Source: Lachnospiraceae bacterium (GTDB taxonomy: Bacteria; Bacillota; Clostridia; Lachnospirales; Lachnospiraceae). From it: DNA of 64,000 nucleotides. The stretch lies in NCBI GenBank assembly GCA_017557525.1, contig JAFYYN010000147.1, forward strand, positions 1 to 64,000, written 5' to 3'. Under the pieces are notes generated by a model, which saw only the letters and a list, made by a program, of their open reading frames with translations, was not told the origin of the DNA and did no database searches. The position numbers and the translations under genes are program-made. Below are positions 1 through 64,000 of the stretch, one piece after another (the stretch's first letter is position 1; each line of letters starts with the position of its first letter).

Positions 1-266
1 GCCGCAAGGATCTTCTTTACCTCTGCGGTATGACCGGCTCTGGACTTTTCAGCCAGGAATGTCCTTACTTCCGTAAAGGTGTATTCCTTCTTGGGTTCTT
101 CCGGTTCCGGCTTTGCCTCAGACTCCTTCTTCTTTGCGGGTGCTTTCTTCTTTTCCGGCTCTGCCTCTGAAAAGATCTCTTTCAGCTCTTCCGAAACACT
201 TACCAACTTCTCGCCGCATTCCTTCAGTTCCTGAAGCACCACACTCAGTTCACTCATCTTTGACAT
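1..266 (-). CDS. Rrp5-like small mobile-element protein, C-terminus cut by window edge
   Basis: The visible 88 codons encode an acidic N-terminal helix, then a lysine/proline/glutamate-rich linker (about residues 38-58), then the start of a short helical module reading EVRTFLAEKSRAGHTAEVK. That layout matches the small proteins annotated in Clostridia as rRNA biogenesis protein rrp5, which are common on phages and conjugative elements and whose real role is unknown. The ATG at 266 is preceded by AAGGAGGAG at a 7-base spacing; an in-frame ATG three codons later is less well placed. The gene overlaps the 3' end of its upstream neighbour by 13 bases, so the two are probably translated together. 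The stop codon is outside the window. Confidence 0.6.
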   Translation of the reverse strand, partial: MSKMSELSVVLQELKECGEKLVSVSEELKEIFSEAEPEKKKAPAKKKESEAKPEPEEPKKEYTFTEVRTFLAEKSRAGHTAEVKKILA

Positions 267-469
267 GTTTTGGCTCCTCCTTCCTTAATCTCGCGGATGT
301 CAACGCTCTCTACCGTCTGGCCCGGCGATAAAAGGTACACCGTCTGAAAATCTCCGAATAAGAACTTAAGAAGCCTTCTCGGAAGTCTCACATCGGCACC
401 CTTCAGCACATTCGCCTTGCGGCCATCGGGATCTGAGACGTTGATGACAATCCTGTGTTTAATTGCCAT
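254..469 (-). CDS. Small conserved mobile-element protein of unknown function
   Basis: A 71-residue protein beginning MAIKHRIVINV and containing the phrase ADVRLPRRLLKFLFG. I recall similar short proteins sitting directly before Rrp5-like genes on Firmicute elements, but no function is known and no catalytic motif is visible. It is mostly beta-strand-like at the N-terminus with a basic middle. Its ATG follows GAGAGGT at a suitable distance. Its 3' end overlaps the Rrp5-like gene by 13 bases, which supports a shared transcript on the minus strand. It has no membrane segment and no signal peptide. Confidence 0.55.
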   Translation of the reverse strand: MAIKHRIVINVSDPDGRKANVLKGADVRLPRRLLKFLFGDFQTVYLLSPGQTVESVDIREIKEGGAKTCQR

Positions 470-525
470 GTTTCTTTACCTCTCTTTCTGCAGGAATTCG
501 TCTTCCTTACATGTCACAGGCAACG

Positions 526-551
526 AAAAGGGGAGGATTTTTACCCTCCCC
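526..551 (-). terminator. Intrinsic terminator after the sigma-like gene
   Basis: The arms GGGGAGG (530-536) and CCTCCCC (545-551) form a perfect 7-bp stem with an 8-base loop; read on the minus strand it is followed by UUUU. It lies 12 bases after the stop of the sigma-like gene. A T-rich run also follows on the plus strand, so it may work in both directions. Confidence 0.6.
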
Positions 552-562
552 GGAAAACTTTT

Positions 563-1132
563 TTAAAAATTTTTCTTTATGCACTCTACAGCCTTGTCAT
601 AATGAACTTTTGCGACCTTGATACTGATCCCCATGATCTCCGCCGCCTCCGTGATCGTGTACCCTTCAAGTCCGATCAGCTCTATGGCCTGCTTCTGGCG
701 GTCTGTCATCTTTGTTGCAATGATCTCACGGAGTTTCAGCACATCATCCGAATCATCCATATCTGCAAAAGGATCGTAGCTTGCACCAGCAAGGATGCTG
801 CTCTTGCTCACATCCCCGTCAACGCACTCATCCATAAGGGACTCAATGCTCAGGTTCCAGTTCATCGGATACTTTTCACCGGGATGCTCTTCTTCCCACG
901 CCTTCTTATCAGCTTTCTGCTGTTCCGTGAGTTTGGGATGTCCGTTCCTTCCAATATTGGTGATCCAGTTGTCATCCCACCTGTTAAGGGTATGAATCAG
1001 TACTTCCGTTGTGCCATCATCGCCGGGCTTGATAATGTTATACGTTGTCCTGTAACCGCCCTTACCGTCGGGAACATCCACCGGATAACGGTAAACATTC
1101 CTCTGATCTGACCTTGTTTTCTTTACTCTCAT
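563..1132 (-). CDS. Sigma-70 region 4-like DNA-binding protein of the mobile element
   Basis: The C-terminal 60 residues form a helix-turn-helix of the sigma-70 region 4 type (LTDRQKQAIELIGLEGYTIT-like start, then EAAEIMGISIKVAKVHYDKA), and the remainder carries no region 2 motif. Proteins of this kind on Firmicute elements are annotated as sigma-like or phage regulators and probably bind DNA rather than act as full sigma factors. The open frame extends upstream to 1252, but the ATG at 1132 is preceded by AAAGGAGG seven bases away and begins the natural MRVKKTRSDQ sequence. A terminator follows. The leader upstream is highly structured (see 1162-1310). About 190 residues. Confidence 0.6.
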   Translation of the reverse strand: MRVKKTRSDQRNVYRYPVDVPDGKGGYRTTYNIIKPGDDGTTEVLIHTLNRWDDNWITNIGRNGHPKLTEQQKADKKAWEEEHPGEKYPMNWNLSIESLMDECVDGDVSKSSILAGASYDPFADMDDSDDVLKLREIIATKMTDRQKQAIELIGLEGYTITEAAEIMGISIKVAKVHYDKAVECIKKNF

Positions 1133-1161
1133 AATTGCCTCCTTTGCTGACCTGGGAGACA

Positions 1162-1310
1162 ATGAGAGCAGGATACCCGGCATGGAATTTCGACCGAAGT
1201 ACCCTTTGCGACCGTAAAAAGAGCGCATGAAAACAAGGGTACCTACATCCACTTCCGGCAGATGTCTTTATCACAACTGCTTTCGGTGGTATGTCGTATC
1301 CTGCCCTCAT
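1162..1310 (-). ncRNA. Candidate structured leader RNA (15-bp closing stem, multi-way junction)
   Basis: Positions 1162-1176 pair with 1296-1310 over 15 bp with a single wobble. Inside, GTACCCTT (1199-1206) pairs perfectly with AAGGGTAC (1235-1242), and ACATC (1245-1249) with GATGT (1261-1265), giving a three-way or more complex junction. On the minus strand this folds just ahead of the ribosome binding site of the sigma-like gene, so it could be a regulatory leader or a processed small RNA. No known riboswitch class was recognised. Structure is read from the sequence; function is inference. Confidence 0.45.
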
Positions 1311-1361
1311 GCGCAACTCAGGCCGTTATACTGATTTTTCAAGGAACTATCTGAATATCCC

Positions 1362-1417
1362 GTTGGATATCCATCAGAACTCATATCTGCCGATATGGAC
1401 TCTGATCCACATCCAAC
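1362..1417 (-). other. Long nested hairpin in the same leader region
   Basis: GTTGGAT (1362-1368) pairs with ATCCAAC (1411-1417); inside, ATCAGA pairs with TCTGAT, and CATATC (1382-1387) with GATATG (1392-1397) around a 4-base loop. The whole 56-base unit folds into one long interrupted hairpin. With the 1162-1310 structure it fills the gene-free stretch 1133-1532. It could belong to the same leader transcript on the minus strand. Confidence 0.45.
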
Positions 1418-1532
1418 GCTTCTGTATGTCTAGGTATCAGAACTGCTGTTTTTCCGATTTTCCCTTCTACTTTTCATAGGAGATTTGCAACTCCTTTTTA
1501 TTACTAAGCGGATTATTTTTTTGTTTTTCCGG

Positions 1533-1724
1533 TCAATCTGATTTCAGATCAACCTCTCTCTGGAACAATTCTCCAAAAACATTTTCATAATCACTTGGAT
1601 TCAGTTCTTCTATGCTGTCTGCATCATATTTTGAAAGAATCCAGGCAACCTCTTCTTTACCCATTTTTGAAGCAACATATTCTGCACTGTTTTCTATACT
1701 GATTAACAAATCCACATCTCGCAT
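1533..1724 (-). CDS. Small hypothetical acidic protein
   Basis: A 63-residue soluble acidic protein beginning MRDVDLLISIENSAEYVASK and ending FQREVDLKSD. No domain was recognised; similar short proteins occur on Clostridial elements. The open frame extends to 1754, but the ATG at 1724 has GAAGG eight bases upstream while the earlier ATG codons (1754, 1730) have no usable ribosome binding site or sit too close to it. It lies between the structured leader region and the phased TATGGG repeats, and points in the same direction as the neighbouring genes. Function unknown; it may be a small regulator or antitoxin-like protein, but nothing in the sequence shows it. Confidence 0.5.
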   Translation of the reverse strand: MRDVDLLISIENSAEYVASKMGKEEVAWILSKYDADSIEELNPSDYENVFGELFQREVDLKSD

Positions 1725-1793
1725 TTTCATTACCTTCAAACATCCAGTTTTCATGTTTCTATATGAATTATCGCAGGGATAGACCGCTCAAAA

Positions 1794-1834
1794 TATGGGT
1801 ACAAATATGGGAAGAGTATGGGAAAATGTATGGG
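1794..1834. repeat. Four phased TATGGG direct repeats
   Basis: TATGGG occurs at 1794, 1806, 1817 and 1829, with 11-12 base spacing, so all copies face the same side of the helix. The block sits between the terminator of the helicase gene and the next gene. Such phased iterons usually bind a protein, for example a regulator or recombinase accessory factor; which one is unknown. Confidence 0.5.
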
Positions 1835-1844
1835 AAAATAAAAA

Positions 1845-1872
1845 AGACCCTCCGAATTGTCTCGGAAGGTCT
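1845..1872 (-). terminator. Intrinsic terminator of the hamB gene
   Basis: Arms at 1845-1855 and 1862-1872 form an 11-bp stem (one wobble) with a 6-base loop; on the minus strand it is followed by a run of six U. It begins 19 bases after the helicase stop codon and closes the defence operon. Confidence 0.8.
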
Positions 1873-1890
1873 GAACAGATATGGAACCGT

Positions 1891-4506
1891 CTAATCTACG
1901 AACAGTTCCGGAATATTGAATTGTAGATCGTGGGCATCCGTCTCAACAGTATCGTTGCCGCACTCCATAATAGATTTTTTGACTTTATATTCACCATCAA
2001 TAAAAGTCAAATATTTGTGTTGGTTCGCTTGGATATAGGATGCTGTTTCCCTTGTGAACCCTGTTTGCTGTAGGAATATTGTTACCGGGCTTGTCGTTCC
2101 GTATTCCACATATTCATACCAATCGTTTTCAAAATACTCGCACTGGTGGTATTCCTTATATTCCAAGGACACTTTGCGGAAATAGTTTGAAATACTAAAG
2201 AGCAAAACATTTTCAATTACGCCCAATGTGTCAGCAATAACATAATTCTGGTGAAGTTTGGAATCCTTATTATAATAATCGGCATATTTAACTCCGCCAA
2301 CCCATACGCCAGTATTCGGATGATTCGCCTTAAATCTAAGAGAACTGCTTATTATCTGATTTAAGCCGTTCCCTCTAATCCATCTCAAAAGAATTTGAGA
2401 GTACCATCGAATAACAGAATCTATCCGATTTGTTCCTTCTCGCCCGATTGTTTCTTTTTCATATACATCCCATTTAAAGATTTTGCGAAGCCGCATCATA
2501 AAACGAACGACCTCTTCAAAATCAACATCATCGTTTTCTCCACTCAATAAAGGATACTCCAATCCATTAACTATGGCATCATGGAGACTTTCAGATTGAT
2601 CGTATGACATTGTTATATCGTCATCTGTCTTTTCTACCGGAAAATTCTGTTTTATAAGCTTTTCCTTCTCTTCATTCAATGCTTCGGAATCCAAAAAAGC
2701 TCTTCTTACCGGTGTGTCTTGATCAAGGGCAATATCTCTTGCTAAAATAAGTGCAAATTTTCTCAGTCCTTCATAGTTACCGGGATTTGCTTCCTGACAC
2801 TTAGGCAGCTCAACTTCACCCTCCACAAGATCCTCTACGATATCTTCATAATGTGCTTTTGTATCAGGTGCATCAAGCGATACAATCTGAGGCGGAATAT
2901 CATTTTTCAAATATTCCTCATAGCGTGCTTCTTTAACCTTTTCATTGTCTCTTATCAAGAATACATTTCCGTAAAGATTGTATCTGATTCTGCCTACTCT
3001 TCCAACAAGATTGCGGAACTCAACAGGTGTCATATTGGGCTGTCCATTCCTATAGCTTGTTATAAAAAGATTATCTGCCGGAAGATTTACACCCTCAATC
3101 AATGTACTTGTGCAAAATATAGTTCTGAGATATCCATCCTTAAAAGCCTTTTCAATGCTTAATCGTATACTTGCGGGCAAATAACCAACATGATATGCCA
3201 CTCCCATCTTTATAAAATCTGCAAGATAACAATTACTATGAACTTCTCTCTTGACGGCTTCAGCCAAACGTATAAGGTGCTCATCTGTTGATGGCATTAG
3301 GTTTTGAACATATCTATTTGCGTATTCCAGCACCTTCGTTTTTGAACTGCAATATACGAGATTCTGCTTCCCTCTTCCAACTTGGCTAACAATTCCCGGA
3401 AGAGAATCATCTGTAAACATATAATCCAAAGGAATCGATGTTTTCGTGTATTCATTATATGCAGATACTGTTTTGTCATGCGTGTTCAACAAATATTTAA
3501 GTTGGCAAACAGGACTGTACTTTGATGCCAGTTTCTTAAACTCTTTTCTATGTCCATTCGGTATAAGGTTTATGAACACCTCCGGGTTAGGTATACTCGG
3601 AGACGCAAAAATTATGTTGGGATCCTTACCGGATTCATACAGCTTGGCAATTACTTTATAGTAATATGTACTTCTCCCGCCTTTATAAGATATTTTATGT
3701 GCCTCATCGATAAACAGAAAATGAATAGGGATCTTGGGTTTATCAATCAGTAAATGCAGAAACCTCTCCGGTGTCATCACAAAAATAAAATGATGCTCCT
3801 GTTTCAAAAGATAGTCTCCAGATGACACAATTACTCTATAATCCCTGTCCTTTGCCATCTCCCCTTGTAGCGAATTTAGGAAGCTGCTTCGCACCTCATT
3901 TATCAATGCTTTCGTAGGCACAAGTATCGCATAATTCTCTTCGGAGCCGTGCTTTATACATTCCTCGATGTATGTCTGAACCACAAATGATTTTCCCATT
4001 GATGTGGGGCCGGAATAGCTAAAGCATTTTCCACCGAGACCGTCATATACTATTTTCTGATCTGAGAAAAAGTATTCCTTCTCTTTGCCGGGAATCTGAT
4101 GGTTATCTCTGTCAAAGTCATAGTAAATACTGTCAAACATATCTATGCTCTTGAAATCATTGATTGTTTCTGACTGAAGAGCACGATAATTACCGAGTGA
4201 AGATAATACAGATCCTAGATAATATTTTATAATCTCATTTTCCGGATACAATAAATTGAGCAGGATAGCTATCTCCTGCCCCCATAGATGATGCCGCTCC
4301 GCATTCTCTTTATGCGTAGACTTTGCAAGCAGATCCGCAAATCTGACTGCATCCTTTACATTTATTTCTTTTAGCGGCCTATTATATCCAAAGAGTCTGA
4401 TCGAATAATTCGTTCTAAGAGCATCATATATCTCATTCAGATATTCATTCTTTTCTATATCCCTGTACAGTGCTTCTGACAGGGTTTCATCTCTTGGAAT
4501 CTGCAT
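1891..4506 (-). CDS. hamB: HamB-like DEAD/DEAH helicase of a Hachiman/AbpAB-type defence pair
   Basis: This 871-residue superfamily 2 helicase shows Walker A GPTSMGKS (about 166-173), the ATPase box FIDEAH (265-270), a motif V-like STLIEGVNLPA (467-477) and motif VI GRVGR (502-506). About 370 residues follow the motor core without a recognised domain. It directly follows a DUF1837 gene, with one base between them and a GGGAGG site inside that gene's 3' end. DUF1837 plus helicase is the signature of Hachiman (HamA-HamB) and of the related AbpA-AbpB phage-resistance pair, where the helicase senses or loads on DNA and releases the partner nuclease. No HD domain is seen, so it is not Cas3. Its exact subtype is inference. 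Confidence 0.75.
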   Translation of the reverse strand: MQIPRDETLSEALYRDIEKNEYLNEIYDALRTNYSIRLFGYNRPLKEINVKDAVRFADLLAKSTHKENAERHHLWGQEIAILLNLLYPENEIIKYYLGSVLSSLGNYRALQSETINDFKSIDMFDSIYYDFDRDNHQIPGKEKEYFFSDQKIVYDGLGGKCFSYSGPTSMGKSFVVQTYIEECIKHGSEENYAILVPTKALINEVRSSFLNSLQGEMAKDRDYRVIVSSGDYLLKQEHHFIFVMTPERFLHLLIDKPKIPIHFLFIDEAHKISYKGGRSTYYYKVIAKLYESGKDPNIIFASPSIPNPEVFINLIPNGHRKEFKKLASKYSPVCQLKYLLNTHDKTVSAYNEYTKTSIPLDYMFTDDSLPGIVSQVGRGKQNLVYCSSKTKVLEYANRYVQNLMPSTDEHLIRLAEAVKREVHSNCYLADFIKMGVAYHVGYLPASIRLSIEKAFKDGYLRTIFCTSTLIEGVNLPADNLFITSYRNGQPNMTPVEFRNLVGRVGRIRYNLYGNVFLIRDNEKVKEARYEEYLKNDIPPQIVSLDAPDTKAHYEDIVEDLVEGEVELPKCQEANPGNYEGLRKFALILARDIALDQDTPVRRAFLDSEALNEEKEKLIKQNFPVEKTDDDITMSYDQSESLHDAIVNGLEYPLLSGENDDVDFEEVVRFMMRLRKIFKWDVYEKETIGREGTNRIDSVIRWYSQILLRWIRGNGLNQIISSSLRFKANHPNTGVWVGGVKYADYYNKDSKLHQNYVIADTLGVIENVLLFSISNYFRKVSLEYKEYHQCEYFENDWYEYVEYGTTSPVTIFLQQTGFTRETASYIQANQHKYLTFIDGEYKVKKSIMECGNDTVETDAHDLQFNIPELFVD

Positions 4507-4507
4507 T

Positions 4508-5962
4508 CTAAGCCCTCCCTATCATTTCCTCAACAAGCCCTACCTTTTCAGCCGGAGCATCATTAAAAGGAAGCACGTAAAAGTAAAAACTATATCCTTC
4601 AAGATGAGCTGCAACAACCTTTTGTTCTATGTATTTCTCAATATCAGCAATATCTGCTGCCATCTTATCCCGTGCAGCCGCTCTAAATCTATCATTATTT
4701 GATTCCGGATGAGGAAGTGTAAGCGTATAACCTAAAAAACAGCCAAACGCCATATCGCGCTCAGTTCCCTTATTCTTTTCAGGAATCAATATGCTCTTTA
4801 TATAATTATTTACCTCAGGTCTGAATACACTCTGTGTTCTCGTATTATCAACAAGCTGTAACTCATCCTCATAATTGTTTTCGATGGCAATAATTTTTTG
4901 AAAAGCATTATCAACAGCTGAATGAAGATCTCCGACAATATTGGAAGCTCCAAATACAAGCTGATGAAAAGGAATACCTCTATCATCCGACACAAGCAAA
5001 TGCACGCCATCGCTCTTGCTTTTCATCAATCCGCCAACATCATCTATTTCTATTTTTGTAAGTATCTTAGGAGCATCAAGCTCCTGTTCGAGGAATACAT
5101 ACAGCAGAGTTTCTCCCAGAATAGATTCTGCAGATGCATCAAAAGCTTTGATGTACCGCAATAGAGCCTCCGTTCCCATTGCGGCACTTTTTCCTACTTT
5201 ATCCATTCTGGCAGCCTTTTCCCTCGACATAACATAGTTGCTGATATTGCTAACAAGGAACTCTTTTGCATTTTTAAAGCGAAGCTTACTGTTCATCATA
5301 TCCACAGTATAGATCTGAACAGTAGAATGATTTGCAACACCGACCACATCAAGTTCCGATACCTTTTCAAATGTTCTGTTAAAAACAGGATCCTTTAAGC
5401 TTCTATTCAAGGGAAGAATCTGCTCTGCATCTGAACTCTCAAAATAGACAGGAACATCTGAATCATCAAAGCTCTCTACGAAATCTTTATCGATTTCTTT
5501 TATTGCTTCAAAGCAATCATCCTTAACCTCTGTTATTGCAAAGAAGAAAACCGATGCAAGCACAGCAGAGAATGATACTTTAGGCATTTCTATCAGATTT
5601 CGTTTTTCGTAACCGTGAATATAGCCTACAACGGTATAGTCTTTTATCGTTTCATCTTCATCAAGAACGCTTTTGATAGCTCTTATTACAGATTCTTTTT
5701 TTACATTTTTAATATGCTTAACAACTTCATTTTGAAAACCAATATCTGCTGCTTCGAAATCCAGTTTTCCGGCAGCATCTTTTAACGGTCCTGGTACATT
5801 ATCGTGCCCACTCTTAAGATGGCCAGATGTCGAACCACAGTGCTCAAAATCCGCTCCAAATGCCTTGAATATAGAAGAGCACAGCACATCATTCGTAACT
5901 TTAGAATTGTTACGCGCTTGATACAATATGTTCAATAGTGTACCTAAGCATAAACGCTTCAT
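4508..5962 (-). CDS. hamA: HamA-like DUF1837 protein with a long N-terminal extension
   Basis: The C-terminal half of this 484-residue protein resembles DUF1837: GETLLYVFLEQ (283-293), SKSDGVHLLVS (315-325), and QLVFGASNIVGDLHSAVDNAF-like text from 334. DUF1837 proteins such as HamA and AbpA are the nuclease partners in Hachiman-type phage defence. The usual family is about 250-300 residues; here some 230 extra residues precede it, beginning MKRLCLGTLLNILYQARNN, with no recognised catalytic motif. A typical E-x-K nuclease dyad is not obvious (QLVFGAS stands where one might look), so catalysis may use other residues or be weak. Start is set by AAGGAGGACACGGC before the ATG. The restriction nuclease gene ends 38 bases upstream, suggesting one operon. 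Confidence 0.65.
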   Translation of the reverse strand: MKRLCLGTLLNILYQARNNSKVTNDVLCSSIFKAFGADFEHCGSTSGHLKSGHDNVPGPLKDAAGKLDFEAADIGFQNEVVKHIKNVKKESVIRAIKSVLDEDETIKDYTVVGYIHGYEKRNLIEMPKVSFSAVLASVFFFAITEVKDDCFEAIKEIDKDFVESFDDSDVPVYFESSDAEQILPLNRSLKDPVFNRTFEKVSELDVVGVANHSTVQIYTVDMMNSKLRFKNAKEFLVSNISNYVMSREKAARMDKVGKSAAMGTEALLRYIKAFDASAESILGETLLYVFLEQELDAPKILTKIEIDDVGGLMKSKSDGVHLLVSDDRGIPFHQLVFGASNIVGDLHSAVDNAFQKIIAIENNYEDELQLVDNTRTQSVFRPEVNNYIKSILIPEKNKGTERDMAFGCFLGYTLTLPHPESNNDRFRAAARDKMAADIADIEKYIEQKVVAAHLEGYSFYFYVLPFNDAPAEKVGLVEEMIGRA

Positions 5963-6000
5963 GCCGTGTCCTCCTTTTTAATCTAAAATTTCACACTGTT

Positions 6001-7971
6001 TTAGGCTAATATAAAATATCCTTTTTCAAAATAATCAGCATTTGCTGGCACTATCTGTGGTTCAACTTCTCCCTCGAACGCTACAAGTATATAATCTTCT
6101 TTAATTCCCACCACACATCCAATACGATTTTTAATGGTATCCTTTATGCGTGAGCCAAAGTATATTCCATATGGGAAATCATATTTCCTCCCACAATAAG
6201 TATTATCCTCTGCAACCATCGATGCATTAGTTTCGGTGCTCTTATATAGTTCAGCCAGTTTTTTTGCATATATCCCTATACGGATGGCGCTGTCAATATG
6301 AGCCTTCCACGCCGGAGCTTCCATCACATCCCGTTTACTGGAACAATACTCAATAAGCTCCACAAGTTTTTCCGGACTTGCCTGATTCGTCTTAAACATC
6401 CTCTCAAAAAACACTTGGAACTGAGCAAGAGAAATCGGAACTATATTAAGTCTTTGTCTCTCATCACCCTTCGCATACCACACTCCATGCCTAAACGTTT
6501 CAGCTGTATTGGTATCTATTCTCACAGCTATAAACATTCCGTACACCGGCTTGGAATAAGCAAGAACTGCATCTGAAACATGTCGCCTTACAGGCTCACC
6601 CTCCATGGCTTCTTGCCTCGATGATGTTGACATCGTCACCTCAGTAAGTATTGTGAATTTCTCGAATTCACAGTAAAGATCGCCTTTCCCTCCACCAGCG
6701 GCAGAAACCGGCATAAAATCAGAATCCAAGCGAAAGCCTCTTACTTCATAGGGCTTATTCACCAAATGATCTATTGCAAGTGCCGCTCTCCACAGAGTCC
6801 ATTCAAGATATGCCGGCGTCTCATCCTTCGGGACCTCAATGACATTATCATCGTCATATTCCTTCTTGCCTCCGCCTTTAATGAGAAGTGACATATAATC
6901 CGATATTTCCTGCCACCTGTTCTTTTGATCAGCTGCGTAGTTGATCTCATCTGTCTGAGCCATAGTATCTTCCAGCCGTCTTCTTGCAATGTTCACTTCT
7001 GCTGGCGTATCTAATGGCAAATCTGTAATATCAAAGATGATATTCCTCTCCTTCATCTGTTTCATCAGATCAGAGAGCACTTTTTTAGCAACATCAATAT
7101 TATCTGTTGGAAGCGGAGCACCCGTTGTTAGGTCTTTAAACACATCCAGCATAGGCTCCGTGCTTGCAGTTGTCTTTGCAAGAGCCTCAGCAATGATATG
7201 TTTGGATGGGACAATGATAAGGCCCCTACCTTTCCTCTGCAGAACTCCGGAAATCCTAAGATACCGCATGTTCATATCACAGTAATCAAGAAAATTATCG
7301 CTCTTCTTATCATAGTGTTGTCCGCGCTCGTTTATTTCTTTCCTGTCAAAAGGTCTTTTTGCAGGTGCATTTTTTCTTCTTTCTCGAAGATCAAGAATAT
7401 GATCCACCACTTCGTTGATATCGTAACTCGGGTCTGTCGTATGCCCCCAAAGTCCGAACTCAATTCTTGAAAACTCTGATGATCCGGTTCTTTTTTCAAG
7501 TTCCAGCATAATTGCAAGTATCCACCTAAACGGAGAAAAATGTGCGCTTCCGTCTGGTAGCCAGTATTGCTCAACCGCAAGCGAACGAAGAAAACACTCC
7601 TGCATCGCAGGAATAGTGTCAGCCTTGATGAATGTTCTCCCAAACGGAGTAATGTCGTCCATCTTTCCTAATGTATCCTGTTCAAAGCCATTCTGTTTCT
7701 TTGCCTGTCCATATATAAAGCCATAGCGTTCAAACATCAAACGCCACTTCCTTGCATGACTACCTGAAGGATCCTTACCGCTTTCATTGTTTATGATTCC
7801 CTTATCATCAAGGAATTTCATAAAACCCATCTCATTTTCATTTCCGTGAAGATTCCCCACATACGGTGATTGCGAAAATGCGATAAAGCCCTCCTGAATA
7901 CGCATTGGATTTCTGAGTCCGGTATTCCCTGCTAACCATATGTTTATTACTTCATTATCGTCTATTCTCAT
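6001..7971 (-). CDS. AlwI-family type IIS restriction endonuclease
   Basis: A protein of about 656 residues whose opening (NTGLRNPMRIQEG) and central text (SPFRWILAIMLELEKRTG) resemble the AlwI family. A PD-(D/E)xK-like core is visible around residues 430-465: GDLYCEF, then TILTEVTMSTSSRQ, then MEGEPVRRHV, a phrase typical of AlwI-like nucleases. AlwI cuts outside the asymmetric site GGATC; the exact site of this enzyme is unknown. Downstream of a two-domain adenine methyltransferase, as type IIS systems need one methylase activity per strand. An ATG at 7986 overlaps the methylase stop, but the ATG at 7971 has GAGGTGG six bases before it and is preferred. Protects against incoming DNA lacking the methylation. 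Confidence 0.75.
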   Translation of the reverse strand: MRIDDNEVINIWLAGNTGLRNPMRIQEGFIAFSQSPYVGNLHGNENEMGFMKFLDDKGIINNESGKDPSGSHARKWRLMFERYGFIYGQAKKQNGFEQDTLGKMDDITPFGRTFIKADTIPAMQECFLRSLAVEQYWLPDGSAHFSPFRWILAIMLELEKRTGSSEFSRIEFGLWGHTTDPSYDINEVVDHILDLRERRKNAPAKRPFDRKEINERGQHYDKKSDNFLDYCDMNMRYLRISGVLQRKGRGLIIVPSKHIIAEALAKTTASTEPMLDVFKDLTTGAPLPTDNIDVAKKVLSDLMKQMKERNIIFDITDLPLDTPAEVNIARRRLEDTMAQTDEINYAADQKNRWQEISDYMSLLIKGGGKKEYDDDNVIEVPKDETPAYLEWTLWRAALAIDHLVNKPYEVRGFRLDSDFMPVSAAGGGKGDLYCEFEKFTILTEVTMSTSSRQEAMEGEPVRRHVSDAVLAYSKPVYGMFIAVRIDTNTAETFRHGVWYAKGDERQRLNIVPISLAQFQVFFERMFKTNQASPEKLVELIEYCSSKRDVMEAPAWKAHIDSAIRIGIYAKKLAELYKSTETNASMVAEDNTYCGRKYDFPYGIYFGSRIKDTIKNRIGCVVGIKEDYILVAFEGEVEPQIVPANADYFEKGYFILA

Positions 7972-7982
7972 AACCGTCCACC

Positions 7983-9851
7983 TCAAAAACCTACAAATAA
8001 GTATTCCTGAACTGCATTCCTATGTGATTTTGCATCCTTCTGGTTTCCAAAAAAGTATGTATAGTCAATAGGAACAACCTCTACATGAGATTTATATCTT
8101 TCCATAATTTCTACCATTTCTTCCTTGGTAGGCTGACTGTTTGATGAGTATGAAACTATTAAAATGCTATCCTTATATTTCTCAAAAAGACTATCAAACG
8201 CCGCCTCAGCTCCGTCCCTGGATGAGAACGGTGTGGGATATGACTTAAATTTCTTAGTCTTCGTATGATCTTGAAATTCTACACCCTTCCAGTCTCGCGC
8301 CAAACCCTCAATAAAATGATATCTTCGTACATACTCATTGTCTGAAAGCGGCGAATAATATGGCGGATCAATATAGACAAGATCCGGTTTCTCGCCTGGA
8401 ACACTCATCGCGTCTCCCCATATTGAGATATTTGCGCACCCATTATCAAATACCGCATTGTTTACAGCTTCGACATTTTCAAGAAACTGCTGCTCCATTG
8501 AAATCTGCAAATCACGTCTGCCGTCATTATACTTCTCACCCATGCCAACATAAGTAAACAAACCTCTCGGTCTTTTCTTAGTGCATGCTCGAATAAGTGC
8601 AGTCATAGCAATGGAACGTTTATACTCATCTTCCATATTCCATATGTTTGCTCTGAGAGTATCTATAAGCTTGTTGTCATCATCAGAAAAATATAGCCCC
8701 TTAAAGCGCTTCTCCACAAAACGATCCGTCTTTGTCTTTTTTTTCAACAACTCCTTTGCTTCGTCCAGAGGTAGAATAACGGCATTGTTTTCTATCATTG
8801 CTTTGGTAAAGGTTGCAGACATAGCCATATAATCGTTGCTGATAACCTTTTTCCCAAGAGTTTTGAACATATATCCAACAATCCCGGAACCAGAAAACAA
8901 ATCGAGTACAGATTCATATTCAAAATTTTCAGCTACAGCCATAATTTCTGAAAGCAGCTTGCTCTTAGAACCCATGTATCGTGTTGCCGGATACTGCTTA
9001 ACCTGCTCAGGTAGAACTACATCTCCAAGTACAACTTTCCTCGTATCGGGAAAAGCCGTTACAATAGCATCCTCACCGGTTCTCGCATCCCCCTTTGAGG
9101 ATATCGCTCTCTTAGTAGCAACAACATCGATCGTAAAATCACCATATAATTCATGTACAAGCGGATGGTTCGAATTCGTAAGAATCACATAGCATCCCAG
9201 TTTTTGTAATCTCTTGACTTCTTTTGCAAGATTTCTCTGATCTTCTTCATAGAACTGTTCTTTGGTATATCTTTTGAAATCACCCCACTCTGTCACAGGA
9301 ATGTACGGCGGATCAAGAAATATAAAATCACCCGGCTGTGCATATTCGCGAAGCACGTCAAGATAATCCCCACAAACAATCTGTGCATTCTTTAGTATCT
9401 CAGATGCATTATGAAGCAATTCTTCATCACATATCGTTGGATTTTTATAACGTCCGTATGGTGTATTGAATTGTCCCTTTTTATTCACTCTATAAAGGCC
9501 ATTAAAGCAGGTCTTATTCAAATAAAGAGTGCGTGCTGCAGCTTCTTCTGGTAACAATGCGGTCCAATCCAATGCTCTAACTTCATAAAACATTTCTTTT
9601 GTGTTTTCATACGTCTTAAGCTTTTTTATAACCTTGTCAACGGAATTCGCAACCTGTCTATATAGGTTTATAAGCTCAGGATTACTATCGGCAATCACAG
9701 CATTTTCTGGCTGAAGTGCAAGATACAATGCGCCGCCACCAAAGAACGGCTCAATGTATTTTCCAGAATATTCGGGAATACGAGGGAGTAATTCTTTTAG
9801 GAGCTGGCTTTTACCGCCTGCCCATTTCATAATAGGTTTACAACGCTCCAT
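7983..9851 (-). CDS. Fused double Dam-type DNA adenine-N6 methyltransferase of the type IIS system
   Basis: Two complete D12/Dam-type methyltransferase domains lie in one chain of about 622 residues. The first has KWAGGKSQLL, the AdoMet-binding FFGGGALY (about 36-43) and DPPYIP (about 180). The second starts near residue 290 with RYMGSKSKLL, then DLFSGSG (about 317-323) and YIDPPYYSP (about 495). Such fusions, as in M.FokI, methylate the two strands of an asymmetric type IIS site, which fits the AlwI-like nuclease that follows after 11 bases. The ATG at 9851 is chosen because GAGGAGG stands nine bases upstream; an ATG at 9860 touches that site. It overlaps the XRE controller gene by 14 bases, so translation is probably coupled. 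Confidence 0.85.
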   Translation of the reverse strand: MERCKPIMKWAGGKSQLLKELLPRIPEYSGKYIEPFFGGGALYLALQPENAVIADSNPELINLYRQVANSVDKVIKKLKTYENTKEMFYEVRALDWTALLPEEAAARTLYLNKTCFNGLYRVNKKGQFNTPYGRYKNPTICDEELLHNASEILKNAQIVCGDYLDVLREYAQPGDFIFLDPPYIPVTEWGDFKRYTKEQFYEEDQRNLAKEVKRLQKLGCYVILTNSNHPLVHELYGDFTIDVVATKRAISSKGDARTGEDAIVTAFPDTRKVVLGDVVLPEQVKQYPATRYMGSKSKLLSEIMAVAENFEYESVLDLFSGSGIVGYMFKTLGKKVISNDYMAMSATFTKAMIENNAVILPLDEAKELLKKKTKTDRFVEKRFKGLYFSDDDNKLIDTLRANIWNMEDEYKRSIAMTALIRACTKKRPRGLFTYVGMGEKYNDGRRDLQISMEQQFLENVEAVNNAVFDNGCANISIWGDAMSVPGEKPDLVYIDPPYYSPLSDNEYVRRYHFIEGLARDWKGVEFQDHTKTKKFKSYPTPFSSRDGAEAAFDSLFEKYKDSILIVSYSSNSQPTKEEMVEIMERYKSHVEVVPIDYTYFFGNQKDAKSHRNAVQEYLFVGF

Positions 9852-10065
9852 TGTTATCATCCTCCTCGAAGGTCATTTCCATAATATCGTCCAGCTTGCA
9901 ATCAAGAGCTTTACATATCTTTGCAAGCGTGTCAGTTGTAACATTATCACCATGAACAAGTTTATTCATGGTGTAGTGGCTTATCTGAGCCTTCTCTTCA
10001 AGATCTTTCTTTTTCAAATCCTTATCTATCAATAGTTTCCATAGTTTTTTATAGCTTATTTCCAT
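9838..10065 (-). CDS. XRE-family controller (C-protein-like) regulator of the restriction operon
   Basis: A 75-residue protein made almost entirely of a Cro/CI helix-turn-helix: LWKLLIDKDLKKKDLEEKAQ, then ISHYTMNKLVHGD, then VTTDTLAKICKALDCKLDDI, followed by an acidic tail. Small XRE proteins placed first in a restriction-modification operon act as controller proteins that set the order of methylase and nuclease expression. The start at 10065 is five bases after GAGGTG; an ATG directly before it and another at 10083 are worse placed. A sigma-A type promoter lies about 65 bases upstream. It overlaps the methylase start. Whether it activates or represses is not visible. Confidence 0.75.
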   Translation of the reverse strand: MEISYKKLWKLLIDKDLKKKDLEEKAQISHYTMNKLVHGDNVTTDTLAKICKALDCKLDDIMEMTFEEDDNNGAL

Positions 10066-10126
10066 CATTGCACCTCGATACAATACGAATAATCCTTAAA
10101 CAACTCCATATCAGTCCATCCTATAT

Positions 10127-10155
10127 ATGATAGCACAATCCCTCAAAAAAATCAA
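10127..10155 (-). promoter_or_regulatory. Probable promoter of the defence operon
   Basis: On the minus strand TTGATT (10150-10155) and TATCAT (10127-10132) are spaced by 17 bases, about 60 bases before the XRE start. No second good promoter was seen before hamB, so this could drive all five genes through position 1872. Confidence 0.55.
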
Positions 10156-10288
10156 ACAAATGTTAGTCTTAAAAAACAAATATCCGAATATTTTACTGTA
10201 AAAAATCCCATTATATAGTATATGCTGCTCAATGTCCCAAAAAACGGACATAAAGGCAATCGCCCTCATGTCCGCTCTTTCGCTCTTA

Positions 10289-10561
10289 TCACCATTTCCG
10301 TCCATTCATCTGCCACCGGTCATGCCTCTTGATACTTCTCACCGCCTGTCTCAGCGTATTTGCCCTGTTATGCTGGTGGTAGGGATGCCGGTACAGGTGT
10401 TTATGGAACACCACCACTGAACTTGCATCCGGCCACTCGCAGTTGTGGATGTACCAATAATGCCCCGTGTTCCGGGACATTATGGTCACATCGTAATCAT
10501 CCACGGCGATGATATTGAAGTATTCCGGATCAAGGCATTTCAGATCATCGCTGTTAAACAT
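10289..10561 (-). CDS. Small conserved mobile-element protein next to SymE
   Basis: About 90 residues beginning MFNSDDLKCLDPEYFNII, with a tyrosine/histidine-rich middle (TGHYWYIHNCEWP) and a basic end (KRHDRWQMNGRKW). I recognise it only as a protein repeatedly found on Clostridial elements; its function is unknown. The start at 10561 overlaps the SymE-like gene's stop by 8 bases, so the pair is probably translated together. An upstream start at 10588 is possible but lies deep in the SymE gene. The stretch between its stop-proximal end and the XRE promoter (10066-10288) shows no further gene. Base composition is GC-richer than the restriction genes, matching the element backbone. Confidence 0.55.
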   Translation of the reverse strand: MFNSDDLKCLDPEYFNIIAVDDYDVTIMSRNTGHYWYIHNCEWPDASSVVVFHKHLYRHPYHQHNRANTLRQAVRSIKRHDRWQMNGRKW

Positions 10562-10904
10562 TCGCCGCCTCCAATCCGCTTTCAGCAACCATTCCGTATG
10601 TGGGCTGTCTCTCAGCCACGAACCTTGCGTGAAGCTCTTTCTTTTCCTTCAGGAACCGCTCATGCAGTTTCCTTGTCTCTTCTTCCATGAAAGCCTTCTC
10701 TGCTTCCTTCAGTTCTGCCCTTGTGGTATCACGCATGATCACAAGCTTTCCATCCTCGCACTTCACCAGCACGGGATCCCCGATATTGAAGCCCAACTCT
10801 TGAAACCACAATCCCTGGATGCGAAGCATAGGAGCAGTCTTCCTTCCGTAATTCGTAGCCTCGCTCACCGTCAGTTCCCTGTATTCTTTTCTTGCCTTTG
10901 CCAT
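10554..10904 (-). CDS. SymE-family type I toxin-like protein
   Basis: A 116-residue protein whose first half reads YRELTVSEATNYGRKTAPML, then IRQ-like strand IQGLWFQELGFNIGDPVLVK, then CEDGKLVI, the AbrB-like fold of SymE toxins. A glutamate/lysine-rich coiled segment (about 60-100) follows that classic SymE lacks. Family members are SOS-linked RNA- or DNA-affecting toxins in E. coli, normally held down by an antisense RNA; on Firmicute elements their role is not established. ATG at 10904 follows AAAGGAGAG. Upstream lies a terminator-like hairpin with an alternative pairing partner (10965-11050), which may control it. Overlaps the downstream small gene by 8 bases. Confidence 0.65.
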   Translation of the reverse strand: MAKARKEYRELTVSEATNYGRKTAPMLRIQGLWFQELGFNIGDPVLVKCEDGKLVIMRDTTRAELKEAEKAFMEEETRKLHERFLKEKKELHARFVAERQPTYGMVAESGLEAANV

Positions 10905-10964
10905 AGATTTTCTCTCCTTTACTCTGATCGACTCCGGCAGGCACTCAACCGGCATCCGGGAAGG

Positions 10965-11050
10965 CATAAAAAATAGGACATTATCAGCTCTACCCAGTCA
11001 CCGATTAAGTCCTACCTTAACTCCATGTTCTGTTGTCACACGGACATAAT
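10965..11050 (-). promoter_or_regulatory. Candidate attenuator ahead of the SymE-like gene
   Basis: On the minus strand, 11003-11014 (TAGGACTTAATC) pairs with 10974-10985 (GATAATGTCCTA) in a stem with a small internal mismatch, followed by UUUUUU: a terminator-like hairpin. The same left arm can instead pair 8 of 9 bases with ATTATGTCC upstream (11042-11050). The two pairings exclude each other, as in attenuators. It lies 60-150 bases before the SymE start. The signal that would switch it is unknown. Confidence 0.4.
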
Positions 11051-11204
11051 ACGCCCATACGTTTTGCCTTTAAGGCTCTGTCACCCCTCGTGTTATATTA
11101 GTGCAAGAGGTTCATATTTTCAGTTGAAAACGGCGCCGCCCCGCCTGTAAATACCTCGCCAAAGGCATTTTTCTGTAGGACTAAATCAGCCAAAAACCCT
11201 TGAT

Positions 11205-12008
11205 TTATGCGGTCTTTGCTTGACTTGTCACTATAATACCACCATCCCCCGTGGCAGATATCAGCAAAGCCCTGTTTTCTCCGGAATTGATTATCTTTTT
11301 GAGATTGGTGATAAATCCAACCTGCATACTATTCGGCTGAAGCTTATATTTCTCAAGGGATATAGTTTCTTCCTGCTTTGCTATCTCCCGTTGTCTTTTT
11401 ATAATCTTATATTTTTCCAGATACTCATCATAAAATTGTTCGAAATCAACTGCATACTCTGAATTCCACAAATGATTAAATTCATCAATTATCTCTTGTG
11501 CAACTTTGCCATGTTCAGTAGATACAAGCTTTGTATTCCATTCAAAATTGGTTGTAAGTGCACTACCAGTTAAATTAGAACTTCCGATGACTATCCTGTA
11601 TATCTCTTCCTTCTTAAAAATATAACCTTTAGTATGAAATCCTCCACCCTTTTCGGAGTTATACATTTTTAAAGTGATGTTCTTTAATTCATGTATTTCC
11701 TTAAGAGCCTTAGGTTCACTAAAGGTTAAATAATCTGTGGTCAGTATTTGCCCCGGGATATTCCTATTCTCAAGTTCTTTTAAGATCTGTTTTAATGGTA
11801 CAAGCCCCGATTCAGTGATAAATGCAACACTGATCTGAAACTTATCACATTTTGAAAGCTCATCTTCAAGAGAGGATAATACTTTTTTACCCTCTAAATG
11901 ATTATTGGATACAAACTGGGGAAGATAAGCACTTTCCGACACAATGTTTCCATCTATATATGCAGTTTCAAATCCTTTTGTTAATTTGTTAAAGCTTTCG
12001 TTATTCAA
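11205..12008 (-). pseudogene. 5' fragment of a phospholipase-D-nuclease/SF2-helicase gene broken at Walker A
   Basis: The 267 residues begin as a PLD-type nuclease domain: FHTKGYIF (about 124-131) and IGSSNLTGSA (141-150) form the HxK and GSxN motifs. A linker follows, and then the first strand of a helicase, ending LLISATG (about 248-254), where a Walker A sequence GTGKT would follow. The frame instead reads DGGIIVTSQAKTA and stops. Proteins with this order are usually around 1000 residues (SSL2-like helicases with DUF3427), so the gene lost its motor on insertion of the element. Start is a TTG at 12008 with GGGGAT before it. A short leader frame (12043) stops within the start codon. The fragment may still make an inactive or stand-alone PLD protein. 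Confidence 0.75.
11240..11249. other. Probable right attachment junction of the mobile element
   Basis: The helicase reading frame on the minus strand runs ...ISATG and should continue as a Walker A T-G-K-T; instead it passes at about 11246 into DGG and ends 13 codons later. The bases GCCACGGGG on the host side meet GATGGTGG on the element side. The exact crossover base cannot be fixed without the left end. Confidence 0.5.
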
Positions 12009-12026
12009 TATTTATCCCCTTGTAAA

Positions 12027-12043
12027 CTTTTGCCTGTTACCAT
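12027..12043 (-). repeat. M(V)TGK leader repeat, copy A
   Basis: The minus strand reads ATGGTAACAGGCAAAAG, opening a 12-codon frame MVTGKSLQGDKY whose TGA stop overlaps the TTG start of the following PLD fragment. It is a diverged copy of a motif found five times between 12.0 and 17.8 kb. Confidence 0.5.
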
Positions 12044-12074
12044 AATAAACCGCCAATGTAACTTGATTACTCAG

Positions 12075-12698
12075 TTATTTCTTTCCACAGCATTTCTTGT
12101 ATTTTATTCCTGATCCACAAGGGCATGGATCATTAGGGAATATTTTCTTTTTGATTCTTACATATGGATTCCCTTGATTATCGGAGTAATAACTATTGTA
12201 CTTATCAAAATGGTACTCCTTCTTTAACCGTTCAAGGATTTCAAATACCACAGGACATACTGAAGCATTTTGAACTATGCTCAATAGGCTACCCATTCTA
12301 TCCGGACAATCTGTGTAAGGAAAGGCTTTACAGCTGTCCGGTCGATTCTCACCAATAAGACATGATCCATCACTTTGAAGAAAATCACAGGGCGCATTTT
12401 TAGTCTTATATGTATCTTCTTCATTTTCCACCAGATATTCCGATATGAATCTATCCGGTTCCATTTCTAACGATGCTGCAATTTTTTCTACATCTGCTTT
12501 TTTTATTTCTCCATGATATTTTTTGCAACAACGTCTGCAGCCATTGCAATCATATGACGAAAACAACTCCTTATGGAGTTCTAGAAACTGCTGGTCAAGC
12601 TTAGCCGGATCTGCATGCATTTTTAGATATGTCCTAAATGCATAGTTCTCTTCTTCTACCTGCGCAGCTCTATATTCTATTTCTTCCGGTGTTATCAT
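12075..12698 (-). CDS. YkgJ-type cysteine-cluster protein with C-terminal SEC-C motif
   Basis: A soluble 207-residue protein. The cysteine cluster starts with CNGCRRCC (C51, C54, C57, C58), continues with further Cys at the APCDF and GSCLIG segments and at [11 protein letters not shown], which together make the YkgJ/Fli-B-like zinc- or iron-sulfur-binding cluster. The last 20 residues ([19 protein letters not shown]) form a SEC-C metal-binding motif, as found on SecA and many stand-alone proteins. The biological role is unknown. AAGGAG precedes the ATG by five bases. Upstream lies leader repeat copy B; no partner gene is obvious, so it looks like a single-gene unit of the island. Confidence 0.75.
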
Positions 12699-12751
12699 AA
12701 CATCTCCTTCGGCATTTCAGTCATATTATCAGATTTCATATCTCTTCTAAC

Positions 12752-12768
12752 CTTTTCCCTGTCACCAT
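12752..12768 (-). repeat. M(V)TGK leader repeat, copy B
   Basis: The minus strand reads ATGGTGACAGGGAAAAG and opens a 10-codon frame MVTGKRLEEI that stops 34 bases before the YkgJ-type gene. It is identical over 17 bases to copy C at 14144. Confidence 0.6.
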
Positions 12769-12775
12769 TAAAAGT

Positions 12776-12928
12776 TTATAAAACGATTTGAGAGGGCATT
12801 TTTGCTACTATTTTCTTGACTGCTCCTTCCTTCTTGTATGCTGCACGGAGCTTTAGTTTTCCATACTGATAAACAGTATTTCTTGTAATATCGGCCAGAT
12901 AATATGTATAAAACTCTTCCCAGCTCAT
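12776..12928 (-). CDS. Small basic protein (50 residues) translationally coupled to the ATPase
   Basis: The frame encodes MSWEEFYTYYLADITRNTVY followed by a lysine-rich half ending in AKMPSQIVL. Its ATG overlaps the TGA stop of the ATPase gene (ATGA), the classic coupling arrangement. It has no recognised domain. It may be a genuine small partner of the ATPase and the DUF4869 protein, or the separated C-terminal part of a longer ATPase, since related ATPases seem longer than the 156-residue protein next door. It is too short to be picked up by length-filtered gene calling. Confidence 0.55.
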   Translation of the reverse strand: MSWEEFYTYYLADITRNTVYQYGKLKLRAAYKKEGAVKKIVAKMPSQIVL

Positions 12929-13395
12929 AAAACGCTCGGGTTGTAAAGCCTGTACATCTCATTATATACTCGTTTATATGTCTTATATTTCTGCGAGCCT
13001 GTTACATTTCTCAGCCCATATATCTCATCTACACTATATGGAAGCATGTTTAGATCATCCCTAGTCACAAGAACGAAATAGTTGTCCGATCCTTTAGTAA
13101 GTTCTGCGAAACGCTTTGTTTTAAGAAATGCTGCTGTTTCATCTATAAATATAATATTACCGTTTAGCGACTGTAACCGTATTTCCCAATCTACAGTAGT
13201 TAAAACAGTACACTTGGCTTCGCATATCAGTGTTATTCCGGACGAGTTTCCATTTGCCTCATGTTCCTGCACCAAACGTATAAGCTCTGTCTTACCTGTA
13301 GCACTATTGCCCTGCAGGACTGTAAAATTTCTCTTAATCGTAAGAAAATAGTGTACTCTGTTATTATATATCTCAATCTCATACCTGCCTGTCAT
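12925..13395 (-). CDS. Small P-loop ATPase paired with the DUF4869 protein
   Basis: A 156-residue P-loop protein: a beta-rich start (MTGRYEIEIYNNRVHYFLTI), Walker A GNSATGKT (about 29-36), and a Walker B-like strand NIIFIDE (about 80-86). Only the N-terminal half of an ABC/AAA fold appears to be present; no signature motif or arginine finger was found. It lies 13 bases after the DUF4869 gene and overlaps the following 50-residue frame by 4 bases. The three genes share a promoter at 13930-13958 and form one unit. Function unknown; the arrangement of a small ATPase with a DUF protein resembles modules of defence or signalling islands, but that is inference. Confidence 0.65.
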   Translation of the reverse strand: MTGRYEIEIYNNRVHYFLTIKRNFTVLQGNSATGKTELIRLVQEHEANGNSSGITLICEAKCTVLTTVDWEIRLQSLNGNIIFIDETAAFLKTKRFAELTKGSDNYFVLVTRDDLNMLPYSVDEIYGLRNVTGSQKYKTYKRVYNEMYRLYNPSVL

Positions 13396-13408
13396 TACAC
13401 ACCGCTTT

Positions 13409-13858
13409 CTATATCAGATGGTTGTCCAAAACTGCTTCATTAAGCTCCTTTAAGTTGTGAACTTCTTTGCTCAGGTTCACAATTTCTATGTTAAATGCTT
13501 CTTTTCCAAAATTCATCAGGTAGCCTAACCGGATGGTTAAATCCTTCTCTTCTGCTATCTTCATTATCCATTTGGCACAGTTATCTCCGCAGGCCGATGC
13601 ATTAAAAATATGTTCAGAATCAAATTTCATCAAGATTAGTGTTTTTACACCACCCGAAAGTCTCTCTGTGGAAATAGGCCCAAGAAACGGGCTGTCTATA
13701 AGTCTAGGCCCCACTACCTCCGATCCATCTATATCCTTAATCATATCTTTTGTCATAGGGTCTACTATCCATTCATCCTCATATGTATTGTTAAAAAAGG
13801 TGTCCGGGTTAAAGATATAATTATCCAGCTCCAAATCACCATAATAAATTTTGAGCAT
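13409..13858 (-). CDS. DUF4869-type protein
   Basis: A 149-residue protein beginning MLKIYYGDLELDNYIFNPDT and containing LIDSPFLGPISTERLSGGVK and ASACGDNCAKWI. I recognise it as DUF4869, a family of unknown function seen mainly in Lachnospiraceae and neighbours, commonly next to a small ATPase as here. It is soluble and has no catalytic motif that I can name; the CGDNC segment could bind metal. The ATG follows AAAGGAGATACGAA. It is the first gene of a three-gene unit with a promoter about 75 bases upstream and an inverted repeat (GATAATG...CATTATC) in the leader that might be an operator. Confidence 0.6.
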   Translation of the reverse strand: MLKIYYGDLELDNYIFNPDTFFNNTYEDEWIVDPMTKDMIKDIDGSEVVGPRLIDSPFLGPISTERLSGGVKTLILMKFDSEHIFNASACGDNCAKWIMKIAEEKDLTIRLGYLMNFGKEAFNIEIVNLSKEVHNLKELNEAVLDNHLI

Positions 13859-13929
13859 TTCGTATCTCCTTTATGTGATAATGCGGCCGTTCGGATGTCA
13901 CATTATCTTTCTTCAAATTTTCTGAAAAT

Positions 13930-13958
13930 ATTGTACCATATTTGCAGCTTCCCCGCAA
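13930..13958 (-). promoter_or_regulatory. Promoter of the DUF4869-ATPase unit
   Basis: TTGCGG (13953-13958) and TACAAT (13930-13935) on the minus strand are 17 bases apart, about 70 bases before the DUF4869 start. The -10 is good, the -35 partial. Confidence 0.5.
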
Positions 13959-13968
13959 CAACAAAATA

Positions 13969-13986
13969 GGCGTGGAATCCCACGCC
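13969..13986 (-). terminator. Intrinsic terminator, GGCGTGG type, copy 1
   Basis: GGCGTGG (13969-13975) and CCACGCC (13980-13986) enclose the 4-base loop AATC, with a T-rich run after it on the minus strand. It lies behind the Uma2 tail fragment and is nearly identical to the hairpin at 16613-16630 behind the intact Uma2 gene. Confidence 0.7.
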
Positions 13987-14029
13987 TTATGCTTTTTGCC
14001 TTATACTTTTTGCCATTTGCAAACTGTTT

Positions 14030-14137
14030 TTATTCCATTAGGAAATCTAGTCTTTTGCAGATTTCCTTAAAGTCCACTTTACATTTGCCATCCCAGATAT
14101 TTACGGGTACAGCATCATCAAAAGTATATTCGATAGG
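14030..14137 (-). pseudogene. 3' fragment of an XRE-Uma2 gene
   Basis: About 36 codons match the C-terminus of the intact Uma2 gene at 16663: IEYTFDDAVPVNIWDGKCKV, then DFKEICKRLDFLME and the stop, with very few changes. The match ends abruptly at about 14137, where leader repeat copy C begins. The same GGCGTGG terminator follows both copies. So this is a duplicated or left-over tail of a Uma2 gene, without start or catalytic core. Confidence 0.8.
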
Positions 14138-14143
14138 GAAAAT

Positions 14144-14160
14144 CTTTTCCCTGTCACCAT
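14144..14160 (-). repeat. M(V)TGK leader repeat, copy C
   Basis: Identical over 17 bases to copy B. Here the leader frame runs straight into the Uma2 tail fragment, out of frame with it, so the junction between repeat and fragment looks like a recombination point. Confidence 0.6.
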
Positions 14161-14213
14161 TAAATTATGCACATCCCATTTAGATTTGTCATTTAACGCG
14201 TAGTTGAAAAATA

Positions 14214-14238
14214 ATGCCGGATTTCGATAATCCGACAT
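14214..14238 (-). terminator. Intrinsic terminator, ATGCCGG type, copy 1
   Basis: ATGCCGGATT (14214-14223) pairs with AATCCGACAT (14229-14238), one mismatch, with UUAUUUUU after it on the minus strand. It follows the ORF6N gene. Related hairpins lie at 15861 and 17659. Confidence 0.75.
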
Positions 14239-14252
14239 TTCTGTTGACACAA

Positions 14253-14672
14253 CTATACTGTCTGAAGCCGGTTCAGAAGATCCGTTACCATGCCAGAATC
14301 TTCAAATAACGATACTTTGCTATGCAGTACACTGGCAAGCATGCTTATTCCCTGCTCTGTGTATGCATAAGGATAGTATCGTCGTCCGCCTCGTCCGCCT
14401 TGATCTTCATTTGAGGTTCCAGATTGGAACCTCAAACCATCAAATTCCTCTTTCGTCAGTTTGAAACGAAAATCTTCCGGAAATCGATCCGCATTACGCG
14501 TTGCCGCCTTATTCAGGTTTTTTGTCTCTACCTGATAAAGCATAGCTAGGTCACTGTCAATCATAACCTGCTTGCCACGAATAACATAAACAAGGCTTCC
14601 TATATCCTTGATTTCCGTCACAACGGGCACTATCTCCTGCCTATTCATCTGCTCTTGTTTTGCATTAGCCAT
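14253..14672 (-). CDS. ORF6N-domain protein, probably truncated
   Basis: About 139 residues. After a short polar start, residues 17-110 carry the ORF6N domain: VYVIRGKQVMIDSDLAMLYQ, then VETKNLNKAATRN, RFPEDFRFKLT, and YAYTEQGISMLASVL. ORF6N is a KilA-N/Bro-type DNA-binding domain of phages and mobile elements. In intact family members the sequence goes on with a helical repeat reading like AIKVSIQIM; here it changes after SVLHS to KVSLFEDSG and ends, so the C-terminus looks replaced or frameshifted. The ATG at 14672 follows AGAGGGATAAA; it is one base after the stop of the upstream Uma2 gene, implying coupling. Role unknown; perhaps a relic of a prophage antirepressor. Confidence 0.7.
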   Translation of the reverse strand: MANAKQEQMNRQEIVPVVTEIKDIGSLVYVIRGKQVMIDSDLAMLYQVETKNLNKAATRNADRFPEDFRFKLTKEEFDGLRFQSGTSNEDQGGRGGRRYYPYAYTEQGISMLASVLHSKVSLFEDSGMVTDLLNRLQTV

Positions 14673-14673
14673 T

Positions 14674-15552
14674 TTATCCCTCTGGTGCATCATACATAAA
14701 ATCTATCTGCGAGTATATTTCTTTAAAATCTATACTGCACTGTCCATTCCATATACCTACAGGCACAGAATCTTCAAATGTATAAGACTTCATTTCAGTT
14801 CCTTTTTCAAAATCATATACCATAATTATCTTTTCATCCGGGTAGATGATCCAATATTCCCTAACGCCTGCTCTTCTGTATTTTATCAATTTTATCAGTA
14901 TATCGGTAATCGCATTCGATGGTGAAACTATCTCTATTATAAAATCCGGGGCGCCAACTATTCTTGCTTTGGTAATCTTGTTTCTATCGCATACAACCAT
15001 AACGTCAGGCTGAACTACTGTTTTGTTGTCGCAATCAAGCTGAACATCTGTCGGTGCGATAAATGGAACACATTTTCCGCCATTCTTAGAGATAAAATTT
15101 TTAAGTAAATGGCAAATTTCTGCCCCTATACTCTGATGGATTGTTGTTGGAGCGGCCATATCATAAAATCTTCCATCGATTAGCTCTACTCTTGTACCCT
15201 CCGGGAGCGCAATGTAATCATCTATTGTTTTGTCACCGGTATCATAGCCAAATCCGCTTAGATACGAATACGTTCTTCTCTGCTGATAATTTGCATTATA
15301 TGCCGGTTCCGCCTCGCACACAATATTTATTCCGCCATTATTATAATCGTAATCAAACTCTTTAGTGTATTTGGGGGACGAATCCTTTTCAAGAACTTTT
15401 ATAAGTGCCTGTATGGTTTTGTACCTTGGAGAACTCGTCTCCCCACTGAATATTTTCTGAACGGTTCCTATCGGTACTCCCGACAATTCTGAAAGGCGTG
15501 AATTGGAATATCCAAGTTCTTTCTTTTTGTTTTTCATTTCTTCTATTGTCAT
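14674..15552 (-). CDS. XRE-Uma2 fusion protein 1
   Basis: This 292-residue protein has an N-terminal Cro/CI helix-turn-helix (about 1-55: NSRLSELSGVPIGTVQKIFS), a tyrosine-rich linker, and a Uma2 (DUF820) domain from about 105: KTIDDYIALPEGTRVELIDG, VVQPDVMVVCD, and GAPDFIIEIVSPSN. Uma2 has a PD-(D/E)xK nuclease-like fold; whether members cut DNA is not settled. The HTH suggests that it also binds DNA and controls itself: the promoter (15585-15613) overlaps a perfect inverted repeat TGCAACCG...CGGTTGCA. GGAGGCGTT precedes the ATG. The ORF6N gene follows after one base. It is about 45-50 percent similar by eye to the second copy at 16663. Confidence 0.8.
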   Translation of the reverse strand: MTIEEMKNKKKELGYSNSRLSELSGVPIGTVQKIFSGETSSPRYKTIQALIKVLEKDSSPKYTKEFDYDYNNGGINIVCEAEPAYNANYQQRRTYSYLSGFGYDTGDKTIDDYIALPEGTRVELIDGRFYDMAAPTTIHQSIGAEICHLLKNFISKNGGKCVPFIAPTDVQLDCDNKTVVQPDVMVVCDRNKITKARIVGAPDFIIEIVSPSNAITDILIKLIKYRRAGVREYWIIYPDEKIIMVYDFEKGTEMKSYTFEDSVPVGIWNGQCSIDFKEIYSQIDFMYDAPEG

Positions 15553-15584
15553 AACGCCTCCGTTTTTGTGCTGTTTTCGGTGTT

Positions 15585-15639
15585 ATTATACCATAAAGCA
15601 AGGACGGATGCAACCGTTTTTTATCCCAATTCGGTTGCA
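15585..15639 (-). promoter_or_regulatory. Promoter and operator of XRE-Uma2 gene 1
   Basis: TTGCAT (15608-15613) and TATAAT (15585-15590) are 17 bases apart on the minus strand. The -35 hexamer lies inside one arm of a perfect inverted repeat, TGCAACCG (15609-15616) and CGGTTGCA (15632-15639), the position expected for repression by the HTH domain of the encoded protein. Confidence 0.7.
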
Positions 15640-15670
15640 CTCTTTCTATATGTTTTATCCTAAAATGTCG

Positions 15671-15837
15671 TTATAATTTACTTAATCTCATTTTTTTGAT
15701 AGATTAAGTTAATTTTAATCATTGCATATTTCGATGTAACCCCTTATAATTCAACACAATATCACATTTCACTTTCTCTAAGCATGTTGTATAGTTTACT
15801 TAATCTTGTTATTTTTGATTGATTAAGTAAATTATAA
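15671..15837. repeat. 167-bp element with perfect 17-bp terminal inverted repeats (MITE-like)
   Basis: TTATAATTTACTTAATC (15671-15687) is exactly reversed at 15821-15837. Each end also has a nearby partner arm (15702-15718 and 15795-15805), so the unit can fold as one long hairpin or as two smaller ones. It contains no gene. The right-hand end (GTAAATTATAA then CACTTCC) is repeated near 17627, behind the other Uma2 gene. It may be a miniature transposable element or a double hairpin regulatory unit. Confidence 0.5.
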
Positions 15838-15860
15838 GCACTTCCTGAGAGAAAAATAAA

Positions 15861-15885
15861 ATGCCGGGTCTCAATAACCCGCCAT
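15861..15885 (-). terminator. Intrinsic terminator, ATGCCGG type, copy 2
   Basis: ATGCCGGGT (15861-15869) pairs with ACCCGCCAT (15877-15885), one mismatch, with UUUAUUUUU behind it on the minus strand, ten bases after the NUDIX gene. Confidence 0.75.
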
Positions 15886-15894
15886 TTATATGAA

Positions 15895-16521
15895 TTATTT
15901 GTTAGCTAACTTTTCCTTAATTTTCTGGATAATCGTTACATCTGCCGGTAACCAGTTCACACTGTCTATTGTATCCTTGTCAAGCCACCTTGCAGCTTCG
16001 TGTTCTTTTAAAGTAAGATTCCCTTTTACTGCTGTGCACCAGAAACAATCCATAGATAAATGGAACTTTGGATAATCATACTCTATTGTATCTATTAGCT
16101 CTCCGACTATTATCTCCGTATCAAGCTCTTCGATAATTTCTCTTTTCAGAGCCTGTTGCGGAGTCTCTCCGGCTTCTATCTTACCACCAGGGAATTCCCA
16201 ACCGTCCTTGTACTCACCATATCCACGCTGTGTTGCAAATATAATATCCTTGCCGTCTTCCGGTCTTTTATCTTTTATTATTGCGGCCACAACACGCACA
16301 TATTTCCTTATTTCTCCGGTCTCAGTAAATATTATCTTTTTACCTTCTTCTATCCCCTGCACAGCAAGAATTGCTTCTGTAACTTCCTCGTATTTTGTTT
16401 CACAGGAATCTGATCCTGCATTTATCTGCTCAAGATACAACAAAGCAGTCGATTCATTTCGGCCCGTATCCTCACAGCCAAAATCTGCCTCAGTAATTCT
16501 TTTTACAATGTAGATTTTCAC
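15895..16521 (-). CDS. NUDIX hydrolase with an N-terminal extension
   Basis: A 208-residue protein. The NUDIX box GGKIEAGETPQQALKREIIE-ELD sits at about 112-134 inside a MutT-like domain (72-200) that starts VRVVAAIIKD and ends near ADVTIIQKIKEKL; family members hydrolyse nucleoside diphosphates linked to another group, such as 8-oxo-dGTP. The first 70 residues form a separate small domain beginning MKIYIVKRITEADFGCED that typical MutT proteins lack. The start is a GTG at 16521; a short M-TGK leader frame (16562) ends in a TGA that overlaps this GTG, suggesting coupled translation. Substrate cannot be told from sequence. Confidence 0.8.
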   Translation of the reverse strand: MKIYIVKRITEADFGCEDTGRNESTALLYLEQINAGSDSCETKYEEVTEAILAVQGIEEGKKIIFTETGEIRKYVRVVAAIIKDKRPEDGKDIIFATQRGYGEYKDGWEFPGGKIEAGETPQQALKREIIEELDTEIIVGELIDTIEYDYPKFHLSMDCFWCTAVKGNLTLKEHEAARWLDKDTIDSVNWLPADVTIIQKIKEKLANK

Positions 16522-16548
16522 ATTTCTATCCTTATTTTTTTCTTAAAA

Positions 16549-16562
16549 CTTTTCCCTGTCAT
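16549..16562 (-). repeat. M(V)TGK leader repeat, copy D
   Basis: The minus strand reads ATGACAGGGAAAAG and opens a 14-codon basic frame MTGKSFKKKIRIEM whose stop overlaps the GTG start of the NUDIX gene. It lacks the valine codon of copies A-C. Confidence 0.5.
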
Positions 16563-16612
16563 CTATAAAATAACATACTTTGGGTATGCGGACAATTTTA
16601 GGACCTGATATA

Positions 16613-16630
16613 GGCGTGGAATCCCACGCC
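16613..16630 (-). terminator. Intrinsic terminator, GGCGTGG type, copy 2
   Basis: GGCGTGG (16613-16619) and CCACGCC (16624-16630) with loop AATC, behind the second XRE-Uma2 gene. Same hairpin and flanks as at 13969. Confidence 0.7.
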
Positions 16631-16662
16631 TTATGCTTTTAGTTGATTTAATCGAGCCTTTT

Positions 16663-17529
16663 CTATTCCATTAGGAAATCGAGCCTTTTACAGATCTCCT
16701 TAAAATCCACTTTACAACTGCCATCCCAGATATTTACGGGTACAGCATCATCAAAAGTATATTCGATAGGACTAGCTGACTTCTCGAAGAAATAAACTTG
16801 TATCTTCTTGTGCTTAGGCATTACTATCCAGTATTCCCTCACACCTGCCTGCTCGTACTTCGCCCTTTTCCTAAATACATCATTATACCAATTGGATTCG
16901 GACATGACCTCAACTATAAAATCAGGGGCTCCGACTACCCTGTCAGAAGTGATCTTATCCCGGTCACATGTCACCAGGACATCCGGCTGTACCATTGTCT
17001 TATCATCACTATCCAGTTGAACATCAGTCGGTGCCATGGTCGCACTACATTTTCCTTTATTGCTGTATATATAATCATCAAGGGACTTCCAGATAAGTGA
17101 TGCTATCTGTGTATGCAGATAACTTGGCGCGGCCATATCATAGAACACTCCGTCTATAAGTTCCACTTTTACATCGCCTGGTAAGGCTAAATAGTCGTCT
17201 ATGGTCTTATTCTCGTATGATGACAAATCTAAAGCATTTGAACCAATTGATGTAACTGTCTTTGAAACCTTGCCTTTACGCTTTTTATTTATGCTATCTA
17301 TTATCTGTTTTTCATAAAATGGTTCACATAAATACAGTTTTTCATTTTGAAATTCTTCAAATGCTTTTGCGAGCTGTAATAAAGTTTTATTTCTTGGTGT
17401 ATTTGTTGTCTGACTAAAAACCTTCTGTACTGTGCTCAACGGGACTCCGGATTTTTCTGCTATCTCCGTACAGGATAAACCTGATATCTTTTTGTAAAAC
17501 AACATTTCCTCCAATGTCATAAGTTGCAT
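16663..17529 (-). CDS. XRE-Uma2 fusion protein 2
   Basis: A 288-residue paralogue of the protein at 14674, with the same order: HTH at the N-terminus (CTEIAEKSGVPLSTVQKVFS), linker, and Uma2 domain from about 105 (KTIDDYLALPGDVKVELIDG, VQPDVLVTCDRDKI, GAPDFIVEVMSES). Role as discussed for copy 1: DNA binding and a nuclease-like fold of unproven activity. It is transcribed from a consensus promoter 50 bases upstream (17579-17607) and starts at an ATG eight bases after AAAGGAGG. A 36-codon duplicate of its 3' end lies at 14030. The terminator behind it is also duplicated. Confidence 0.8.
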   Translation of the reverse strand: MQLMTLEEMLFYKKISGLSCTEIAEKSGVPLSTVQKVFSQTTNTPRNKTLLQLAKAFEEFQNEKLYLCEPFYEKQIIDSINKKRKGKVSKTVTSIGSNALDLSSYENKTIDDYLALPGDVKVELIDGVFYDMAAPSYLHTQIASLIWKSLDDYIYSNKGKCSATMAPTDVQLDSDDKTMVQPDVLVTCDRDKITSDRVVGAPDFIVEVMSESNWYNDVFRKRAKYEQAGVREYWIVMPKHKKIQVYFFEKSASPIEYTFDDAVPVNIWDGSCKVDFKEICKRLDFLME

Positions 17530-17578
17530 AGATCATTCCTCCTTTCCAAATTAGTCACATTCATTCCTAATTTATTCC

Positions 17579-17607
17579 ATTATAGTACGCGTTACGGATT
17601 ATGTCAA
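17579..17607 (-). promoter_or_regulatory. Consensus sigma-A promoter of XRE-Uma2 gene 2
   Basis: TTGACA (17602-17607) and TATAAT (17579-17584) with exactly 17 bases between them, both perfect. A palindrome TTCATTAAATGAA lies just upstream (about 17610-17622) and may be the operator of the HTH domain. Confidence 0.85.
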
Positions 17608-17658
17608 GTTCATTAAATGAATGGGTAAATTATAAACACTTCCCGTGAGAAAAATATA

Positions 17659-17683
17659 ATGCCGGGTTCCAATAACCCGACAT
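17659..17683 (-). terminator. Intrinsic terminator, ATGCCGG type, copy 3
   Basis: ATGCCGGGTT (17659-17668) pairs with AACCCGACAT (17674-17683), one mismatch, followed by UUAUAUUUUU on the minus strand. It ends transcription of the YD-repeat gene region. Confidence 0.75.
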
Positions 17684-17720
17684 TTATTTGAGATTCTATT
17701 TATCAGTTTTTCTTTATATC

Positions 17721-17737
17721 CTTTTCTCTGTCACCAT
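17721..17737 (-). repeat. M(V)TGK leader repeat, copy E
   Basis: The minus strand reads ATGGTGACAGAGAAAAG and opens a 7-codon frame MVTEKRI. Unlike the other copies no gene follows before the terminator at 17659, so it may mark a place where a gene was lost. Confidence 0.55.
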
Positions 17738-17753
17738 TAAAATAATTATTCCA

Positions 17754-19019
17754 TCACCCTGCATAATCGGCCATATTATACCATTCATCCTCGTACTTGT
17801 AAAAGACTTCCTTCTGGTTACCAAATTCATCAAATACATATTTGTATTCATAAGTGCTCTGCATACCCTTGTCATCTAAAATATTGGTATAATGAACCAG
17901 ATTTCCTTTTTTATCGTATTCATAAAAATAGTTGTATGAGAAACCCTCGTCATAGCTTATGATGGATTTTACCAGATTACCGTTTTTATCATATTCATTT
18001 TTGGTAATCCAGCTTCTCCTGCTGGAAAGCCTTCCATCATTTTCAAACCAGAATTTGTTAGTACACTCGCCGATAACTCGGCCTTTTTCATCATAATTAT
18101 ACTCTGTTTCCTCAGAATATTCCTCTGAAGAAGATATTACTTCAGATAATCTTCCCTGTTTATCATATATATACTTAACGCCGTAATCATAAGGGTGATA
18201 CGAATGTTCATTATTCTCACTTACCTTATTGTTTCCATCGTCATAGTCATAATAGGTGGTTCTTTCCAGTAACCCGTTTTCTTCATTCGTTACCCTGCAT
18301 TCTGTACAGTTGCCGTTTTTATCATATTTATATTCATAAGTGTAATCAGACTGCCATCCCATATAGTTATATGACAATGTTCTTCCGCTTTTATCAAGGA
18401 TTGCGGTATATATTTCCGGATATTCTTCGCTGATCACATCATCTCCGTCATCACCATAATATGTATAATCATAGCTTGTCCATGTGCCTGTAGTTTCAAA
18501 TGCCAGTGTACGGGTTTTCTTATCAAATGTGCTTACGTGTTTAAGATTCTTTAATACAATACTCTTTATTGATGCACCCTTGCGGATGATATATTCAGGC
18601 AGCAGGTAGGGCATAACAAGTTTTTTAACACTGCAACCCTCTGCTACTTCAAGAACATAAGCGGCAGTAGTGGTTATTGTATTTCCGGAAACAGCTTCAA
18701 TGTATTTTGCTGCATTCTGTAACTCGATTGATTTAAACTTTGATTTGTTGGTCACAACTGCGTTTGGCGCATCTATGATGATGTTCTTTTTCTTTGCTTT
18801 TTTTGAATTGATTGTTATGTCATTATATGTCTGAGTCCTTAAGATTATCGTGCCAACCTTTGAATTCTTTAGTGCTGATTTCAGCTGTTTTTCCGTAGCG
18901 ACTCTCACGGTCTTTTTTGAAGCGGCATGGACTTCTACGGTGTTGGTAATGAAAACCGGAAGCACTATTGAAAGGATCATAACTAAACTGATAATTATTT
19001 TTTTGAAATTATTTTTCAT
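17754..19019 (-). CDS. Secreted YD-repeat protein
   Basis: A signal peptide (basic start, hydrophobic stretch to about residue 30, then VEVHAAS) leads a 421-residue exported protein. Residues 35-160 hold a small repeat-like beta region with VGTIILRTQTYNDITINSKK. From about 215 onward there are repeated Y-x-Y-D-x-x-G-N/R phrases: YEYKYDKNGN, YIYDKQGRL, YNYDEKGRV, NEYDKNGNL, YEYDKKGNL. These are YD (RHS-type) repeats that build beta-rich surface structures. There is no RHS core-cleavage motif or C-terminal toxin domain, so it is not a full polymorphic toxin. The ATG at 19019 has GGGGTGA before it; a GTG three codons upstream is less likely. It lies 28 bases after the SulP gene. Confidence 0.75.
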   Translation of the reverse strand: MKNNFKKIIISLVMILSIVLPVFITNTVEVHAASKKTVRVATEKQLKSALKNSKVGTIILRTQTYNDITINSKKAKKKNIIIDAPNAVVTNKSKFKSIELQNAAKYIEAVSGNTITTTAAYVLEVAEGCSVKKLVMPYLLPEYIIRKGASIKSIVLKNLKHVSTFDKKTRTLAFETTGTWTSYDYTYYGDDGDDVISEEYPEIYTAILDKSGRTLSYNYMGWQSDYTYEYKYDKNGNCTECRVTNEENGLLERTTYYDYDDGNNKVSENNEHSYHPYDYGVKYIYDKQGRLSEVISSSEEYSEETEYNYDEKGRVIGECTNKFWFENDGRLSSRRSWITKNEYDKNGNLVKSIISYDEGFSYNYFYEYDKKGNLVHYTNILDDKGMQSTYEYKYVFDEFGNQKEVFYKYEDEWYNMADYAG

Positions 19020-19046
19020 GTTCGTCACCCCATATTTGTAATATAT

Positions 19047-20813
19047 TTATTTTCTGTCTTGCTCTTCCTTCTTCCCAAAGGTCCATTCATACTCGTGCTG
19101 GGAGGCGTCTGTTTCCTCAAAGGTCTCTGAGCCGTCCTCACCGGGCTCTAAGTCATAAGGCTTTTCAAGACCTGCATCACTAAGTGCAAGAGTAATTGTT
19201 CTCTTTACAACTCCCTCATCTATTAACGATGCGCCTCCTAAGCGGCGAAGCTGGTCGTTTAACGAGCCGTCATGTTCTGCGATATAAAACAGAATCCCCC
19301 TTTTCCTTAGGGAAGTGTTCAGCTTTACAAGTCTCTCTGTGGCAGTGATATCCACGCTACCGATGGCTCTCGCATCCACAACTACCTGACGGGTATCCTC
19401 CTTTATGCCCTGCTCTATGGAATCACAGAAAAAGTCAATGTTTGCGAAAAACAGGTTTCCGCTAAAGCGGTAAACTATAGTATTTTTTATAGCTCTGGCA
19501 TATCTGTTTCTCTTTAGGGAATAGAAATTCCCATGTCCCGGGATCCTTCCGACAAATGCTGTAGGCGGGGACGATGCCCTGATGGCTACTTCCCACAGGG
19601 AAAGCAGCACGCCTATTATCACTCCGTAAAGTGTTCCGAGAAAAAGCACGCTTGCGAATGCCACCATGAACACAATCCACTCATTTTTCACTCTTTTCCA
19701 TAGCTTAACAGCAAGGTCCGTTTCTAGTATCCCGATAAGTGCGGTTACAACTATGCCTGTTAAAACCGGGACCGGAAGGTATTTTAGCAGCGGTGTGCCA
19801 AACAAAAGAACAAATAACATGGTGAACGATGCCGAAACTGACATTACCTGGGAATGACAGCCCATGGAATCAGATATCCCGCTACGTGAAACGCTCCCGT
19901 TTATGGGACAGCAGCCCACAGATGCACCGGCAAGATTCATCACTCCATACGCAAGCAGTTCCTTATTGGAATCCAGTTTCTCATGATATTTCCTGGCATA
20001 GTTTCCTGAAGCAAGCAGCGTCTGCGCCATAATAACTCCGGCAATACCAAGGGAAGTGATCACCGTATCCGGAATCCTTCCGTCTAATACACTAAAATCG
20101 GGAATAATAATAGCCGGGAGACCGCTTTCCACAAGGGGCATTGTCTTTACGCCATAAGAGTCAAGCTTAAAAAGGATCTGAAGCAGTGCTCCAAAGCACA
20201 TCATAACAACCGTCATCGGGATTTTTGGGATCAGCTTCTTACATACAAGCAGGATGATTATCGTTCCAAATCCCAGTATCCCTGAAAGCAGGTTCCAGTT
20301 TGAAAGCTCTGAGACTATATTTCTAATCAGTGCAACCGCTTCCCCCGTGCCGGGTGTACCGCCGTAAAGCTTTGGTACCTGCATGAGAATGATAGTGAGA
20401 CCGACTCCCGATATGAAACCGCCCATAACCGGCATGGAGATATAATTTACAATCCTCCCTGCCCTGCAAAAGAAAAACACGAAAAACCAGATGGCTGTAA
20501 ACAAAGTGATTATGGGGACTAAACTTAAGATTTCATTCTGATCGGCAATGCTCATTTCCGCAAGCATACCGCCAACCATGGCAGCAGGCATTGCGTCAAC
20601 GCCTATTACAAACTGTTTTGATGTGGTAAGTAGCCCGTACAGAAGTATTGGCAGCAGTGAACCGTAAAGACCATATACCGGCGGAAGCCCTGCTATCTGG
20701 GCATACCCCATAGAGATGGGGATGGAAACGAGCGCGACTACTACGCCTGAGAATATATCCTTGCCCCAGGCGATACTTTTCCAGTTTGTTCTTATCTGAG
20801 TTATAAGCCGCAT
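19047..20813 (-). CDS. SulP-family anion transporter with STAS domain
   Basis: A polytopic membrane protein of 588 residues. It opens with DIFSGVVVALVSIPISMGYAQ, the sulfate-transporter signature, and PVYGLYGSLLPILLYGL; about 10-12 hydrophobic segments run to about residue 420. The C-terminus (from about 455) is a cytoplasmic STAS domain (VVDARAIGSVDITATERL). SulP proteins move sulfate, bicarbonate or dicarboxylates; the substrate is not evident. The ATG at 20813 follows GGAGGAGGAGT; the frame extends further upstream without a good start. An acidic tail follows the STAS domain. The gene lies directly behind the tRNA-Ser terminator, with no clear promoter of its own. Confidence 0.85.
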   Translation of the reverse strand: MRLITQIRTNWKSIAWGKDIFSGVVVALVSIPISMGYAQIAGLPPVYGLYGSLLPILLYGLLTTSKQFVIGVDAMPAAMVGGMLAEMSIADQNEILSLVPIITLFTAIWFFVFFFCRAGRIVNYISMPVMGGFISGVGLTIILMQVPKLYGGTPGTGEAVALIRNIVSELSNWNLLSGILGFGTIIILLVCKKLIPKIPMTVVMMCFGALLQILFKLDSYGVKTMPLVESGLPAIIIPDFSVLDGRIPDTVITSLGIAGVIMAQTLLASGNYARKYHEKLDSNKELLAYGVMNLAGASVGCCPINGSVSRSGISDSMGCHSQVMSVSASFTMLFVLLFGTPLLKYLPVPVLTGIVVTALIGILETDLAVKLWKRVKNEWIVFMVAFASVLFLGTLYGVIIGVLLSLWEVAIRASSPPTAFVGRIPGHGNFYSLKRNRYARAIKNTIVYRFSGNLFFANIDFFCDSIEQGIKEDTRQVVVDARAIGSVDITATERLVKLNTSLRKRGILFYIAEHDGSLNDQLRRLGGASLIDEGVVKRTITLALSDAGLEKPYDLEPGEDGSETFEETDASQHEYEWTFGKKEEQDRK

Positions 20814-20880
20814 ACTCCTCCTCCGACATGGTCTTTTAATAAGTATACTATGTTTTGGAGTATTTGTCATTATAAAAGAA

Positions 20881-20905
20881 AAAAAGTGCCAATCCAGCAC
20901 TTTTT
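20881..20905 (-). terminator. Intrinsic terminator of tRNA-Ser
   Basis: AAAAAGTGC (20881-20889) pairs with GCACTTTTT (20897-20905); on the minus strand a run of U follows. It lies 8 bases after the tRNA. Confidence 0.8.
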
Positions 20906-20912
20906 TCTATAA

Positions 20913-21000
20913 CGGAGAAGGAGGGATTTGAACCCTCGCGCCGCGCAAACGACCTACACCCTTAGCAGGGGCGCCTCTTCGGCCTCTTGAGTACTTCTCC
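20913..21000 (-). tRNA. tRNA-Ser (anticodon GCU)
   Basis: The 88-base unit folds as a class II tRNA: acceptor GGAGAAG/CTTCTCC, anticodon arm CCCCTGCTAAGGG with anticodon GCT, a long variable arm (GTCGTTTGCGCGGC region) and T arm GAGGGTTCAAATCCCTC. It reads AGC/AGU serine codons. CCA is not encoded. A strong promoter lies 54 bases upstream. Confidence 0.93.
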
Positions 21001-21053
21001 AGGTTCCGAACTTAATGTTCAGTATTCTCTTTTCGTTTTTCAACGCAAATGTT

Positions 21054-21082
21054 ATTCTATCAAAGAAATAGGTTCTTGTCAA
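21054..21082 (-). promoter_or_regulatory. Promoter of tRNA-Ser
   Basis: TTGACA (21077-21082) and TAGAAT (21054-21059) are 17 bases apart on the minus strand. Confidence 0.8.
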
Positions 21083-21185
21083 GATATTTCTTTAATTTTC
21101 AGTATTTCATACACATTTGATTCAAAAAGCCCAAGGAATTATAGGCCTTTGATATGAAAAAACCCATACTTTGGCTTTAGTCCGT

Positions 21186-21767
21186 TTATACCCTAAAACA
21201 TATTCCATCCGCATCTATCAGTACAGTAACAGGGAAGTTCTCAACCTCCATCTTGCGGATAGCTTCAGTGCCAAGGTCATCATAAGCTATAACCTCACTG
21301 CTTTTTATACACTTTGAAAGCAGAGCTCCGGCACCACCTGTAGCACCCATGTAAATTGCTTTGTTTCTCTTGATAGCAGCCTTTACATCATCACTTCTTT
21401 TACCTTTTCCTATCATGCCCTTAAGACCCAGATCAAGCAATAAAGGCGTATACTTATCCATACGCGAAGAAGTAGTAGGTCCGGCAGATCCTATAACCTG
21501 ACCCGGCTTTGCAGGGGTAGGTCCTAAATAGTAAAGTACATTTCCGCTTAAATCTATCGGAGTTACTCCGTTTTCAAACAATTCTTTAGAACTAACAGCG
21601 TCCACAGATTTTCCTGTTTTTTCAAGATACTCATTTATAGCATCATACATTCTCTTATGAGCAGCATCTCTTGCGGAATAAACAGTCCCATTAAGATATA
21701 AGACATCTCCGCCCTTAATTATATTAATATCTTCCTCACTAAAAGGAAGTGAAATAATGTAATCCAT
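21186..21767 (-). CDS. Class I fumarase / Fe-S hydro-lyase, beta subunit
   Basis: A 193-residue protein that corresponds to the C-terminal domain of class I fumarate hydratase: GNVLYYLGPTPAKPGQVIGS, AGPTTSSRMDKYTPLLLDLG, MIGKGKRSD, and MGATGGAGALLSKCI. It works with the alpha subunit encoded just upstream to hydrate fumarate to L-malate (or act on tartrate in related enzymes). The ATG at 21767 follows GAGGTAG; an ATG at 21788 overlaps the alpha gene. The two subunits are separated by about 10 bases. No clear terminator was found after it. Confidence 0.88.
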   Translation of the reverse strand: MDYIISLPFSEEDINIIKGGDVLYLNGTVYSARDAAHKRMYDAINEYLEKTGKSVDAVSSKELFENGVTPIDLSGNVLYYLGPTPAKPGQVIGSAGPTTSSRMDKYTPLLLDLGLKGMIGKGKRSDDVKAAIKRNKAIYMGATGGAGALLSKCIKSSEVIAYDDLGTEAIRKMEVENFPVTVLIDADGICFRV

Positions 21768-21777
21768 CGTATCTACC

Positions 21778-22674
21778 TCATAAAACACATTTGGCGTGCC
21801 TGTTTACATGACAGCACATATTGACAGAAAGCGGCATACCTGCAATGTGAGTCGGATATACCTCAATGTTAACACCCAGACAGGTAAACTTACCTCCCAT
21901 TCCGCCCGGTCCGATATCAAGATTGTTGATATCGTTATACAGATCATTCTGCAGCTTGGTCAGATAAGAGCTATCAGGAACAACATCCTTTGATGATCCG
22001 GTAACTGACTGTACATCATTCCAATAGGAATGCACGGAATTTAACTCATTAGTCAATGCTTTCTTAGCAAGCAGAGCACTCTTCTCAAAGTCACCGCCAA
22101 TGCCTACACCCACAACAATAGGAGGGCAGGCATTCGGACCGGCATCCTTAACAGCAGTTAAAACTGCATTCTTTATGCCATCGATACCATCGGCAGGCTT
22201 AAGCATAAAAACCCTGCTCATATTTTCGCTTCCGAAACCCTTAGGAGCCAAGGTGATCTCCAACTTATCCCCATCCACAATCTCAATATGAATGATCGCG
22301 GGAGTATTATCCCCGGTATTTTTTCTGATAACAGGATCATTAACAACAGATTTCCTAAGATATCCTTCCGTATAACCCTGTCTCACACCCTCATTGATAG
22401 CCTCGTTAAAGCTGCCCCCCTCAATGTGCACATCCTGACCAAGTTTTACAAAAACAATAGCCATACCGGTATCCTGACAGATCGGTATGCTCTCGTTTCC
22501 TGCTATCTCTAGGTTTTCCTTAAGCTGCCCAAGAATCTTCTTTCCTAAGACACTCTCTTCATTATCACAGGCCCTGTAAAGTGCATTCTTCATATCATCT
22601 GCAAGATACAGATTCGCATCTATGCACATCTTTTTAACTGCCTTGGTGATATCTTCTGTCCTGATTGTTCTCAC
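21778..22674 (-). CDS. Class I fumarase / Fe-S hydro-lyase, alpha subunit
   Basis: A 298-residue protein with the cysteines expected for a [4Fe-4S] cluster: ICQDTGMAIVF (about 65), NACPPIVVGVGIGG (about 188), and the C-terminal CCHVNRHAKC. The phrase APKGFGSENMSRVFML is typical of the FumA/TtdA family. Together with the beta subunit it forms the oxygen-sensitive two-subunit fumarase common in anaerobes; tartrate dehydratase is an alternative that cannot be ruled out. The ATG at 22674 has AAAGAGGTTC upstream. It lies 340 bases behind gyrA with a large nested palindrome between them. Confidence 0.88.
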   Translation of the reverse strand: MRTIRTEDITKAVKKMCIDANLYLADDMKNALYRACDNEESVLGKKILGQLKENLEIAGNESIPICQDTGMAIVFVKLGQDVHIEGGSFNEAINEGVRQGYTEGYLRKSVVNDPVIRKNTGDNTPAIIHIEIVDGDKLEITLAPKGFGSENMSRVFMLKPADGIDGIKNAVLTAVKDAGPNACPPIVVGVGIGGDFEKSALLAKKALTNELNSVHSYWNDVQSVTGSSKDVVPDSSYLTKLQNDLYNDINNLDIGPGGMGGKFTCLGVNIEVYPTHIAGMPLSVNMCCHVNRHAKCVL

Positions 22675-22757
22675 GATGAACCTCTTTCTTATTTACTGCT
22701 TTTTTACTTTCATTTTTTTAGTCTATTTTTGTTTTATTAACCTTATATATACTTTAT

Positions 22758-23005
22758 GGAGCAGCCGGAAGTGCCGATACGGGATAAAACCATAAGCGTG
22801 CAGAGGATATGCTTCGGCTGCAGAAGCATATTCCGCGAGACAAAAATCGATTATCAAAATCGATTTTTGAGCGTAGCATAAGTGCGTCCGGTATCAAGCG
22901 GACGCACGATTTGCACGCGGTCGAAGCAGAATGCTGATGCGGCCGTTTAGCATATCCCTGCTAAGCGATTCTGGTTTTAGACCGTATCGGCATTCCGGCT
23001 GCTCC
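22758..23005. repeat. Nested palindrome / multi-branch structured element between gyrA and fumarase genes
   Basis: The outer arms 22758-22782 and 22982-23005 pair over 24 bp with one bulged base, and the stem continues with TAAAACCA against TGGTTTTA. Inside are at least four perfect or near-perfect hairpins: GGATATGCTTC/GAAGCATATTCC, CAAAAATCGAT/ATCGATTTTTG, GTGCGTCCG/CGGACGCAC and TTTAGCA/TGCTAA. It fills the gap 22675-23015 and carries no open reading frame of note. It could be a structured RNA, a mobile palindrome, or a terminator for gyrA. No known class was recognised. Confidence 0.65.
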
Positions 23006-23015
23006 CCCATAGTAT

Positions 23016-25601
23016 TTAATTATCTTCCTCGTCAGAAGCTTCTTGAGAAGACTCCTCCAGAGCCTCATCCTCCGCTTCATCTATTTCCTGCTTCTCCGAA
23101 GCCAGTATTTCCTCCGGAGAAATCGGCTCCATATCAACATCAGCGTCTGACTCGGTCTCCTTAACTCTCGCAAAGCTAGCCACGAAAACATCTTTGTTTG
23201 CATCAATACTGATCAGCTTAACACCGGTAGTATTCCTGCCAATAACACTGATATCAGCCACAGAAAGCCTGATAGTAGTACCTGTATTAGTCATCATGAT
23301 GATCTCGCCGCTCTCACGGTTAAGCACCTTAGCGCCTACGAGATTACCACTCTTTTCAACAATCTTATAACACCTTACACCCTTGCCGCCACGGTGCTGA
23401 GCACTAAACTCAGAAATAGGAGTAAGCTTGCCGTATCCAAACTCAGAAACAGTAAGCAGATATTCACCCTGGTTGTCAAGCTGCATAGCCACAACCTCAT
23501 CCGTATCCTCAAGGTTCATACCGATAACACCGATTGACTGACGGCCCGTAAGCCTTACATCATGCTCATAGAACCTGATGCACTGTCCATATTTAGAGAT
23601 CAGGAAAACATTGCTCTTATCATCAGTACACTTAACACCGATCAGCTCATCATCATCCCTTAAGGAAATAGCGATCAGGCCACCCTTGCGGATATTTGCA
23701 TACTCAGAAAGTCTTGTCTTCTTGATGATACCGTTCTTTGTAGCCATAAGCAGGAAGCTGTCGAAATCATAGCCCCTGACTGTAATAGTAGCTGTGATCT
23801 TTTCCTCACCTGTAATCTGGAGCAGGTTAACGATAGCAGTACCCCTTGAAGTCCTCGAGCTCTCAGGGATCTCATAAGCCTTGAGCCTGAAAACACGCCC
23901 CTTGTTGGTAAAGAACATGATATAATGATGGTTCGTGGTCATGAACAGATCCTCGATGTAATCATCCTCCAAGGTCTGCATACCCTTGATACCCTTGCCG
24001 CCACGGTGCTGATTCTTGAAATTATCAAGAGTCATACGCTTAATGTAGCCCTTCTTGGTCATGGCAATAACGGTATCCTCATCAGGGATGATATCTTCCA
24101 TGGAGATATCATATTCATCAAATCCGATAGAAGTACGTCTGGGATCCCTGTATTTTGAGCCAATGGCCTCAACCTCATCCCTTACAACACCGAGCAAGAT
24201 CTTCTCATCACCAAGGATTGCCTTATACTGCTTGATCTTTTCCTGCAGATCGGCATACTCAGCTTCAAGCTTTTCTCTTTCCAAACCGGTTAATTGTCTC
24301 AGTCTCATATCAACGATGGCCTGAGCCTGAGGATCATCAAAACCAAAGGTAGCCATCAGCTTTTCCTTTGCATCAGCCGCACTTTTAGAAGCCCTGATTA
24401 TAGCGATTATCTCATCTATAACATCAAGAGCCTTAAGCAATCCCTCCTTAATGTGAGCGGATTCCTCAGCCTTTGCAAGATCGTATCTGGTACGCCTCGA
24501 AACAACCTCTTCCTGGTGCTTTATGTAAAGCTTTAAAATATCAATTATAGAAAGAACCTTGGGCTCACCGTCAACAAGTGCCAGCATGTTTACGCCAAAG
24601 CTGTCCTGAAGCTGCGTGTGCTTATATAAAAGATTTAAAATAACCGTAGGATTAGCGTCACGGCGGAGTTCTATGCAGACTCTCATACCGTCACGGTTTG
24701 ACTCGTCACGAATCTCGGTAATGCCGTCAACCTTCTTATCCTTAACAAGCTCAGCGATCTTCTGGATAAGACGAGCCTTGTTTACAAGATAGGGAAGCTC
24801 TGTAACAACGATACGGTTCTTGCCGTTAGCCATAGGCTCTATATCGGTAACCGCACGGACTCTTACCTTTCCGCGTCCTGTACGGTATGCCTCTTCAATA
24901 CCTCTGGTGCCAAGTATCTGAGCTCCGGTAGGGAAGTCAGGCCCCTTTATGATCTTCATTATCTCTTCGATAGAGGTTTCCCTGTCTTCGCTTATCCTGT
25001 TGTTGATAATGGCGGCAACTGCATCAATAACTTCACCTGCATTATGAGGAGGGATGTTAGTAGCCATACCTACAGCGATACCTGTGGTACCGTTTATAAG
25101 CAGGTTTGGAATACGTGCCGGTAAAACGGTAGGCTCTTTTTCCGTCTCATCAAAGTTCGGGATCATATCCACGGTATCCTTGTTGATATCGGAAAGCATC
25201 TCTACAGCTATCTTGCTGAGTCTGGCCTCAGTGTATCGCATTGCTGCGGCTCCGTCACCATCCACTGATCCAAAGTTTCCGTGACCGTCAACGAGCGGGT
25301 ACCTTGTAGACCACTCCTGGGCAAGATTTACCAAAGCACCATATATGGAGCTGTCTCCGTGAGGATGGTACTTACCCATTGTATCACCGACAATACGCGC
25401 ACACTTTCTGTGAGGCTTGTCCGGCCAGTTTGCAAGTTCTGCCATAGCATATAGGATACGGCGCTGTACCGGCTTTAAGCCGTCCCTTACATCGGGGAGC
25501 GCACGTGATGCTATTACAGACATCGCATAATCTATATAGGAGGTCTCCATGGTATCCTTTAGATCCACATTTTTGACCTGGTCGTAATTAATTTCGTCCA
25601 T
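23016..25601 (-). CDS. gyrA: DNA gyrase subunit A
   Basis: This 861-residue protein carries the breakage-reunion domain with [13 protein letters not shown] (about 41-53) and the catalytic tyrosine in [11 protein letters not shown] (Y123), followed by the C-terminal wrapping domain with GyrA-box-like QHRGGKG and repeated beta-blade phrases. With GyrB it introduces negative supercoils. The last 45 residues are strongly acidic ([11 protein letters not shown]... ending EEDN), as in many Firmicutes. The ATG at 25601 has GGAG six bases upstream and follows gyrB after 19 bases; an in-frame TTG at 25613 is not needed. Expressed in the minus-strand dnaN-yaaA-recF-gyrB-gyrA cluster. Confidence 0.97.
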
Positions 25602-25620
25602 GATTTTCTCCAATTAGTTT

Positions 25621-28694
<3,074 letters not shown>

Positions 28695-28698
28695 ATTT

Positions 28699-28920
28699 TT
28701 ATGACAATTTAGAATTTATGCTTATTTCATTACCCTTAAAAGTAAATACATCCCCGTTAAAAAGCTTTCTGCCGCGACGAAGCTCTGTCTCACCGTTTAC
28801 CTTTACATTACCGTCTTCTATGGCAAATTTAGCATCTACACCTGTGTCCACCAGACCTGCCAGCTTCATAGCCTGCCCAAGCTTTATAAACTCATCCTTT
28901 ATTGAAATACTTTTTTTCAT
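28699..28920 (-). CDS. yaaA: S4-domain RNA-binding protein YaaA
   Basis: A 73-residue S4 domain protein: IKLGQAMKLAGLVDTGVDAK, then EDGNVKVNGETELRRGRKLF. In B. subtilis the homologue (YaaA/RlbA) lies between dnaN and recF, as here, and is linked to large-subunit ribosome assembly. The ATG at 28920 (MKKSISI) is chosen because the frame start at 28944 lies inside dnaN; GGTGAT stands upstream. Length matches the family. Confidence 0.9.
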   Translation of the reverse strand: MKKSISIKDEFIKLGQAMKLAGLVDTGVDAKFAIEDGNVKVNGETELRRGRKLFNGDVFTFKGNEISINSKLS

Positions 28921-28933
28921 ATCTATCACCACA

Positions 28934-30040
28934 TCAGTCAGCATTAAAATTTACCGGCAGGATAAGGTACATATAGCTTTCAGTCTTATCCTTTATGATG
29001 CACGGAGACTTTACGTTCATGAAGTAAATATCTATATTTTCCTCGTCTATTACCCTTAAGGCATCGAGCATAAACTTAGGATTAAAGGCAATCTTAATAT
29101 CATCACCCTCTTTATTGATATTAAGCTTTTCATCAAAATTACCCAGCGGAGTCTTGAGCTTAACCTCCATTTCTCCGTCCTTCATATCAAAAACAAGGGG
29201 CTTTTTCTCATTTTCCTTTAAAAGAAGTGTTGCTCTGTCAATACTTTCACTTATTTCACGCTTATTTACATGTACAAGAGTCTCATAATCACCTGAGATC
29301 ATCCTGTCAACAAGATAATACTCACCCTCTATAAGCCTTGAAAGAACAATTGTATTTTCCATCTCAAACAGAATATGATTATCACTGAAATAGATGGTTA
29401 CCTTATCCTCAAGTTCTCCTGAAAGGATCTTTAAAAGCTCGTTTAAGGTTTTTCCGGGGATTATAACCTTCTGATTTCCAAATTCTTCGTTTAATTCAAC
29501 ATTTCTTAATGAAATACGATGTCCGTCAAGAGAAACCAGTCTTAATTTCTTACCGTTGATCTCTAAAAGCTCACCTGTCATTATCTTCATATTTTCAGTA
29601 TCGGGAGCTATTGAGAAAACTGTCTGTCTGATCATATCCCTTAATGTCATCTGCGACATTATGGCAAAATTTTTCTTTTCTATATCCGGAAGATCAGGAT
29701 AATCATCCGCACTCCTTACCGGGATATCAAAATTTACGTTCTCACACTTGATATTAGCTGTAGTCTCACTGGCCGTAAAAGCTACTTCACTGTCCGGAAG
29801 CTTTCTGATGATATCGGAGAAAATCTTAGCATTAACAACTAAAGAACCTTCATCAACTATTTCTCCTTTTACCTTTGTTTTGATACCGAGAGACATATCG
29901 TTTCCGACAAGCTCTATGAAACCGTCTTCTGCCTTAATCTTAATACAGTCAAGTATCTCCATGGTAGTTTTGGAAGGTATAGCCTTTAAGGCAATATTTA
30001 CTCCGTTAAGTAGTTCATTTTTTTCACATAATATCTTCAT
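28934..30040 (-). CDS. dnaN: DNA polymerase III beta subunit (sliding clamp)
   Basis: A 368-residue three-domain beta clamp beginning MKILCEKNELLNGVNIALKA and containing the typical RSADDYPDLPDIE, SLDGHRISLRNVEL and the C-terminal YLILPVNF that closes clamp proteins. It encircles DNA and tethers the replicative polymerase. GGAGGTT precedes the ATG by six bases. It follows dnaA across the oriC spacer; the downstream genes are packed without gaps, so one transcript can carry dnaN to gyrA. Confidence 0.97.
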   Translation of the reverse strand: MKILCEKNELLNGVNIALKAIPSKTTMEILDCIKIKAEDGFIELVGNDMSLGIKTKVKGEIVDEGSLVVNAKIFSDIIRKLPDSEVAFTASETTANIKCENVNFDIPVRSADDYPDLPDIEKKNFAIMSQMTLRDMIRQTVFSIAPDTENMKIMTGELLEINGKKLRLVSLDGHRISLRNVELNEEFGNQKVIIPGKTLNELLKILSGELEDKVTIYFSDNHILFEMENTIVLSRLIEGEYYLVDRMISGDYETLVHVNKREISESIDRATLLLKENEKKPLVFDMKDGEMEVKLKTPLGNFDEKLNINKEGDDIKIAFNPKFMLDALRVIDEENIDIYFMNVKSPCIIKDKTESYMYLILPVNFNAD

Positions 30041-30323
30041 TTGTGAACCTCCGGTTGGATTATAGGAATATTATAATATATATGTTTATTAGTAGTAGGT
30101 GGCGTTAATAAGTTGTTAAGTGTCATAAAGGCTTGATATTACAGGCTTTATGAAATTTACAGTTTGTTTATGGATTCTGATAACTAAAATTTAAAAATTT
30201 TTCAGAAACCCGGTTATAAAACTAATGCATAAACATTAACTTTATCTTATCAACAAAACAAAATTTATAAACTTATCCACTTTTATTCATAAGTTATAAT
30301 GTTGATAATGTGGATAAATAATG
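30041..30323. other. Probable chromosomal origin (oriC) between dnaA and dnaN
   Basis: This AT-rich 283-bp spacer has four clustered DnaA-box matches: TTATCAACA (30247-30255), TTATCCACT (30273-30281), TGTTGATAA (30300-30308) and a perfect TGTGGATAA (30309-30317). The last two abut. A longer AT stretch (30180-30240) could unwind. Position between dnaA and dnaN matches Firmicute origins. Confidence 0.8.
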
Positions 30324-31691
30324 TCAAATATCAGGATTGATCTTGTTTATAAGTACCTTTATGGTCTCATCAAGCTGAATATCCTTTGTGCGGTTATCTG
30401 CTATTTTTCCCACGTTATGAATGACTGTTGAATGATCCCTGCCAAATATTTCACCTATTTTTGAAGTAGTGGAATTTGTATACTCACTGCTTAAATACAT
30501 GGCAATCTGTCTCGGGATAGCTATAGCCTTGTCCCTCTTAGAGGAAAGGATATCATTGGGACTGAAATGAAAATGTTCAGCAACCACACTTATGATAAAC
30601 TCAGGTGTTATGGTCTTTTTCTGGTTAGGAGTGATGAGATCTCTTAAAGCATACTCTGCAAGCTCCTTGGTGGCAGGCATTTTCTGTATCTTAGCCAGAG
30701 CGATAACCTTGGTAAGCGCACCCTCAAGAGTCCTTATATTCGAATTGATATTTTCAGCCATGTAGGATATAACATCGTTATCTATGGCAATATTGGACCC
30801 CTCACTCTGCTTTAGGTCGAGCTTTTTCTGCAGAATTGCTACCTTTGTTTCATAATCGGGTGCAGTAAGGTCGACTATTATGCCCCAGCCGAATCTTGAT
30901 CTCCATCTTTCATCCAAAGTAGTAAAGTCCTTCGGAGGCTTATCTGAGGTGATGACTATCTGCTTTTTAGCCTCATAAAGAGCATTAAAGGTATAGAAGA
31001 ACTCCTCCTGAGTCCTGTCCTTTCCTATAATAAACTGTATATCATCGATAAGCAGGACATCTATATTTCTGTACTTTTCACGGAATGCTGCGGGAGATGC
31101 ATCACCTTTTCTGATGGAATCAATAAGTTCATTGGTAAAGGTATCGCTGGTAACGAACATAACCTTCTTTTCAGGGTTGTTTTCCAATATAAAATGACCT
31201 ATTGACTGCATAAGGTGTGTCTTACCGAGACCTGAATCTCCGTAAATGTACAGAGGATTGTAAATATCTCCGGGCGACTCTGCGGCCTTAAGTGCCGTAG
31301 CATGAGCCAGCTGATTGTTTTTACTTACAACAAAGTTGTCAAAGGTATAATCCGGATTAAGAGGGAGCCCCTCATTGTGTATGATCTTTGAGGCAGTAAC
31401 GCCTGTTTTAACAGTATTTGTATTATCTGTTTCATTTTCAAACTTAATATCGTACTCTATATCAGTCATTTCCTGGATGGCTGTTTTTATGAAAATACCA
31501 TATTTATTGCTTATATAATTAAAGTTTGAGGTTATATTGTTATTATCCGAAGTAATATAAACTATATTGTCTTCAACCTTCTTTATATATAGATCCTTTA
31601 TCCATGTATTAAAGGAAACATTCGGAATATTATATTCATGTTTGGCAAATTCGAGGATTTCATCCCATTTTTCCTGTACTGAATTACCCAT
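30324..31691 (-). CDS. dnaA: Chromosomal replication initiator DnaA
   Basis: The 455-residue AAA+ protein has domain I at the N-terminus (WDEILEFAKHEYNIPNVSFN), a short linker, Walker A GDSGLGKTH (about 151-159), Walker B VLLIDDIQF, and the domain IV DNA-binding signature GRDHSTVIHNV near the C-terminus. It binds DnaA boxes and opens the origin. The frame extends to 31727, but the ATG at 31691 (MGNSVQEKW) has AAAGGG nine bases upstream and gives the usual length. DnaA boxes lie right behind the gene in the spacer to dnaN. It diverges from rpmH. Confidence 0.97.
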   Translation of the reverse strand: MGNSVQEKWDEILEFAKHEYNIPNVSFNTWIKDLYIKKVEDNIVYITSDNNNITSNFNYISNKYGIFIKTAIQEMTDIEYDIKFENETDNTNTVKTGVTASKIIHNEGLPLNPDYTFDNFVVSKNNQLAHATALKAAESPGDIYNPLYIYGDSGLGKTHLMQSIGHFILENNPEKKVMFVTSDTFTNELIDSIRKGDASPAAFREKYRNIDVLLIDDIQFIIGKDRTQEEFFYTFNALYEAKKQIVITSDKPPKDFTTLDERWRSRFGWGIIVDLTAPDYETKVAILQKKLDLKQSEGSNIAIDNDVISYMAENINSNIRTLEGALTKVIALAKIQKMPATKELAEYALRDLITPNQKKTITPEFIISVVAEHFHFSPNDILSSKRDKAIAIPRQIAMYLSSEYTNSTTSKIGEIFGRDHSTVIHNVGKIADNRTKDIQLDETIKVLINKINPDI

Positions 31692-31829
31692 TGTAAGAAA
31701 CCCTTTCATATTATAAATAGGAAGCAATATTTCAAAAATTGTGTGGAGATTTCTGAAAAGTCAAGAAACCACCAATAAATATTATATAACAAATTTAATA
31801 TATTTTCAAGGAAAATTGAAAAAAATTGC

Positions 31830-31858
31830 TTGACTATTGAGAAAAAGCAATATATAAT
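31830..31858 (+). promoter_or_regulatory. Promoter of the rpmH operon
   Basis: TTGACT (31830-31835) and TATAAT (31853-31858) with 17 bases between, 62 bases before rpmH, in the AT-rich dnaA-rpmH spacer. Confidence 0.8.
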
Positions 31859-31920
31859 GGTATGGCTGTTATTTCGGATAAAATTGATGAACATATCTAT
31901 ATAAAGGAGGTGTATTTGGC

Positions 31921-32055
31921 ATGAAGATGACTTTCCAGCCTAAGAAAAGACAGAGAGCCGTAGAGCATGGCTTTAGAAAAAGAATGAGCACCAGAAACGG
32001 CAGAAAGGTTTTGGCTGCTAGAAGAGCAAAAGGAAGACATAAACTTTCAGCTTAG
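31921..32055 (+). CDS. rpmH: 50S ribosomal protein L34
   Basis: The 44-residue protein [20 protein letters not shown] followed by [21 protein letters not shown] is the L34 family nearly in full. It is very basic and belongs to the large ribosomal subunit. AAAGGAGGTG lies eight bases before the ATG. It is shorter than a 60-codon length filter. The stop codon is inside the first arm of a terminator-like hairpin. Confidence 0.97.
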
Positions 32056-32080
32056 GTCGCATTTAGGTGTGACCTTTTTT
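32054..32080 (+). terminator. Terminator or attenuator between rpmH and rnpA
   Basis: AGGTCGCA (32054-32061) pairs with TGTGACCT (32068-32075), one wobble, followed by TTTTTT. It begins in the rpmH stop codon and ends four bases before the rnpA ATG, so it can lower rnpA relative to rpmH. Confidence 0.75.
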
Positions 32081-32083
32081 AAA

Positions 32084-32428
32084 ATGAATATTTTACATTT
32101 AAAAAAGAACATTGAATTTCAGACCGTTTATAAGAACGGAAAATCATTTGCCAACAGATATTTTGTTATGTATGTATATAAAAATGATCTATCCGAAAAC
32201 AGACTTGGGATATCTGTGAGCAAAAAAGTAGGAAACAGTGTCATAAGACACAGGGTTACCCGTTTGGTTAGAGAAGTCTTTAGATTAAAAGGACATATGT
32301 TCAATAGTGGTTTGGACATTGTGGTAACCGCGCGAACAGGAGCAGTTGGTATAAAGTACAGAGACGCTGAAATTGCATTGCTTCATCTTGGAAAGCTGCA
32401 TGGTATAATTAAAAAAGAAGATAATTAA
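32084..32428 (+). CDS. rnpA: Ribonuclease P protein component
   Basis: About 114 residues with the RnpA hallmarks: LKKNIEFQTVYKNGKSFANR at the start, RLGISVSKKVGNSVIRHRVT (the RNR region) and RLVREVFR. It binds the RNase P RNA and helps mature tRNA 5' ends. The ATG at 32084 follows the terminator hairpin closely and has only a weak AGGTGTGA site, part of the hairpin; a GTG at 32069 lies within the hairpin and is less likely. The next gene starts directly at its stop. Confidence 0.94.
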   Translation: MNILHLKKNIEFQTVYKNGKSFANRYFVMYVYKNDLSENRLGISVSKKVGNSVIRHRVTRLVREVFRLKGHMFNSGLDIVVTARTGAVGIKYRDAEIALLHLGKLHGIIKKEDN

Positions 32429-32641
32429 GTGAAATACATATTTATAGGCCTAATAAAATTTTATAGAAAGTTTTTATCTCCGTTAAAAAGAAAATCATGC
32501 TGCATATATATACCTACATGCAGCCAGTATGCCTTAGAGGCATTTGAAAAATACGGAGCATTTAAAGGTCTGCGTCTGTCTGTAAAGAGAATTTTAAGAT
32601 GTCATCCCCTATCAAAGGGAGGTTATGATCCTGTTCCTTAA
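32429..32641 (+). CDS. yidD: Membrane protein insertion efficiency factor YidD
   Basis: The 70-residue protein opens with [20 protein letters not shown] and has [20 protein letters not shown] and [17 protein letters not shown], a full YidD signature. It is a peripheral membrane protein that helps YidC. The start is a GTG directly after the rnpA stop. Its 3' end provides GGGAGG before the next frame. Confidence 0.95.
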
Positions 32642-32687
32642 ATATGGATTGTCACATATTGTGACAGAATGTGAGGACAAGTTGCAG

Positions 32688-34058
32688 ATGGTATTTTTAA
32701 CTCAGGTACAGGGTGTCTTAAAGCCCATAGCCTGGGTACTCGGTAATATACTTAATGCGATATACAATTTTGTAGAGCTTTTTGGCATTGAAAATATCGC
32801 ACTTTGTATTGTTTTATTTACTTTTGTTGTAAAAATGCTTATGCTTCCGCTGACCATTAAGCAGCAGAAGTTTACAAAGCTCCAGTCAAAGATGAGTCCG
32901 GAGCTTACTAAGATCCAGCAGAAATACAAGGGAAAGAAGGATGAGGAGTCTTTAAGACGTCAGCAGTCAGAGACTCAGGCAGTCTATGCAAAATATGGCG
33001 CAAGTCCTATGGGAGGATGTTTGCCGCTTCTTATATCCCTGCCTATCATGTTTGCCCTTTACAGGGTTATTTACTGTATCCCGGCTTATGTTACGGATGT
33101 CGGGTCTCTTTATGGTTCTATAGCTGATAAACTCCAGGAAATATCAGGTTATAAAAATACACTTATGGATTTTATGACCCAGAATTCACTTGTTTTATCA
33201 CAACAGTCAGGATGTAGTTCAACAGTTATAGATCTGTCTATTTATCAAGATGTTCCCAGAGAATACCTTATAGACCTGTTTTCAAAGTTCAACCCTGCAA
33301 ACTGGGATGCTTTCTTTAGTGTGGATCTGTTCAGTTCAATTAAGACTGCAGCAGTTACCATTAATGAAGCTACAATGCCGGTTAGTGAGGTAGTTGACAA
33401 GATTGTTTCTGTAAACGGTCTGTTCGGTCTGAGCATCCTTGACAGACCTGAGATTAAGAGTATTTCAGTAGTAATCCCTGTACTTGCAGTTGTTACTCAG
33501 TTTATACAGGGTAAGCTGCAGACTGCAGTTAATTCAAATAAGAATAAAGCTGCAGATGATCCTGCACAGCAGACAACAAAGATGATGTCAACCATTATGC
33601 CCATCATGTCAGGTGCATTCTGTTTGATGCTTCCTATAGGTGTTGGCATATACTGGATCGCTTCGGCAGTATTTACAATTATCCAGACATTGTTCATTAA
33701 CAAGTACCTTGATAAGGTCAATGTTGATGAAATGCTTGAAAAGAGTAAGGAAAAGAATATCAAACGTCAGGAAAAGCTTGGCGTAAGCTATGATAACAAG
33801 ATGGCTGAGGTTGCTAAGACAAAGGGTCTTAACTATAATAACAGTTCAGCCGATGATTACGACAATACCAGTTACAAAAAGAATTCCAATAAAAAGTCAA
33901 AGCAGACAGGTTCTGATTACAAGAGAAGCAATGTTTCTTACAGCTCTAAGAGTATAGCTGCAAATGCAAATCTGCTTTCAAACAGGAGTTCAGCAAAGAA
34001 AGAAGTAAAAAATGAAGATACCGTAAACTCAGATTCAAATGATAAGTCTGAGTCCTAA
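32688..34058 (+). CDS. yidC: Membrane protein insertase YidC/OxaA
   Basis: The chain of about 456 residues has an N-terminal membrane segment (LKPIAWVLGNILNAIYNFVE), the conserved SMGG-like hydrophilic cytoplasmic loop with LQSKMSPELTKIQQKYKGKK, the core GASPMGGCLPLLISLPIMFA, and a final membrane pair around SAVFTIIQTLFINKYL. After about residue 360 follows a long polar lysine/serine-rich tail (about 95 residues) like the ribosome-binding tails of some Firmicute homologues. It inserts proteins into the membrane. An ATG at 32625 overlaps yidD and sits too close to GGGAGG; the ATG at 32688 follows GAGGACAAG, so it is preferred with moderate certainty. Confidence 0.93.
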   Translation: MVFLTQVQGVLKPIAWVLGNILNAIYNFVELFGIENIALCIVLFTFVVKMLMLPLTIKQQKFTKLQSKMSPELTKIQQKYKGKKDEESLRRQQSETQAVYAKYGASPMGGCLPLLISLPIMFALYRVIYCIPAYVTDVGSLYGSIADKLQEISGYKNTLMDFMTQNSLVLSQQSGCSSTVIDLSIYQDVPREYLIDLFSKFNPANWDAFFSVDLFSSIKTAAVTINEATMPVSEVVDKIVSVNGLFGLSILDRPEIKSISVVIPVLAVVTQFIQGKLQTAVNSNKNKAADDPAQQTTKMMSTIMPIMSGAFCLMLPIGVGIYWIASAVFTIIQTLFINKYLDKVNVDEMLEKSKEKNIKRQEKLGVSYDNKMAEVAKTKGLNYNNSSADDYDNTSYKKNSNKKSKQTGSDYKRSNVSYSSKSIAANANLLSNRSSAKKEVKNEDTVNSDSNDKSES

Positions 34059-34087
34059 GGTTAAGGGAAGAAAAGAAGGAACGCGTA

Positions 34088-34936
34088 ATGGAAAACAGTA
34101 AAGAATTTACAGGTAAAAATGTAGAGGAAGCATTACAAAGCGCACTCTCAGAGTTAAATGTAACAATAGATCAGATAGAATACGAAGTAGTTGAGAAGGA
34201 AAGCGGCGGTTTCTTAGGTCTGCTTGGCGGTAAGCCCGCTAAGATCATTGTTAAGGTAAAGGAAAAGGATCTTTGCCAGGTAGCAACCAAGTTTTTACAT
34301 GAGATACTGACAGCTATGAGTCTTGATACTGAGATCAAGGCAGAATTTACCGAAAGCAAGGACGAGATCGATATAGATCTTTCCGGAAATGATATGGGTG
34401 TACTTATTGGTAAGAGAGGTGCTACTCTTGATTCACTTCAGTACCTTGTAAGCCTTGTAGTTAACAAGGAAAGTGACAGCTATATCAAGATCAAGCTTGA
34501 TACTGAGAACTATCGTGAGAGACGTAAGGAAACTCTTGAGAATCTTGCAAAGAACATTGCTTCCAAGGTTAAGAAGACCAGACATAATGTTTCTTTAGAG
34601 CCTATGAATCCTTATGAAAGAAGGATCATCCATTCATGTCTTCAGGGTGACAACTATGTAGAGACTCATTCTGAGGGTGAAGAGCCTTTCAGAAAGGTTA
34701 TCGTTACCTTAAAGAAGGGAGTTCAGCTTCCTGAGAGAAGACAGGGCTTTAAGGGCAGAAAGCCTTATGGCAACAATAACAGAAATAAAAAGATAAGCAG
34801 TAGCCGTGAGTTTCATAAGAAATACGGTGCAGATACCAAGGATTACAGTACCGATTATAAGAAGGATTACGCAGAGTATCTGGAGTCTAAGGCAGCAGCA
34901 AAAGCAGCGGCTGAAAAGAAGGAAGAGAACATTTAA
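34088..34936 (+). CDS. jag: Jag/KhpB (EloR) RNA-binding protein
   Basis: The 282-residue protein shows the Jag N-terminal domain (FTGKNVEEALQSALSELN, EKESGGFLGLLGGKPAKI), a KH domain with GVLIGKRGATLDSLQYLV (about 106-123), an R3H domain (EPMNPYERRIIHSCLQG), and a basic, tyrosine-rich tail. It binds RNA with KhpA and affects cell elongation in streptococci. AAGGA lies 8 bases before the ATG. Follows yidC as in most Firmicutes. Confidence 0.94.
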   Translation: MENSKEFTGKNVEEALQSALSELNVTIDQIEYEVVEKESGGFLGLLGGKPAKIIVKVKEKDLCQVATKFLHEILTAMSLDTEIKAEFTESKDEIDIDLSGNDMGVLIGKRGATLDSLQYLVSLVVNKESDSYIKIKLDTENYRERRKETLENLAKNIASKVKKTRHNVSLEPMNPYERRIIHSCLQGDNYVETHSEGEEPFRKVIVTLKKGVQLPERRQGFKGRKPYGNNNRNKKISSSREFHKKYGADTKDYSTDYKKDYAEYLESKAAAKAAAEKKEENI

Positions 34937-34943
34937 TTACCGG

Positions 34944-34967
34944 GGGCTGCCGCAGATGCGGTGGCCC
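34944..34967 (+). terminator. Terminator-like hairpin after jag
   Basis: GGGCTGCCGCA (34944-34954) pairs with TGCGGTGGCCC (34957-34967) with two wobbles, followed by TTTATCTTTT. It may partly separate jag from mnmE. Confidence 0.7.
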
Positions 34968-34987
34968 TTTATCTTTTGGAGATTTAA

Positions 34988-36379
34988 ATGGAATATATAA
35001 AAGAAACAATAGCCGCCATATGTACAGGCCTCACCGGATCCGGGATAAATATTATAAGGATAAGCGGTGAAGAGGCATTTGCGATAGCCGGTAAGGTATT
35101 TAAGAGCGTCAGCGGGAAAAAGGTAGATGAGTTTGGCAGCTTTTCCGTGCATTACGGTTACATTGTGGATAACATTGATAATGTGGATAAAACCATAGAT
35201 GAGGTCCTGCTGCTTAAGATGCAGGCTCCGCACAGCTACACAAGGGAAGATGTTATTGAGATTGACTGCCATGGAGGTATCCTGGTCACAAAGAGGATAC
35301 TGGAGCTGATCTTAAAAAACGGTGCAAGGCTGGCTGAACCCGGTGAGTTTACAAAAAGGGCTTATTTAAACGGCAGGATCGATCTTTCCCAGGCGGAAGC
35401 TGTTATAGATATCATCAATGCGAAAAGCAATCTGGCTCTCAAAAATTCTGTTAAGCAGTTAAAGGGTCAGGTTAAGGAAAAGATTGCTGATCTTAGAGAA
35501 AGACTAATTTCAAAAACCGCATATATCGAGGCGGCTCTTGATGATCCTGAGCATATAAGTCTTGACGGGTTTACCGATACTCTTGAAGGTGAGATAAACA
35601 GTATTTTATCAGAGATAAATAAACTGATCGCTTCTTCTGATGACGGGCGTCTGATCAACGAAGGGATCAATACTTGTATTTTAGGGCTCCCGAATGCCGG
35701 TAAGTCCTCTCTGCTTAATGCTCTGCTTAATGAGGACAGAGCTATAGTAACTGATATTGCAGGTACGACCAGGGATATTTTAAAGGAAACGGTTACCTTC
35801 GGAGATGTAGTTTTAAATATCATTGATACCGCAGGCATCAGGGATACAGAGGATGTTATTGAGAAAATCGGTGTTGACAAGGCTAAAAAGGAAGCCGAAA
35901 ATGCCGACCTGATCCTTTATGTTGTGGATTTAAACGAGGGTCTTACAGAAAAAGACCTTGAAATACTAAAAGAAATAAAAGACAAAAAGATTATTATAGT
36001 ATATAATAAAATTGATCTGTTAGATAATAATATTGTTGATGACAGATCAGAAAGTTTAGCATTAAAAGCTGTGCGTATCAGTTCCCTAAATGGTGAAGGA
36101 ATCGATGAACTGAAGGATCTGATAAAGACTTTATTTTACAGCGGCAGTATAACAAACGAAGAAGATGTTATCATCACAAATGAAAGACATCGTGAGCTTT
36201 TGGTAAGTGCCGGACAGTCAGTAAGGAATGTAAGTGAAAGCATAAATGCAGGTGTAAGTGAGGATTTCCTTACAATAGATATGATGGATGCATATGAAGC
36301 CCTTGGAAAGATAATAGGCGAAAGTGTTGAGGATGACTTGGCTGACAGGATTTTCAAGGATTTCTGCATGGGTAAGTAG
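34988..36379 (+). CDS. mnmE: tRNA uridine-5-carboxymethylaminomethyl GTPase MnmE
   Basis: A 463-residue GTPase. N-terminal tetrahydrofolate-binding domain ([20 protein letters not shown]), helical middle, then G domain with [15 protein letters not shown] (about 226-240), AGTTRDI, DTAGIR and NKID, and C-terminal catalytic motif FCMGK. With MnmG it modifies wobble uridines of tRNAs. Two perfect DnaA-box sequences lie in its 5' coding region (35164-35190). Good overlap of length with the family. Start ATG is separated by a short spacer from the terminator hairpin. Confidence 0.96.
35164..35190. repeat. DnaA-box cluster inside mnmE
   Basis: TGTGGATAA occurs at 35164-35172 and 35182-35190, with CATTGATAA exactly between, so three 9-mers abut. 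The outer two match the DnaA box perfectly. The region codes for VDNIDNVDK, so codon choice alone may explain part of it, but the site lies only 5 kb from oriC. Confidence 0.55.
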
Positions 36380-36380
36380 T

Positions 36381-38288
36381 ATGAAATACGAAGATTATGA
36401 TGTAGCCGTTATAGGCGCAGGGCATGCCGGATGTGAAGCAGCCCTTGCCTGTGCAAGGCTTGGACTAAAAACAATTGTCTTTACCGTAAGCGTGGACAGC
36501 ATAGCCATGATGCCCTGTAACCCGAATGTCGGAGGTACTTCAAAGGGCCATCTGGTACGTGAGGTTGATGCACTTGGCGGTGAGATGGGAAAAAACATTG
36601 ACAGGACCTTTATCCAGTCAAAAATGCTCAATACCTCAAAGGGTCCTGCCGTTCATTCCCTAAGAGCGCAGGCAGATAAAAAGGAGTACTCCTCTTCTAT
36701 GAGGAAGGTCCTTGAAAATACTGACAATCTGACCATTCGTCAGGATGAGGTATCTGAAATACTGACTGAAGAAATTTCTGTTTCTTCCTATAATAATATA
36801 TCACCGGATAGCAAGGTAGTACAGGTTACCGGTGTAAAAACCACCTCTGATAATATATATCCGTGTAAAGCAGCTATCATCTGTACAGGTGTTTATCTTA
36901 AAGCCAGATGCATTTACGGAGAGGTAAGTAAATACACCGGACCAAACGGGTTGCCTGCAGCAAATGCCCTTACTGCATCACTTATTGATCTTGGCATAGA
37001 AGTAAGGCGTTTTAAAACCGGTACTCCTGCCAGAATAGATAAGAGAAGTATTGATTTTTCCAAGATGGAGGAACAGTTTGGAGACAAAAAGATAGTTCCG
37101 TTTTCATTTGAAAATACCTCGGAGGATCTTGAAAGAGAACAGGTATCCTGCTGGCTCACATATACAAATGAAGAAACTCATAAGATCATCAGGGAAAATA
37201 TAGACCGCTCTCCTCTTTTCTCCGGAGCCATAGAGGGAGTCGGGCCCCGCTACTGTCCTTCCATCGAGGACAAGGTAATGAGATTTGCAGATAAGGACCG
37301 TCATCAGGTATTTATAGAACCTGAGGGAAATTATACAAATGAAATGTACATTTCCGGTATGTCAAGCAGTTTGCCGGAGGATGTCCAGTATAAGATGTAC
37401 CGCTCAGTTCCGGGGTTAGAGAATGCGAAGATAGTCCGAAATGCATATGCCATTGAGTACGATTGTATAAATGCAACCGAGCTTTTACCAACTTTAGAGT
37501 TTAAAAAGATAAGCGGTTTATTCAGTGCCGGACAGAGTAACGGCAGTTCAGGCTATGAAGAGGCAGCCGCCCAGGGGATAATCGCAGGTATCAATGCAGC
37601 TATGAAGCTGCTTGATAAAGAGCCGCTGATCCTCGACCGTTCAGATGGATATATTGGGGTATTGATTGATGACCTTGTTACAAAGGAAACTCAGGAACCC
37701 TACCGTATGATGACATCCCGTGCAGAGTACAGATTGCTTTTACGTCAGGATAATGCGGATCTGCGTTTGTCTAAATATGGATACAGGGTAGGTCTGTTAA
37801 GCAGGGAAAGGTACGAAAAGAATGTTGAAAAGCAGCGGATAATAGATGCCGAGATCGAGAGACTTAAAAACACAAGTGTCGGGACTAGTGAAAAGGTATT
37901 GAGCCTTCTAAGAGAATATAACAGTACCGAGCTTACCTCAGGCATTACCCTGGCAGAGCTTGTAAGGCGTCCGGAACTCTCCTATGCTATGCTGGAACCG
38001 ATAGACAAAAACAGACCCGAGATAGACGAAGCAATTGCGGATCAGATAAATATAGAGTTAAAGTATGAAGGTTATATCAGCCGTCAGATCAAGCAGGTTG
38101 AACAGTATAAAAAGCTTGAAAAGAAAAAAATACCTGCAGATTTTGATTATGACGCAGTACCATCCTTAAGGATTGAAGCAAGACAGAAACTAAAGAAGAT
38201 CCGTCCTGTTTCTATCGGTCAGGCATCCAGGATTTCAGGAGTATCTCCTGCCGATATAAATGTACTTGTTGTGTTTATGAAGCTTTAG
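36381..38288 (+). CDS. mnmG: tRNA uridine-5-carboxymethylaminomethyl modification enzyme MnmG
   Basis: The 635-residue flavoprotein begins [20 protein letters not shown] (FAD-binding GxGxxG) and has [20 protein letters not shown] and a C-terminal helical domain ending [15 protein letters not shown]. It partners MnmE in wobble uridine modification. The frame extends back into mnmE, but the ATG at 36381, two bases after the mnmE stop, gives the conserved start. Ribosome binding site weak, consistent with translational coupling to mnmE. Confidence 0.96.
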
Positions 38289-38432
38289 TGGTATACCATT
38301 TATCAATCTATAAAACTTTGTTATAAATCATAAAATATTTTATAAAAATATTGAAAAGTAAATTGAAAAGAATATTGAAAAATATTGATAAAAGGTATAT
38401 ATCTATAATATAGATAATATACAGGTGATAAA

Positions 38433-39209
38433 GTGGATAAAATTTCCTATATAAAAACCCAAATAGAAACAAATACAGGGATTATCATCGATGATAATAA
38501 GGCAGATCAGCTTTTGCAGTATTATGATATGATCATAGAGAAAAATCAGGTGATGAACCTTACTGCAATAACTGACTTTGAGGAGTTTGTTGCAAAGCAT
38601 TTTGTAGACAGCTTATCACTATGCAGGCTGCAGGATATTAAAAAGGTCTTGGATAATTTACAGGATAATGAGAAGTCAGGAGGCTCCGGCTGTAAATTGA
38701 TAGATATCGGGACCGGTGCAGGTTTTCCCGGAGTACCTTTAAAGATAGTTTATCCGGAGCTTGATGTTACATTATTTGATTCCCTGCAGAAAAGGCTCAC
38801 TTTCCTCGATGATGTAATTTCTAAATTAGGCTTAAAGAAAATACAGACACTGCACGGACGAGCAGAAGAATTTGGAAGAAAGCTTGATTATCGTGAAAAA
38901 TATGATATAGTAGTATCAAGGGCTGTTGCTGAGCTGACCACTTTATGTGAACTTGCTCTCCCGTTCTGTAAAGTTGGAGGAAGCTTTATATCATATAAGG
39001 GCGGAAAAGGAAACGAAGAATTACAGAACGCGCAGTATGCAATTAAAGAGCTGGGCGGAAAAACAGGTAGTCTTATAGAATATAGTTTTCTTGCCTTAGA
39101 TGAAAATAATGAAAGAATACTCGTTGAAATTTGTAAAGTAAAGAGCACCAATCCTAAATATCCAAGAGGTGGTGGTAAACCATTTAAGACACCACTACAT
39201 ATGGTATGA
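38433..39209 (+). CDS. rsmG: 16S rRNA (guanine-N7) methyltransferase RsmG
   Basis: A 258-residue AdoMet methyltransferase with the RsmG opening (LLQYYDMIIEKNQVMNLTAI, FVAKHFVDSL) and motif I IDIGTGAGFPGVPLKI, then SRAVAELTTLCELALPF. It methylates G527 of 16S rRNA. Start is a GTG with AGGTGATAAA before it. A short insertion (NEKSGGSGCK) precedes motif I. A 144-base AT-rich spacer separates it from mnmG and could hold a promoter, though none was clear. Confidence 0.94.
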   Translation: MDKISYIKTQIETNTGIIIDDNKADQLLQYYDMIIEKNQVMNLTAITDFEEFVAKHFVDSLSLCRLQDIKKVLDNLQDNEKSGGSGCKLIDIGTGAGFPGVPLKIVYPELDVTLFDSLQKRLTFLDDVISKLGLKKIQTLHGRAEEFGRKLDYREKYDIVVSRAVAELTTLCELALPFCKVGGSFISYKGGKGNEELQNAQYAIKELGGKTGSLIEYSFLALDENNERILVEICKVKSTNPKYPRGGGKPFKTPLHMV

Positions 39210-39323
39210 GAAAGCTTAAGGTAAAACCAAAGAAAAAGAATTTTTCCTTTCAACTGTTATTATTTCGATATCAGGAGCGGGCACGATATCGATATAACTT
39301 TAAGCCCGTAAAAAGGTGTAAAA

Positions 39324-40166
39324 ATGGGAAAAGTAATAATTGTAGCTAACCAAAAAGGTGGAGTCGGAAAAACTACTACTGCTATCAATCTTTCCGCAGC
39401 ACTGGCACAACACGGAATGAAAGTGCTTGCCGTTGATAGTGATCCTCAGGGAAACTGTACTAGCGGACTTGGAATTGATAAATCCAAGGTTAAAAATAGC
39501 GTGTACCAGATGATCACAGGTAAATGTACCATAAAAGACTGTATTGTTGACAGTGTTATCGATGGACTAAAAGTAGTTCCATCAAGTGTACAGTTGGCAG
39601 GTGCAGATATAGAGCTGATCGGATTACCAAATAAAGAACATATATTGGAAGAAGCAATCAAGGATGTAGTTGATGATTATGATTATATAATAATTGACTG
39701 TCCTCCTTCGTTAAATGTTTTAACTGTAAATGCGATGACCGCAGCCGACTCTGTAATTGTTCCTATACAGTGTGAGTTTTATGCTTTGGAAGGTTTATCA
39801 CAGTTATTATATACTATTAACCTTGTAAGAGAAAGACTTAATCCTGACCTGGTTATGGACGGTGTCGTTTTCACAATGTATGATGCAAGGACTAATCTCT
39901 CACTTCAGGTTGTGGAAAACGTTCGAAAAAATCTAAAGCAGAATATCTTTGCAACAATCATCCCGCGAAATGTTCGTTTAGCTGAAGCCCCTAGTCATGG
40001 ATTGCCGATTTGCCTGTATGATAAGAAATCAGTTGGTGCTGAAGCTTATGAGAATCTGGCAATCGAAGTTCTTGAAAATGATAACAAGGAAACAAATAAG
40101 ATTGTGGATGATGCAAACAGCAAGAAAAAGTCTTCCGGATTAAAAGGATTGTTCAAGAAGAAATAA
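39324..40166 (+). CDS. parA: Chromosome-partitioning ATPase ParA/Soj
   Basis: The 280-residue protein starts MGKVIIVANQKGGVGKTTT, the deviant Walker A of ParA/MinD ATPases (K11-T17), followed by DSDPQGNCTSGLG and DYIIIDCPPSLN. It works with ParB-parS in origin segregation. A lysine-rich C-terminal tail of about 25 residues is added beyond the fold. AAAAGGTGTAAAA precedes the ATG. Unlike the B. subtilis parA-parB overlap, it is separated from parB by 349 bases holding parS sites. Confidence 0.95.
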   Translation: MGKVIIVANQKGGVGKTTTAINLSAALAQHGMKVLAVDSDPQGNCTSGLGIDKSKVKNSVYQMITGKCTIKDCIVDSVIDGLKVVPSSVQLAGADIELIGLPNKEHILEEAIKDVVDDYDYIIIDCPPSLNVLTVNAMTAADSVIVPIQCEFYALEGLSQLLYTINLVRERLNPDLVMDGVVFTMYDARTNLSLQVVENVRKNLKQNIFATIIPRNVRLAEAPSHGLPICLYDKKSVGAEAYENLAIEVLENDNKETNKIVDDANSKKKSSGLKGLFKKK

Positions 40167-40194
40167 AGAATCATATATGTAATTGAGTGTCGAA

Positions 40195-40481
40195 TGTTTC
40201 ACATGAAACATTCGACATTTTTCTATTGACAAAATAAATTGTAGCGTATAAACTATTCTTGTTGATGTTTCACATGAAACATATGTAAAACCGAGATGGA
40301 ATGTTTCACATGAAACATCTTGCACAAGACGGTAGCAATGAACAATGTTTCACATGAAACAATTTAAAACAAAACCAAATAATAATGACAATGTTTCACA
40401 TGAAACACAACATGGAAACACACAAGAATGTTTTACATGAAACATAACATGGAAACACATGGAAATGTTTCACATGAAACA
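40195..40481 (+). repeat. parS: Seven-copy parS array between parA and parB
   Basis: TGTTTCACATGAAACA occurs at 40195, 40266, 40302, 40346, 40392 and 40466, and with one change (TGTTTTAC...) at 40429. Spacings are 71, 36, 44, 46, 37 and 37 bases. The canonical parS is TGTTTCACGTGAAACA, so each copy carries an A at the centre and loses perfect symmetry; all seven face the same way. They should be ParB nucleation sites, 10 kb from oriC, and may also autoregulate parB. Confidence 0.93.
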
Positions 40482-40515
40482 TTGTGATTGAAACAATCAG
40501 GAGGTATTTACAGAA

Positions 40516-41550
40516 ATGGCCGCAAGCAAAGCAAAAACAGCAAAGTCAAAGGCAACACCTAAGAAGGACAACAAGAAAGTAGCAACAACAAAGGCAAACC
40601 CTGCCAAAAAGGAAACAGCACAAAAGAATAATACAACAAAAAAGACCTCGAGCTTCGGACTTGGAAGCGGTTTTGAATCTTTTGGAACAGGTCTTGATGC
40701 ATTAATCCCTGCTAGCAATACTACAGAAACAAAGAAAAACAAAACAGAAGAAACCCAAGCACAGGGAAATGGAGAGATGCTGATCAATATCAACAAAATT
40801 GAGCCTAACCCTAATCAGCCCAGAAAGAAATTTGACGAGGATGCATTAGGTGAACTGGCTGAATCCATAAAGATTCATGGACTTATACAGCCAATAGTTG
40901 TACAAAAGAAAAAGGATATGTATCAGATTGTAGCTGGTGAAAGAAGATGGCGTGCATGTAGACTTGCTAAGCTCAAGGAAGTACCGGTAATCATTAAGGA
41001 ACTCTCAGAAAACGAGCAGTATGAAATCGCTCTTATAGAGAACATCCAGAGAGAGGATCTTAATGATATTGAAGAAGCATATGCATACAAGTCTCTGATA
41101 GATGAATTTAATCTCACTCAGGATGCAGTTGCTGAAAGAGTATCAAAGAGCAGAGTTGCTGTTACAAACTCTCTCAGATTATTAAAACTTGACAAAAGGG
41201 TACAGGATCTTGTTGTTAATGGCTTAATAACCGGTGGACATGCAAGAGCTTTACTTACTTTAACTGATGGAAACCTCCAGTACGATACCGCAACAAGGAT
41301 AATCGATGAAAAGCTGAGCGTTCGCGAGACAGAAAAGCTAGTAAAATCTATGCTTAACCGTGCTGACAAGACTCGTTATAAGAAATCTAATGAGAATGAG
41401 GCAATATACAGAGAATACGAGGACAACTTAAGATCAATCCTTGGCTCAAAGATAGAGATCAAGCAGAATGGTCAAAATAAGGGTAAGATCGTGATCGAGT
41501 TCAATTCTACGGACGAATTTGAGAAGATCTATGAGATTATCAAAAGATAA
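40516..41550 (+). CDS. parB: Chromosome-partitioning protein ParB/Spo0J
   Basis: A 344-residue protein. The first 90 residues are a low-complexity lysine/alanine/threonine-rich extension, then the ParB domain with PNPNQPRKKFDEDALGEL, the CTP-binding GERRWRA (about 139-145), ENIQREDLNDIEEA, a helix-turn-helix (TQDAVAERVSKSRVAVTNSL) and a C-terminal dimerization domain. It loads at parS and slides as a CTP-dependent clamp. AGGAGG lies 11 bases before the ATG. The lysine-rich N-terminus is longer than in B. subtilis Spo0J. Confidence 0.95.
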   Translation: MAASKAKTAKSKATPKKDNKKVATTKANPAKKETAQKNNTTKKTSSFGLGSGFESFGTGLDALIPASNTTETKKNKTEETQAQGNGEMLININKIEPNPNQPRKKFDEDALGELAESIKIHGLIQPIVVQKKKDMYQIVAGERRWRACRLAKLKEVPVIIKELSENEQYEIALIENIQREDLNDIEEAYAYKSLIDEFNLTQDAVAERVSKSRVAVTNSLRLLKLDKRVQDLVVNGLITGGHARALLTLTDGNLQYDTATRIIDEKLSVRETEKLVKSMLNRADKTRYKKSNENEAIYREYEDNLRSILGSKIEIKQNGQNKGKIVIEFNSTDEFEKIYEIIKR

Positions 41551-41585
41551 TTTCTAAAATTATAGTAGTATAAACACAGTGATTA

Positions 41586-41619
41586 TACTATATATAGTGG
41601 TGATACTATATATAGTGGT
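41586..41619. repeat. Tandem palindromic repeat behind parB
   Basis: TACTATATATAGTGGT occurs twice (41586-41601, 41604-41619); each copy contains the palindrome ACTATATATAGT. It lies in the 169-base spacer between parB and the DUF4446 gene and may be an operator or weak terminator structure. Confidence 0.4.
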
Positions 41620-41719
41620 ACATAGACCATAATAACACTATGCAGAAAGTACAGTTTTAAAACCCAGGAGTACTTTTAAGCATAGCTATAAAGTATAAAG
41701 AAACATAGGGAGTTTGTCT

Positions 41720-42235
41720 ATGAATTTGTTTGACAAAATAGGAATAGATGGAAGCTACCTTGTAATAATCCTCTTTTTGCTTGTTGTCGGACTGTTCTTA
41801 TATTGTCTTTCCATGAGAAACCTTCTTCTAAAATATAAAAAGAGACAGGATACATTCCTAAAAGGAAATGACGGGAAAAGCATGGAAAAGGCAATCCTTG
41901 GAAAGTTTAAGGAAGTGGACGAAGCTAAAAGTATTGTCGAGAACAATAAACAGATAGTGGATGAGTTAAAGGATTACAGTACATTTGCATTCCAGAAATT
42001 TGCAGTAAACAAATATGACGCGTTCGAGGGAATGGGTGGAAAGCTCAGCTTTTCCCTCTGCATGCTTACAGATAACAATGATGGTTTTGTACTTTCATCA
42101 GTGCACAACGAAATAGGCGGATGTTATACCTATATAAAAGAGATAATCCGTGGTGAATCATATGTTATCCTGAGTACCGAAGAAAAGAAAGCGTTAGAAA
42201 GAGCCAAGGAAAGAAAAAGCTGCCTTGACGACTGA
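41720..42235 (+). CDS. DUF4446-family membrane-anchored protein
   Basis: A 171-residue protein with one N-terminal membrane segment (YLVIILFLLVVGLFLYCLSM), a charged linker and a C-terminal domain reading FAVNKYDAFEGMGGKLSFSL and LSSVHNEIGGCYTYIKEIIRG, the DUF4446 signature. This family commonly follows parB in Clostridia; function unknown. The ATG at 41720 has GGGAG seven bases upstream; an in-frame TTG precedes it and is not needed. Confidence 0.9.
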   Translation: MNLFDKIGIDGSYLVIILFLLVVGLFLYCLSMRNLLLKYKKRQDTFLKGNDGKSMEKAILGKFKEVDEAKSIVENNKQIVDELKDYSTFAFQKFAVNKYDAFEGMGGKLSFSLCMLTDNNDGFVLSSVHNEIGGCYTYIKEIIRGESYVILSTEEKKALERAKERKSCLDD

Positions 42236-42256
42236 TAAAGGATAAGAGATATAAAT

Positions 42257-43132
42257 ATGCATACATATATTAGAGCTATCGGGTTCAGCAAAAAGGAAAG
42301 TCAGGTAGATATCGAGACTCTGATAAAGGATGTTGTTTTACAAGCTGATTCCGTAAAGACGATAATAAAAGATAACGGTAATATCTATGTAGAGTACCAG
42401 CGGAGCTTTGGCGAAAACATAGGTATAACCGTTAGGGGAGAGGAAGACGAGAAGGGAACCTTCCACATAGGTACATATTTCCCCTTCTTAAAAAGCACTT
42501 TTAAAGAGGGTATGTTAGAGGAAGAAATCTATATAAATAAGAAGGTTGATTCCGATGCATATACCGGGATGTGTGACGATAATCACGTAGGAGTTTCTCT
42601 GATCTTTTATATGCAGAACATTGAGCAATATATAAAATCCGGAGAAACAAGACTTACCCTGAACAATAAAAAGATAAAACTGGTTGCACTTTCAAGCAGC
42701 GGGAAGATAATACTTCCAACACAGAAAAGAATATATTCACATATAGCATCCAAGATAGACAACGCTGTGAAAAATCAGCTGATGGATGAAGCCAAAAACG
42801 GTGACATGCAGGCGCTTGATATCCTGTCAATGAGTGATATGGATAATAACGCTGCTTTAGCGGAGCGGATAAAGCATGAGGATCTGTTTTCAATAGTTGA
42901 GACCAGCTTTATCCCCTATGGGTCAGAGTCAGATCTGTATACTGTTCTCGGAAACATATTATCTGCAAGGCAGTTAAAAAACACAGAAACAGGAGAACTG
43001 ATCTGGGTTTTAAAGATTGTCTGCAATGATATCCCCATAGAGCTTGCAATAAACGCAGATGACCTGATGGGATTTCCTTCACCGGGCATGAGGTTTAAAG
43101 GTGTTATCTGGATGCAGGGTGAGTTGGCATAG
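42257..43132 (+). CDS. DUF3881-family protein
   Basis: A 291-residue soluble protein beginning MHTYIRAIGFSKKESQVDIE and with AINADDLMGFPSPGMRFKGV near the end, typical of DUF3881, a family found mainly in Lachnospiraceae. No catalytic motif is visible and the function is unknown. The gene follows DUF4446 after 21 bases and is probably in the same operon. Its presence supports the assignment of the organism. Confidence 0.85.
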   Translation: MHTYIRAIGFSKKESQVDIETLIKDVVLQADSVKTIIKDNGNIYVEYQRSFGENIGITVRGEEDEKGTFHIGTYFPFLKSTFKEGMLEEEIYINKKVDSDAYTGMCDDNHVGVSLIFYMQNIEQYIKSGETRLTLNNKKIKLVALSSSGKIILPTQKRIYSHIASKIDNAVKNQLMDEAKNGDMQALDILSMSDMDNNAALAERIKHEDLFSIVETSFIPYGSESDLYTVLGNILSARQLKNTETGELIWVLKIVCNDIPIELAINADDLMGFPSPGMRFKGVIWMQGELA

Positions 43133-43153
43133 TAGAAAAGAGTTTAATGCAGC

Positions 43154-45148
43154 ATGACAAAAAGTAAGAATTATGCGAAAAAATACAGGGAGAAAAGGAT
43201 AGGCTACCGTCAGGTATTCCTTATCATATGTGCTGTTTTCTGGGTTATATACCCTTTTATTACCAGGCTTGTTATAAGAAAAATACCTGAGATAGAAACC
43301 AAATTCTTTTCTAGCAGCAACGGTTTAATAATTGATCTGCTGCTGTATTCCAAAGAAATAGCGCTGGCTGTTTTTACCGGTGGCGTCATCCTTTACTTCT
43401 TAGGAGAACGGATATTCCCGGATCATATTGAAAAAATAGACAGGGACAGACTTAAGAGTCTTAAGCTTCCCCTGATCTGTATCGGGATATACGCTGCCTT
43501 TTCGATTTTGTCTCTTGTATTCAGCGATTATAAGGAGACAGCATTCTGGGGTTCAAATGCAGAGTACGAAGGTCTGCTTGCGGTATTATGTTATATAGCG
43601 GTTTTTGTTTTTGCCCTTTATTATCTGAAACCAAGACATGATCAAAAGAAAACACTATCAGTAACTACAATTTTTAGTAACGCAATAGTCGTACTAAGTT
43701 TAATTACCGCGATACTGACACTGATAGAGATATACTATAAACCCATACTGGAAATACCGATCGTCCAGGATCTTATTTCTTCATCGGAAAACAGAAACAT
43801 CGCCAGGAGTATAAAAAACGAAAACTTTATCGGACAGATTTGTCTCACATTTAACAACCCGGGTTTTTTAGGCGGGTTCTGTGCATTGATCCTTCCGGTC
43901 TGTTTTTCAATATCACTCAGTAAAAAAGGGTTTAAAAAGTGGCTTTGTATAGTAGCAGAAGGAATACTGATATTAGCGGTAAAGTGGTCAGATTCGAAAG
44001 CGGCTTTTGTATCACTTATAGTTTTCTTCCCGCTTGCAGCAGTTCTTTCCTGTATATCTATAGGAAGAAAGAGCTCCATAAAATCTAAAAACAGTACAGA
44101 TGAGAGTGGAGAGACTCTAGACTACAGCTGTAGTACAAAAAGAGATGTTATTATCTCTGCCATATCCGTAATTGCTATTGGTGCGGCAATGATAGTAATA
44201 TCAAAGGTTCTGCCAACGTACTCATCAAGAGTAAGACCCGAAGGTATTCCGGAACAGGCAGTTTCAAATACCAAAGAAAATAACGGGATATACCGTCTAA
44301 GCTCTGCAAAAATAGAGGATGGAGTACTTAAACTATGGTCAGAAGATAAGCTCCTTGAGATAAGTGTCGATCAGCAAAAGCTTCATGACTGTTATAAGGA
44401 TTATGATGCGAGTGATTTTGCAGACTGCCTGGTATTCAGTGATGGCTCAGATATTATTGAAGGCCGGTATCCCGCAGTATTAAAGGCAACCAATATCCGG
44501 GAAGAGAAGCAGGGCTTTAAGCTTAGCGATGACCGATATAAAAGCATTTCGATGTGTGTGGAAAAAGAGCTCTTGATAATTGATTTCGGATATAGTGGAA
44601 CGGTAGAGTTTTATATAAGTGAAAAAGGTATCAGGATATTCGGACAGGGCAGTACTCTTTTAGAGGAAATACCGCAGCCCCGTATTACAGGCCTTGAAAG
44701 CATTTACTCCTTCGGAACCGGCAGAGGATATATCTGGGCCCAGGCCTTGCCGATAATAAAGGATTCTTTACTGATCGGTGGTGGAAACAGCACCTTTGCC
44801 TTCAGATTCAGGCAAAATGAGATAGTAGGCCTGCTTAATACCCACGGCAGCTGTAAATATGTTATCGATCGTCCTCATAACTGGTATATCCAGATAGCCT
44901 GCTCTGATGGTGTATCTGCTCTGATAGCAGTGCTGGTTTTATTCTTTTCATATCTTGTCACATTTATAAAAAGGTATAAAGAAAACAACATTATGGCAGG
45001 GGCCGCCTTAACGGATATAGGGCTGTTTTCCGGACTCGCCGGCTTTATGATCTGCGGACTCATTAATGACAGCTGTGTTACCGTAAACCCGATTTTCTGG
45101 CTTTTACTCGGATGGGCAGTAACCCGCCAGGTAAAACAAAAAACTTGA
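43154..45148 (+). CDS. O-antigen-ligase-like polytopic membrane protein
   Basis: A 664-residue protein with about 10-12 hydrophobic segments split by a large soluble loop (about 355-520). The last third contains RGYIWAQALPIIKDSLLIGG, NSTFAFRF and HNWYIQIACSDG, where the conserved polar residues resemble the Wzy_C/O-antigen ligase family that joins sugars or polymers to carriers outside the membrane. In a Gram-positive it is likely to act in exopolysaccharide or teichoic-type glycan assembly. It follows DUF3881 after 21 bases. No glycan gene cluster is next to it, so substrate is unknown. Confidence 0.7.
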   Translation: MTKSKNYAKKYREKRIGYRQVFLIICAVFWVIYPFITRLVIRKIPEIETKFFSSSNGLIIDLLLYSKEIALAVFTGGVILYFLGERIFPDHIEKIDRDRLKSLKLPLICIGIYAAFSILSLVFSDYKETAFWGSNAEYEGLLAVLCYIAVFVFALYYLKPRHDQKKTLSVTTIFSNAIVVLSLITAILTLIEIYYKPILEIPIVQDLISSSENRNIARSIKNENFIGQICLTFNNPGFLGGFCALILPVCFSISLSKKGFKKWLCIVAEGILILAVKWSDSKAAFVSLIVFFPLAAVLSCISIGRKSSIKSKNSTDESGETLDYSCSTKRDVIISAISVIAIGAAMIVISKVLPTYSSRVRPEGIPEQAVSNTKENNGIYRLSSAKIEDGVLKLWSEDKLLEISVDQQKLHDCYKDYDASDFADCLVFSDGSDIIEGRYPAVLKATNIREEKQGFKLSDDRYKSISMCVEKELLIIDFGYSGTVEFYISEKGIRIFGQGSTLLEEIPQPRITGLESIYSFGTGRGYIWAQALPIIKDSLLIGGGNSTFAFRFRQNEIVGLLNTHGSCKYVIDRPHNWYIQIACSDGVSALIAVLVLFFSYLVTFIKRYKENNIMAGAALTDIGLFSGLAGFMICGLINDSCVTVNPIFWLLLGWAVTRQVKQKT

Positions 45149-45173
45149 CTAAAGTTAAAAAATATGTTAATAT
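45145..45173 (+). promoter_or_regulatory. Promoter of tRNA-Arg
   Basis: TTGACT (45145-45150) overlaps the stop of the membrane protein gene; TAATAT (45168-45173) follows after 17 bases, 29 bases before the tRNA. A perfect hairpin CTTTGG-GAAA-CCAAAG lies in the short leader. Confidence 0.75.
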
Positions 45174-45202
45174 ACCTTTGCTTTGGGAAACCAAAGGGGT
45201 AA

Positions 45203-45276
45203 GTCCACGTAGCTCAGCAGGATAGAGCGACCGCCTCCTAAGCGGTAGGTCGGAGGTTCGAATCCTCTCGCGGACG
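45203..45276 (+). tRNA. tRNA-Arg (anticodon CCU)
   Basis: The 74-base unit has D arm GCTCAGCAGGATAGAGC, anticodon arm CCGCCTCCTAAGCGG with anticodon CCT (reads AGG), and T arm GGAGGTTCGAATCCTCT. The acceptor arm GTCCACG/CGCGGAC has one A-C mismatch at the fifth pair. CCA is not encoded. Promoter before and terminator behind it are both clear. Confidence 0.92.
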
Positions 45277-45282
45277 TAAATT

Positions 45283-45307
45283 GGAGTCTATACAGACTCC
45301 TTTTTTT
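45283..45307 (+). terminator. Terminator of tRNA-Arg
   Basis: GGAGTCT (45283-45289) pairs perfectly with AGACTCC (45294-45300) over a 4-base loop, followed by TTTTTTT. Confidence 0.92.
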
Positions 45308-45339
45308 ATGCGGTTTTGCTATTGTTAAGATGAAATAGG

Positions 45340-45368
45340 TTGAAAAAAGTTATCACTTATGTTATAAT
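45340..45368 (+). promoter_or_regulatory. Promoter of the DUF6273 lipoprotein gene
   Basis: TTGAAA (45340-45345) and a perfect TATAAT (45363-45368) are 17 bases apart, 38 bases before the start codon. Confidence 0.8.
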
Positions 45369-45405
45369 CTCCGTGTTTCTTTTATAAGGAAGGGGAAAAT
45401 AGAAA

Positions 45406-46251
45406 ATGAAAAAGATAATTGGCATTATGCTTGGTATTGTTATTATGTTATCCTGTCAGGGCTGCGGGATGTCCGGTAATAATGACAAGGTCATAGTAGA
45501 TGACGAAAAAGGACTTGATATAGTTTCGATGATATCGGACGGGACAGCTGCTGACTTAAAAAGAGGTCAGGTTGTTGCATTTGGTAAATTTGAGCAGGAC
45601 AACAATGACAGTAATGGCAGCGAGAGTATTAACTGGGTTGTACTCAATGTAAATAAGGATAAAAAAGAGATCACACTTACCAGCAAATATGCTTTGGAAT
45701 GCATGCCCTATGACAGCGAAGAAGATTTAAAGAACCGTTTTCCGGATGGCAAGGGCGGTATTAACTGGGATAATGTAAATGTTACTTGGGAAGACAGTAC
45801 ATTACGTACCTGGCTGAATAATGATTTTTATAATTCCGCATTCGATGATGAAGAGAAAAAGCTTGTTGCAAAACAGACCCTGGAAAATAAAGACAACAGC
45901 TATGGTAACTGTACCGGCAAGGGTGGAAATTCCACAGAAGACTATGTATTTATTTTTTCCAATGAAGAAATAGTAAATACAGATTATGGTTATGATTATA
46001 ATACCGAAAACGCTGACGAAAACAGAAGATGTACTTGTACCGAGTATGCAAAGGCACACGGCGGAAAGAACTTCTCGTGGAACAGTAAGCTCTGCTGCTT
46101 CTACTGGCTCAGATCTCCCGGATTTACAAATAAGGATGCCACATATGTCAGCGATCATGGATATGTTGGCATGAACGGAGTCCATGTAAGCAAGTACGAA
46201 TATGACAATGACTGCTGTGTACGTCCGGTTATCGTTCTTGAGATGAAATAA
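45406..46251 (+). CDS. DUF6273-type lipoprotein
   Basis: The 281-residue protein has a lipoprotein signal (MKKIIGIMLGIVIMLSCQGC; lipid anchor at C17 or C20). The rest is a DUF6273-like domain: GQVVAFGKFEQDNN, SINWVVLNVNKDKKEITLTS, SKYALECMPYDS, DSTLRTWLNNDFYNSAFDDE, YWLRSPGF and CVRPVIVLEM. The fold is a sulfatase-modifying/formylglycine-like surface domain of unknown role that is widespread in gut Clostridia. A relative lies at 61321, with a vestige at 62561. It is anchored on the outside of the cell membrane and is followed after 17 bases by a response regulator, so the two may share a transcript. Confidence 0.8.
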   Translation: MKKIIGIMLGIVIMLSCQGCGMSGNNDKVIVDDEKGLDIVSMISDGTAADLKRGQVVAFGKFEQDNNDSNGSESINWVVLNVNKDKKEITLTSKYALECMPYDSEEDLKNRFPDGKGGINWDNVNVTWEDSTLRTWLNNDFYNSAFDDEEKKLVAKQTLENKDNSYGNCTGKGGNSTEDYVFIFSNEEIVNTDYGYDYNTENADENRRCTCTEYAKAHGGKNFSWNSKLCCFYWLRSPGFTNKDATYVSDHGYVGMNGVHVSKYEYDNDCCVRPVIVLEMK

Positions 46252-46268
46252 GAATAACTTACAAAATT

Positions 46269-46976
46269 ATGATAAAAATACTCCTTGTTGATGATGAACC
46301 ATTATTATTGGAAAGTCTTGAGATAGTGCTTACCTTAAAGGGTGGCTTTGAGGTTTGCGGTACTGCAGGAAACGGAATAAAGGCATTAGAGATATTAAAG
46401 GAAACTCATGCCGATGTTATGCTCATAGATCTTAACATGCCGGGAATGGGAGGCATCGAGCTCATTAAAAAGGTAAAGGAGCTTTATCCTGAAATCAGGA
46501 TGGTCGTGCTTACTACATTTTACGATGAGAAAAATATTTCAGAGGCACTTTCAAGCGGAGCTTCGGGATATCTGCTCAAGGATTCCGGAAAAGATGCCAT
46601 CATCGAAGCGGTAAACCAAGCAGTTAAGGGTGTAGGAGTGCTGGATGCTAAGGTACTGCAAAAGCTGACCGGCATGCTTAGTTCGCAAGCGCTTGGAATG
46701 GATACAGAAAACAAATCCGGCACCGGAAGGATCGAGGGTGCCGGAAATACAAATGAAATAAATGGATCTGATTCCATAGAAACCTTAATGGAAAAAGCCG
46801 GACTTACCGACCGCGAAAAAGAGATAGCAAGACTCTTAGCAGAAGGGTGCAATAATTCGCAGATAGCTTCAGTACTGTTTATTTCCGAGGGTACTGTAAA
46901 AAATTATGTTTCCATAATATATGATAAATTTGATATCAGAGACAGAGCTAAACTTGTGGCTTATTTAAGAGGATGA
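46269..46976 (+). CDS. NarL/LuxR-family response regulator (orphan)
   Basis: A 235-residue regulator: receiver domain with the acidic pair DDE, phosphoacceptor D54 in VMLIDLNMPGMGG, and conserved T/K positions (VVLTTF, YLLKDSG). After a glycine/serine/asparagine-rich linker (about 140-170) comes the LuxR helix-turn-helix (LTDREKEIARLLAEGCNNSQ, then VLFISEGTVKNYVSIIYDKF). It would activate genes when phosphorylated. No histidine kinase is adjacent; the nearest one at 51107 pairs with its own OmpR-type regulator. The linker is longer than usual. Confidence 0.92.
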   Translation: MIKILLVDDEPLLLESLEIVLTLKGGFEVCGTAGNGIKALEILKETHADVMLIDLNMPGMGGIELIKKVKELYPEIRMVVLTTFYDEKNISEALSSGASGYLLKDSGKDAIIEAVNQAVKGVGVLDAKVLQKLTGMLSSQALGMDTENKSGTGRIEGAGNTNEINGSDSIETLMEKAGLTDREKEIARLLAEGCNNSQIASVLFISEGTVKNYVSIIYDKFDIRDRAKLVAYLRG

Positions 46977-46980
46977 TGTT

Positions 46981-47751
46981 TTACCATCCCTGCTCAATGA
47001 GCCATCCGTTTAATCCGCGCTCACGGCTCCTGATATCGCTGTTCTTTTCCAGTTTCCCTAATTTATATTCACCTTTGATATTGCCGTCAACAATATACAT
47101 AACCCTGCTGCACTTTGCGGCAACCTTGGCATCATGAGTAACGAGCATGATGGTGGTCCCTTCATCATTTATCTTACCAAGTTCGGTCATAACTTCTTCA
47201 GAACTTGAGCGGTTAAGGGCTCCTGTAGGCTCATCCGCAAATATGAGTTTAGGCTTATTGATCATGCTTCGGCAGATACACGCACGCTGGAGCTGGCCAC
47301 CGGAGACCTCGTTAATGTCATTATCTGCAATATCTATTATTCCCAGCTTTTTCATAAGAGATTTTCCGTACTCTGTCTTCTCTTTTTTAGAAAGCTTGTT
47401 AGCCTTTGACTGACGTGCAGGGAGAATTATATTATCCAGGATATTCAGGTTTTTAAGCATATACATCTGCTGGAAGATGAAGCCCATCTCATCGAGTCTT
47501 ACATTTGCAAGTTCCTTTGCGCCCATCTTTGAGATATCCTTTCCACAGAAATTTACTTCCCCCGCAGTCATATTGTCCATACCTGAAACTGTGTAGAGCA
47601 GGGTGGATTTTCCTGAACCGGAAGGTCCCATGATGGCGATCATCTCGCCTTCTTCTACAGTGAAATTCACATTCTTTAAAACATTATTCTGCCTCTTATT
47701 AACCACATAAGTCTTGCACAGATCTTTAACTTCTAATATATTCTTGCTCAT
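46981..47751 (-). CDS. ABC transporter ATP-binding protein (MacB/BceA type)
   Basis: A 256-residue ATPase with Walker A GPSGSGKS (42-49), Q-loop FIFQQMYMLKN, signature VSGGQLQRA, Walker B LIFADEPTGALN and H-loop LVTHD. The order and the FtsX-like permease upstream place it in the group that exports or senses peptides, such as bacitracin-type resistance systems and lipoprotein release. It follows the permease after 23 bases, and a two-component system is encoded on the other strand beyond the permease. It converges with the NarL-type gene with only four bases between the stops. Confidence 0.93.
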   Translation of the reverse strand: MSKNILEVKDLCKTYVVNKRQNNVLKNVNFTVEEGEMIAIMGPSGSGKSTLLYTVSGMDNMTAGEVNFCGKDISKMGAKELANVRLDEMGFIFQQMYMLKNLNILDNIILPARQSKANKLSKKEKTEYGKSLMKKLGIIDIADNDINEVSGGQLQRACICRSMINKPKLIFADEPTGALNRSSSEEVMTELGKINDEGTTIMLVTHDAKVAAKCSRVMYIVDGNIKGEYKLGKLEKNSDIRSRERGLNGWLIEQGW

Positions 47752-47774
47752 TCTTGTTTACCTCTTTCTTTTTT

Positions 47775-50144
47775 TTACTCGATACTGTTGATTTCGTTGG
47801 CACTGATTCTTCTCACTGACATTGCACACAGAAATACTCCAAACAGTGTGGCTGCGATTATGATGCCCGGATAGATTAAATAGCTATCCAGAATATCCGG
47901 ATCAAATATTACGTTCTTCACGCCCATGGCTCTGAATATCGCACCGCCTGATAACTGACACACAGGATTATTTAAGAGCATAGCCAGCACAGTTGATATC
48001 AATAGTATTATAAATACTCTGAGTGTCTGCCAGCCCACTATTGAAGAATCTCTGAAACCTAAAGCCTTAAGGCAGGCAATCTCACCACGATCCTTGGTAA
48101 GAAATGACTTTTCCATAAGTACAGCTACCAGAATATTTATCAAGATTACTACCAAAAGTATCAGCCACTTTGTATCATCCAGGTAGGAAGCCGAATGGAT
48201 TATCTTATCCGTAAATTCACCGGGATCATAAATAGTATAATCAGGAAGCAGCTCCTTCATCTTTTCGATACGCTCTGAGATTACCTTGTTCGAAGGATTA
48301 TCCGTAAAATCAATCTCTATTCCCCAGATACCGTTCATGTATTTATAGTTTCTGACATCATTCTGATGGAGCCTTACTCCTTCTCCCATGTTTGCCATGA
48401 TCTCAAATGTTCCAGTTATTATATATTCCTTTGAACCCTCCTGGTCGGACAGGGTTATTTTATCCCCTATCTTTACTCCAAGTTTATCCATAAGCTTAAA
48501 ATGCATTGCCAACTCGTTCGGATTCTGCGGAGCGCTTCCGTCCACATAAGTATTATAATCGCCGGTATCAGTATTTACTCCCAGGAAAGTCATGGATCTT
48601 GCGGACAGATCATCCTTTTTTAAGGTATAATTAAATAGTACTTCTGCAGCCACCTTACAAGGTATTCCATTTTCTTCCAGAAGATTTTCCATATCTTCCA
48701 GGTCCTTTTTAAGCAATTCCTTACCGTTATCATTATGATAATCAGTTATATTCTTTGTACTTGAAAGATATACATCAGACTCCGTAACTCCAAACCACCT
48801 GACAAGTTTTTCACTCCTTAAGGTATTGATACAATTTAGAACTATCATAACCAGAAGTATTCCGATGGTAAATATGGTGATCATCACAACAAAATGTTTT
48901 ATTCCGCTTAAAATATCATTGATAGACATGAAAAGTACCGGACGGGAACCCGATTTTGAAAGCTTAAGGAAACCTTTCTTTTTATATCTTTCACCGGTAC
49001 TGCCGTTTCTTATTGCATCGACAGGTGTAAACTTCTTTATCTGTCTGGTCGAATGGAATCCAAAAAACATTACTATAATAACAACTGCTAATGCACTGAT
49101 AACAGAAAGTACCCCCGAACCTTCATCGGATATTACCATAGTCTCCTTAGTTTTTTCCATAAGCAGATTGGCAAAAGGGAAGGAACATATAAATCCGACT
49201 ATAGCTCCAAGTACTGCCAGCGCCATATATTTTATCAGATAAAGCATTCTTATCCCGGAACTTGGTATACCTATAGCTTTCATGATACCTATTTCCCTGA
49301 ATTCCTCACTGATCGTAAAGGATATGGTATATTTAAGAATAAACAAAGCTATTATGATAAGACAGATGCTTACTATCATTAGCATTCCTGCCACAAACAT
49401 TTCCATCAGATATGTGAACTTCATCGTGCCCTTTGTGTCCATAAAAGCTATGTTGTTACACGAAGAAAGTTCCTTTCTTAAGTCATCCGTATTATCCGTA
49501 TAGAAATAGTTGAGACTTCCCAGATACTGATCTATATTTTCTCCTTTTAAGTAGTCTGAGAAATCCTCTTCACTAATCAGTATTCTCGGAGAATCCATAA
49601 GTGAACCACCGAAAAAGGCATCCTTAATAACTCCCAACACTTTTAATTTCTTCTTTGTCCCGTCAATGGTAAGTGTTATTTCATCCCCTACATCCGATTT
49701 TAACAATTCCAGGGTACTTTTCCTTATATAAACTCCACCCTTCGGTACCTCAGTTATTTCAAGGTTTTCTGCCGAATAAAAGTATCTGTTTATTCTTCTT
49801 TCAATGGAGCTTACCATTACTATCTCAGATGCTATAATGGATTCACCGGTTTTAATCTCTATCCCTTCAACGTTGTATAAAATCGGTTCTGTTTTAACAT
49901 CCTTTACATAAGGAAGTCCTTTTGCTATTTCTGCCGAAGGTCTTTCTTCTCCCTGTGCTCTTTCTATGGATACGAAATCGCCCACTTCCGCCATTTCAAA
50001 AAACTTGTCAAGAGAATTCATGATCCCGGAAAGGTTAGTCGCGCTCGAACATACAAAAGTTACTGAAAGTACGATGAAGATAAAGATGATGAAGTTCATC
50101 GTTTTTTTTCTTTTTAAATCTCTTTTTAGTATTTCAAAAAACAT
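47775..50144 (-). CDS. FtsX-like ABC permease
   Basis: A 789-residue permease with an N-terminal membrane segment (NFIIFIFIVLSVTFVCSSAT), a large extracellular domain (about 40-240), three membrane segments (about 255-370, with EEFREIGIMKAIGIPSSGI, the FtsX/MacB signature), then a second half with the same pattern: another single segment, a soluble domain (460-660), and a final three-segment bundle with KDRGEIACLKALGFRDSSIV. The duplicated architecture is that of BceB-like or MacB-like exporters. AAGGAG precedes the ATG. Likely controlled by the divergent two-component system. Confidence 0.9.
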   Translation of the reverse strand: MFFEILKRDLKRKKTMNFIIFIFIVLSVTFVCSSATNLSGIMNSLDKFFEMAEVGDFVSIERAQGEERPSAEIAKGLPYVKDVKTEPILYNVEGIEIKTGESIIASEIVMVSSIERRINRYFYSAENLEITEVPKGGVYIRKSTLELLKSDVGDEITLTIDGTKKKLKVLGVIKDAFFGGSLMDSPRILISEEDFSDYLKGENIDQYLGSLNYFYTDNTDDLRKELSSCNNIAFMDTKGTMKFTYLMEMFVAGMLMIVSICLIIIALFILKYTISFTISEEFREIGIMKAIGIPSSGIRMLYLIKYMALAVLGAIVGFICSFPFANLLMEKTKETMVISDEGSGVLSVISALAVVIIVMFFGFHSTRQIKKFTPVDAIRNGSTGERYKKKGFLKLSKSGSRPVLFMSINDILSGIKHFVVMITIFTIGILLVMIVLNCINTLRSEKLVRWFGVTESDVYLSSTKNITDYHNDNGKELLKKDLEDMENLLEENGIPCKVAAEVLFNYTLKKDDLSARSMTFLGVNTDTGDYNTYVDGSAPQNPNELAMHFKLMDKLGVKIGDKITLSDQEGSKEYIITGTFEIMANMGEGVRLHQNDVRNYKYMNGIWGIEIDFTDNPSNKVISERIEKMKELLPDYTIYDPGEFTDKIIHSASYLDDTKWLILLVVILINILVAVLMEKSFLTKDRGEIACLKALGFRDSSIVGWQTLRVFIILLISTVLAMLLNNPVCQLSGGAIFRAMGVKNVIFDPDILDSYLIYPGIIIAATLFGVFLCAMSVRRISANEINSIE

Positions 50145-50272
50145 CTTAGGTACTCCTTAAATTTTTATTCCAACGTTGTGCCCCAAGTATAAACCGGAAA
50201 TTATTAAACAATCATTAAATACTAAAAAGAATTTTTAACTTTTTACAAGTGTTTTTTTCGAGCAAAAATCTG

Positions 50273-50301
50273 TTGATAATTATTTTGCGTTTTGGTAACA
50301 T
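50273..50301 (+). promoter_or_regulatory. Possible promoter of the OmpR-type two-component genes
   Basis: TTGATA (50273-50278) and TAACAT (50296-50301) are 17 bases apart, 65 bases before the regulator start, in the shared 220-base spacer with the FtsX gene. Confidence 0.5.
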
Positions 50302-50365
50302 GATGTTAGGTGATTTAGGTAATGGGAATCAGACTCATAAAATTGATTTTGGAAGGATACAGATC

Positions 50366-51046
50366 ATGGCAGATATTTTAGTAGTGGAAGACAATCTTGA
50401 AATGGGAACTCTCCTTTGTGATTTTTTACAGGCAGAGGGTTATACTACAGAGCACTGTATGGATGGTGCAGATGCGGTCCAAATGTTTGTTGATTCCAAG
50501 GCGAAGCTGGTAATCCTTGATATTATGCTGCCGCACCTTGACGGATACGGTATCTGCAAAAAGATCAGGGAAACTTCCAATGCTCCGGTTATAATGGTAA
50601 GTGCAAAGAACATGAAGGACGACAAGCTCAAAGGTCTTCTGCTCGGTGCTGATGACTATATAGAAAAGCCGTATGATATTGATATCCTGATCGCAAAGGT
50701 AAAGGGCATATTTGCAAGGAGATACAGCGATGACGCTTTATCCGATGGCTTCTTGAAAATAAATAAGCTTCGCCATACTGTAAGCGTACTTAAAGGTTCC
50801 GAGGAAACTCCGGAAATAGAACTGACCCAGAAGGAATTTGAATTATTAACTCTTCTGGTGGAAAACACGGGAAAGACGATGAACAAGGATTTCCTGTTTA
50901 ATAAGATATGGGGTATTGACAGTGACTCCGAACAGCAGACGTTAACTGTGCATATAAAATGGCTGAGACAGAAAATTGAAGAAGACCCCAAGAACCCGAA
51001 GCACATAATAACCGTATGGGGCGTCGGTTACCGGTATGAGAAATAA
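50366..51046 (+). CDS. OmpR-family response regulator
   Basis: A 226-residue regulator: receiver with EDN, phosphoacceptor D52 in LVILDIMLPHLDG, K in the DDYIEKPYDIDIL phrase, and a winged-helix DNA-binding domain (ELTQKEFELLTLLVENTGKT, SEQQTLTVHIKWLRQKIEED, PKHIITVWGVGYRYE). The ATG at 50366 (MADILVVEDN) has GGAAGGAT before it; the frame opens earlier at 50249 but without conserved sequence. The kinase follows after 60 bases. Divergent from the FtsX/ABC genes, which are probable targets. Confidence 0.94.
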   Translation: MADILVVEDNLEMGTLLCDFLQAEGYTTEHCMDGADAVQMFVDSKAKLVILDIMLPHLDGYGICKKIRETSNAPVIMVSAKNMKDDKLKGLLLGADDYIEKPYDIDILIAKVKGIFARRYSDDALSDGFLKINKLRHTVSVLKGSEETPEIELTQKEFELLTLLVENTGKTMNKDFLFNKIWGIDSDSEQQTLTVHIKWLRQKIEEDPKNPKHIITVWGVGYRYEK

Positions 51047-51106
51047 AGATGTTCTCATCAAGATAAATCAGACTGAGGCGTAGATTAAATAATAGGAATA
51101 AAAAAA

Positions 51107-52357
51107 ATGAAAAGTTTCCGTAAATTATTTGCAGTAGCAATTATCGGCATGATAATAATTGCCCTGACTGCGAACCTTATCGTTATAATAGGAAAAAAGG
51201 GTGACAATGGTCGCCCTTATCGTGTTGAAGCAGAAAGGATCGCTTATGAAATAGAACAGGGTAAGGAAATAGATTATTCGGGGTATAAATATATAACCGG
51301 TGTTACAAAGCTTGAGGTCATGTCCGATATGCAGATAGCAGAATATTTCGACGCTGAAGACGATTATATCATAAAATTGGTCAACGGATATCTATACAGG
51401 TTTGATTACTCTTTTAATGAAAAGGACAACACCGTTAAAATCGTGATCATAGTAAACATATGTCTTGGAGTAAGCTTCCTGTTCATAATCCTGCTTCTGA
51501 TATATTTCAGGGTTAAGCTTATAGGACCATTCAACAAAATGGCCGGACTTCCTTCAGAACTTGCCAAAGGAAATATAACAGCACCTATAGAAGCAGAAAA
51601 GAATAAGTATTTTGGAGATTTTGTCTGGGGTCTTAACCTTCTTCGCGAAAGACTTGAAAAAGGCAAACAGCAGGATCTTGAAGCAAAGAAAAATAATAAA
51701 AGCCTGATCCTTTCACTTTCGCATGACATAAAAACTCCGCTAGGTATAATAGAGCTTAACTCTAAAGCACTCCAACGTGGCCTTTATGAAAATGACAAGG
51801 AAAAAAAGGACAGGATTGCAGGTGTTATAAACGATAAATGCGGTGAGATAAAGGATTATGTTGACCAGATCATAAAGGCATCCAAAGAAGACTTCCTGGA
51901 GCTTGAGGTAAATAACTCGGATTTCTATCTGTCTAAAGTAATTGAAAACATCAGAAATGTATATGCCGATAAGTTAGAACTTCTACAGATTGGCTTAACG
52001 GTTGAAGATTATACCGACTGCCTTTTAAAAGGAGATGTTGACAGAGCCATAGAAGTACTGCAGAACCTGATGGAGAATGCTGTGAAATATGGTGATGGTA
52101 AGGAGATAAAATTAAGTTTCTCGCGCGAGGAAAACAGCCAGCTGATTTCCGTTTCCAATACAGGATGCACCCTTTCAGATACAGAACTGCTTCATATATT
52201 TGACAGCTTCTGGCGCGGTTCCAATGTGGGTACCAATAACGGAAGCGGTTTAGGTCTTTATATCTGCAAGCAACTCATGAACCGGATGAACGGGGATATA
52301 TTTGCAGAGATACATGACGGAAAGATGATAGTCACGGCAGTATTTGGGATGTCGTAA
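51107..52357 (+). CDS. Sensor histidine kinase
   Basis: A 416-residue kinase with two membrane segments (about 8-29 and 111-134) that flank an extracellular sensor loop of about 80 residues, a HAMP-like stretch, the H-box SLSHDIKTPLG (phosphoryl acceptor H206), N-box LMENAVKYG, G1 and G2 (GSGLGLYICK). It should phosphorylate the adjacent OmpR-type regulator. Together with the divergent FtsX/ABC genes this resembles Bac/Vnc-like peptide-sensing systems; the sensor loop is longer than in intramembrane-sensing BceS kinases, so the stimulus is uncertain. Confidence 0.92.
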   Translation: MKSFRKLFAVAIIGMIIIALTANLIVIIGKKGDNGRPYRVEAERIAYEIEQGKEIDYSGYKYITGVTKLEVMSDMQIAEYFDAEDDYIIKLVNGYLYRFDYSFNEKDNTVKIVIIVNICLGVSFLFIILLLIYFRVKLIGPFNKMAGLPSELAKGNITAPIEAEKNKYFGDFVWGLNLLRERLEKGKQQDLEAKKNNKSLILSLSHDIKTPLGIIELNSKALQRGLYENDKEKKDRIAGVINDKCGEIKDYVDQIIKASKEDFLELEVNNSDFYLSKVIENIRNVYADKLELLQIGLTVEDYTDCLLKGDVDRAIEVLQNLMENAVKYGDGKEIKLSFSREENSQLISVSNTGCTLSDTELLHIFDSFWRGSNVGTNNGSGLGLYICKQLMNRMNGDIFAEIHDGKMIVTAVFGMS

Positions 52358-52367
52358 AAACAATCAT

Positions 52368-52403
52368 CTCCAATTATAAGCAAAAAATCGCTTATAATTG
52401 GAG
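52368..52403. terminator. Bidirectional terminator 1 between kinase and DUF4097 genes
   Basis: CTCCAATTATAAGC (52368-52381) pairs perfectly over 14 bp with GCTTATAATTGGAG (52390-52403). T-rich tracts lie on both sides for the convergent genes. Confidence 0.75.
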
Positions 52404-52424
52404 AAAAACGCCAAAAAACACAAA

Positions 52425-52469
52425 AAATCTCCAATTATAGCGCACTTTTTGCTTTATAATTGGAGATTT
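52425..52469. terminator. Bidirectional terminator 2 (related hairpin)
   Basis: AAATCTCCAATTATA (52425-52439) pairs with TATAATTGGAGATTT (52455-52469), 15 bp perfect, followed by TTTTTT on the plus strand. It shares the core TCCAATTATA with terminator 1, so the pair looks duplicated. Confidence 0.8.
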
Positions 52470-52511
52470 TTTTGTTACCATTTGTGACCATGTCACGAAT
52501 GAATAAGCAGC

Positions 52512-53483
52512 TTATTTTACGAAATCTATATCAATGTCACCTGTTGAGGTTTTAACATTTACATAATTCTTATCATCTGTGAAGTCTTTCTTGTAGCTCT
52601 TTTCAAATTCCTGATTTCCAATCCTGATATCACCTGTTGAAGTATGAAGGTCGAAGCTGTAATATGAATCGCTGCCCTTTAATTCTAACTCAACTTCACC
52701 GGTTGAAGTCTTGATATCAATCTTATCGATCTCTGATCCGAGTACTTTGATATCTGAGGTACTTCCTTCTGCACCAAAGTAATTGATGGTGTTCTGGTTA
52801 AGTGTTATATCGCCTGTTGAAGTATCGGATGTGAGCTTTCTGTTTACGATTGAATTTGATAACTTAAATTCACCGGTTGATGTTTCGGTCTCAATATTTT
52901 CTGAGCTGATATAATCTACTGTGATATCACCGGTAGAGGTCTTGATATAGCCGTCCTTGATAAAGCCGTGGCTTACGCTTACATCACCGGTAGAGGTCTT
53001 GATATTACCATCAAAGCCTAATCCTGTAACCTTAATATCGCCTGTTGAGCTTCTTACATCAAGCTTGTTACCAACTTCTGTTGAAGGAGTGGTTATTGTG
53101 ATGTAAGGATTTCTGTCATCTGAAATGAAGCTGAAGTCAAATATGCTAAAGCTGTTGCTTTCGTTTGTATCCACTGTAAGAACACCGTTTTCGCAAGTGA
53201 TCTCAGGGATCTTGTCCTCAGGAACATAATAAGTAACTGAGTATTTGTCACCGTTTTCGATATTTATATCGATTGTACTTGTGATAACCTTTATAGTACT
53301 GAATTCATCTACTATTTCTGTTTTGTTTACATATTCATCGTCTGAAGCTGTCTTTACTTTAAAGTCTTTTAAGTCAAAACGCATTTTCCAGGTTCCGCCG
53401 TTTAAGGTACCTATTGCGGCAAGTCCAATGCCGCTAACTAACATTAATACTGCTATGATCAACCAAATTCTTGAGCCTTTCAT
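52512..53483 (-). CDS. DUF4097 surface beta-helix protein
   Basis: A 323-residue protein with one N-terminal membrane anchor (IWLIIAVLMLVSGIGLAAIG) and an extracellular part. From about residue 130 to the end there are nine repeats of S-T-G/S-D/E-I/V (for example TSTGDITVDY, TSTGEVELEL, TSTGDIDIDF), the turn pattern of the DUF4097 right-handed beta helix. It overlaps the DUF1700 gene by one base. PadR-DUF1700-DUF4097 operons are common in Firmicutes and resemble the LiaG/membrane-stress modules. Role unknown; perhaps envelope-stress sensing. Confidence 0.9.
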   Translation of the reverse strand: MKGSRIWLIIAVLMLVSGIGLAAIGTLNGGTWKMRFDLKDFKVKTASDDEYVNKTEIVDEFSTIKVITSTIDINIENGDKYSVTYYVPEDKIPEITCENGVLTVDTNESNSFSIFDFSFISDDRNPYITITTPSTEVGNKLDVRSSTGDIKVTGLGFDGNIKTSTGDVSVSHGFIKDGYIKTSTGDITVDYISSENIETETSTGEFKLSNSIVNRKLTSDTSTGDITLNQNTINYFGAEGSTSDIKVLGSEIDKIDIKTSTGEVELELKGSDSYYSFDLHTSTGDIRIGNQEFEKSYKKDFTDDKNYVNVKTSTGDIDIDFVK

Positions 53484-54088
53484 TATTCAATTCCTCCCTG
53501 CATTTTCTTTCTGCTGTGTCTTGCAGCCATTTTCTTGATGATACCTGAGATCATCTTAACCATAAGCTTTGCGAGAACTGATGTAAGTAACAGGAACATG
53601 ATTCCTAAGCCCGTTACAAACAATCCTGCGCCGAGAACTACAAATTTCTGTCCAAAACCGGGTGTTATGAAACCAACAATTATCAAAAGTAAACCGGCGA
53701 GTACACAGGCAACACCTGATACTCCGAATGCAAATACGATCGATCCGATCGTGATGATAAACGAGATAAATATTACTACTGCCGCAAATGCAAGCGGTAT
53801 AGCGATCGGGGAAGCGAAGATTCCTAAGATTGCCAGCCATACGATGGAACCGAAGCCCTTTGTGGTTTTCTTTTCCTGCTGTTCCTCAATCTTTCGTTCC
53901 GTGGTCTGCGCGATTATCTGACGGGCCACTTCCTTAGGAGTTCCAAGATGTACACATACATCACCCTCCGGTGGCAGATTCAGATCGTCTATATACTCGC
54001 TGTAATACTCTAATGCATCGAGCTTGTCTTCGTCGGTCAGGTGTCTTAACCGGTATTCAAGCTCTTGCATAAATGCCTGCTTATTCAT
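53483..54088 (-). CDS. DUF1700-family membrane protein
   Basis: A 201-residue protein: a soluble N-terminal part with EYRLRHLTDEDKLDALEYYS and LGTPKEVARQIIAQ, then four hydrophobic segments from about 75 to 180 rich in glycine, isoleucine and valine, and a basic tail (KKMAARHSRKKMQGGIE). It fits DUF1700, an integral membrane family between PadR regulators and DUF4097 proteins. Function unknown. AAGGAGGATC precedes the ATG; the adhesin gene overlaps its stop. Confidence 0.9.
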   Translation of the reverse strand: MNKQAFMQELEYRLRHLTDEDKLDALEYYSEYIDDLNLPPEGDVCVHLGTPKEVARQIIAQTTERKIEEQQEKKTTKGFGSIVWLAILGIFASPIAIPLAFAAVVIFISFIITIGSIVFAFGVSGVACVLAGLLLIIVGFITPGFGQKFVVLGAGLFVTGLGIMFLLLTSVLAKLMVKMISGIIKKMAARHSRKKMQGGIE

Positions 54089-54135
54089 TTAAAAGATCCT
54101 CCTTAAAGTTTATAAATATTAGTTTTTTATTTTGA

Positions 54136-54474
54136 TCATTGGTTGATTTCGCCTGCCGGCAGCATTTTCGTTATGCCGAGCAGTGAATCAATCTTTTCTT
54201 TGTAAGTGAGCCACTCGCTCCTGAAGAAGTAAAGCTGCTGTTTTCCCGGAGGTGTTATCCGGTAGTACCTTCTGTTACGGCCCTGATATGGTTCATCATA
54301 GGTCTCAAGCAGGCCTGACTTCTGCAGTCTTCTAAGTACCGGATAAAGTGTTGATTCGGAGATGTCCACCACATCCATGACACGCTGTGTCAGTGTGTAT
54401 CCGTATACATCCTCTTTTTCAACAACTCCCAGCACACACGCATCGAGTAGCGGAGCTGTTAACTGATAAGTCAT
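54136..54474 (-). CDS. PadR-family transcriptional regulator
   Basis: A 112-residue PadR protein: LTAPLLDACVLGVVEKEDVY, GYTLTQRVMDVVDISESTLY, PVLRRLQKSGLLETYDEPYQ, then GRNRRYYRITPPGKQQL. PadR regulators repress membrane-stress genes and are released by a signal molecule. The ATG at 54474 has AAAGGGATGATAAA before it; the frame goes further upstream through the promoter. Four GTATAATA repeats in that promoter are probable autoregulatory operators. First gene of the PadR-DUF1700-DUF4097 unit. Confidence 0.92.
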   Translation of the reverse strand: MTYQLTAPLLDACVLGVVEKEDVYGYTLTQRVMDVVDISESTLYPVLRRLQKSGLLETYDEPYQGRNRRYYRITPPGKQQLYFFRSEWLTYKEKIDSLLGITKMLPAGEINQ

Positions 54475-54501
54475 TTTATCATCCCTTTCTTTTTTGTTCT
54501 T

Positions 54502-54573
54502 GTATAATATATGTAACTCGTATAATATCTTGTCGACGTATAATACTATACACCGTATAATATTGTTTGTCAA
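54502..54573 (-). promoter_or_regulatory. PadR promoter with four phased GTATAATA operators
   Basis: The minus-strand promoter is TTGACA (54568-54573), 17 bases, TATAGT (54545-54550). GTATAATA is repeated on the plus strand at 54502, 54520, 54538 and 54555, every 17-18 bases, covering the promoter and leader. Such spacing suits binding of several PadR dimers side by side. Confidence 0.75.
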
Positions 54574-54697
54574 GCATTATTTTAAAAATTTTTTAAAAAT
54601 TTTTTGATACTCTGAAAGTCCTTGAAAATACAGGGTTTTCGCAGGGTGTAAGTTGATTTGTTTGAGATATCCTATGTAATTTTTGGAAGAAATGTGG

Positions 54698-54790
54698 TAT
54701 AATTTCCCATGTTGTCAATCGGATTTATGGTTTGAGGCATGGGCACCTCAAACCGAAAGTCATGAGATTACATAACCTTATGACTAAAAC
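54698..54790 (+). promoter_or_regulatory. Extended -10 promoter and structured leader of the CDF exporter gene
   Basis: TGTGGTATAAT ends at 54703, an extended -10 without a good -35. The leader then holds a perfect hairpin GGTTTGAGG...CTCAAACC (about 54728-54754) and an inverted repeat AGTCAT...ATGACT (about 54760-54786). No known metal riboswitch consensus was recognised. Confidence 0.4.
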
Positions 54791-54802
54791 TAAAAGCCTA
54801 TA

Positions 54803-55972
54803 ATGATACGAACCATGACTAGTTTATTGGAAAAGATATTTATTAAAGATAAAAAAGACCGGTCCGCATACGGAGTGCTGGCCGGGATAGTCGGCATAAT
54901 ATGTAATGTTTTCTTATTTATAGGAAAGCTTATAATCGGACTGCTTATCAATTCTTCGGCAGTAATGACGGACAGCTTTAACAATCTGTCGGATGCAGCT
55001 TCTTCTGTCATAAGTCTCGTAGGGGCAAAGCTTGCGGCAAAGCCTGCGGACAAGGAGCATCCGTTCGGGCATGGAAGGTATGAATACATAGTTGCGCTGA
55101 TAGTTTCCTTCCTTATATTAGAGGTCGGAATCTCGTGCTTTAAAACTTCCATAGACAAGATCTTCCACCCGGAGGACCTGAACATTTCTCTTATAGCACT
55201 TATCATACTGGTAGTTTCTGTTTTGGTTAAGGTCTGGCTTTCGCTGTTTAACAGGAAGCTCGGGAAAAAGATAGATTCCAAGGTCTTACTTGCTACTGCA
55301 AGGGATGCTTTGGGAGATGTTTTTGTTACTTCCGCAACCATCGTTTCATTATTAATATACAGATTCCTTGACTGGAACGTGGACGGTCATATGGGATGCA
55401 TAGTGGCAATACTTGTTCTCTGGGCCGGCATCAGTGTTGCAAGGGATACAATTGAGCCCCTTTTGGGCGAGGCGGTTCCCGAAGGCTTGTATAAAGAAAT
55501 ATGCGAGAAGGTATGTTCATATGATGGGATAGAAGGCACTCACGATCTGATAGTGCACAGTTACGGGCCGACCAGGCGCATGGCATCCGTTCATGCTGAG
55601 ATTAAAAATAATCTTTCCATTGAAACCGCGCATGAGATAGTTGACAAGATAGAGCAGGATGTGTTAAAAGACCTTAACATTTTCCTGGTCATCCACATGG
55701 ACCCCATAGACACTGATAACGAAACTGTTAACCGCTGCAGGGAAATAGTAAGTGAAAAAGTTAAGGAAAAAGAGGCTTCTGCTACGATACATGATTTCAG
55801 AATGGTAAGCGGTACCGGACAGATCAATCTTATATTTGATTTAGTGCTTCCATATTCTTATAGGAAGGAAGATGGTAAGCATTTTACCGAAGATCTGGAA
55901 AAAACTTTAAAAGAGGTTGATCCGAGATATAACTGCGTAATTACCGTAGAACATTCCTATGTGAATCAGTGA
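54803..55972 (+). CDS. Cation diffusion facilitator (divalent metal exporter)
   Basis: A 389-residue CDF protein: six membrane segments (about 25-215), with the metal-site motifs in segment II (MTDSFNNLSDAASS; D57, D64) and HPFGHGRYE (86-94), and a further site in segment V (ATARDALGDVF). A soluble C-terminal domain of about 170 residues follows, longer than in short CDFs. CDF proteins export Zn, Mn, Fe or Co. No clear ribosome binding site is seen before the ATG at 54803; an ATG at 54815 is an alternative. Structured leader upstream. Followed after 18 bases by a membrane protein gene. Confidence 0.9.
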   Translation: MIRTMTSLLEKIFIKDKKDRSAYGVLAGIVGIICNVFLFIGKLIIGLLINSSAVMTDSFNNLSDAASSVISLVGAKLAAKPADKEHPFGHGRYEYIVALIVSFLILEVGISCFKTSIDKIFHPEDLNISLIALIILVVSVLVKVWLSLFNRKLGKKIDSKVLLATARDALGDVFVTSATIVSLLIYRFLDWNVDGHMGCIVAILVLWAGISVARDTIEPLLGEAVPEGLYKEICEKVCSYDGIEGTHDLIVHSYGPTRRMASVHAEIKNNLSIETAHEIVDKIEQDVLKDLNIFLVIHMDPIDTDNETVNRCREIVSEKVKEKEASATIHDFRMVSGTGQINLIFDLVLPYSYRKEDGKHFTEDLEKTLKEVDPRYNCVITVEHSYVNQ

Positions 55973-55990
55973 TAGATATAGGTATTAAGG

Positions 55991-57754
55991 ATGGAAAAGA
56001 ACGGTCAGAAGAGTAAAGGCATACATATAGGTAAAAATATCAACTTTGCAGTTAACGAAAAGTCATTAAAATTTGTGATCACTTATTCTTGCGTAATCTC
56101 TGCGCTTGAACTCTTAGCTTACGGAGTGGGCGGGTTTTTCTCTGTACTGGCCGCATATACATGGCTGCTTACCGGAGTTTTCTGGCTGGGATATTTTCTC
56201 ACACATGTTGGATGCAGGATAGTAAAAGACATAAAAGAGAAAAAGTTTATTCTCTTAGGCGGATTCCTTTTACTTATTATTTTCTTATTTACTTTTATAG
56301 GTAATATTACTTTTTCAGATATTAATCCTGATGCTACCCAGCAGGTGGCGGCAGGGCTTAAGTCTTTTGAGCAGAGTGACCTGAATTATACTGGAATTGC
56401 TTTTTTGGGGTATCCCAACAGACAGTATGTATTGGCAGCTATCCCGGCACTCATTTTCGGGCGCAGGATATGGACTCTTCACGCAGGTTTTGGGTTATTG
56501 TTCCTTATAGGGTTAACGGTGCTTTTTCTTAATTTGCGTGAGTGGCTTATCCGCAGGAATCTGAAAGAGGAATATGCCCTTATCCCCTGTTATGCATTTC
56601 TTGTTTTTCCCTTTATTCCGGAATACTATATGAATTTTGAGCAGGCTATCACTCCTGTTGCCCTTACCATGATAGGGGTAGGGCTTTGTCTGAGGTTGCT
56701 GATGGATGCAGATATTCTGGCAATTCTTTCCTTATCTTATTTAGGCTGCCTGATGGCAGATTCCTATACGCCGGTTCTGGCATCCATGGGGTTACTGCTT
56801 GTATTCTTATGTATGTACCGCATTTTACCAAAGGTTGGGTTACCTATAGGAAATGAAAAAAACGTTAGGCTTGTTTCTTACACCTGCTTCGGGTGCGCCG
56901 GAAATATACTGGTGTTCTTTATAGCAACATATTTATCCGGGCGGTCGGACAGGCTGACAGATTTTAGGGAAGGAACAACCATAGTTAAAACAGCTTATGG
57001 AGCCTGGAAGGATTTCTTTACGGATGCCAATGCGAGATTTTTGGGTATATTTGGCGGAGCCATCATATTGTATATGCTGCTTTCAGTAACTTTAAGGCTA
57101 AAGATATTTGACCTTATTGTAACGCTGTGGGTTTTGGGAGTGGTATTTTTCTCTGACTATATGACGGGTTACACCGCATACGAAAAAGCCTGGGTAATGC
57201 AGAGAAATATGGTGGTTATCCCTGTACTTACCGTCTGCATTTTCTTAAAAATATCCGAGTTTTTAAAACGTCACGGAATGGCTGTTTCAAAGGTAGTACA
57301 GATGATAATTCTAGTATTTTTCTTTTCGGCAGGTCTTTATAATTTTTCGCAGCCCCATCGCTCATTTAAATATTTTGGATATGTACAGCCCATGAAATAT
57401 GCTCTGGAATACATAGATGAAATCTTAGATGAAAACGGATTAAAAGCCACGGATGAATTTAATATCATAATCTATACTGATAATGTGCTCGAGAGTAATA
57501 TCCGGGATTATGCTGCGTTTTTATATCCGAATGCCAGGACATATTCTGAATCAGGTTACCTTTTTAACAGCGTGGTTGATATTTCAAAGCCCAGCATATA
57601 TTTAGCAGAAGATAACAGGCTTAAGACCTTGGATCCGGATTTAGTAAATTCAGAGGCATATTTAAGGTTTTTAAAAATTGCTTCGAGCTCGAAAAAATAT
57701 AAGAATTACAGGTATGATACCGAGGTAATCTGGTACAGTAAATTTGTGAAGTGA
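55991..57754 (+). CDS. Polytopic membrane protein, possibly a GT-C-type glycosyltransferase
   Basis: A 587-residue protein with about 12 hydrophobic segments. The first large outside loop carries FSDINPDATQQVAAGL (about 109-124), where an acidic residue after the first long loop is typical of GT-C glycosyltransferases that use lipid-linked sugars, and the C-terminal 100 residues form a soluble domain. No family was recognised with certainty, so the catalytic call is inference. It starts 18 bases behind the CDF gene with AAGGATGG overlapping the ATG, suggesting cotranscription. Confidence 0.5.
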   Translation: MEKNGQKSKGIHIGKNINFAVNEKSLKFVITYSCVISALELLAYGVGGFFSVLAAYTWLLTGVFWLGYFLTHVGCRIVKDIKEKKFILLGGFLLLIIFLFTFIGNITFSDINPDATQQVAAGLKSFEQSDLNYTGIAFLGYPNRQYVLAAIPALIFGRRIWTLHAGFGLLFLIGLTVLFLNLREWLIRRNLKEEYALIPCYAFLVFPFIPEYYMNFEQAITPVALTMIGVGLCLRLLMDADILAILSLSYLGCLMADSYTPVLASMGLLLVFLCMYRILPKVGLPIGNEKNVRLVSYTCFGCAGNILVFFIATYLSGRSDRLTDFREGTTIVKTAYGAWKDFFTDANARFLGIFGGAIILYMLLSVTLRLKIFDLIVTLWVLGVVFFSDYMTGYTAYEKAWVMQRNMVVIPVLTVCIFLKISEFLKRHGMAVSKVVQMIILVFFFSAGLYNFSQPHRSFKYFGYVQPMKYALEYIDEILDENGLKATDEFNIIIYTDNVLESNIRDYAAFLYPNARTYSESGYLFNSVVDISKPSIYLAEDNRLKTLDPDLVNSEAYLRFLKIASSSKKYKNYRYDTEVIWYSKFVK

Positions 57755-57915
57755 TAACATAGTAAAAAATTGGTCAAAATTTTTCTATATTTAGGGAACC
57801 CGAAAAATTTTTCCTTCGTCTAATCATCAAACAAGAAGATAAAAAGCATACGGATCCGAATTTATTTTTCTTAGATGAAATTAGTTTATTAAAAAACAGA
57901 CGGAGGAAATTAAAT

Positions 57916-59577
57916 ATGAAGAAACGTGCAATAGCAATAATATTATCATTAGTTTTAGTATTGGGACTTACAGCCTGCAGTTCAGCAAAAAGAGACACTT
58001 CCGCAAATTATGCGGTATCAACTACAAGTAATCAGGTATCACAGTCATATAATTACAAGGGTGATGCTACAAAAGATGCCGGTGAAACCTCAAGATACTT
58101 TGATCTGGCAGTTACAGAAAGCCCTGCATCTTATGAAGCAATTGGTACAGAAAACCAGACACTCGATATAGAGTGGAACACTGAGGAATATAAACATATC
58201 GATGAGAATGGCTGGAAATCAGTAAATGTTTCACCTTTCTCAACATTTGCAGCAGATGTTGATACCGCTTCCTACGCAAATCTTCGCCGCATGATCAACT
58301 ACGGACAGAGGATCCCTGAGGATGCAGTAAGGATCGAGGAACTTATCAATTACTTTAGTTATGATTACGTAGCACCTTCAAACAACGAGCCCTTCTCTAT
58401 CACAACAGAAATGGCTCCCTGCCCTTGGAATGACCAGACAGAACTTCTTATGGTAGGCATCAAGGCTAAGGATATCGACATGAGCCAGAGGAAAGCTTCC
58501 AACCTTGTATTCCTTGTAGATGTTTCCGGTTCAATGGAAGGCGCTGACAGGTTAGGTCTTGTACAGTCATCTTTCAAGATGCTCACAGAAGAGCTTGGAC
58601 AGAATGACCGTGTTTCTCTTGTAACATATGCATCAGGCGATAAGGTTGTATTTGAAGGTCTTTCGGGCGCTAACAAGAAAGAGATCACCGAGAAGGTTGA
58701 GGACTTATTTGCAGGCGGCGGAACAAATGGTTCCAAGGGTATCCAGACAGCATATGAGATAGCAGAGAAGTACTTTATTGAAGGCGGAAACAACCGTATA
58801 ATCCTTGCAACAGACGGCGACCTTAATATCGGTATCACAGATGAAGGCTCACTTACAAGGCTTGTAAAGGAAAAGGCAAAGAGTGGCGTATTCCTTTCAG
58901 TACTTGGCTTTGGCTGGGGCAATCTTTCTGACAGCCGTATGGAAGCTCTTGCAGATAACGGAAACGGAAACTACAATTACATTGATTCTTTAACCGAAGC
59001 AAAGAAGGTTTTAGTTGACGAAATGGGCGGCACTCTTTTCACAGTTGCAAAGGATACAAAGATCCAGGTTGAATTTAACCCCGCGCTTATCAAGGGCTAC
59101 CGTCTTATCGGATACGAGAACAGAGCAATGGCAGCAGAGGATTTCAATGACGACAAGAAGGACGGCGGCGAGATCGGTGCAGGCCATACCGTTACAGCTC
59201 TTTATGAGATAGCTTTAAAGGACAGCGAGCAGGAGATACCTGAGGTTGAGTCAAAGTACTCCGCAAAGGCTGATGATGCAGCAGAGTTATCCGGCGAATA
59301 TCTGACAGTTAATATCAGATACAAGGAGCCCGATGGCGATACAAGTTTTCTGATCACACGTTCAGTTGACTCCACAAGCTACAGCGATACAATGAGTGAA
59401 AATCTTTCATGGGCAGCAGGCGTTGCACAGGCAGGTATGCTTATCAGAAAATCCGAATATGCAGGTACCAGCACAATGGCAGGTGTTATCGAAAGACTTT
59501 CAGCACTTGATTCTACTAAGAATGACGAGTACAGACAGGAATTCTGCGAGCTTATGAAGAGTGTTAATATCAAGTAA
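57916..59577 (+). CDS. VWA-domain lipoprotein (YfbK-like)
   Basis: A 553-residue lipoprotein: signal peptide with lipobox LGLTAC (anchor C21), a serine/threonine-rich stretch, then a vWA N-terminal region (VNVSPFSTFAADVDTASYAN, IRI-like EELINYFSYDY), the VWA domain with metal site DVSGSM (about 202-207) and ATDGDLNIG, and a C-terminal DUF3520-like part (AAGVAQAGMLIRKSEYAG). Similar proteins (YfbK/YfbL group) sit outside the membrane of many anaerobes; role unknown, probably metal-dependent protein binding. ACGGAGG precedes the ATG. The 160-base spacer before it shows no clear promoter. Confidence 0.88.
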   Translation: MKKRAIAIILSLVLVLGLTACSSAKRDTSANYAVSTTSNQVSQSYNYKGDATKDAGETSRYFDLAVTESPASYEAIGTENQTLDIEWNTEEYKHIDENGWKSVNVSPFSTFAADVDTASYANLRRMINYGQRIPEDAVRIEELINYFSYDYVAPSNNEPFSITTEMAPCPWNDQTELLMVGIKAKDIDMSQRKASNLVFLVDVSGSMEGADRLGLVQSSFKMLTEELGQNDRVSLVTYASGDKVVFEGLSGANKKEITEKVEDLFAGGGTNGSKGIQTAYEIAEKYFIEGGNNRIILATDGDLNIGITDEGSLTRLVKEKAKSGVFLSVLGFGWGNLSDSRMEALADNGNGNYNYIDSLTEAKKVLVDEMGGTLFTVAKDTKIQVEFNPALIKGYRLIGYENRAMAAEDFNDDKKDGGEIGAGHTVTALYEIALKDSEQEIPEVESKYSAKADDAAELSGEYLTVNIRYKEPDGDTSFLITRSVDSTSYSDTMSENLSWAAGVAQAGMLIRKSEYAGTSTMAGVIERLSALDSTKNDEYRQEFCELMKSVNIK

Positions 59578-59598
59578 ATAGTGTTTTTACATCAAAAG

Positions 59599-59912
59599 GG
59601 GTCGTCTCACTTTTTTCTATAAGAAGTGCGGCGGCCCCTATCTTAATATCGCAAAAATGTCTGGCTCTGTCCGGGTAGCATCCCGAGACGGATTGTAGAC
59701 CGCAACGCCTCGTCAAACTTCCTCTAAGAGCAGCATTTAAAAGACGCTCAGCAGTGGCTTCGCGCTTTTAGCTGCTCTAAGAGGTGATTTTGACTCGGCT
59801 AAAACCGCGGGTCCGTCGGACAAATACAATCCGTCTCGGGAGCATACCCGTCACGAGCCACATTTTCTTGCGATATTAAGATTTACGCCACGCCCGAGCC
59901 GCCGCCGCACTT
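59599..59912. repeat. Nested palindrome / multi-layer structured element behind the VWA gene
   Basis: Layers from outside: 59624-59636 with 59900-59912 (13 bp), 59642-59667 with 59855-59880 (about 24 of 26 paired), CGGGT with ACCCG, then a symmetric internal loop AGCAT opposite AGCAT, then 59682-59697 with 59825-59840 (16 bp perfect), then CCTCTAAGAGCAGC against GCTGCTCTAAGAGG with one mismatch, and finally TAAAAG with CTTTTA. A separate hairpin (59599-59638) uses the same left arm and could terminate the VWA transcript. It fills the gap 59578-59993 and has no open reading frame worth naming. Confidence 0.65.
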
Positions 59913-59993
59913 CAGCTCAAGTTCAACTTTTTTCAACAATAGAAAGAGTAGTAAAAAGAAAAACACAGTTTTGACTGTGCTTTTTGAAAATCA

Positions 59994-60302
59994 TTATTTA
60001 GTTAGAAGTCTGCTTATTGTGAGAAGAGCATCAGACTTTTCTGAATTCATGGATCTAAAATATTCTAATAAGAGTCGTTCTTTGTCAGACAAATAGGAAT
60101 TGCTTGCATTGTCATTAAAAAACTCTGCCATTGTTAATCCCATAGCTTCTATCAGTCGTTGTAAAGTATCAATAGCAGGTTGCCGAGTTCCATTTTCTAT
60201 TCCTTTGATGTGATGACCTGAAATACCAGTCATCTGAGTAAGTCTATATCTTGTAAGGCCTTTGTTTTCTCTTAAAATTTGAAGTTTCTTTCCGATATCC
60301 AT
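59994..60302 (-). CDS. XRE-family transcriptional regulator
   Basis: A 102-residue protein with a Cro/CI helix-turn-helix (LQILRENKGLTRYRLTQMTG, then ISGHHIKGIENGTRQPAIDT) and a helical C-terminus (NDNASNSYLSDKERLLLEYF) that probably dimerizes. The ATG at 60302 has GAAGGGGAT upstream; the frame extends to 60365 without ribosome binding site. It is divergent from the zinc-ribbon membrane protein gene. Two direct repeats in the shared spacer are candidate operators. Likely a local repressor of itself and the divergent gene. Confidence 0.82.
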   Translation of the reverse strand: MDIGKKLQILRENKGLTRYRLTQMTGISGHHIKGIENGTRQPAIDTLQRLIEAMGLTMAEFFNDNASNSYLSDKERLLLEYFRSMNSEKSDALLTISRLLTK

Positions 60303-60335
60303 TAAAAATCCCCTTCCATAACAGTCAAAATTATA

Positions 60336-60400
60336 TACCTTTTGGGCATGGAAAATAATTACCATTTGGGCTTGACTGTATGTAAATATAGGTATATAAT
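60336..60400 (+). promoter_or_regulatory. Promoter of the zinc-ribbon gene with XRE operator repeats
   Basis: TTGACT (60372-60377), 17 bases, TATAAT (60395-60400) point toward 60531. Direct repeats ACCTTTTGGGCATGG (60336-60350) and ACCATTTGGGCTTGA (60361-60375), 25 bases apart, overlap the -35; they fit binding of the divergent XRE protein. Confidence 0.7.
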
Positions 60401-60530
60401 CTATGTAAAATTAGTTAATTATTAGACTATTATTCATATTGAATATATATGGTGGTTAATAATTATAGAGGAAATAGGTTTTATTCCACAATAACATATG
60501 GAAGATTGATTTTGAAAGGTTAAAGTTATA

Positions 60531-61232
60531 ATGGCTACACTAGGATTAAAAAAGATAGAATGTCCTGCATGTAGTGGCTGCATAGAGTCTAAAGTTGTGG
60601 CAGAGGCATTAATGGCGGATCTTAAATTGATGAAGTGTCCGTTTTGTGGAGCGACAATATATTTAGAAGAAGAGGAAAGCTCTAATCAAAAAGGATATGA
60701 ATTTGAAAAAGGACGAATAAAGGCTCAAAAAGAATACGAAGCACAGGAAGCAAGAAGAAAAGAAGCCGAAAGAAAAAGCAGAGAACAAGAAGAAGCAAGA
60801 ATTGCGGCAATAAGAGCCAAAGAAGAGGAAGAACGCCAAAAAGAACAAGAAAAAATAAATGCGGTATGGCGTAAAAAAGAAAACCGTAAAGATTGGATTA
60901 TCACTATAGTAAAATATGCAATAGTCATATTTGTTGCTTTATTATTTGCACATGAGATGCAGTCATTTTTGTTTGGTTCACGATCAGCAGCACCCTGGAT
61001 TCTACCTAAGAAAAGCTGGATAACAACACTGATCGGACTAATAACGCTTTTATATATATTCGCTGGACCTATAATCGGAATTATATACGCTATTAAACAT
61101 CGTGATGAGAAGACTATGCTTATAGCCTTATGGTTGTGGTTATGGATAGTTATATGGACCGTGATAGTATATGCCGTGTCTAATCATTTTTCGATTTTTG
61201 AAGCTATTGCAGATATTTTAAGACAGCTATAA
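60531..61232 (+). CDS. Zinc-ribbon, coiled-coil, membrane protein of unknown function
   Basis: A 233-residue protein in three blocks: an N-terminal zinc ribbon with CPAC (11-14) and CPFC (36-39); a long charged helix of about residues 50-118 rich in Glu, Lys, Arg and Ala, a probable coiled coil; then three membrane segments (about 121-139, 160-183, 193-215). No family was recognised. The architecture suggests a cytoplasmic metal-binding head on a stalk tethered to the membrane. The leader of 130 bases from its promoter holds no clear structure. Possibly regulated by the divergent XRE protein; weak ribosome binding site (GAAAGG) 10 bases before the ATG. Confidence 0.7.
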   Translation: MATLGLKKIECPACSGCIESKVVAEALMADLKLMKCPFCGATIYLEEEESSNQKGYEFEKGRIKAQKEYEAQEARRKEAERKSREQEEARIAAIRAKEEEERQKEQEKINAVWRKKENRKDWIITIVKYAIVIFVALLFAHEMQSFLFGSRSAAPWILPKKSWITTLIGLITLLYIFAGPIIGIIYAIKHRDEKTMLIALWLWLWIVIWTVIVYAVSNHFSIFEAIADILRQL

Positions 61233-61320
61233 ATGTTAAATCTTTAGCATAATAGTATGGTAAATAGTGACCGTGATGATATTGGTTGCTTTTTATAAAT
61301 TTTTTAAGGAGGAGCATGAA

Positions 61321-62487
61321 ATGAGATTTGCTAAGAAAATGCTGGCAGTGATGTTAGCCGTAATTACGTTTTTGGGGGGTTTTAATTGTATTTCGATAAG
61401 TGCGAAAGAATTGACTCTTGCCGTACCCAAAATTAGTGTCAAGTTGATAGAGAATGGTGCGGCTATTAAAATTTCTATATCTAAAACTTCAGATGCTGAA
61501 GGATATGAAGTGTATTCAAATTGGTATGGTGAGATGTACGATGGATATAGGGAGATAGATCATAGCGCTAATAGAGATAATGTTATTATAAAGGAAAATT
61601 TGGAAAACAAAGAGTATTATGGATTATTAAAAACTGTAAAGAAGAACGGAACAAAAAAACGAACTGTGATTATACGTTCTTTACCTTCTGGTCAGTATAA
61701 TATTGCTGTACGTTCTTTCAATCAGAAAAAATATGGTACATTAACTTATAGCGATTTGAGTAAAGTGAAAAAAATTACTATAAAAGAAAAAGATGATAAA
61801 ACTTCTTTTGATTTTTCCAAGGTAAAAAAAGGTGATACTATCAGTTTTGGAGTATATGAACAAAATAATGACTTTACGGATGGAAGGGAACCCATTGAAT
61901 GGATTGTTCTCTCCAAGAATAAAACGCAGTTGTTTGTTGTAAGTAAATATTCTTTGGATTATTTGCCTTATAATTTGCATTGGTCACAGGTTACATGGGA
62001 AAATTGTACATTAAGAAAATGGCTTAATGAAAAGTTTTATAATACTGCTTTTTCTGAGGAAGAAAGAAAATTAATTAAATTATCTACAGTAGAAAACTAT
62101 GATAATGCTCTATATGCTACCCCAGCAGGAAATGATACAAAAGATTATATTTTTCTCCTTTCTCAATTAGACATGAAAAAATCTGACTATGGTTTTTCGG
62201 AAGATTACGATGTTTCTGATAACGCTCGCAAATGCGTGGCAACAGAATACGCTATTTCACAGGGACTTACCGTGACATTTTATAACCCTAAAGACAAAGA
62301 AACAGGATATTCATGGTGGTTACGTACACCTGGCAACGATATAGAAAGAGCAGTAATAGTAGGTGGAGTTGGAACAGTAAATTCTTTTGGAGCACGTGTT
62401 CATTCAAATGGTTTATCTTATGCAGGAAGTGGTTCCACAGATAGATATGCGGTACGCCCAGCTATGATTATAAAAATTGATAAATAA
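61321..62487 (+). CDS. Secreted protein with C-terminal DUF6273 domain
   Basis: A 388-residue exported protein. The signal peptide (MRFAKKMLAVMLAVITFLGG, cleavage probably after ISISA) is followed by a fibronectin-type-like region (about 30-150: SDAEGYEVYSNWYGEMYDGY, YNIAVRSFNQKKYGTLTYS) and the DUF6273 domain (from about 175: VKKGDTISFGVYEQNN, PIEWIVLSKNKTQLFVVSKY, NCTLRKWLNEKFYNTAFSEE, SWWLRTPGND, YAVRPAMIIKID). AAGGAGGAG lies before the ATG at 61321; the frame extends to 61267 without need. Similar to the lipoprotein at 45406 but without lipid anchor. A vestige of another such gene lies just behind. Confidence 0.82.
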   Translation: MRFAKKMLAVMLAVITFLGGFNCISISAKELTLAVPKISVKLIENGAAIKISISKTSDAEGYEVYSNWYGEMYDGYREIDHSANRDNVIIKENLENKEYYGLLKTVKKNGTKKRTVIIRSLPSGQYNIAVRSFNQKKYGTLTYSDLSKVKKITIKEKDDKTSFDFSKVKKGDTISFGVYEQNNDFTDGREPIEWIVLSKNKTQLFVVSKYSLDYLPYNLHWSQVTWENCTLRKWLNEKFYNTAFSEEERKLIKLSTVENYDNALYATPAGNDTKDYIFLLSQLDMKKSDYGFSEDYDVSDNARKCVATEYAISQGLTVTFYNPKDKETGYSWWLRTPGNDIERAVIVGGVGTVNSFGARVHSNGLSYAGSGSTDRYAVRPAMIIKIDK

Positions 62488-62560
62488 GCCTTATAGAAAT
62501 TCAATAATTACAAAAGGGGCTGTGAAAAAAGAGAGAGCAAATTTCTCTCCTGCTTCACAG

Positions 62561-62605
62561 CACGCAATTCGACCGGCTATAATTATTGATTTAAATCCAA
62601 AATAG
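62561..62605 (+). pseudogene. Vestige of a third DUF6273 gene (last 14 codons)
   Basis: The frame HAIRPAIIIDLNPK and stop matches the C-terminal ends of the two intact DUF6273 proteins (YAVRPAMIIKIDK; CVRPVIVLEMK). There is no start and no domain before it; the preceding bases form a hairpin. So it is a deletion remnant, implying the array once had another copy. Confidence 0.6.
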
Positions 62606-62618
62606 TAATTAAATCTTA

Positions 62619-62656
62619 TCCCCCAAGGTAGGAACCTAAGCTTCTACCTTGGGGGA
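62619..62656. terminator. Long palindromic hairpin between convergent genes
   Basis: TCCCCCAAGGTAG (62619-62631) pairs perfectly with CTACCTTGGGGGA (62644-62656) over a 12-base loop. It sits between the DUF6273 gene and the ATPase gene and probably ends both transcripts, though no long T-run follows. Confidence 0.55.
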
Positions 62657-62664
62657 TGGATATT

Positions 62665-64000
62665 TTATTCGTATAACCGAGCAAGTTCTATCAGTTTAAT
62701 ATCATCAGTTTCTTCTACCGCAAATCCTGCCCTGGAAAAGAAAACATATTTATAGCAATTGAGATTTGTCGCTTTTACTTGGCGGATTTCTTCAGCGACA
62801 ATTTCTTTAGTAATCTTGTTCTTCCTAAATTTTACTTCGTAAAAAATATATCCTTTTTCATCCAGTGTTACAATGTCGAATTCCCCATTTGTCCGTGTCT
62901 TTGGATCATCATAATAATATTTCCCGATTTTTTCTATAACCGGATCAATTAATCCAAGTTTGTTCTGACGGATAAGAAACTGACGGCAGATTTCTTCAAA
63001 TTTATGCGGAACATATTGTTCTTCAAAATCTTTGGCAATATACTTATCATAGAATACATTGGAATCCATAATCTTCAATTGTGAGGAGTATTTGAAAATA
63101 TAACGGAAATAGAAAAGTGAGAGATTATCACAGATATAATATCCTGTTTTTTTCTTATTATCCTCATCATTTATCGGTGCCTTTTTCTCTACAACTTCCA
63201 TCTTTATAAGTTTATCAAGAACGTCAACAAGCGTTGGCCCGCTTGAAACATGGGATTGGGATAAAATATCGCTGTATTTTGAAAAGCCTCTGGCAAGCGC
63301 TTCAAATACCTCATTTGCATTAACTATTTTTGAAATCTCTGCGTTAAGGTACATGGATACTTCGTTTTCAAGACGTGCTCCCGAAGACGCTATAAGATTA
63401 ATGATATTTTCTTTTACGCTTTTATTATCATCTATAAGTTTGTTAAAATACGGGATTCCACCAAATACGGAATATATTTTTACCTTATCTTCATCTGTCA
63501 TTTTGGGATAGAATAACGCTGATTCATAATAATCCATCTGCTTAAGGTCTAAGGTTAAATCTACCCTTCCGTATAATGGATTTGAATGAGCTAATAAGGA
63601 TTTCATTACTTCAACATATGAACCTAATATTATCAGCTTCAATTTAGTTGTATCCCTGTATTTATCTATCAGCGATTGTAGTATGCTGTCCATACCGGTA
63701 ACATTTTCCCTAAGATATGGATATTCATCTAGTACAAGCACTATATTTTCATCTTTTGAGAGAGTAAAGATATAATTAAGTAAATCTTCTATTGAGTTAT
63801 AGCCTAAGTGGGGAAGATTAAAGACTTCAGAGACCACTTCGCTAATTCTTTCTACATTGCTTTTTTCTGTAATTTGTTTACACTCATAATATATGGTTTT
63901 TACGGTGGACTCTTTTATTGCCTGTTTAACAAGTTCGCTTTTACCGACTCTGCGGCGACCATATATAAGGGTCATACGCATATCATCAGCTGTTATTTCT
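62665..64000 (-). CDS. AAA-ATPase with C-terminal DUF234 nuclease-like domain, N-terminus outside window
   Basis: At least 445 residues are visible. The frame is open to the window edge, so the true start lies beyond. It has Walker A IYGRRRVGKSELV, Walker B NIVLVLDEYPYL, sensor-like LIILGSYVEVMKS, an AAA lid with GGIPYFNKLI, a winged-helix-like part (SSGPTLVDVLDKLIKMEVVE), and a C-terminal PD-(D/E)xK-like DUF234 domain: NGEFDIVTLDEKGYIFYEVK. This ATPase family (DUF234/AAA, sometimes called MNS or archaeal-type ATPases) is widespread with unknown role, often single-gene and horizontally spread. The stop is near the long hairpin. Confidence 0.85.
   Translation of the reverse strand, partial: EITADDMRMTLIYGRRRVGKSELVKQAIKESTVKTIYYECKQITEKSNVERISEVVSEVFNLPHLGYNSIEDLLNYIFTLSKDENIVLVLDEYPYLRENVTGMDSILQSLIDKYRDTTKLKLIILGSYVEVMKSLLAHSNPLYGRVDLTLDLKQMDYYESALFYPKMTDEDKVKIYSVFGGIPYFNKLIDDNKSVKENIINLIASSGARLENEVSMYLNAEISKIVNANEVFEALARGFSKYSDILSQSHVSSGPTLVDVLDKLIKMEVVEKKAPINDEDNKKKTGYYICDNLSLFYFRYIFKYSSQLKIMDSNVFYDKYIAKDFEEQYVPHKFEEICRQFLIRQNKLGLIDPVIEKIGKYYYDDPKTRTNGEFDIVTLDEKGYIFYEVKFRKNKITKEIVAEEIRQVKATNLNCYKYVFFSRAGFAVEETDDIKLIELARLYE

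Follow-up and report, generated by a model that had tools for sequence, protein, structure and literature searches.

The closest described relatives of the locus reported here are defence systems that pair a HamA domain with a helicase. Ordinary HamA is a nuclease with the residues E138 and K140, and E138A/K140A abolished defence according to the partial text of PMC12278908. In AbpAB, AbpA combines a Cap4 nuclease with a dead HamA (partial texts of PMC10732053 and PMC12278908), and the Cap4 domain was needed for defence as stated in the former. HamMAB comprises a protease fused to a dead HamA together with HamM. In the available sections of PMC12799240 the fused domain was needed for defence, the dead HamA seems to bring the protease into oligomers once HamB senses DNA, and published dead HamA domains are described as scaffolds; these sections also mention other HamA fusions, which are in the supplement. 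The partial text of PMC10586767 places ABC-3C within the Lamassu superfamily, a family with varied effectors.

We analysed a window of 64,000 nucleotides, i.e. the whole stretch from position 1 to 64,000 of contig JAFYYN010000147.1 of a Lachnospiraceae bacterium (GCA_017557525.1). A preliminary description had reported two open reading frames one base apart in this window and read them as a Hachiman/AbpAB-type pair. Both statements hold, since the frames lie at the positions given there and the encoded proteins matched PF08878 and DEAD/Helicase_C in Pfam as well as HamA1 and HamB1 in PADLOC. The features of the locus are:

1845..1872, minus strand: terminator-like hairpin with T run, 12 pairs, just 3' of HamB
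1891..4506, minus strand: HamB SF2 helicase, 871 aa (ORF; Pfam DEAD/Helicase_C; PADLOC HamB1)
4508..5962, minus strand: long HamA gene, 484 aa (ORF; Pfam; PADLOC HamA1)
4511..5410, minus strand: HamA-like domain, residues 185-484, PD-(D/E)xK-type fold without E-x-K
4940..4951, minus strand: GASN codons, residues 338-341, in place of GEXK
5009..5011, minus strand: D318 codon, retained Asp of the D...GEXK motif (D in 119/120 rows)
5438..5962, minus strand: N-terminal domain (NTD), all-helical, residues 1-175, common to ABC-3C CTD11 proteins (AF2 model; homology)
6001..7986, minus strand: AlwI-type restriction endonuclease, 661 aa (RE_AlwI, E 9.8e-98)
7983..9860, minus strand: adenine methyltransferase, two fused catalytic units (MethyltransfD12 in two stretches, E 2.3e-84)
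9838..10083, minus strand: small Cro/C1-type HTH (XRE) protein, head of the run (HTH_26, E 4.8e-20)

Read on the minus strand from 10083 to 1891, the genes for XRE, methyltransferase, AlwI-type endonuclease, NTD-HamA and HamB form a run of five closely spaced genes. The XRE and methyltransferase genes overlap by 23 bases and the methyltransferase and endonuclease genes by 4 bases, while 38 bases separate the endonuclease gene from HamA and a single base separates HamA from HamB. The upstream part of the run has the methyltransferase and endonuclease genes of a Type II restriction-modification (R-M) system, and the methyltransferase matched the PADLOC profile PDLC03261 over its whole length. 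Terminator-like sites were not enriched in the region (6 versus 5.1 in shuffles). The long HamA gene is single-copy in the assembly, and the contig of the window is one of 196.

The Pfam HamA family PF08878 matched residues 232-466 of the long HamA (E 5e-36), and the preliminary description had placed the DUF1837 part from about residue 230 onwards. The fold, however, begins near residue 190, as the structural alignment to 8zue_A covers 190..484 and short HamA relatives align from about residue 181-197. Therefore, the added front part comprises about 175-185 residues and not 230. The PADLOC HamA1 profile PDLC00164 spans residues 1-481 (E 6.6e-168), and the long form is thus already in PADLOC. 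The preliminary description had also considered that the whole chain might correspond to an ordinary full-length HamA. A profile does cover the chain, but with 490 positions it is itself of the long type, compared to 286-326 positions in most other PADLOC HamA profiles matched.

A double-length HamA without E-x-K had been noted before, and our alignments confirmed this observation. The strings SDGVHLL and QLVFGAS are present, and the window carries D...GASN where the nuclease motif reads D...GEXK. In an alignment of 120 long HamA rows (the window and 119 of 293 matches from 7998 scored candidates; mean column identity 61%) the E site was occupied by A in 116, S in 2 and V in 2 rows and never by E, whereas A339-S340 was nearly invariant. 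Because A, S or V stands there in all 120 long rows, the loss of E is a conserved feature of the family and not a slip. We further aligned 63 locus proteins with the window, the loci having been gathered with three peptide patterns from the long-HamA alignment. All 20 ordinary short HamA loci, which are the nearest ones and not the whole of Hachiman, kept D...GESK with GESK set against the GASN of the window, and the remaining 43 of the 63 loci, long and short, had no E at that site. Dead and ordinary HamA were split in the tree with an SH-aLRT of 100.

The preliminary description had suggested altered chemistry, and in this case HamA would still cut DNA by means of D318, neighbouring acids and a residue from the NTD. 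The conservation of D318, kept in all but one of the 120 rows, and of A339-S340 indicates that the site is under constraint. However, the E and K positions are both replaced throughout the clade while the HamB motifs are kept, and some dead loci of the 63-locus alignment have G, K, E or S at the position of D318. The loss of defence with E138A/K140A in ordinary HamA (PMC12278908, partial text) and the scaffold role of published dead HamA domains (PMC12799240, partial text) likewise argue against cleavage by this protein. We therefore consider altered chemistry very unlikely, and the suggestion was not upheld.

The loss of catalytic residues from HamA could also mean that the pair is a decaying remnant without function. 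A visibly broken relative exists, in which the HamA ORF is cut to 425 aa and no HamB was found (L015/L079). Nevertheless, both genes of the window have open frames, the 120 rows are strongly conserved and the close gene spacing is maintained. Moreover, HamB of the window, whose closest solved relative is 9wh1_B (E 4e-66), has the intact motifs Walker A GPTSMGKS, DEAH and GRVGR. Among the dead loci Walker A was found in 31/31 long and 19/19 short forms, DEAH or DECH in 29/31 and 19/19, and GRxGR in all of them. Decay is hence an extremely improbable explanation.

The front 230 residues had been described as free of any recognised motif, with an added sensing or effector domain as one interpretation. 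The added domain stood, and the missing motif is partly answered because a module of about 175 residues also opens ABC-3C CTD11 proteins. An AF2 model of the NTD alone was all-helical (pLDDT 96.3, pTM 0.92). A fold search in PDB and BFVD and a profile search against PDB sequences gave no significant match, and no Pfam family matched the NTD. When the long-HamA profile was run on 391 genomes of the class, it found the window and two proteins that matched the NTD part only (L089 and L090; E 5e-33 and 9e-24). Both end in CTD11 of ABC-3C (E 1e-44 and 3e-26), and their genes are followed by MC7 and then by an AAA_23 protein; CTD11 and MC7 were observed at these two loci only. With 18 relatives of the first NTD-CTD11 protein from viral contigs the ABC-3C set comprised 20 copies, which share 22-26% identity with the window over the whole NTD length. 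D103 and K120 were kept in 19 of these copies and N148 in all 20, where the window has D at position 148; H48, K50, D54 and E119 are invariant polar positions in long HamA that the ABC-3C copies do not keep. The NTD also opens an NBR1-Ig protein (E 5e-25) beside a short dead HamA, i.e. in trans (L039). A further NTD-Ig protein was found in none of the 391 genomes of the class and on none of the viral contigs. In L015 the NTD matched weakly (E 7e-6, residues 3-106) at the start of a STAND-like TPR protein, for which the STAND models stayed below their cut-offs. The NTD is a separate, portable domain of some 175 residues with which other defence-type proteins also begin, and it thus occupies the N-terminal slot that a Cap4 nuclease or trypsin fills in other HamA variants.

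Our reading of the locus is that of a nuclease-dead Hachiman-type pair whose output may have been passed to the portable NTD. While the architecture is directly visible, we give the reading as a whole about an even chance; it partly supports the earlier interpretation. The NTD likely supplies the step once done by the lost HamA nuclease. By analogy with AbpAB and HamMAB, HamB would detect broken DNA or 3' single strands, hydrolysis of ATP would release or oligomerise the dead HamA as the relay, and the fused NTD would then act on the cell or recruit what acts. Some of the DNA ends read by HamB could stem from the companion restriction enzyme, either through its cutting or through its failure. 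The position of the NTD in the N-terminal slot of ABC-3C proteins supports an output role, whereas the lack of a common catalytic set across its contexts weakens it. Most invariant polar positions of the NTD are not kept in the ABC-3C copies, a pattern that would suit a binding domain no less than an effector.

Of 26 loci with a short HamA that has neither E-x-K nor a fusion, 20 encoded an Ig-domain protein separately. None of 40 long loci did so, the window being counted among these after a six-frame search of its own, and none of 20 ordinary loci. As 15 of the 20 positive loci had gone into the Ig profile, only five were independent finds, two of them near-copies. Five of the six negative short dead loci have less than 5 kb upstream, and the sixth (L041) has 7.9 kb. 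The Ig protein is about 210-316 aa long and ends in an Ig domain of the NBR1 type, and PF16158 was above the cut-off in five of six proteins scanned. Its gene heads the gene run, and a small HTH gene mostly comes after it. The helical front part of the other Ig proteins showed no detectable kinship to the NTD (hhalign probability 0.2). The absence of the NTD from some short dead HamA loci indicates that the dead HamB-HamA core can do without the NTD as such. That the unfused short form has an Ig-domain protein instead was counted in favour of the output reading.

Many dead HamAB pairs have R-M genes (type I, II or III) as direct neighbours, often immediately upstream and on the same strand. 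The NTD could accordingly be an adaptor instead of an effector, which would tether the dead HamAB to the restriction enzyme of the gene run as the supplier of the nuclease, and an adaptor would also suit the finding that the NTD copies share no catalytic set across their contexts. Among loci with a flank of at least 6 kb, 33 of the 47 dead ones and 7 of the 17 ordinary ones had a methyltransferase no more than 8 kb away (Fisher p 0.044), and three other cut-offs gave p values of 0.075, 0.040 and 0.023. This enrichment is weak and cut-off dependent and thus suggestive only. Moreover, ordinary Hachiman also adjoins R-M genes, no methyltransferase was seen within 8 kb in 14 of the 47 dead loci, and in L024 and L026-L028 the pair comes after the Ig and HTH genes without an intervening R-M gene. 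The NTD occurs in ABC-3C loci as well. We regard the adaptor as possible, but unlikely.

A regulatory or sensing function of the NTD was considered as well, in which it would partner the small XRE protein and set the expression or activity of the operon. In all 20 ABC-3C loci, of which a single query found 18, an XRE gene precedes the NTD gene by no more than 24 bases; L039 and 9 of the 37 long-HamA loci show this arrangement as well. By eye, the NTD motif SGHLKSGHDNVP..L resembles what we take to be the recognition-helix region of XRE proteins, and this was counted for a regulatory function. A profile comparison of the NTD with XRE, however, gave a probability of 0.4, and no XRE of this family was found upstream in 24 of the 37 long loci. 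Besides, HTH genes of this kind commonly stand first in operons for defence. Altogether a regulatory NTD appears quite improbable.

R-M genes lie between XRE and NTD-HamA in 4 of the 37 long-HamA loci and in the window, which looks like R-M cassettes plugged between a fixed head (XRE) and a fixed tail (NTD-HamA and HamB). Tentatively, and at somewhat less than an even chance, we propose that the NTD is an immune domain of a new class, either an effector itself or a recruiter of effectors. Together with its XRE gene it would be traded between sensors of the SMC type (ABC-3C/Lamassu) and of the helicase type (Hachiman). Its arrival or presence would accompany the loss of the HamA nuclease, the Ig protein would do its job in the sister clade, and R-M cassettes would be placed between the head gene and HamAB. 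In the open literature searched we recognised no description of the NTD, of its sharing with ABC-3C or of the Ig-protein alternative.

With the Cap4 nuclease and trypsin as the published domains in front of a dead HamA, the NTD would be the third. If true, its occurrence in a sensor system of unrelated type would turn the exchange of effectors between helicase-based and SMC-based defence into a general rule. Furthermore, an annotation as Hachiman by HMM need not imply a nuclease, as a whole clade called HamA1 would be without one. The partial text of PMC12278908 leaves open the question of why a dead HamA persists next to a second domain, and the compact operon together with relatives carrying a substitute in trans makes this question testable.

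Compared to Hachiman, the window has the HamA (DUF1837) domain, by PF08878 and fold match, and an adjacent SF2 HamB with intact motifs, but D...GASN in place of the catalytic D...GEXK. Relative to Hachiman (HamAB) of E. coli ECOR31 (PDB 8vx9), the window has other residues in place of E and K and an extra 175 residues in front. With AbpAB the window shares a catalytically dead HamA domain and a helicase. AbpA of E. coli (8zue), however, has a Cap4 nuclease domain, whereas the front part in the window is all-helical without a Pfam match, and PF14130 did not match the chain at E up to 10. HamMAB (protease-dHamA with the MBL nuclease HamM; partial text of PMC12799240) likewise has a foreign domain before HamA and no D-GEXK. 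It differs in its trypsin-like protease, as no protease family matched the window chain, and in its MBL-fold pro-nuclease gene. In the window the three genes immediately upstream on that strand encode the AlwI endonuclease, the methyltransferase and XRE, and no HamM-like partner was identified. The structures 9wh1/9whk/9whu, for which we found no describing paper, contain a 528-aa HamA-type chain and an 853-aa helicase. This chain is also without E-x-K at the aligned site (LIHSAAF), but by sequence its front part matched neither the window chain nor the NTD profile. Finally, the five-gene run has HamA after the NTD and contains no CTD11, MC7 or SMC-like ATPase, in contrast to ABC-3C/Lamassu-type systems with CTD11, with which it nevertheless shares an NTD homologous over its whole length and an XRE gene in front.

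In one relative, L014, a fused open reading frame was identified on a contig that still carries HamAB.

L014 764-1273, minus strand: XRE/endonuclease fusion ORF of 169 aa, assigned by identity to both proteins

At the front this ORF is 76% identical to the N-terminal part of the XRE protein; at the rear it is 51% identical to the C-terminal 120 residues of the AlwI-type endonuclease, as if a deletion had taken the methyltransferase and most of the endonuclease. In another relative, L007, an additional gene has restriction genes on one side and NTD-HamA on the other.

L007 7522-7980: Vsr mismatch endonuclease gene (PF03852, E 4e-33)

Upstream of the short dead HamA, four loci (L024, L026, L027 and L028) share the order Ig protein, HTH gene (73-75 aa), HamA with no restriction gene in this succession; in other short loci a type I or III system occupies exactly the spot left empty here. 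The window itself encodes a PLD-type protein matching a type IV restriction model.

Window 11205-12008, minus strand: PLD-type protein of 267 aa, match to PDLC03658

It covers only positions 6-259 of the 953 in the model and by this partial coverage looks like a truncated remnant.

At L015 and L079 the HamA ORF ends at 425 aa, the following ORF is unrelated and HamB was not found. Judged by its reading frames, this is a broken long-HamA locus. Next to it lies a STAND-like gene whose beginning resembles the NTD.

Small sigma-factor-like genes, alike by eye, lie close to HamAB and to ABC-3C loci.

Window 563-1252: sigma-factor-like gene
L025 5848-6342: sigma-factor-like gene
L028 5976-6485: sigma-factor-like gene
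L089 122-616: sigma-factor-like gene

Phage replication-type genes adjoin in several relatives (L012, L020-L022, L025). Possibly, the HamAB and ABC-3C neighbourhoods are a single prophage hot spot, where domain exchange is conceivable.

NTD residue 148 is N in 117 of 120 aligned long HamA rows (the window protein and 119 of 293 matches); the window HamA has D, unlike nearly all of these. The ABC-3C copies of the NTD carry N148 in 20 of 20 cases.
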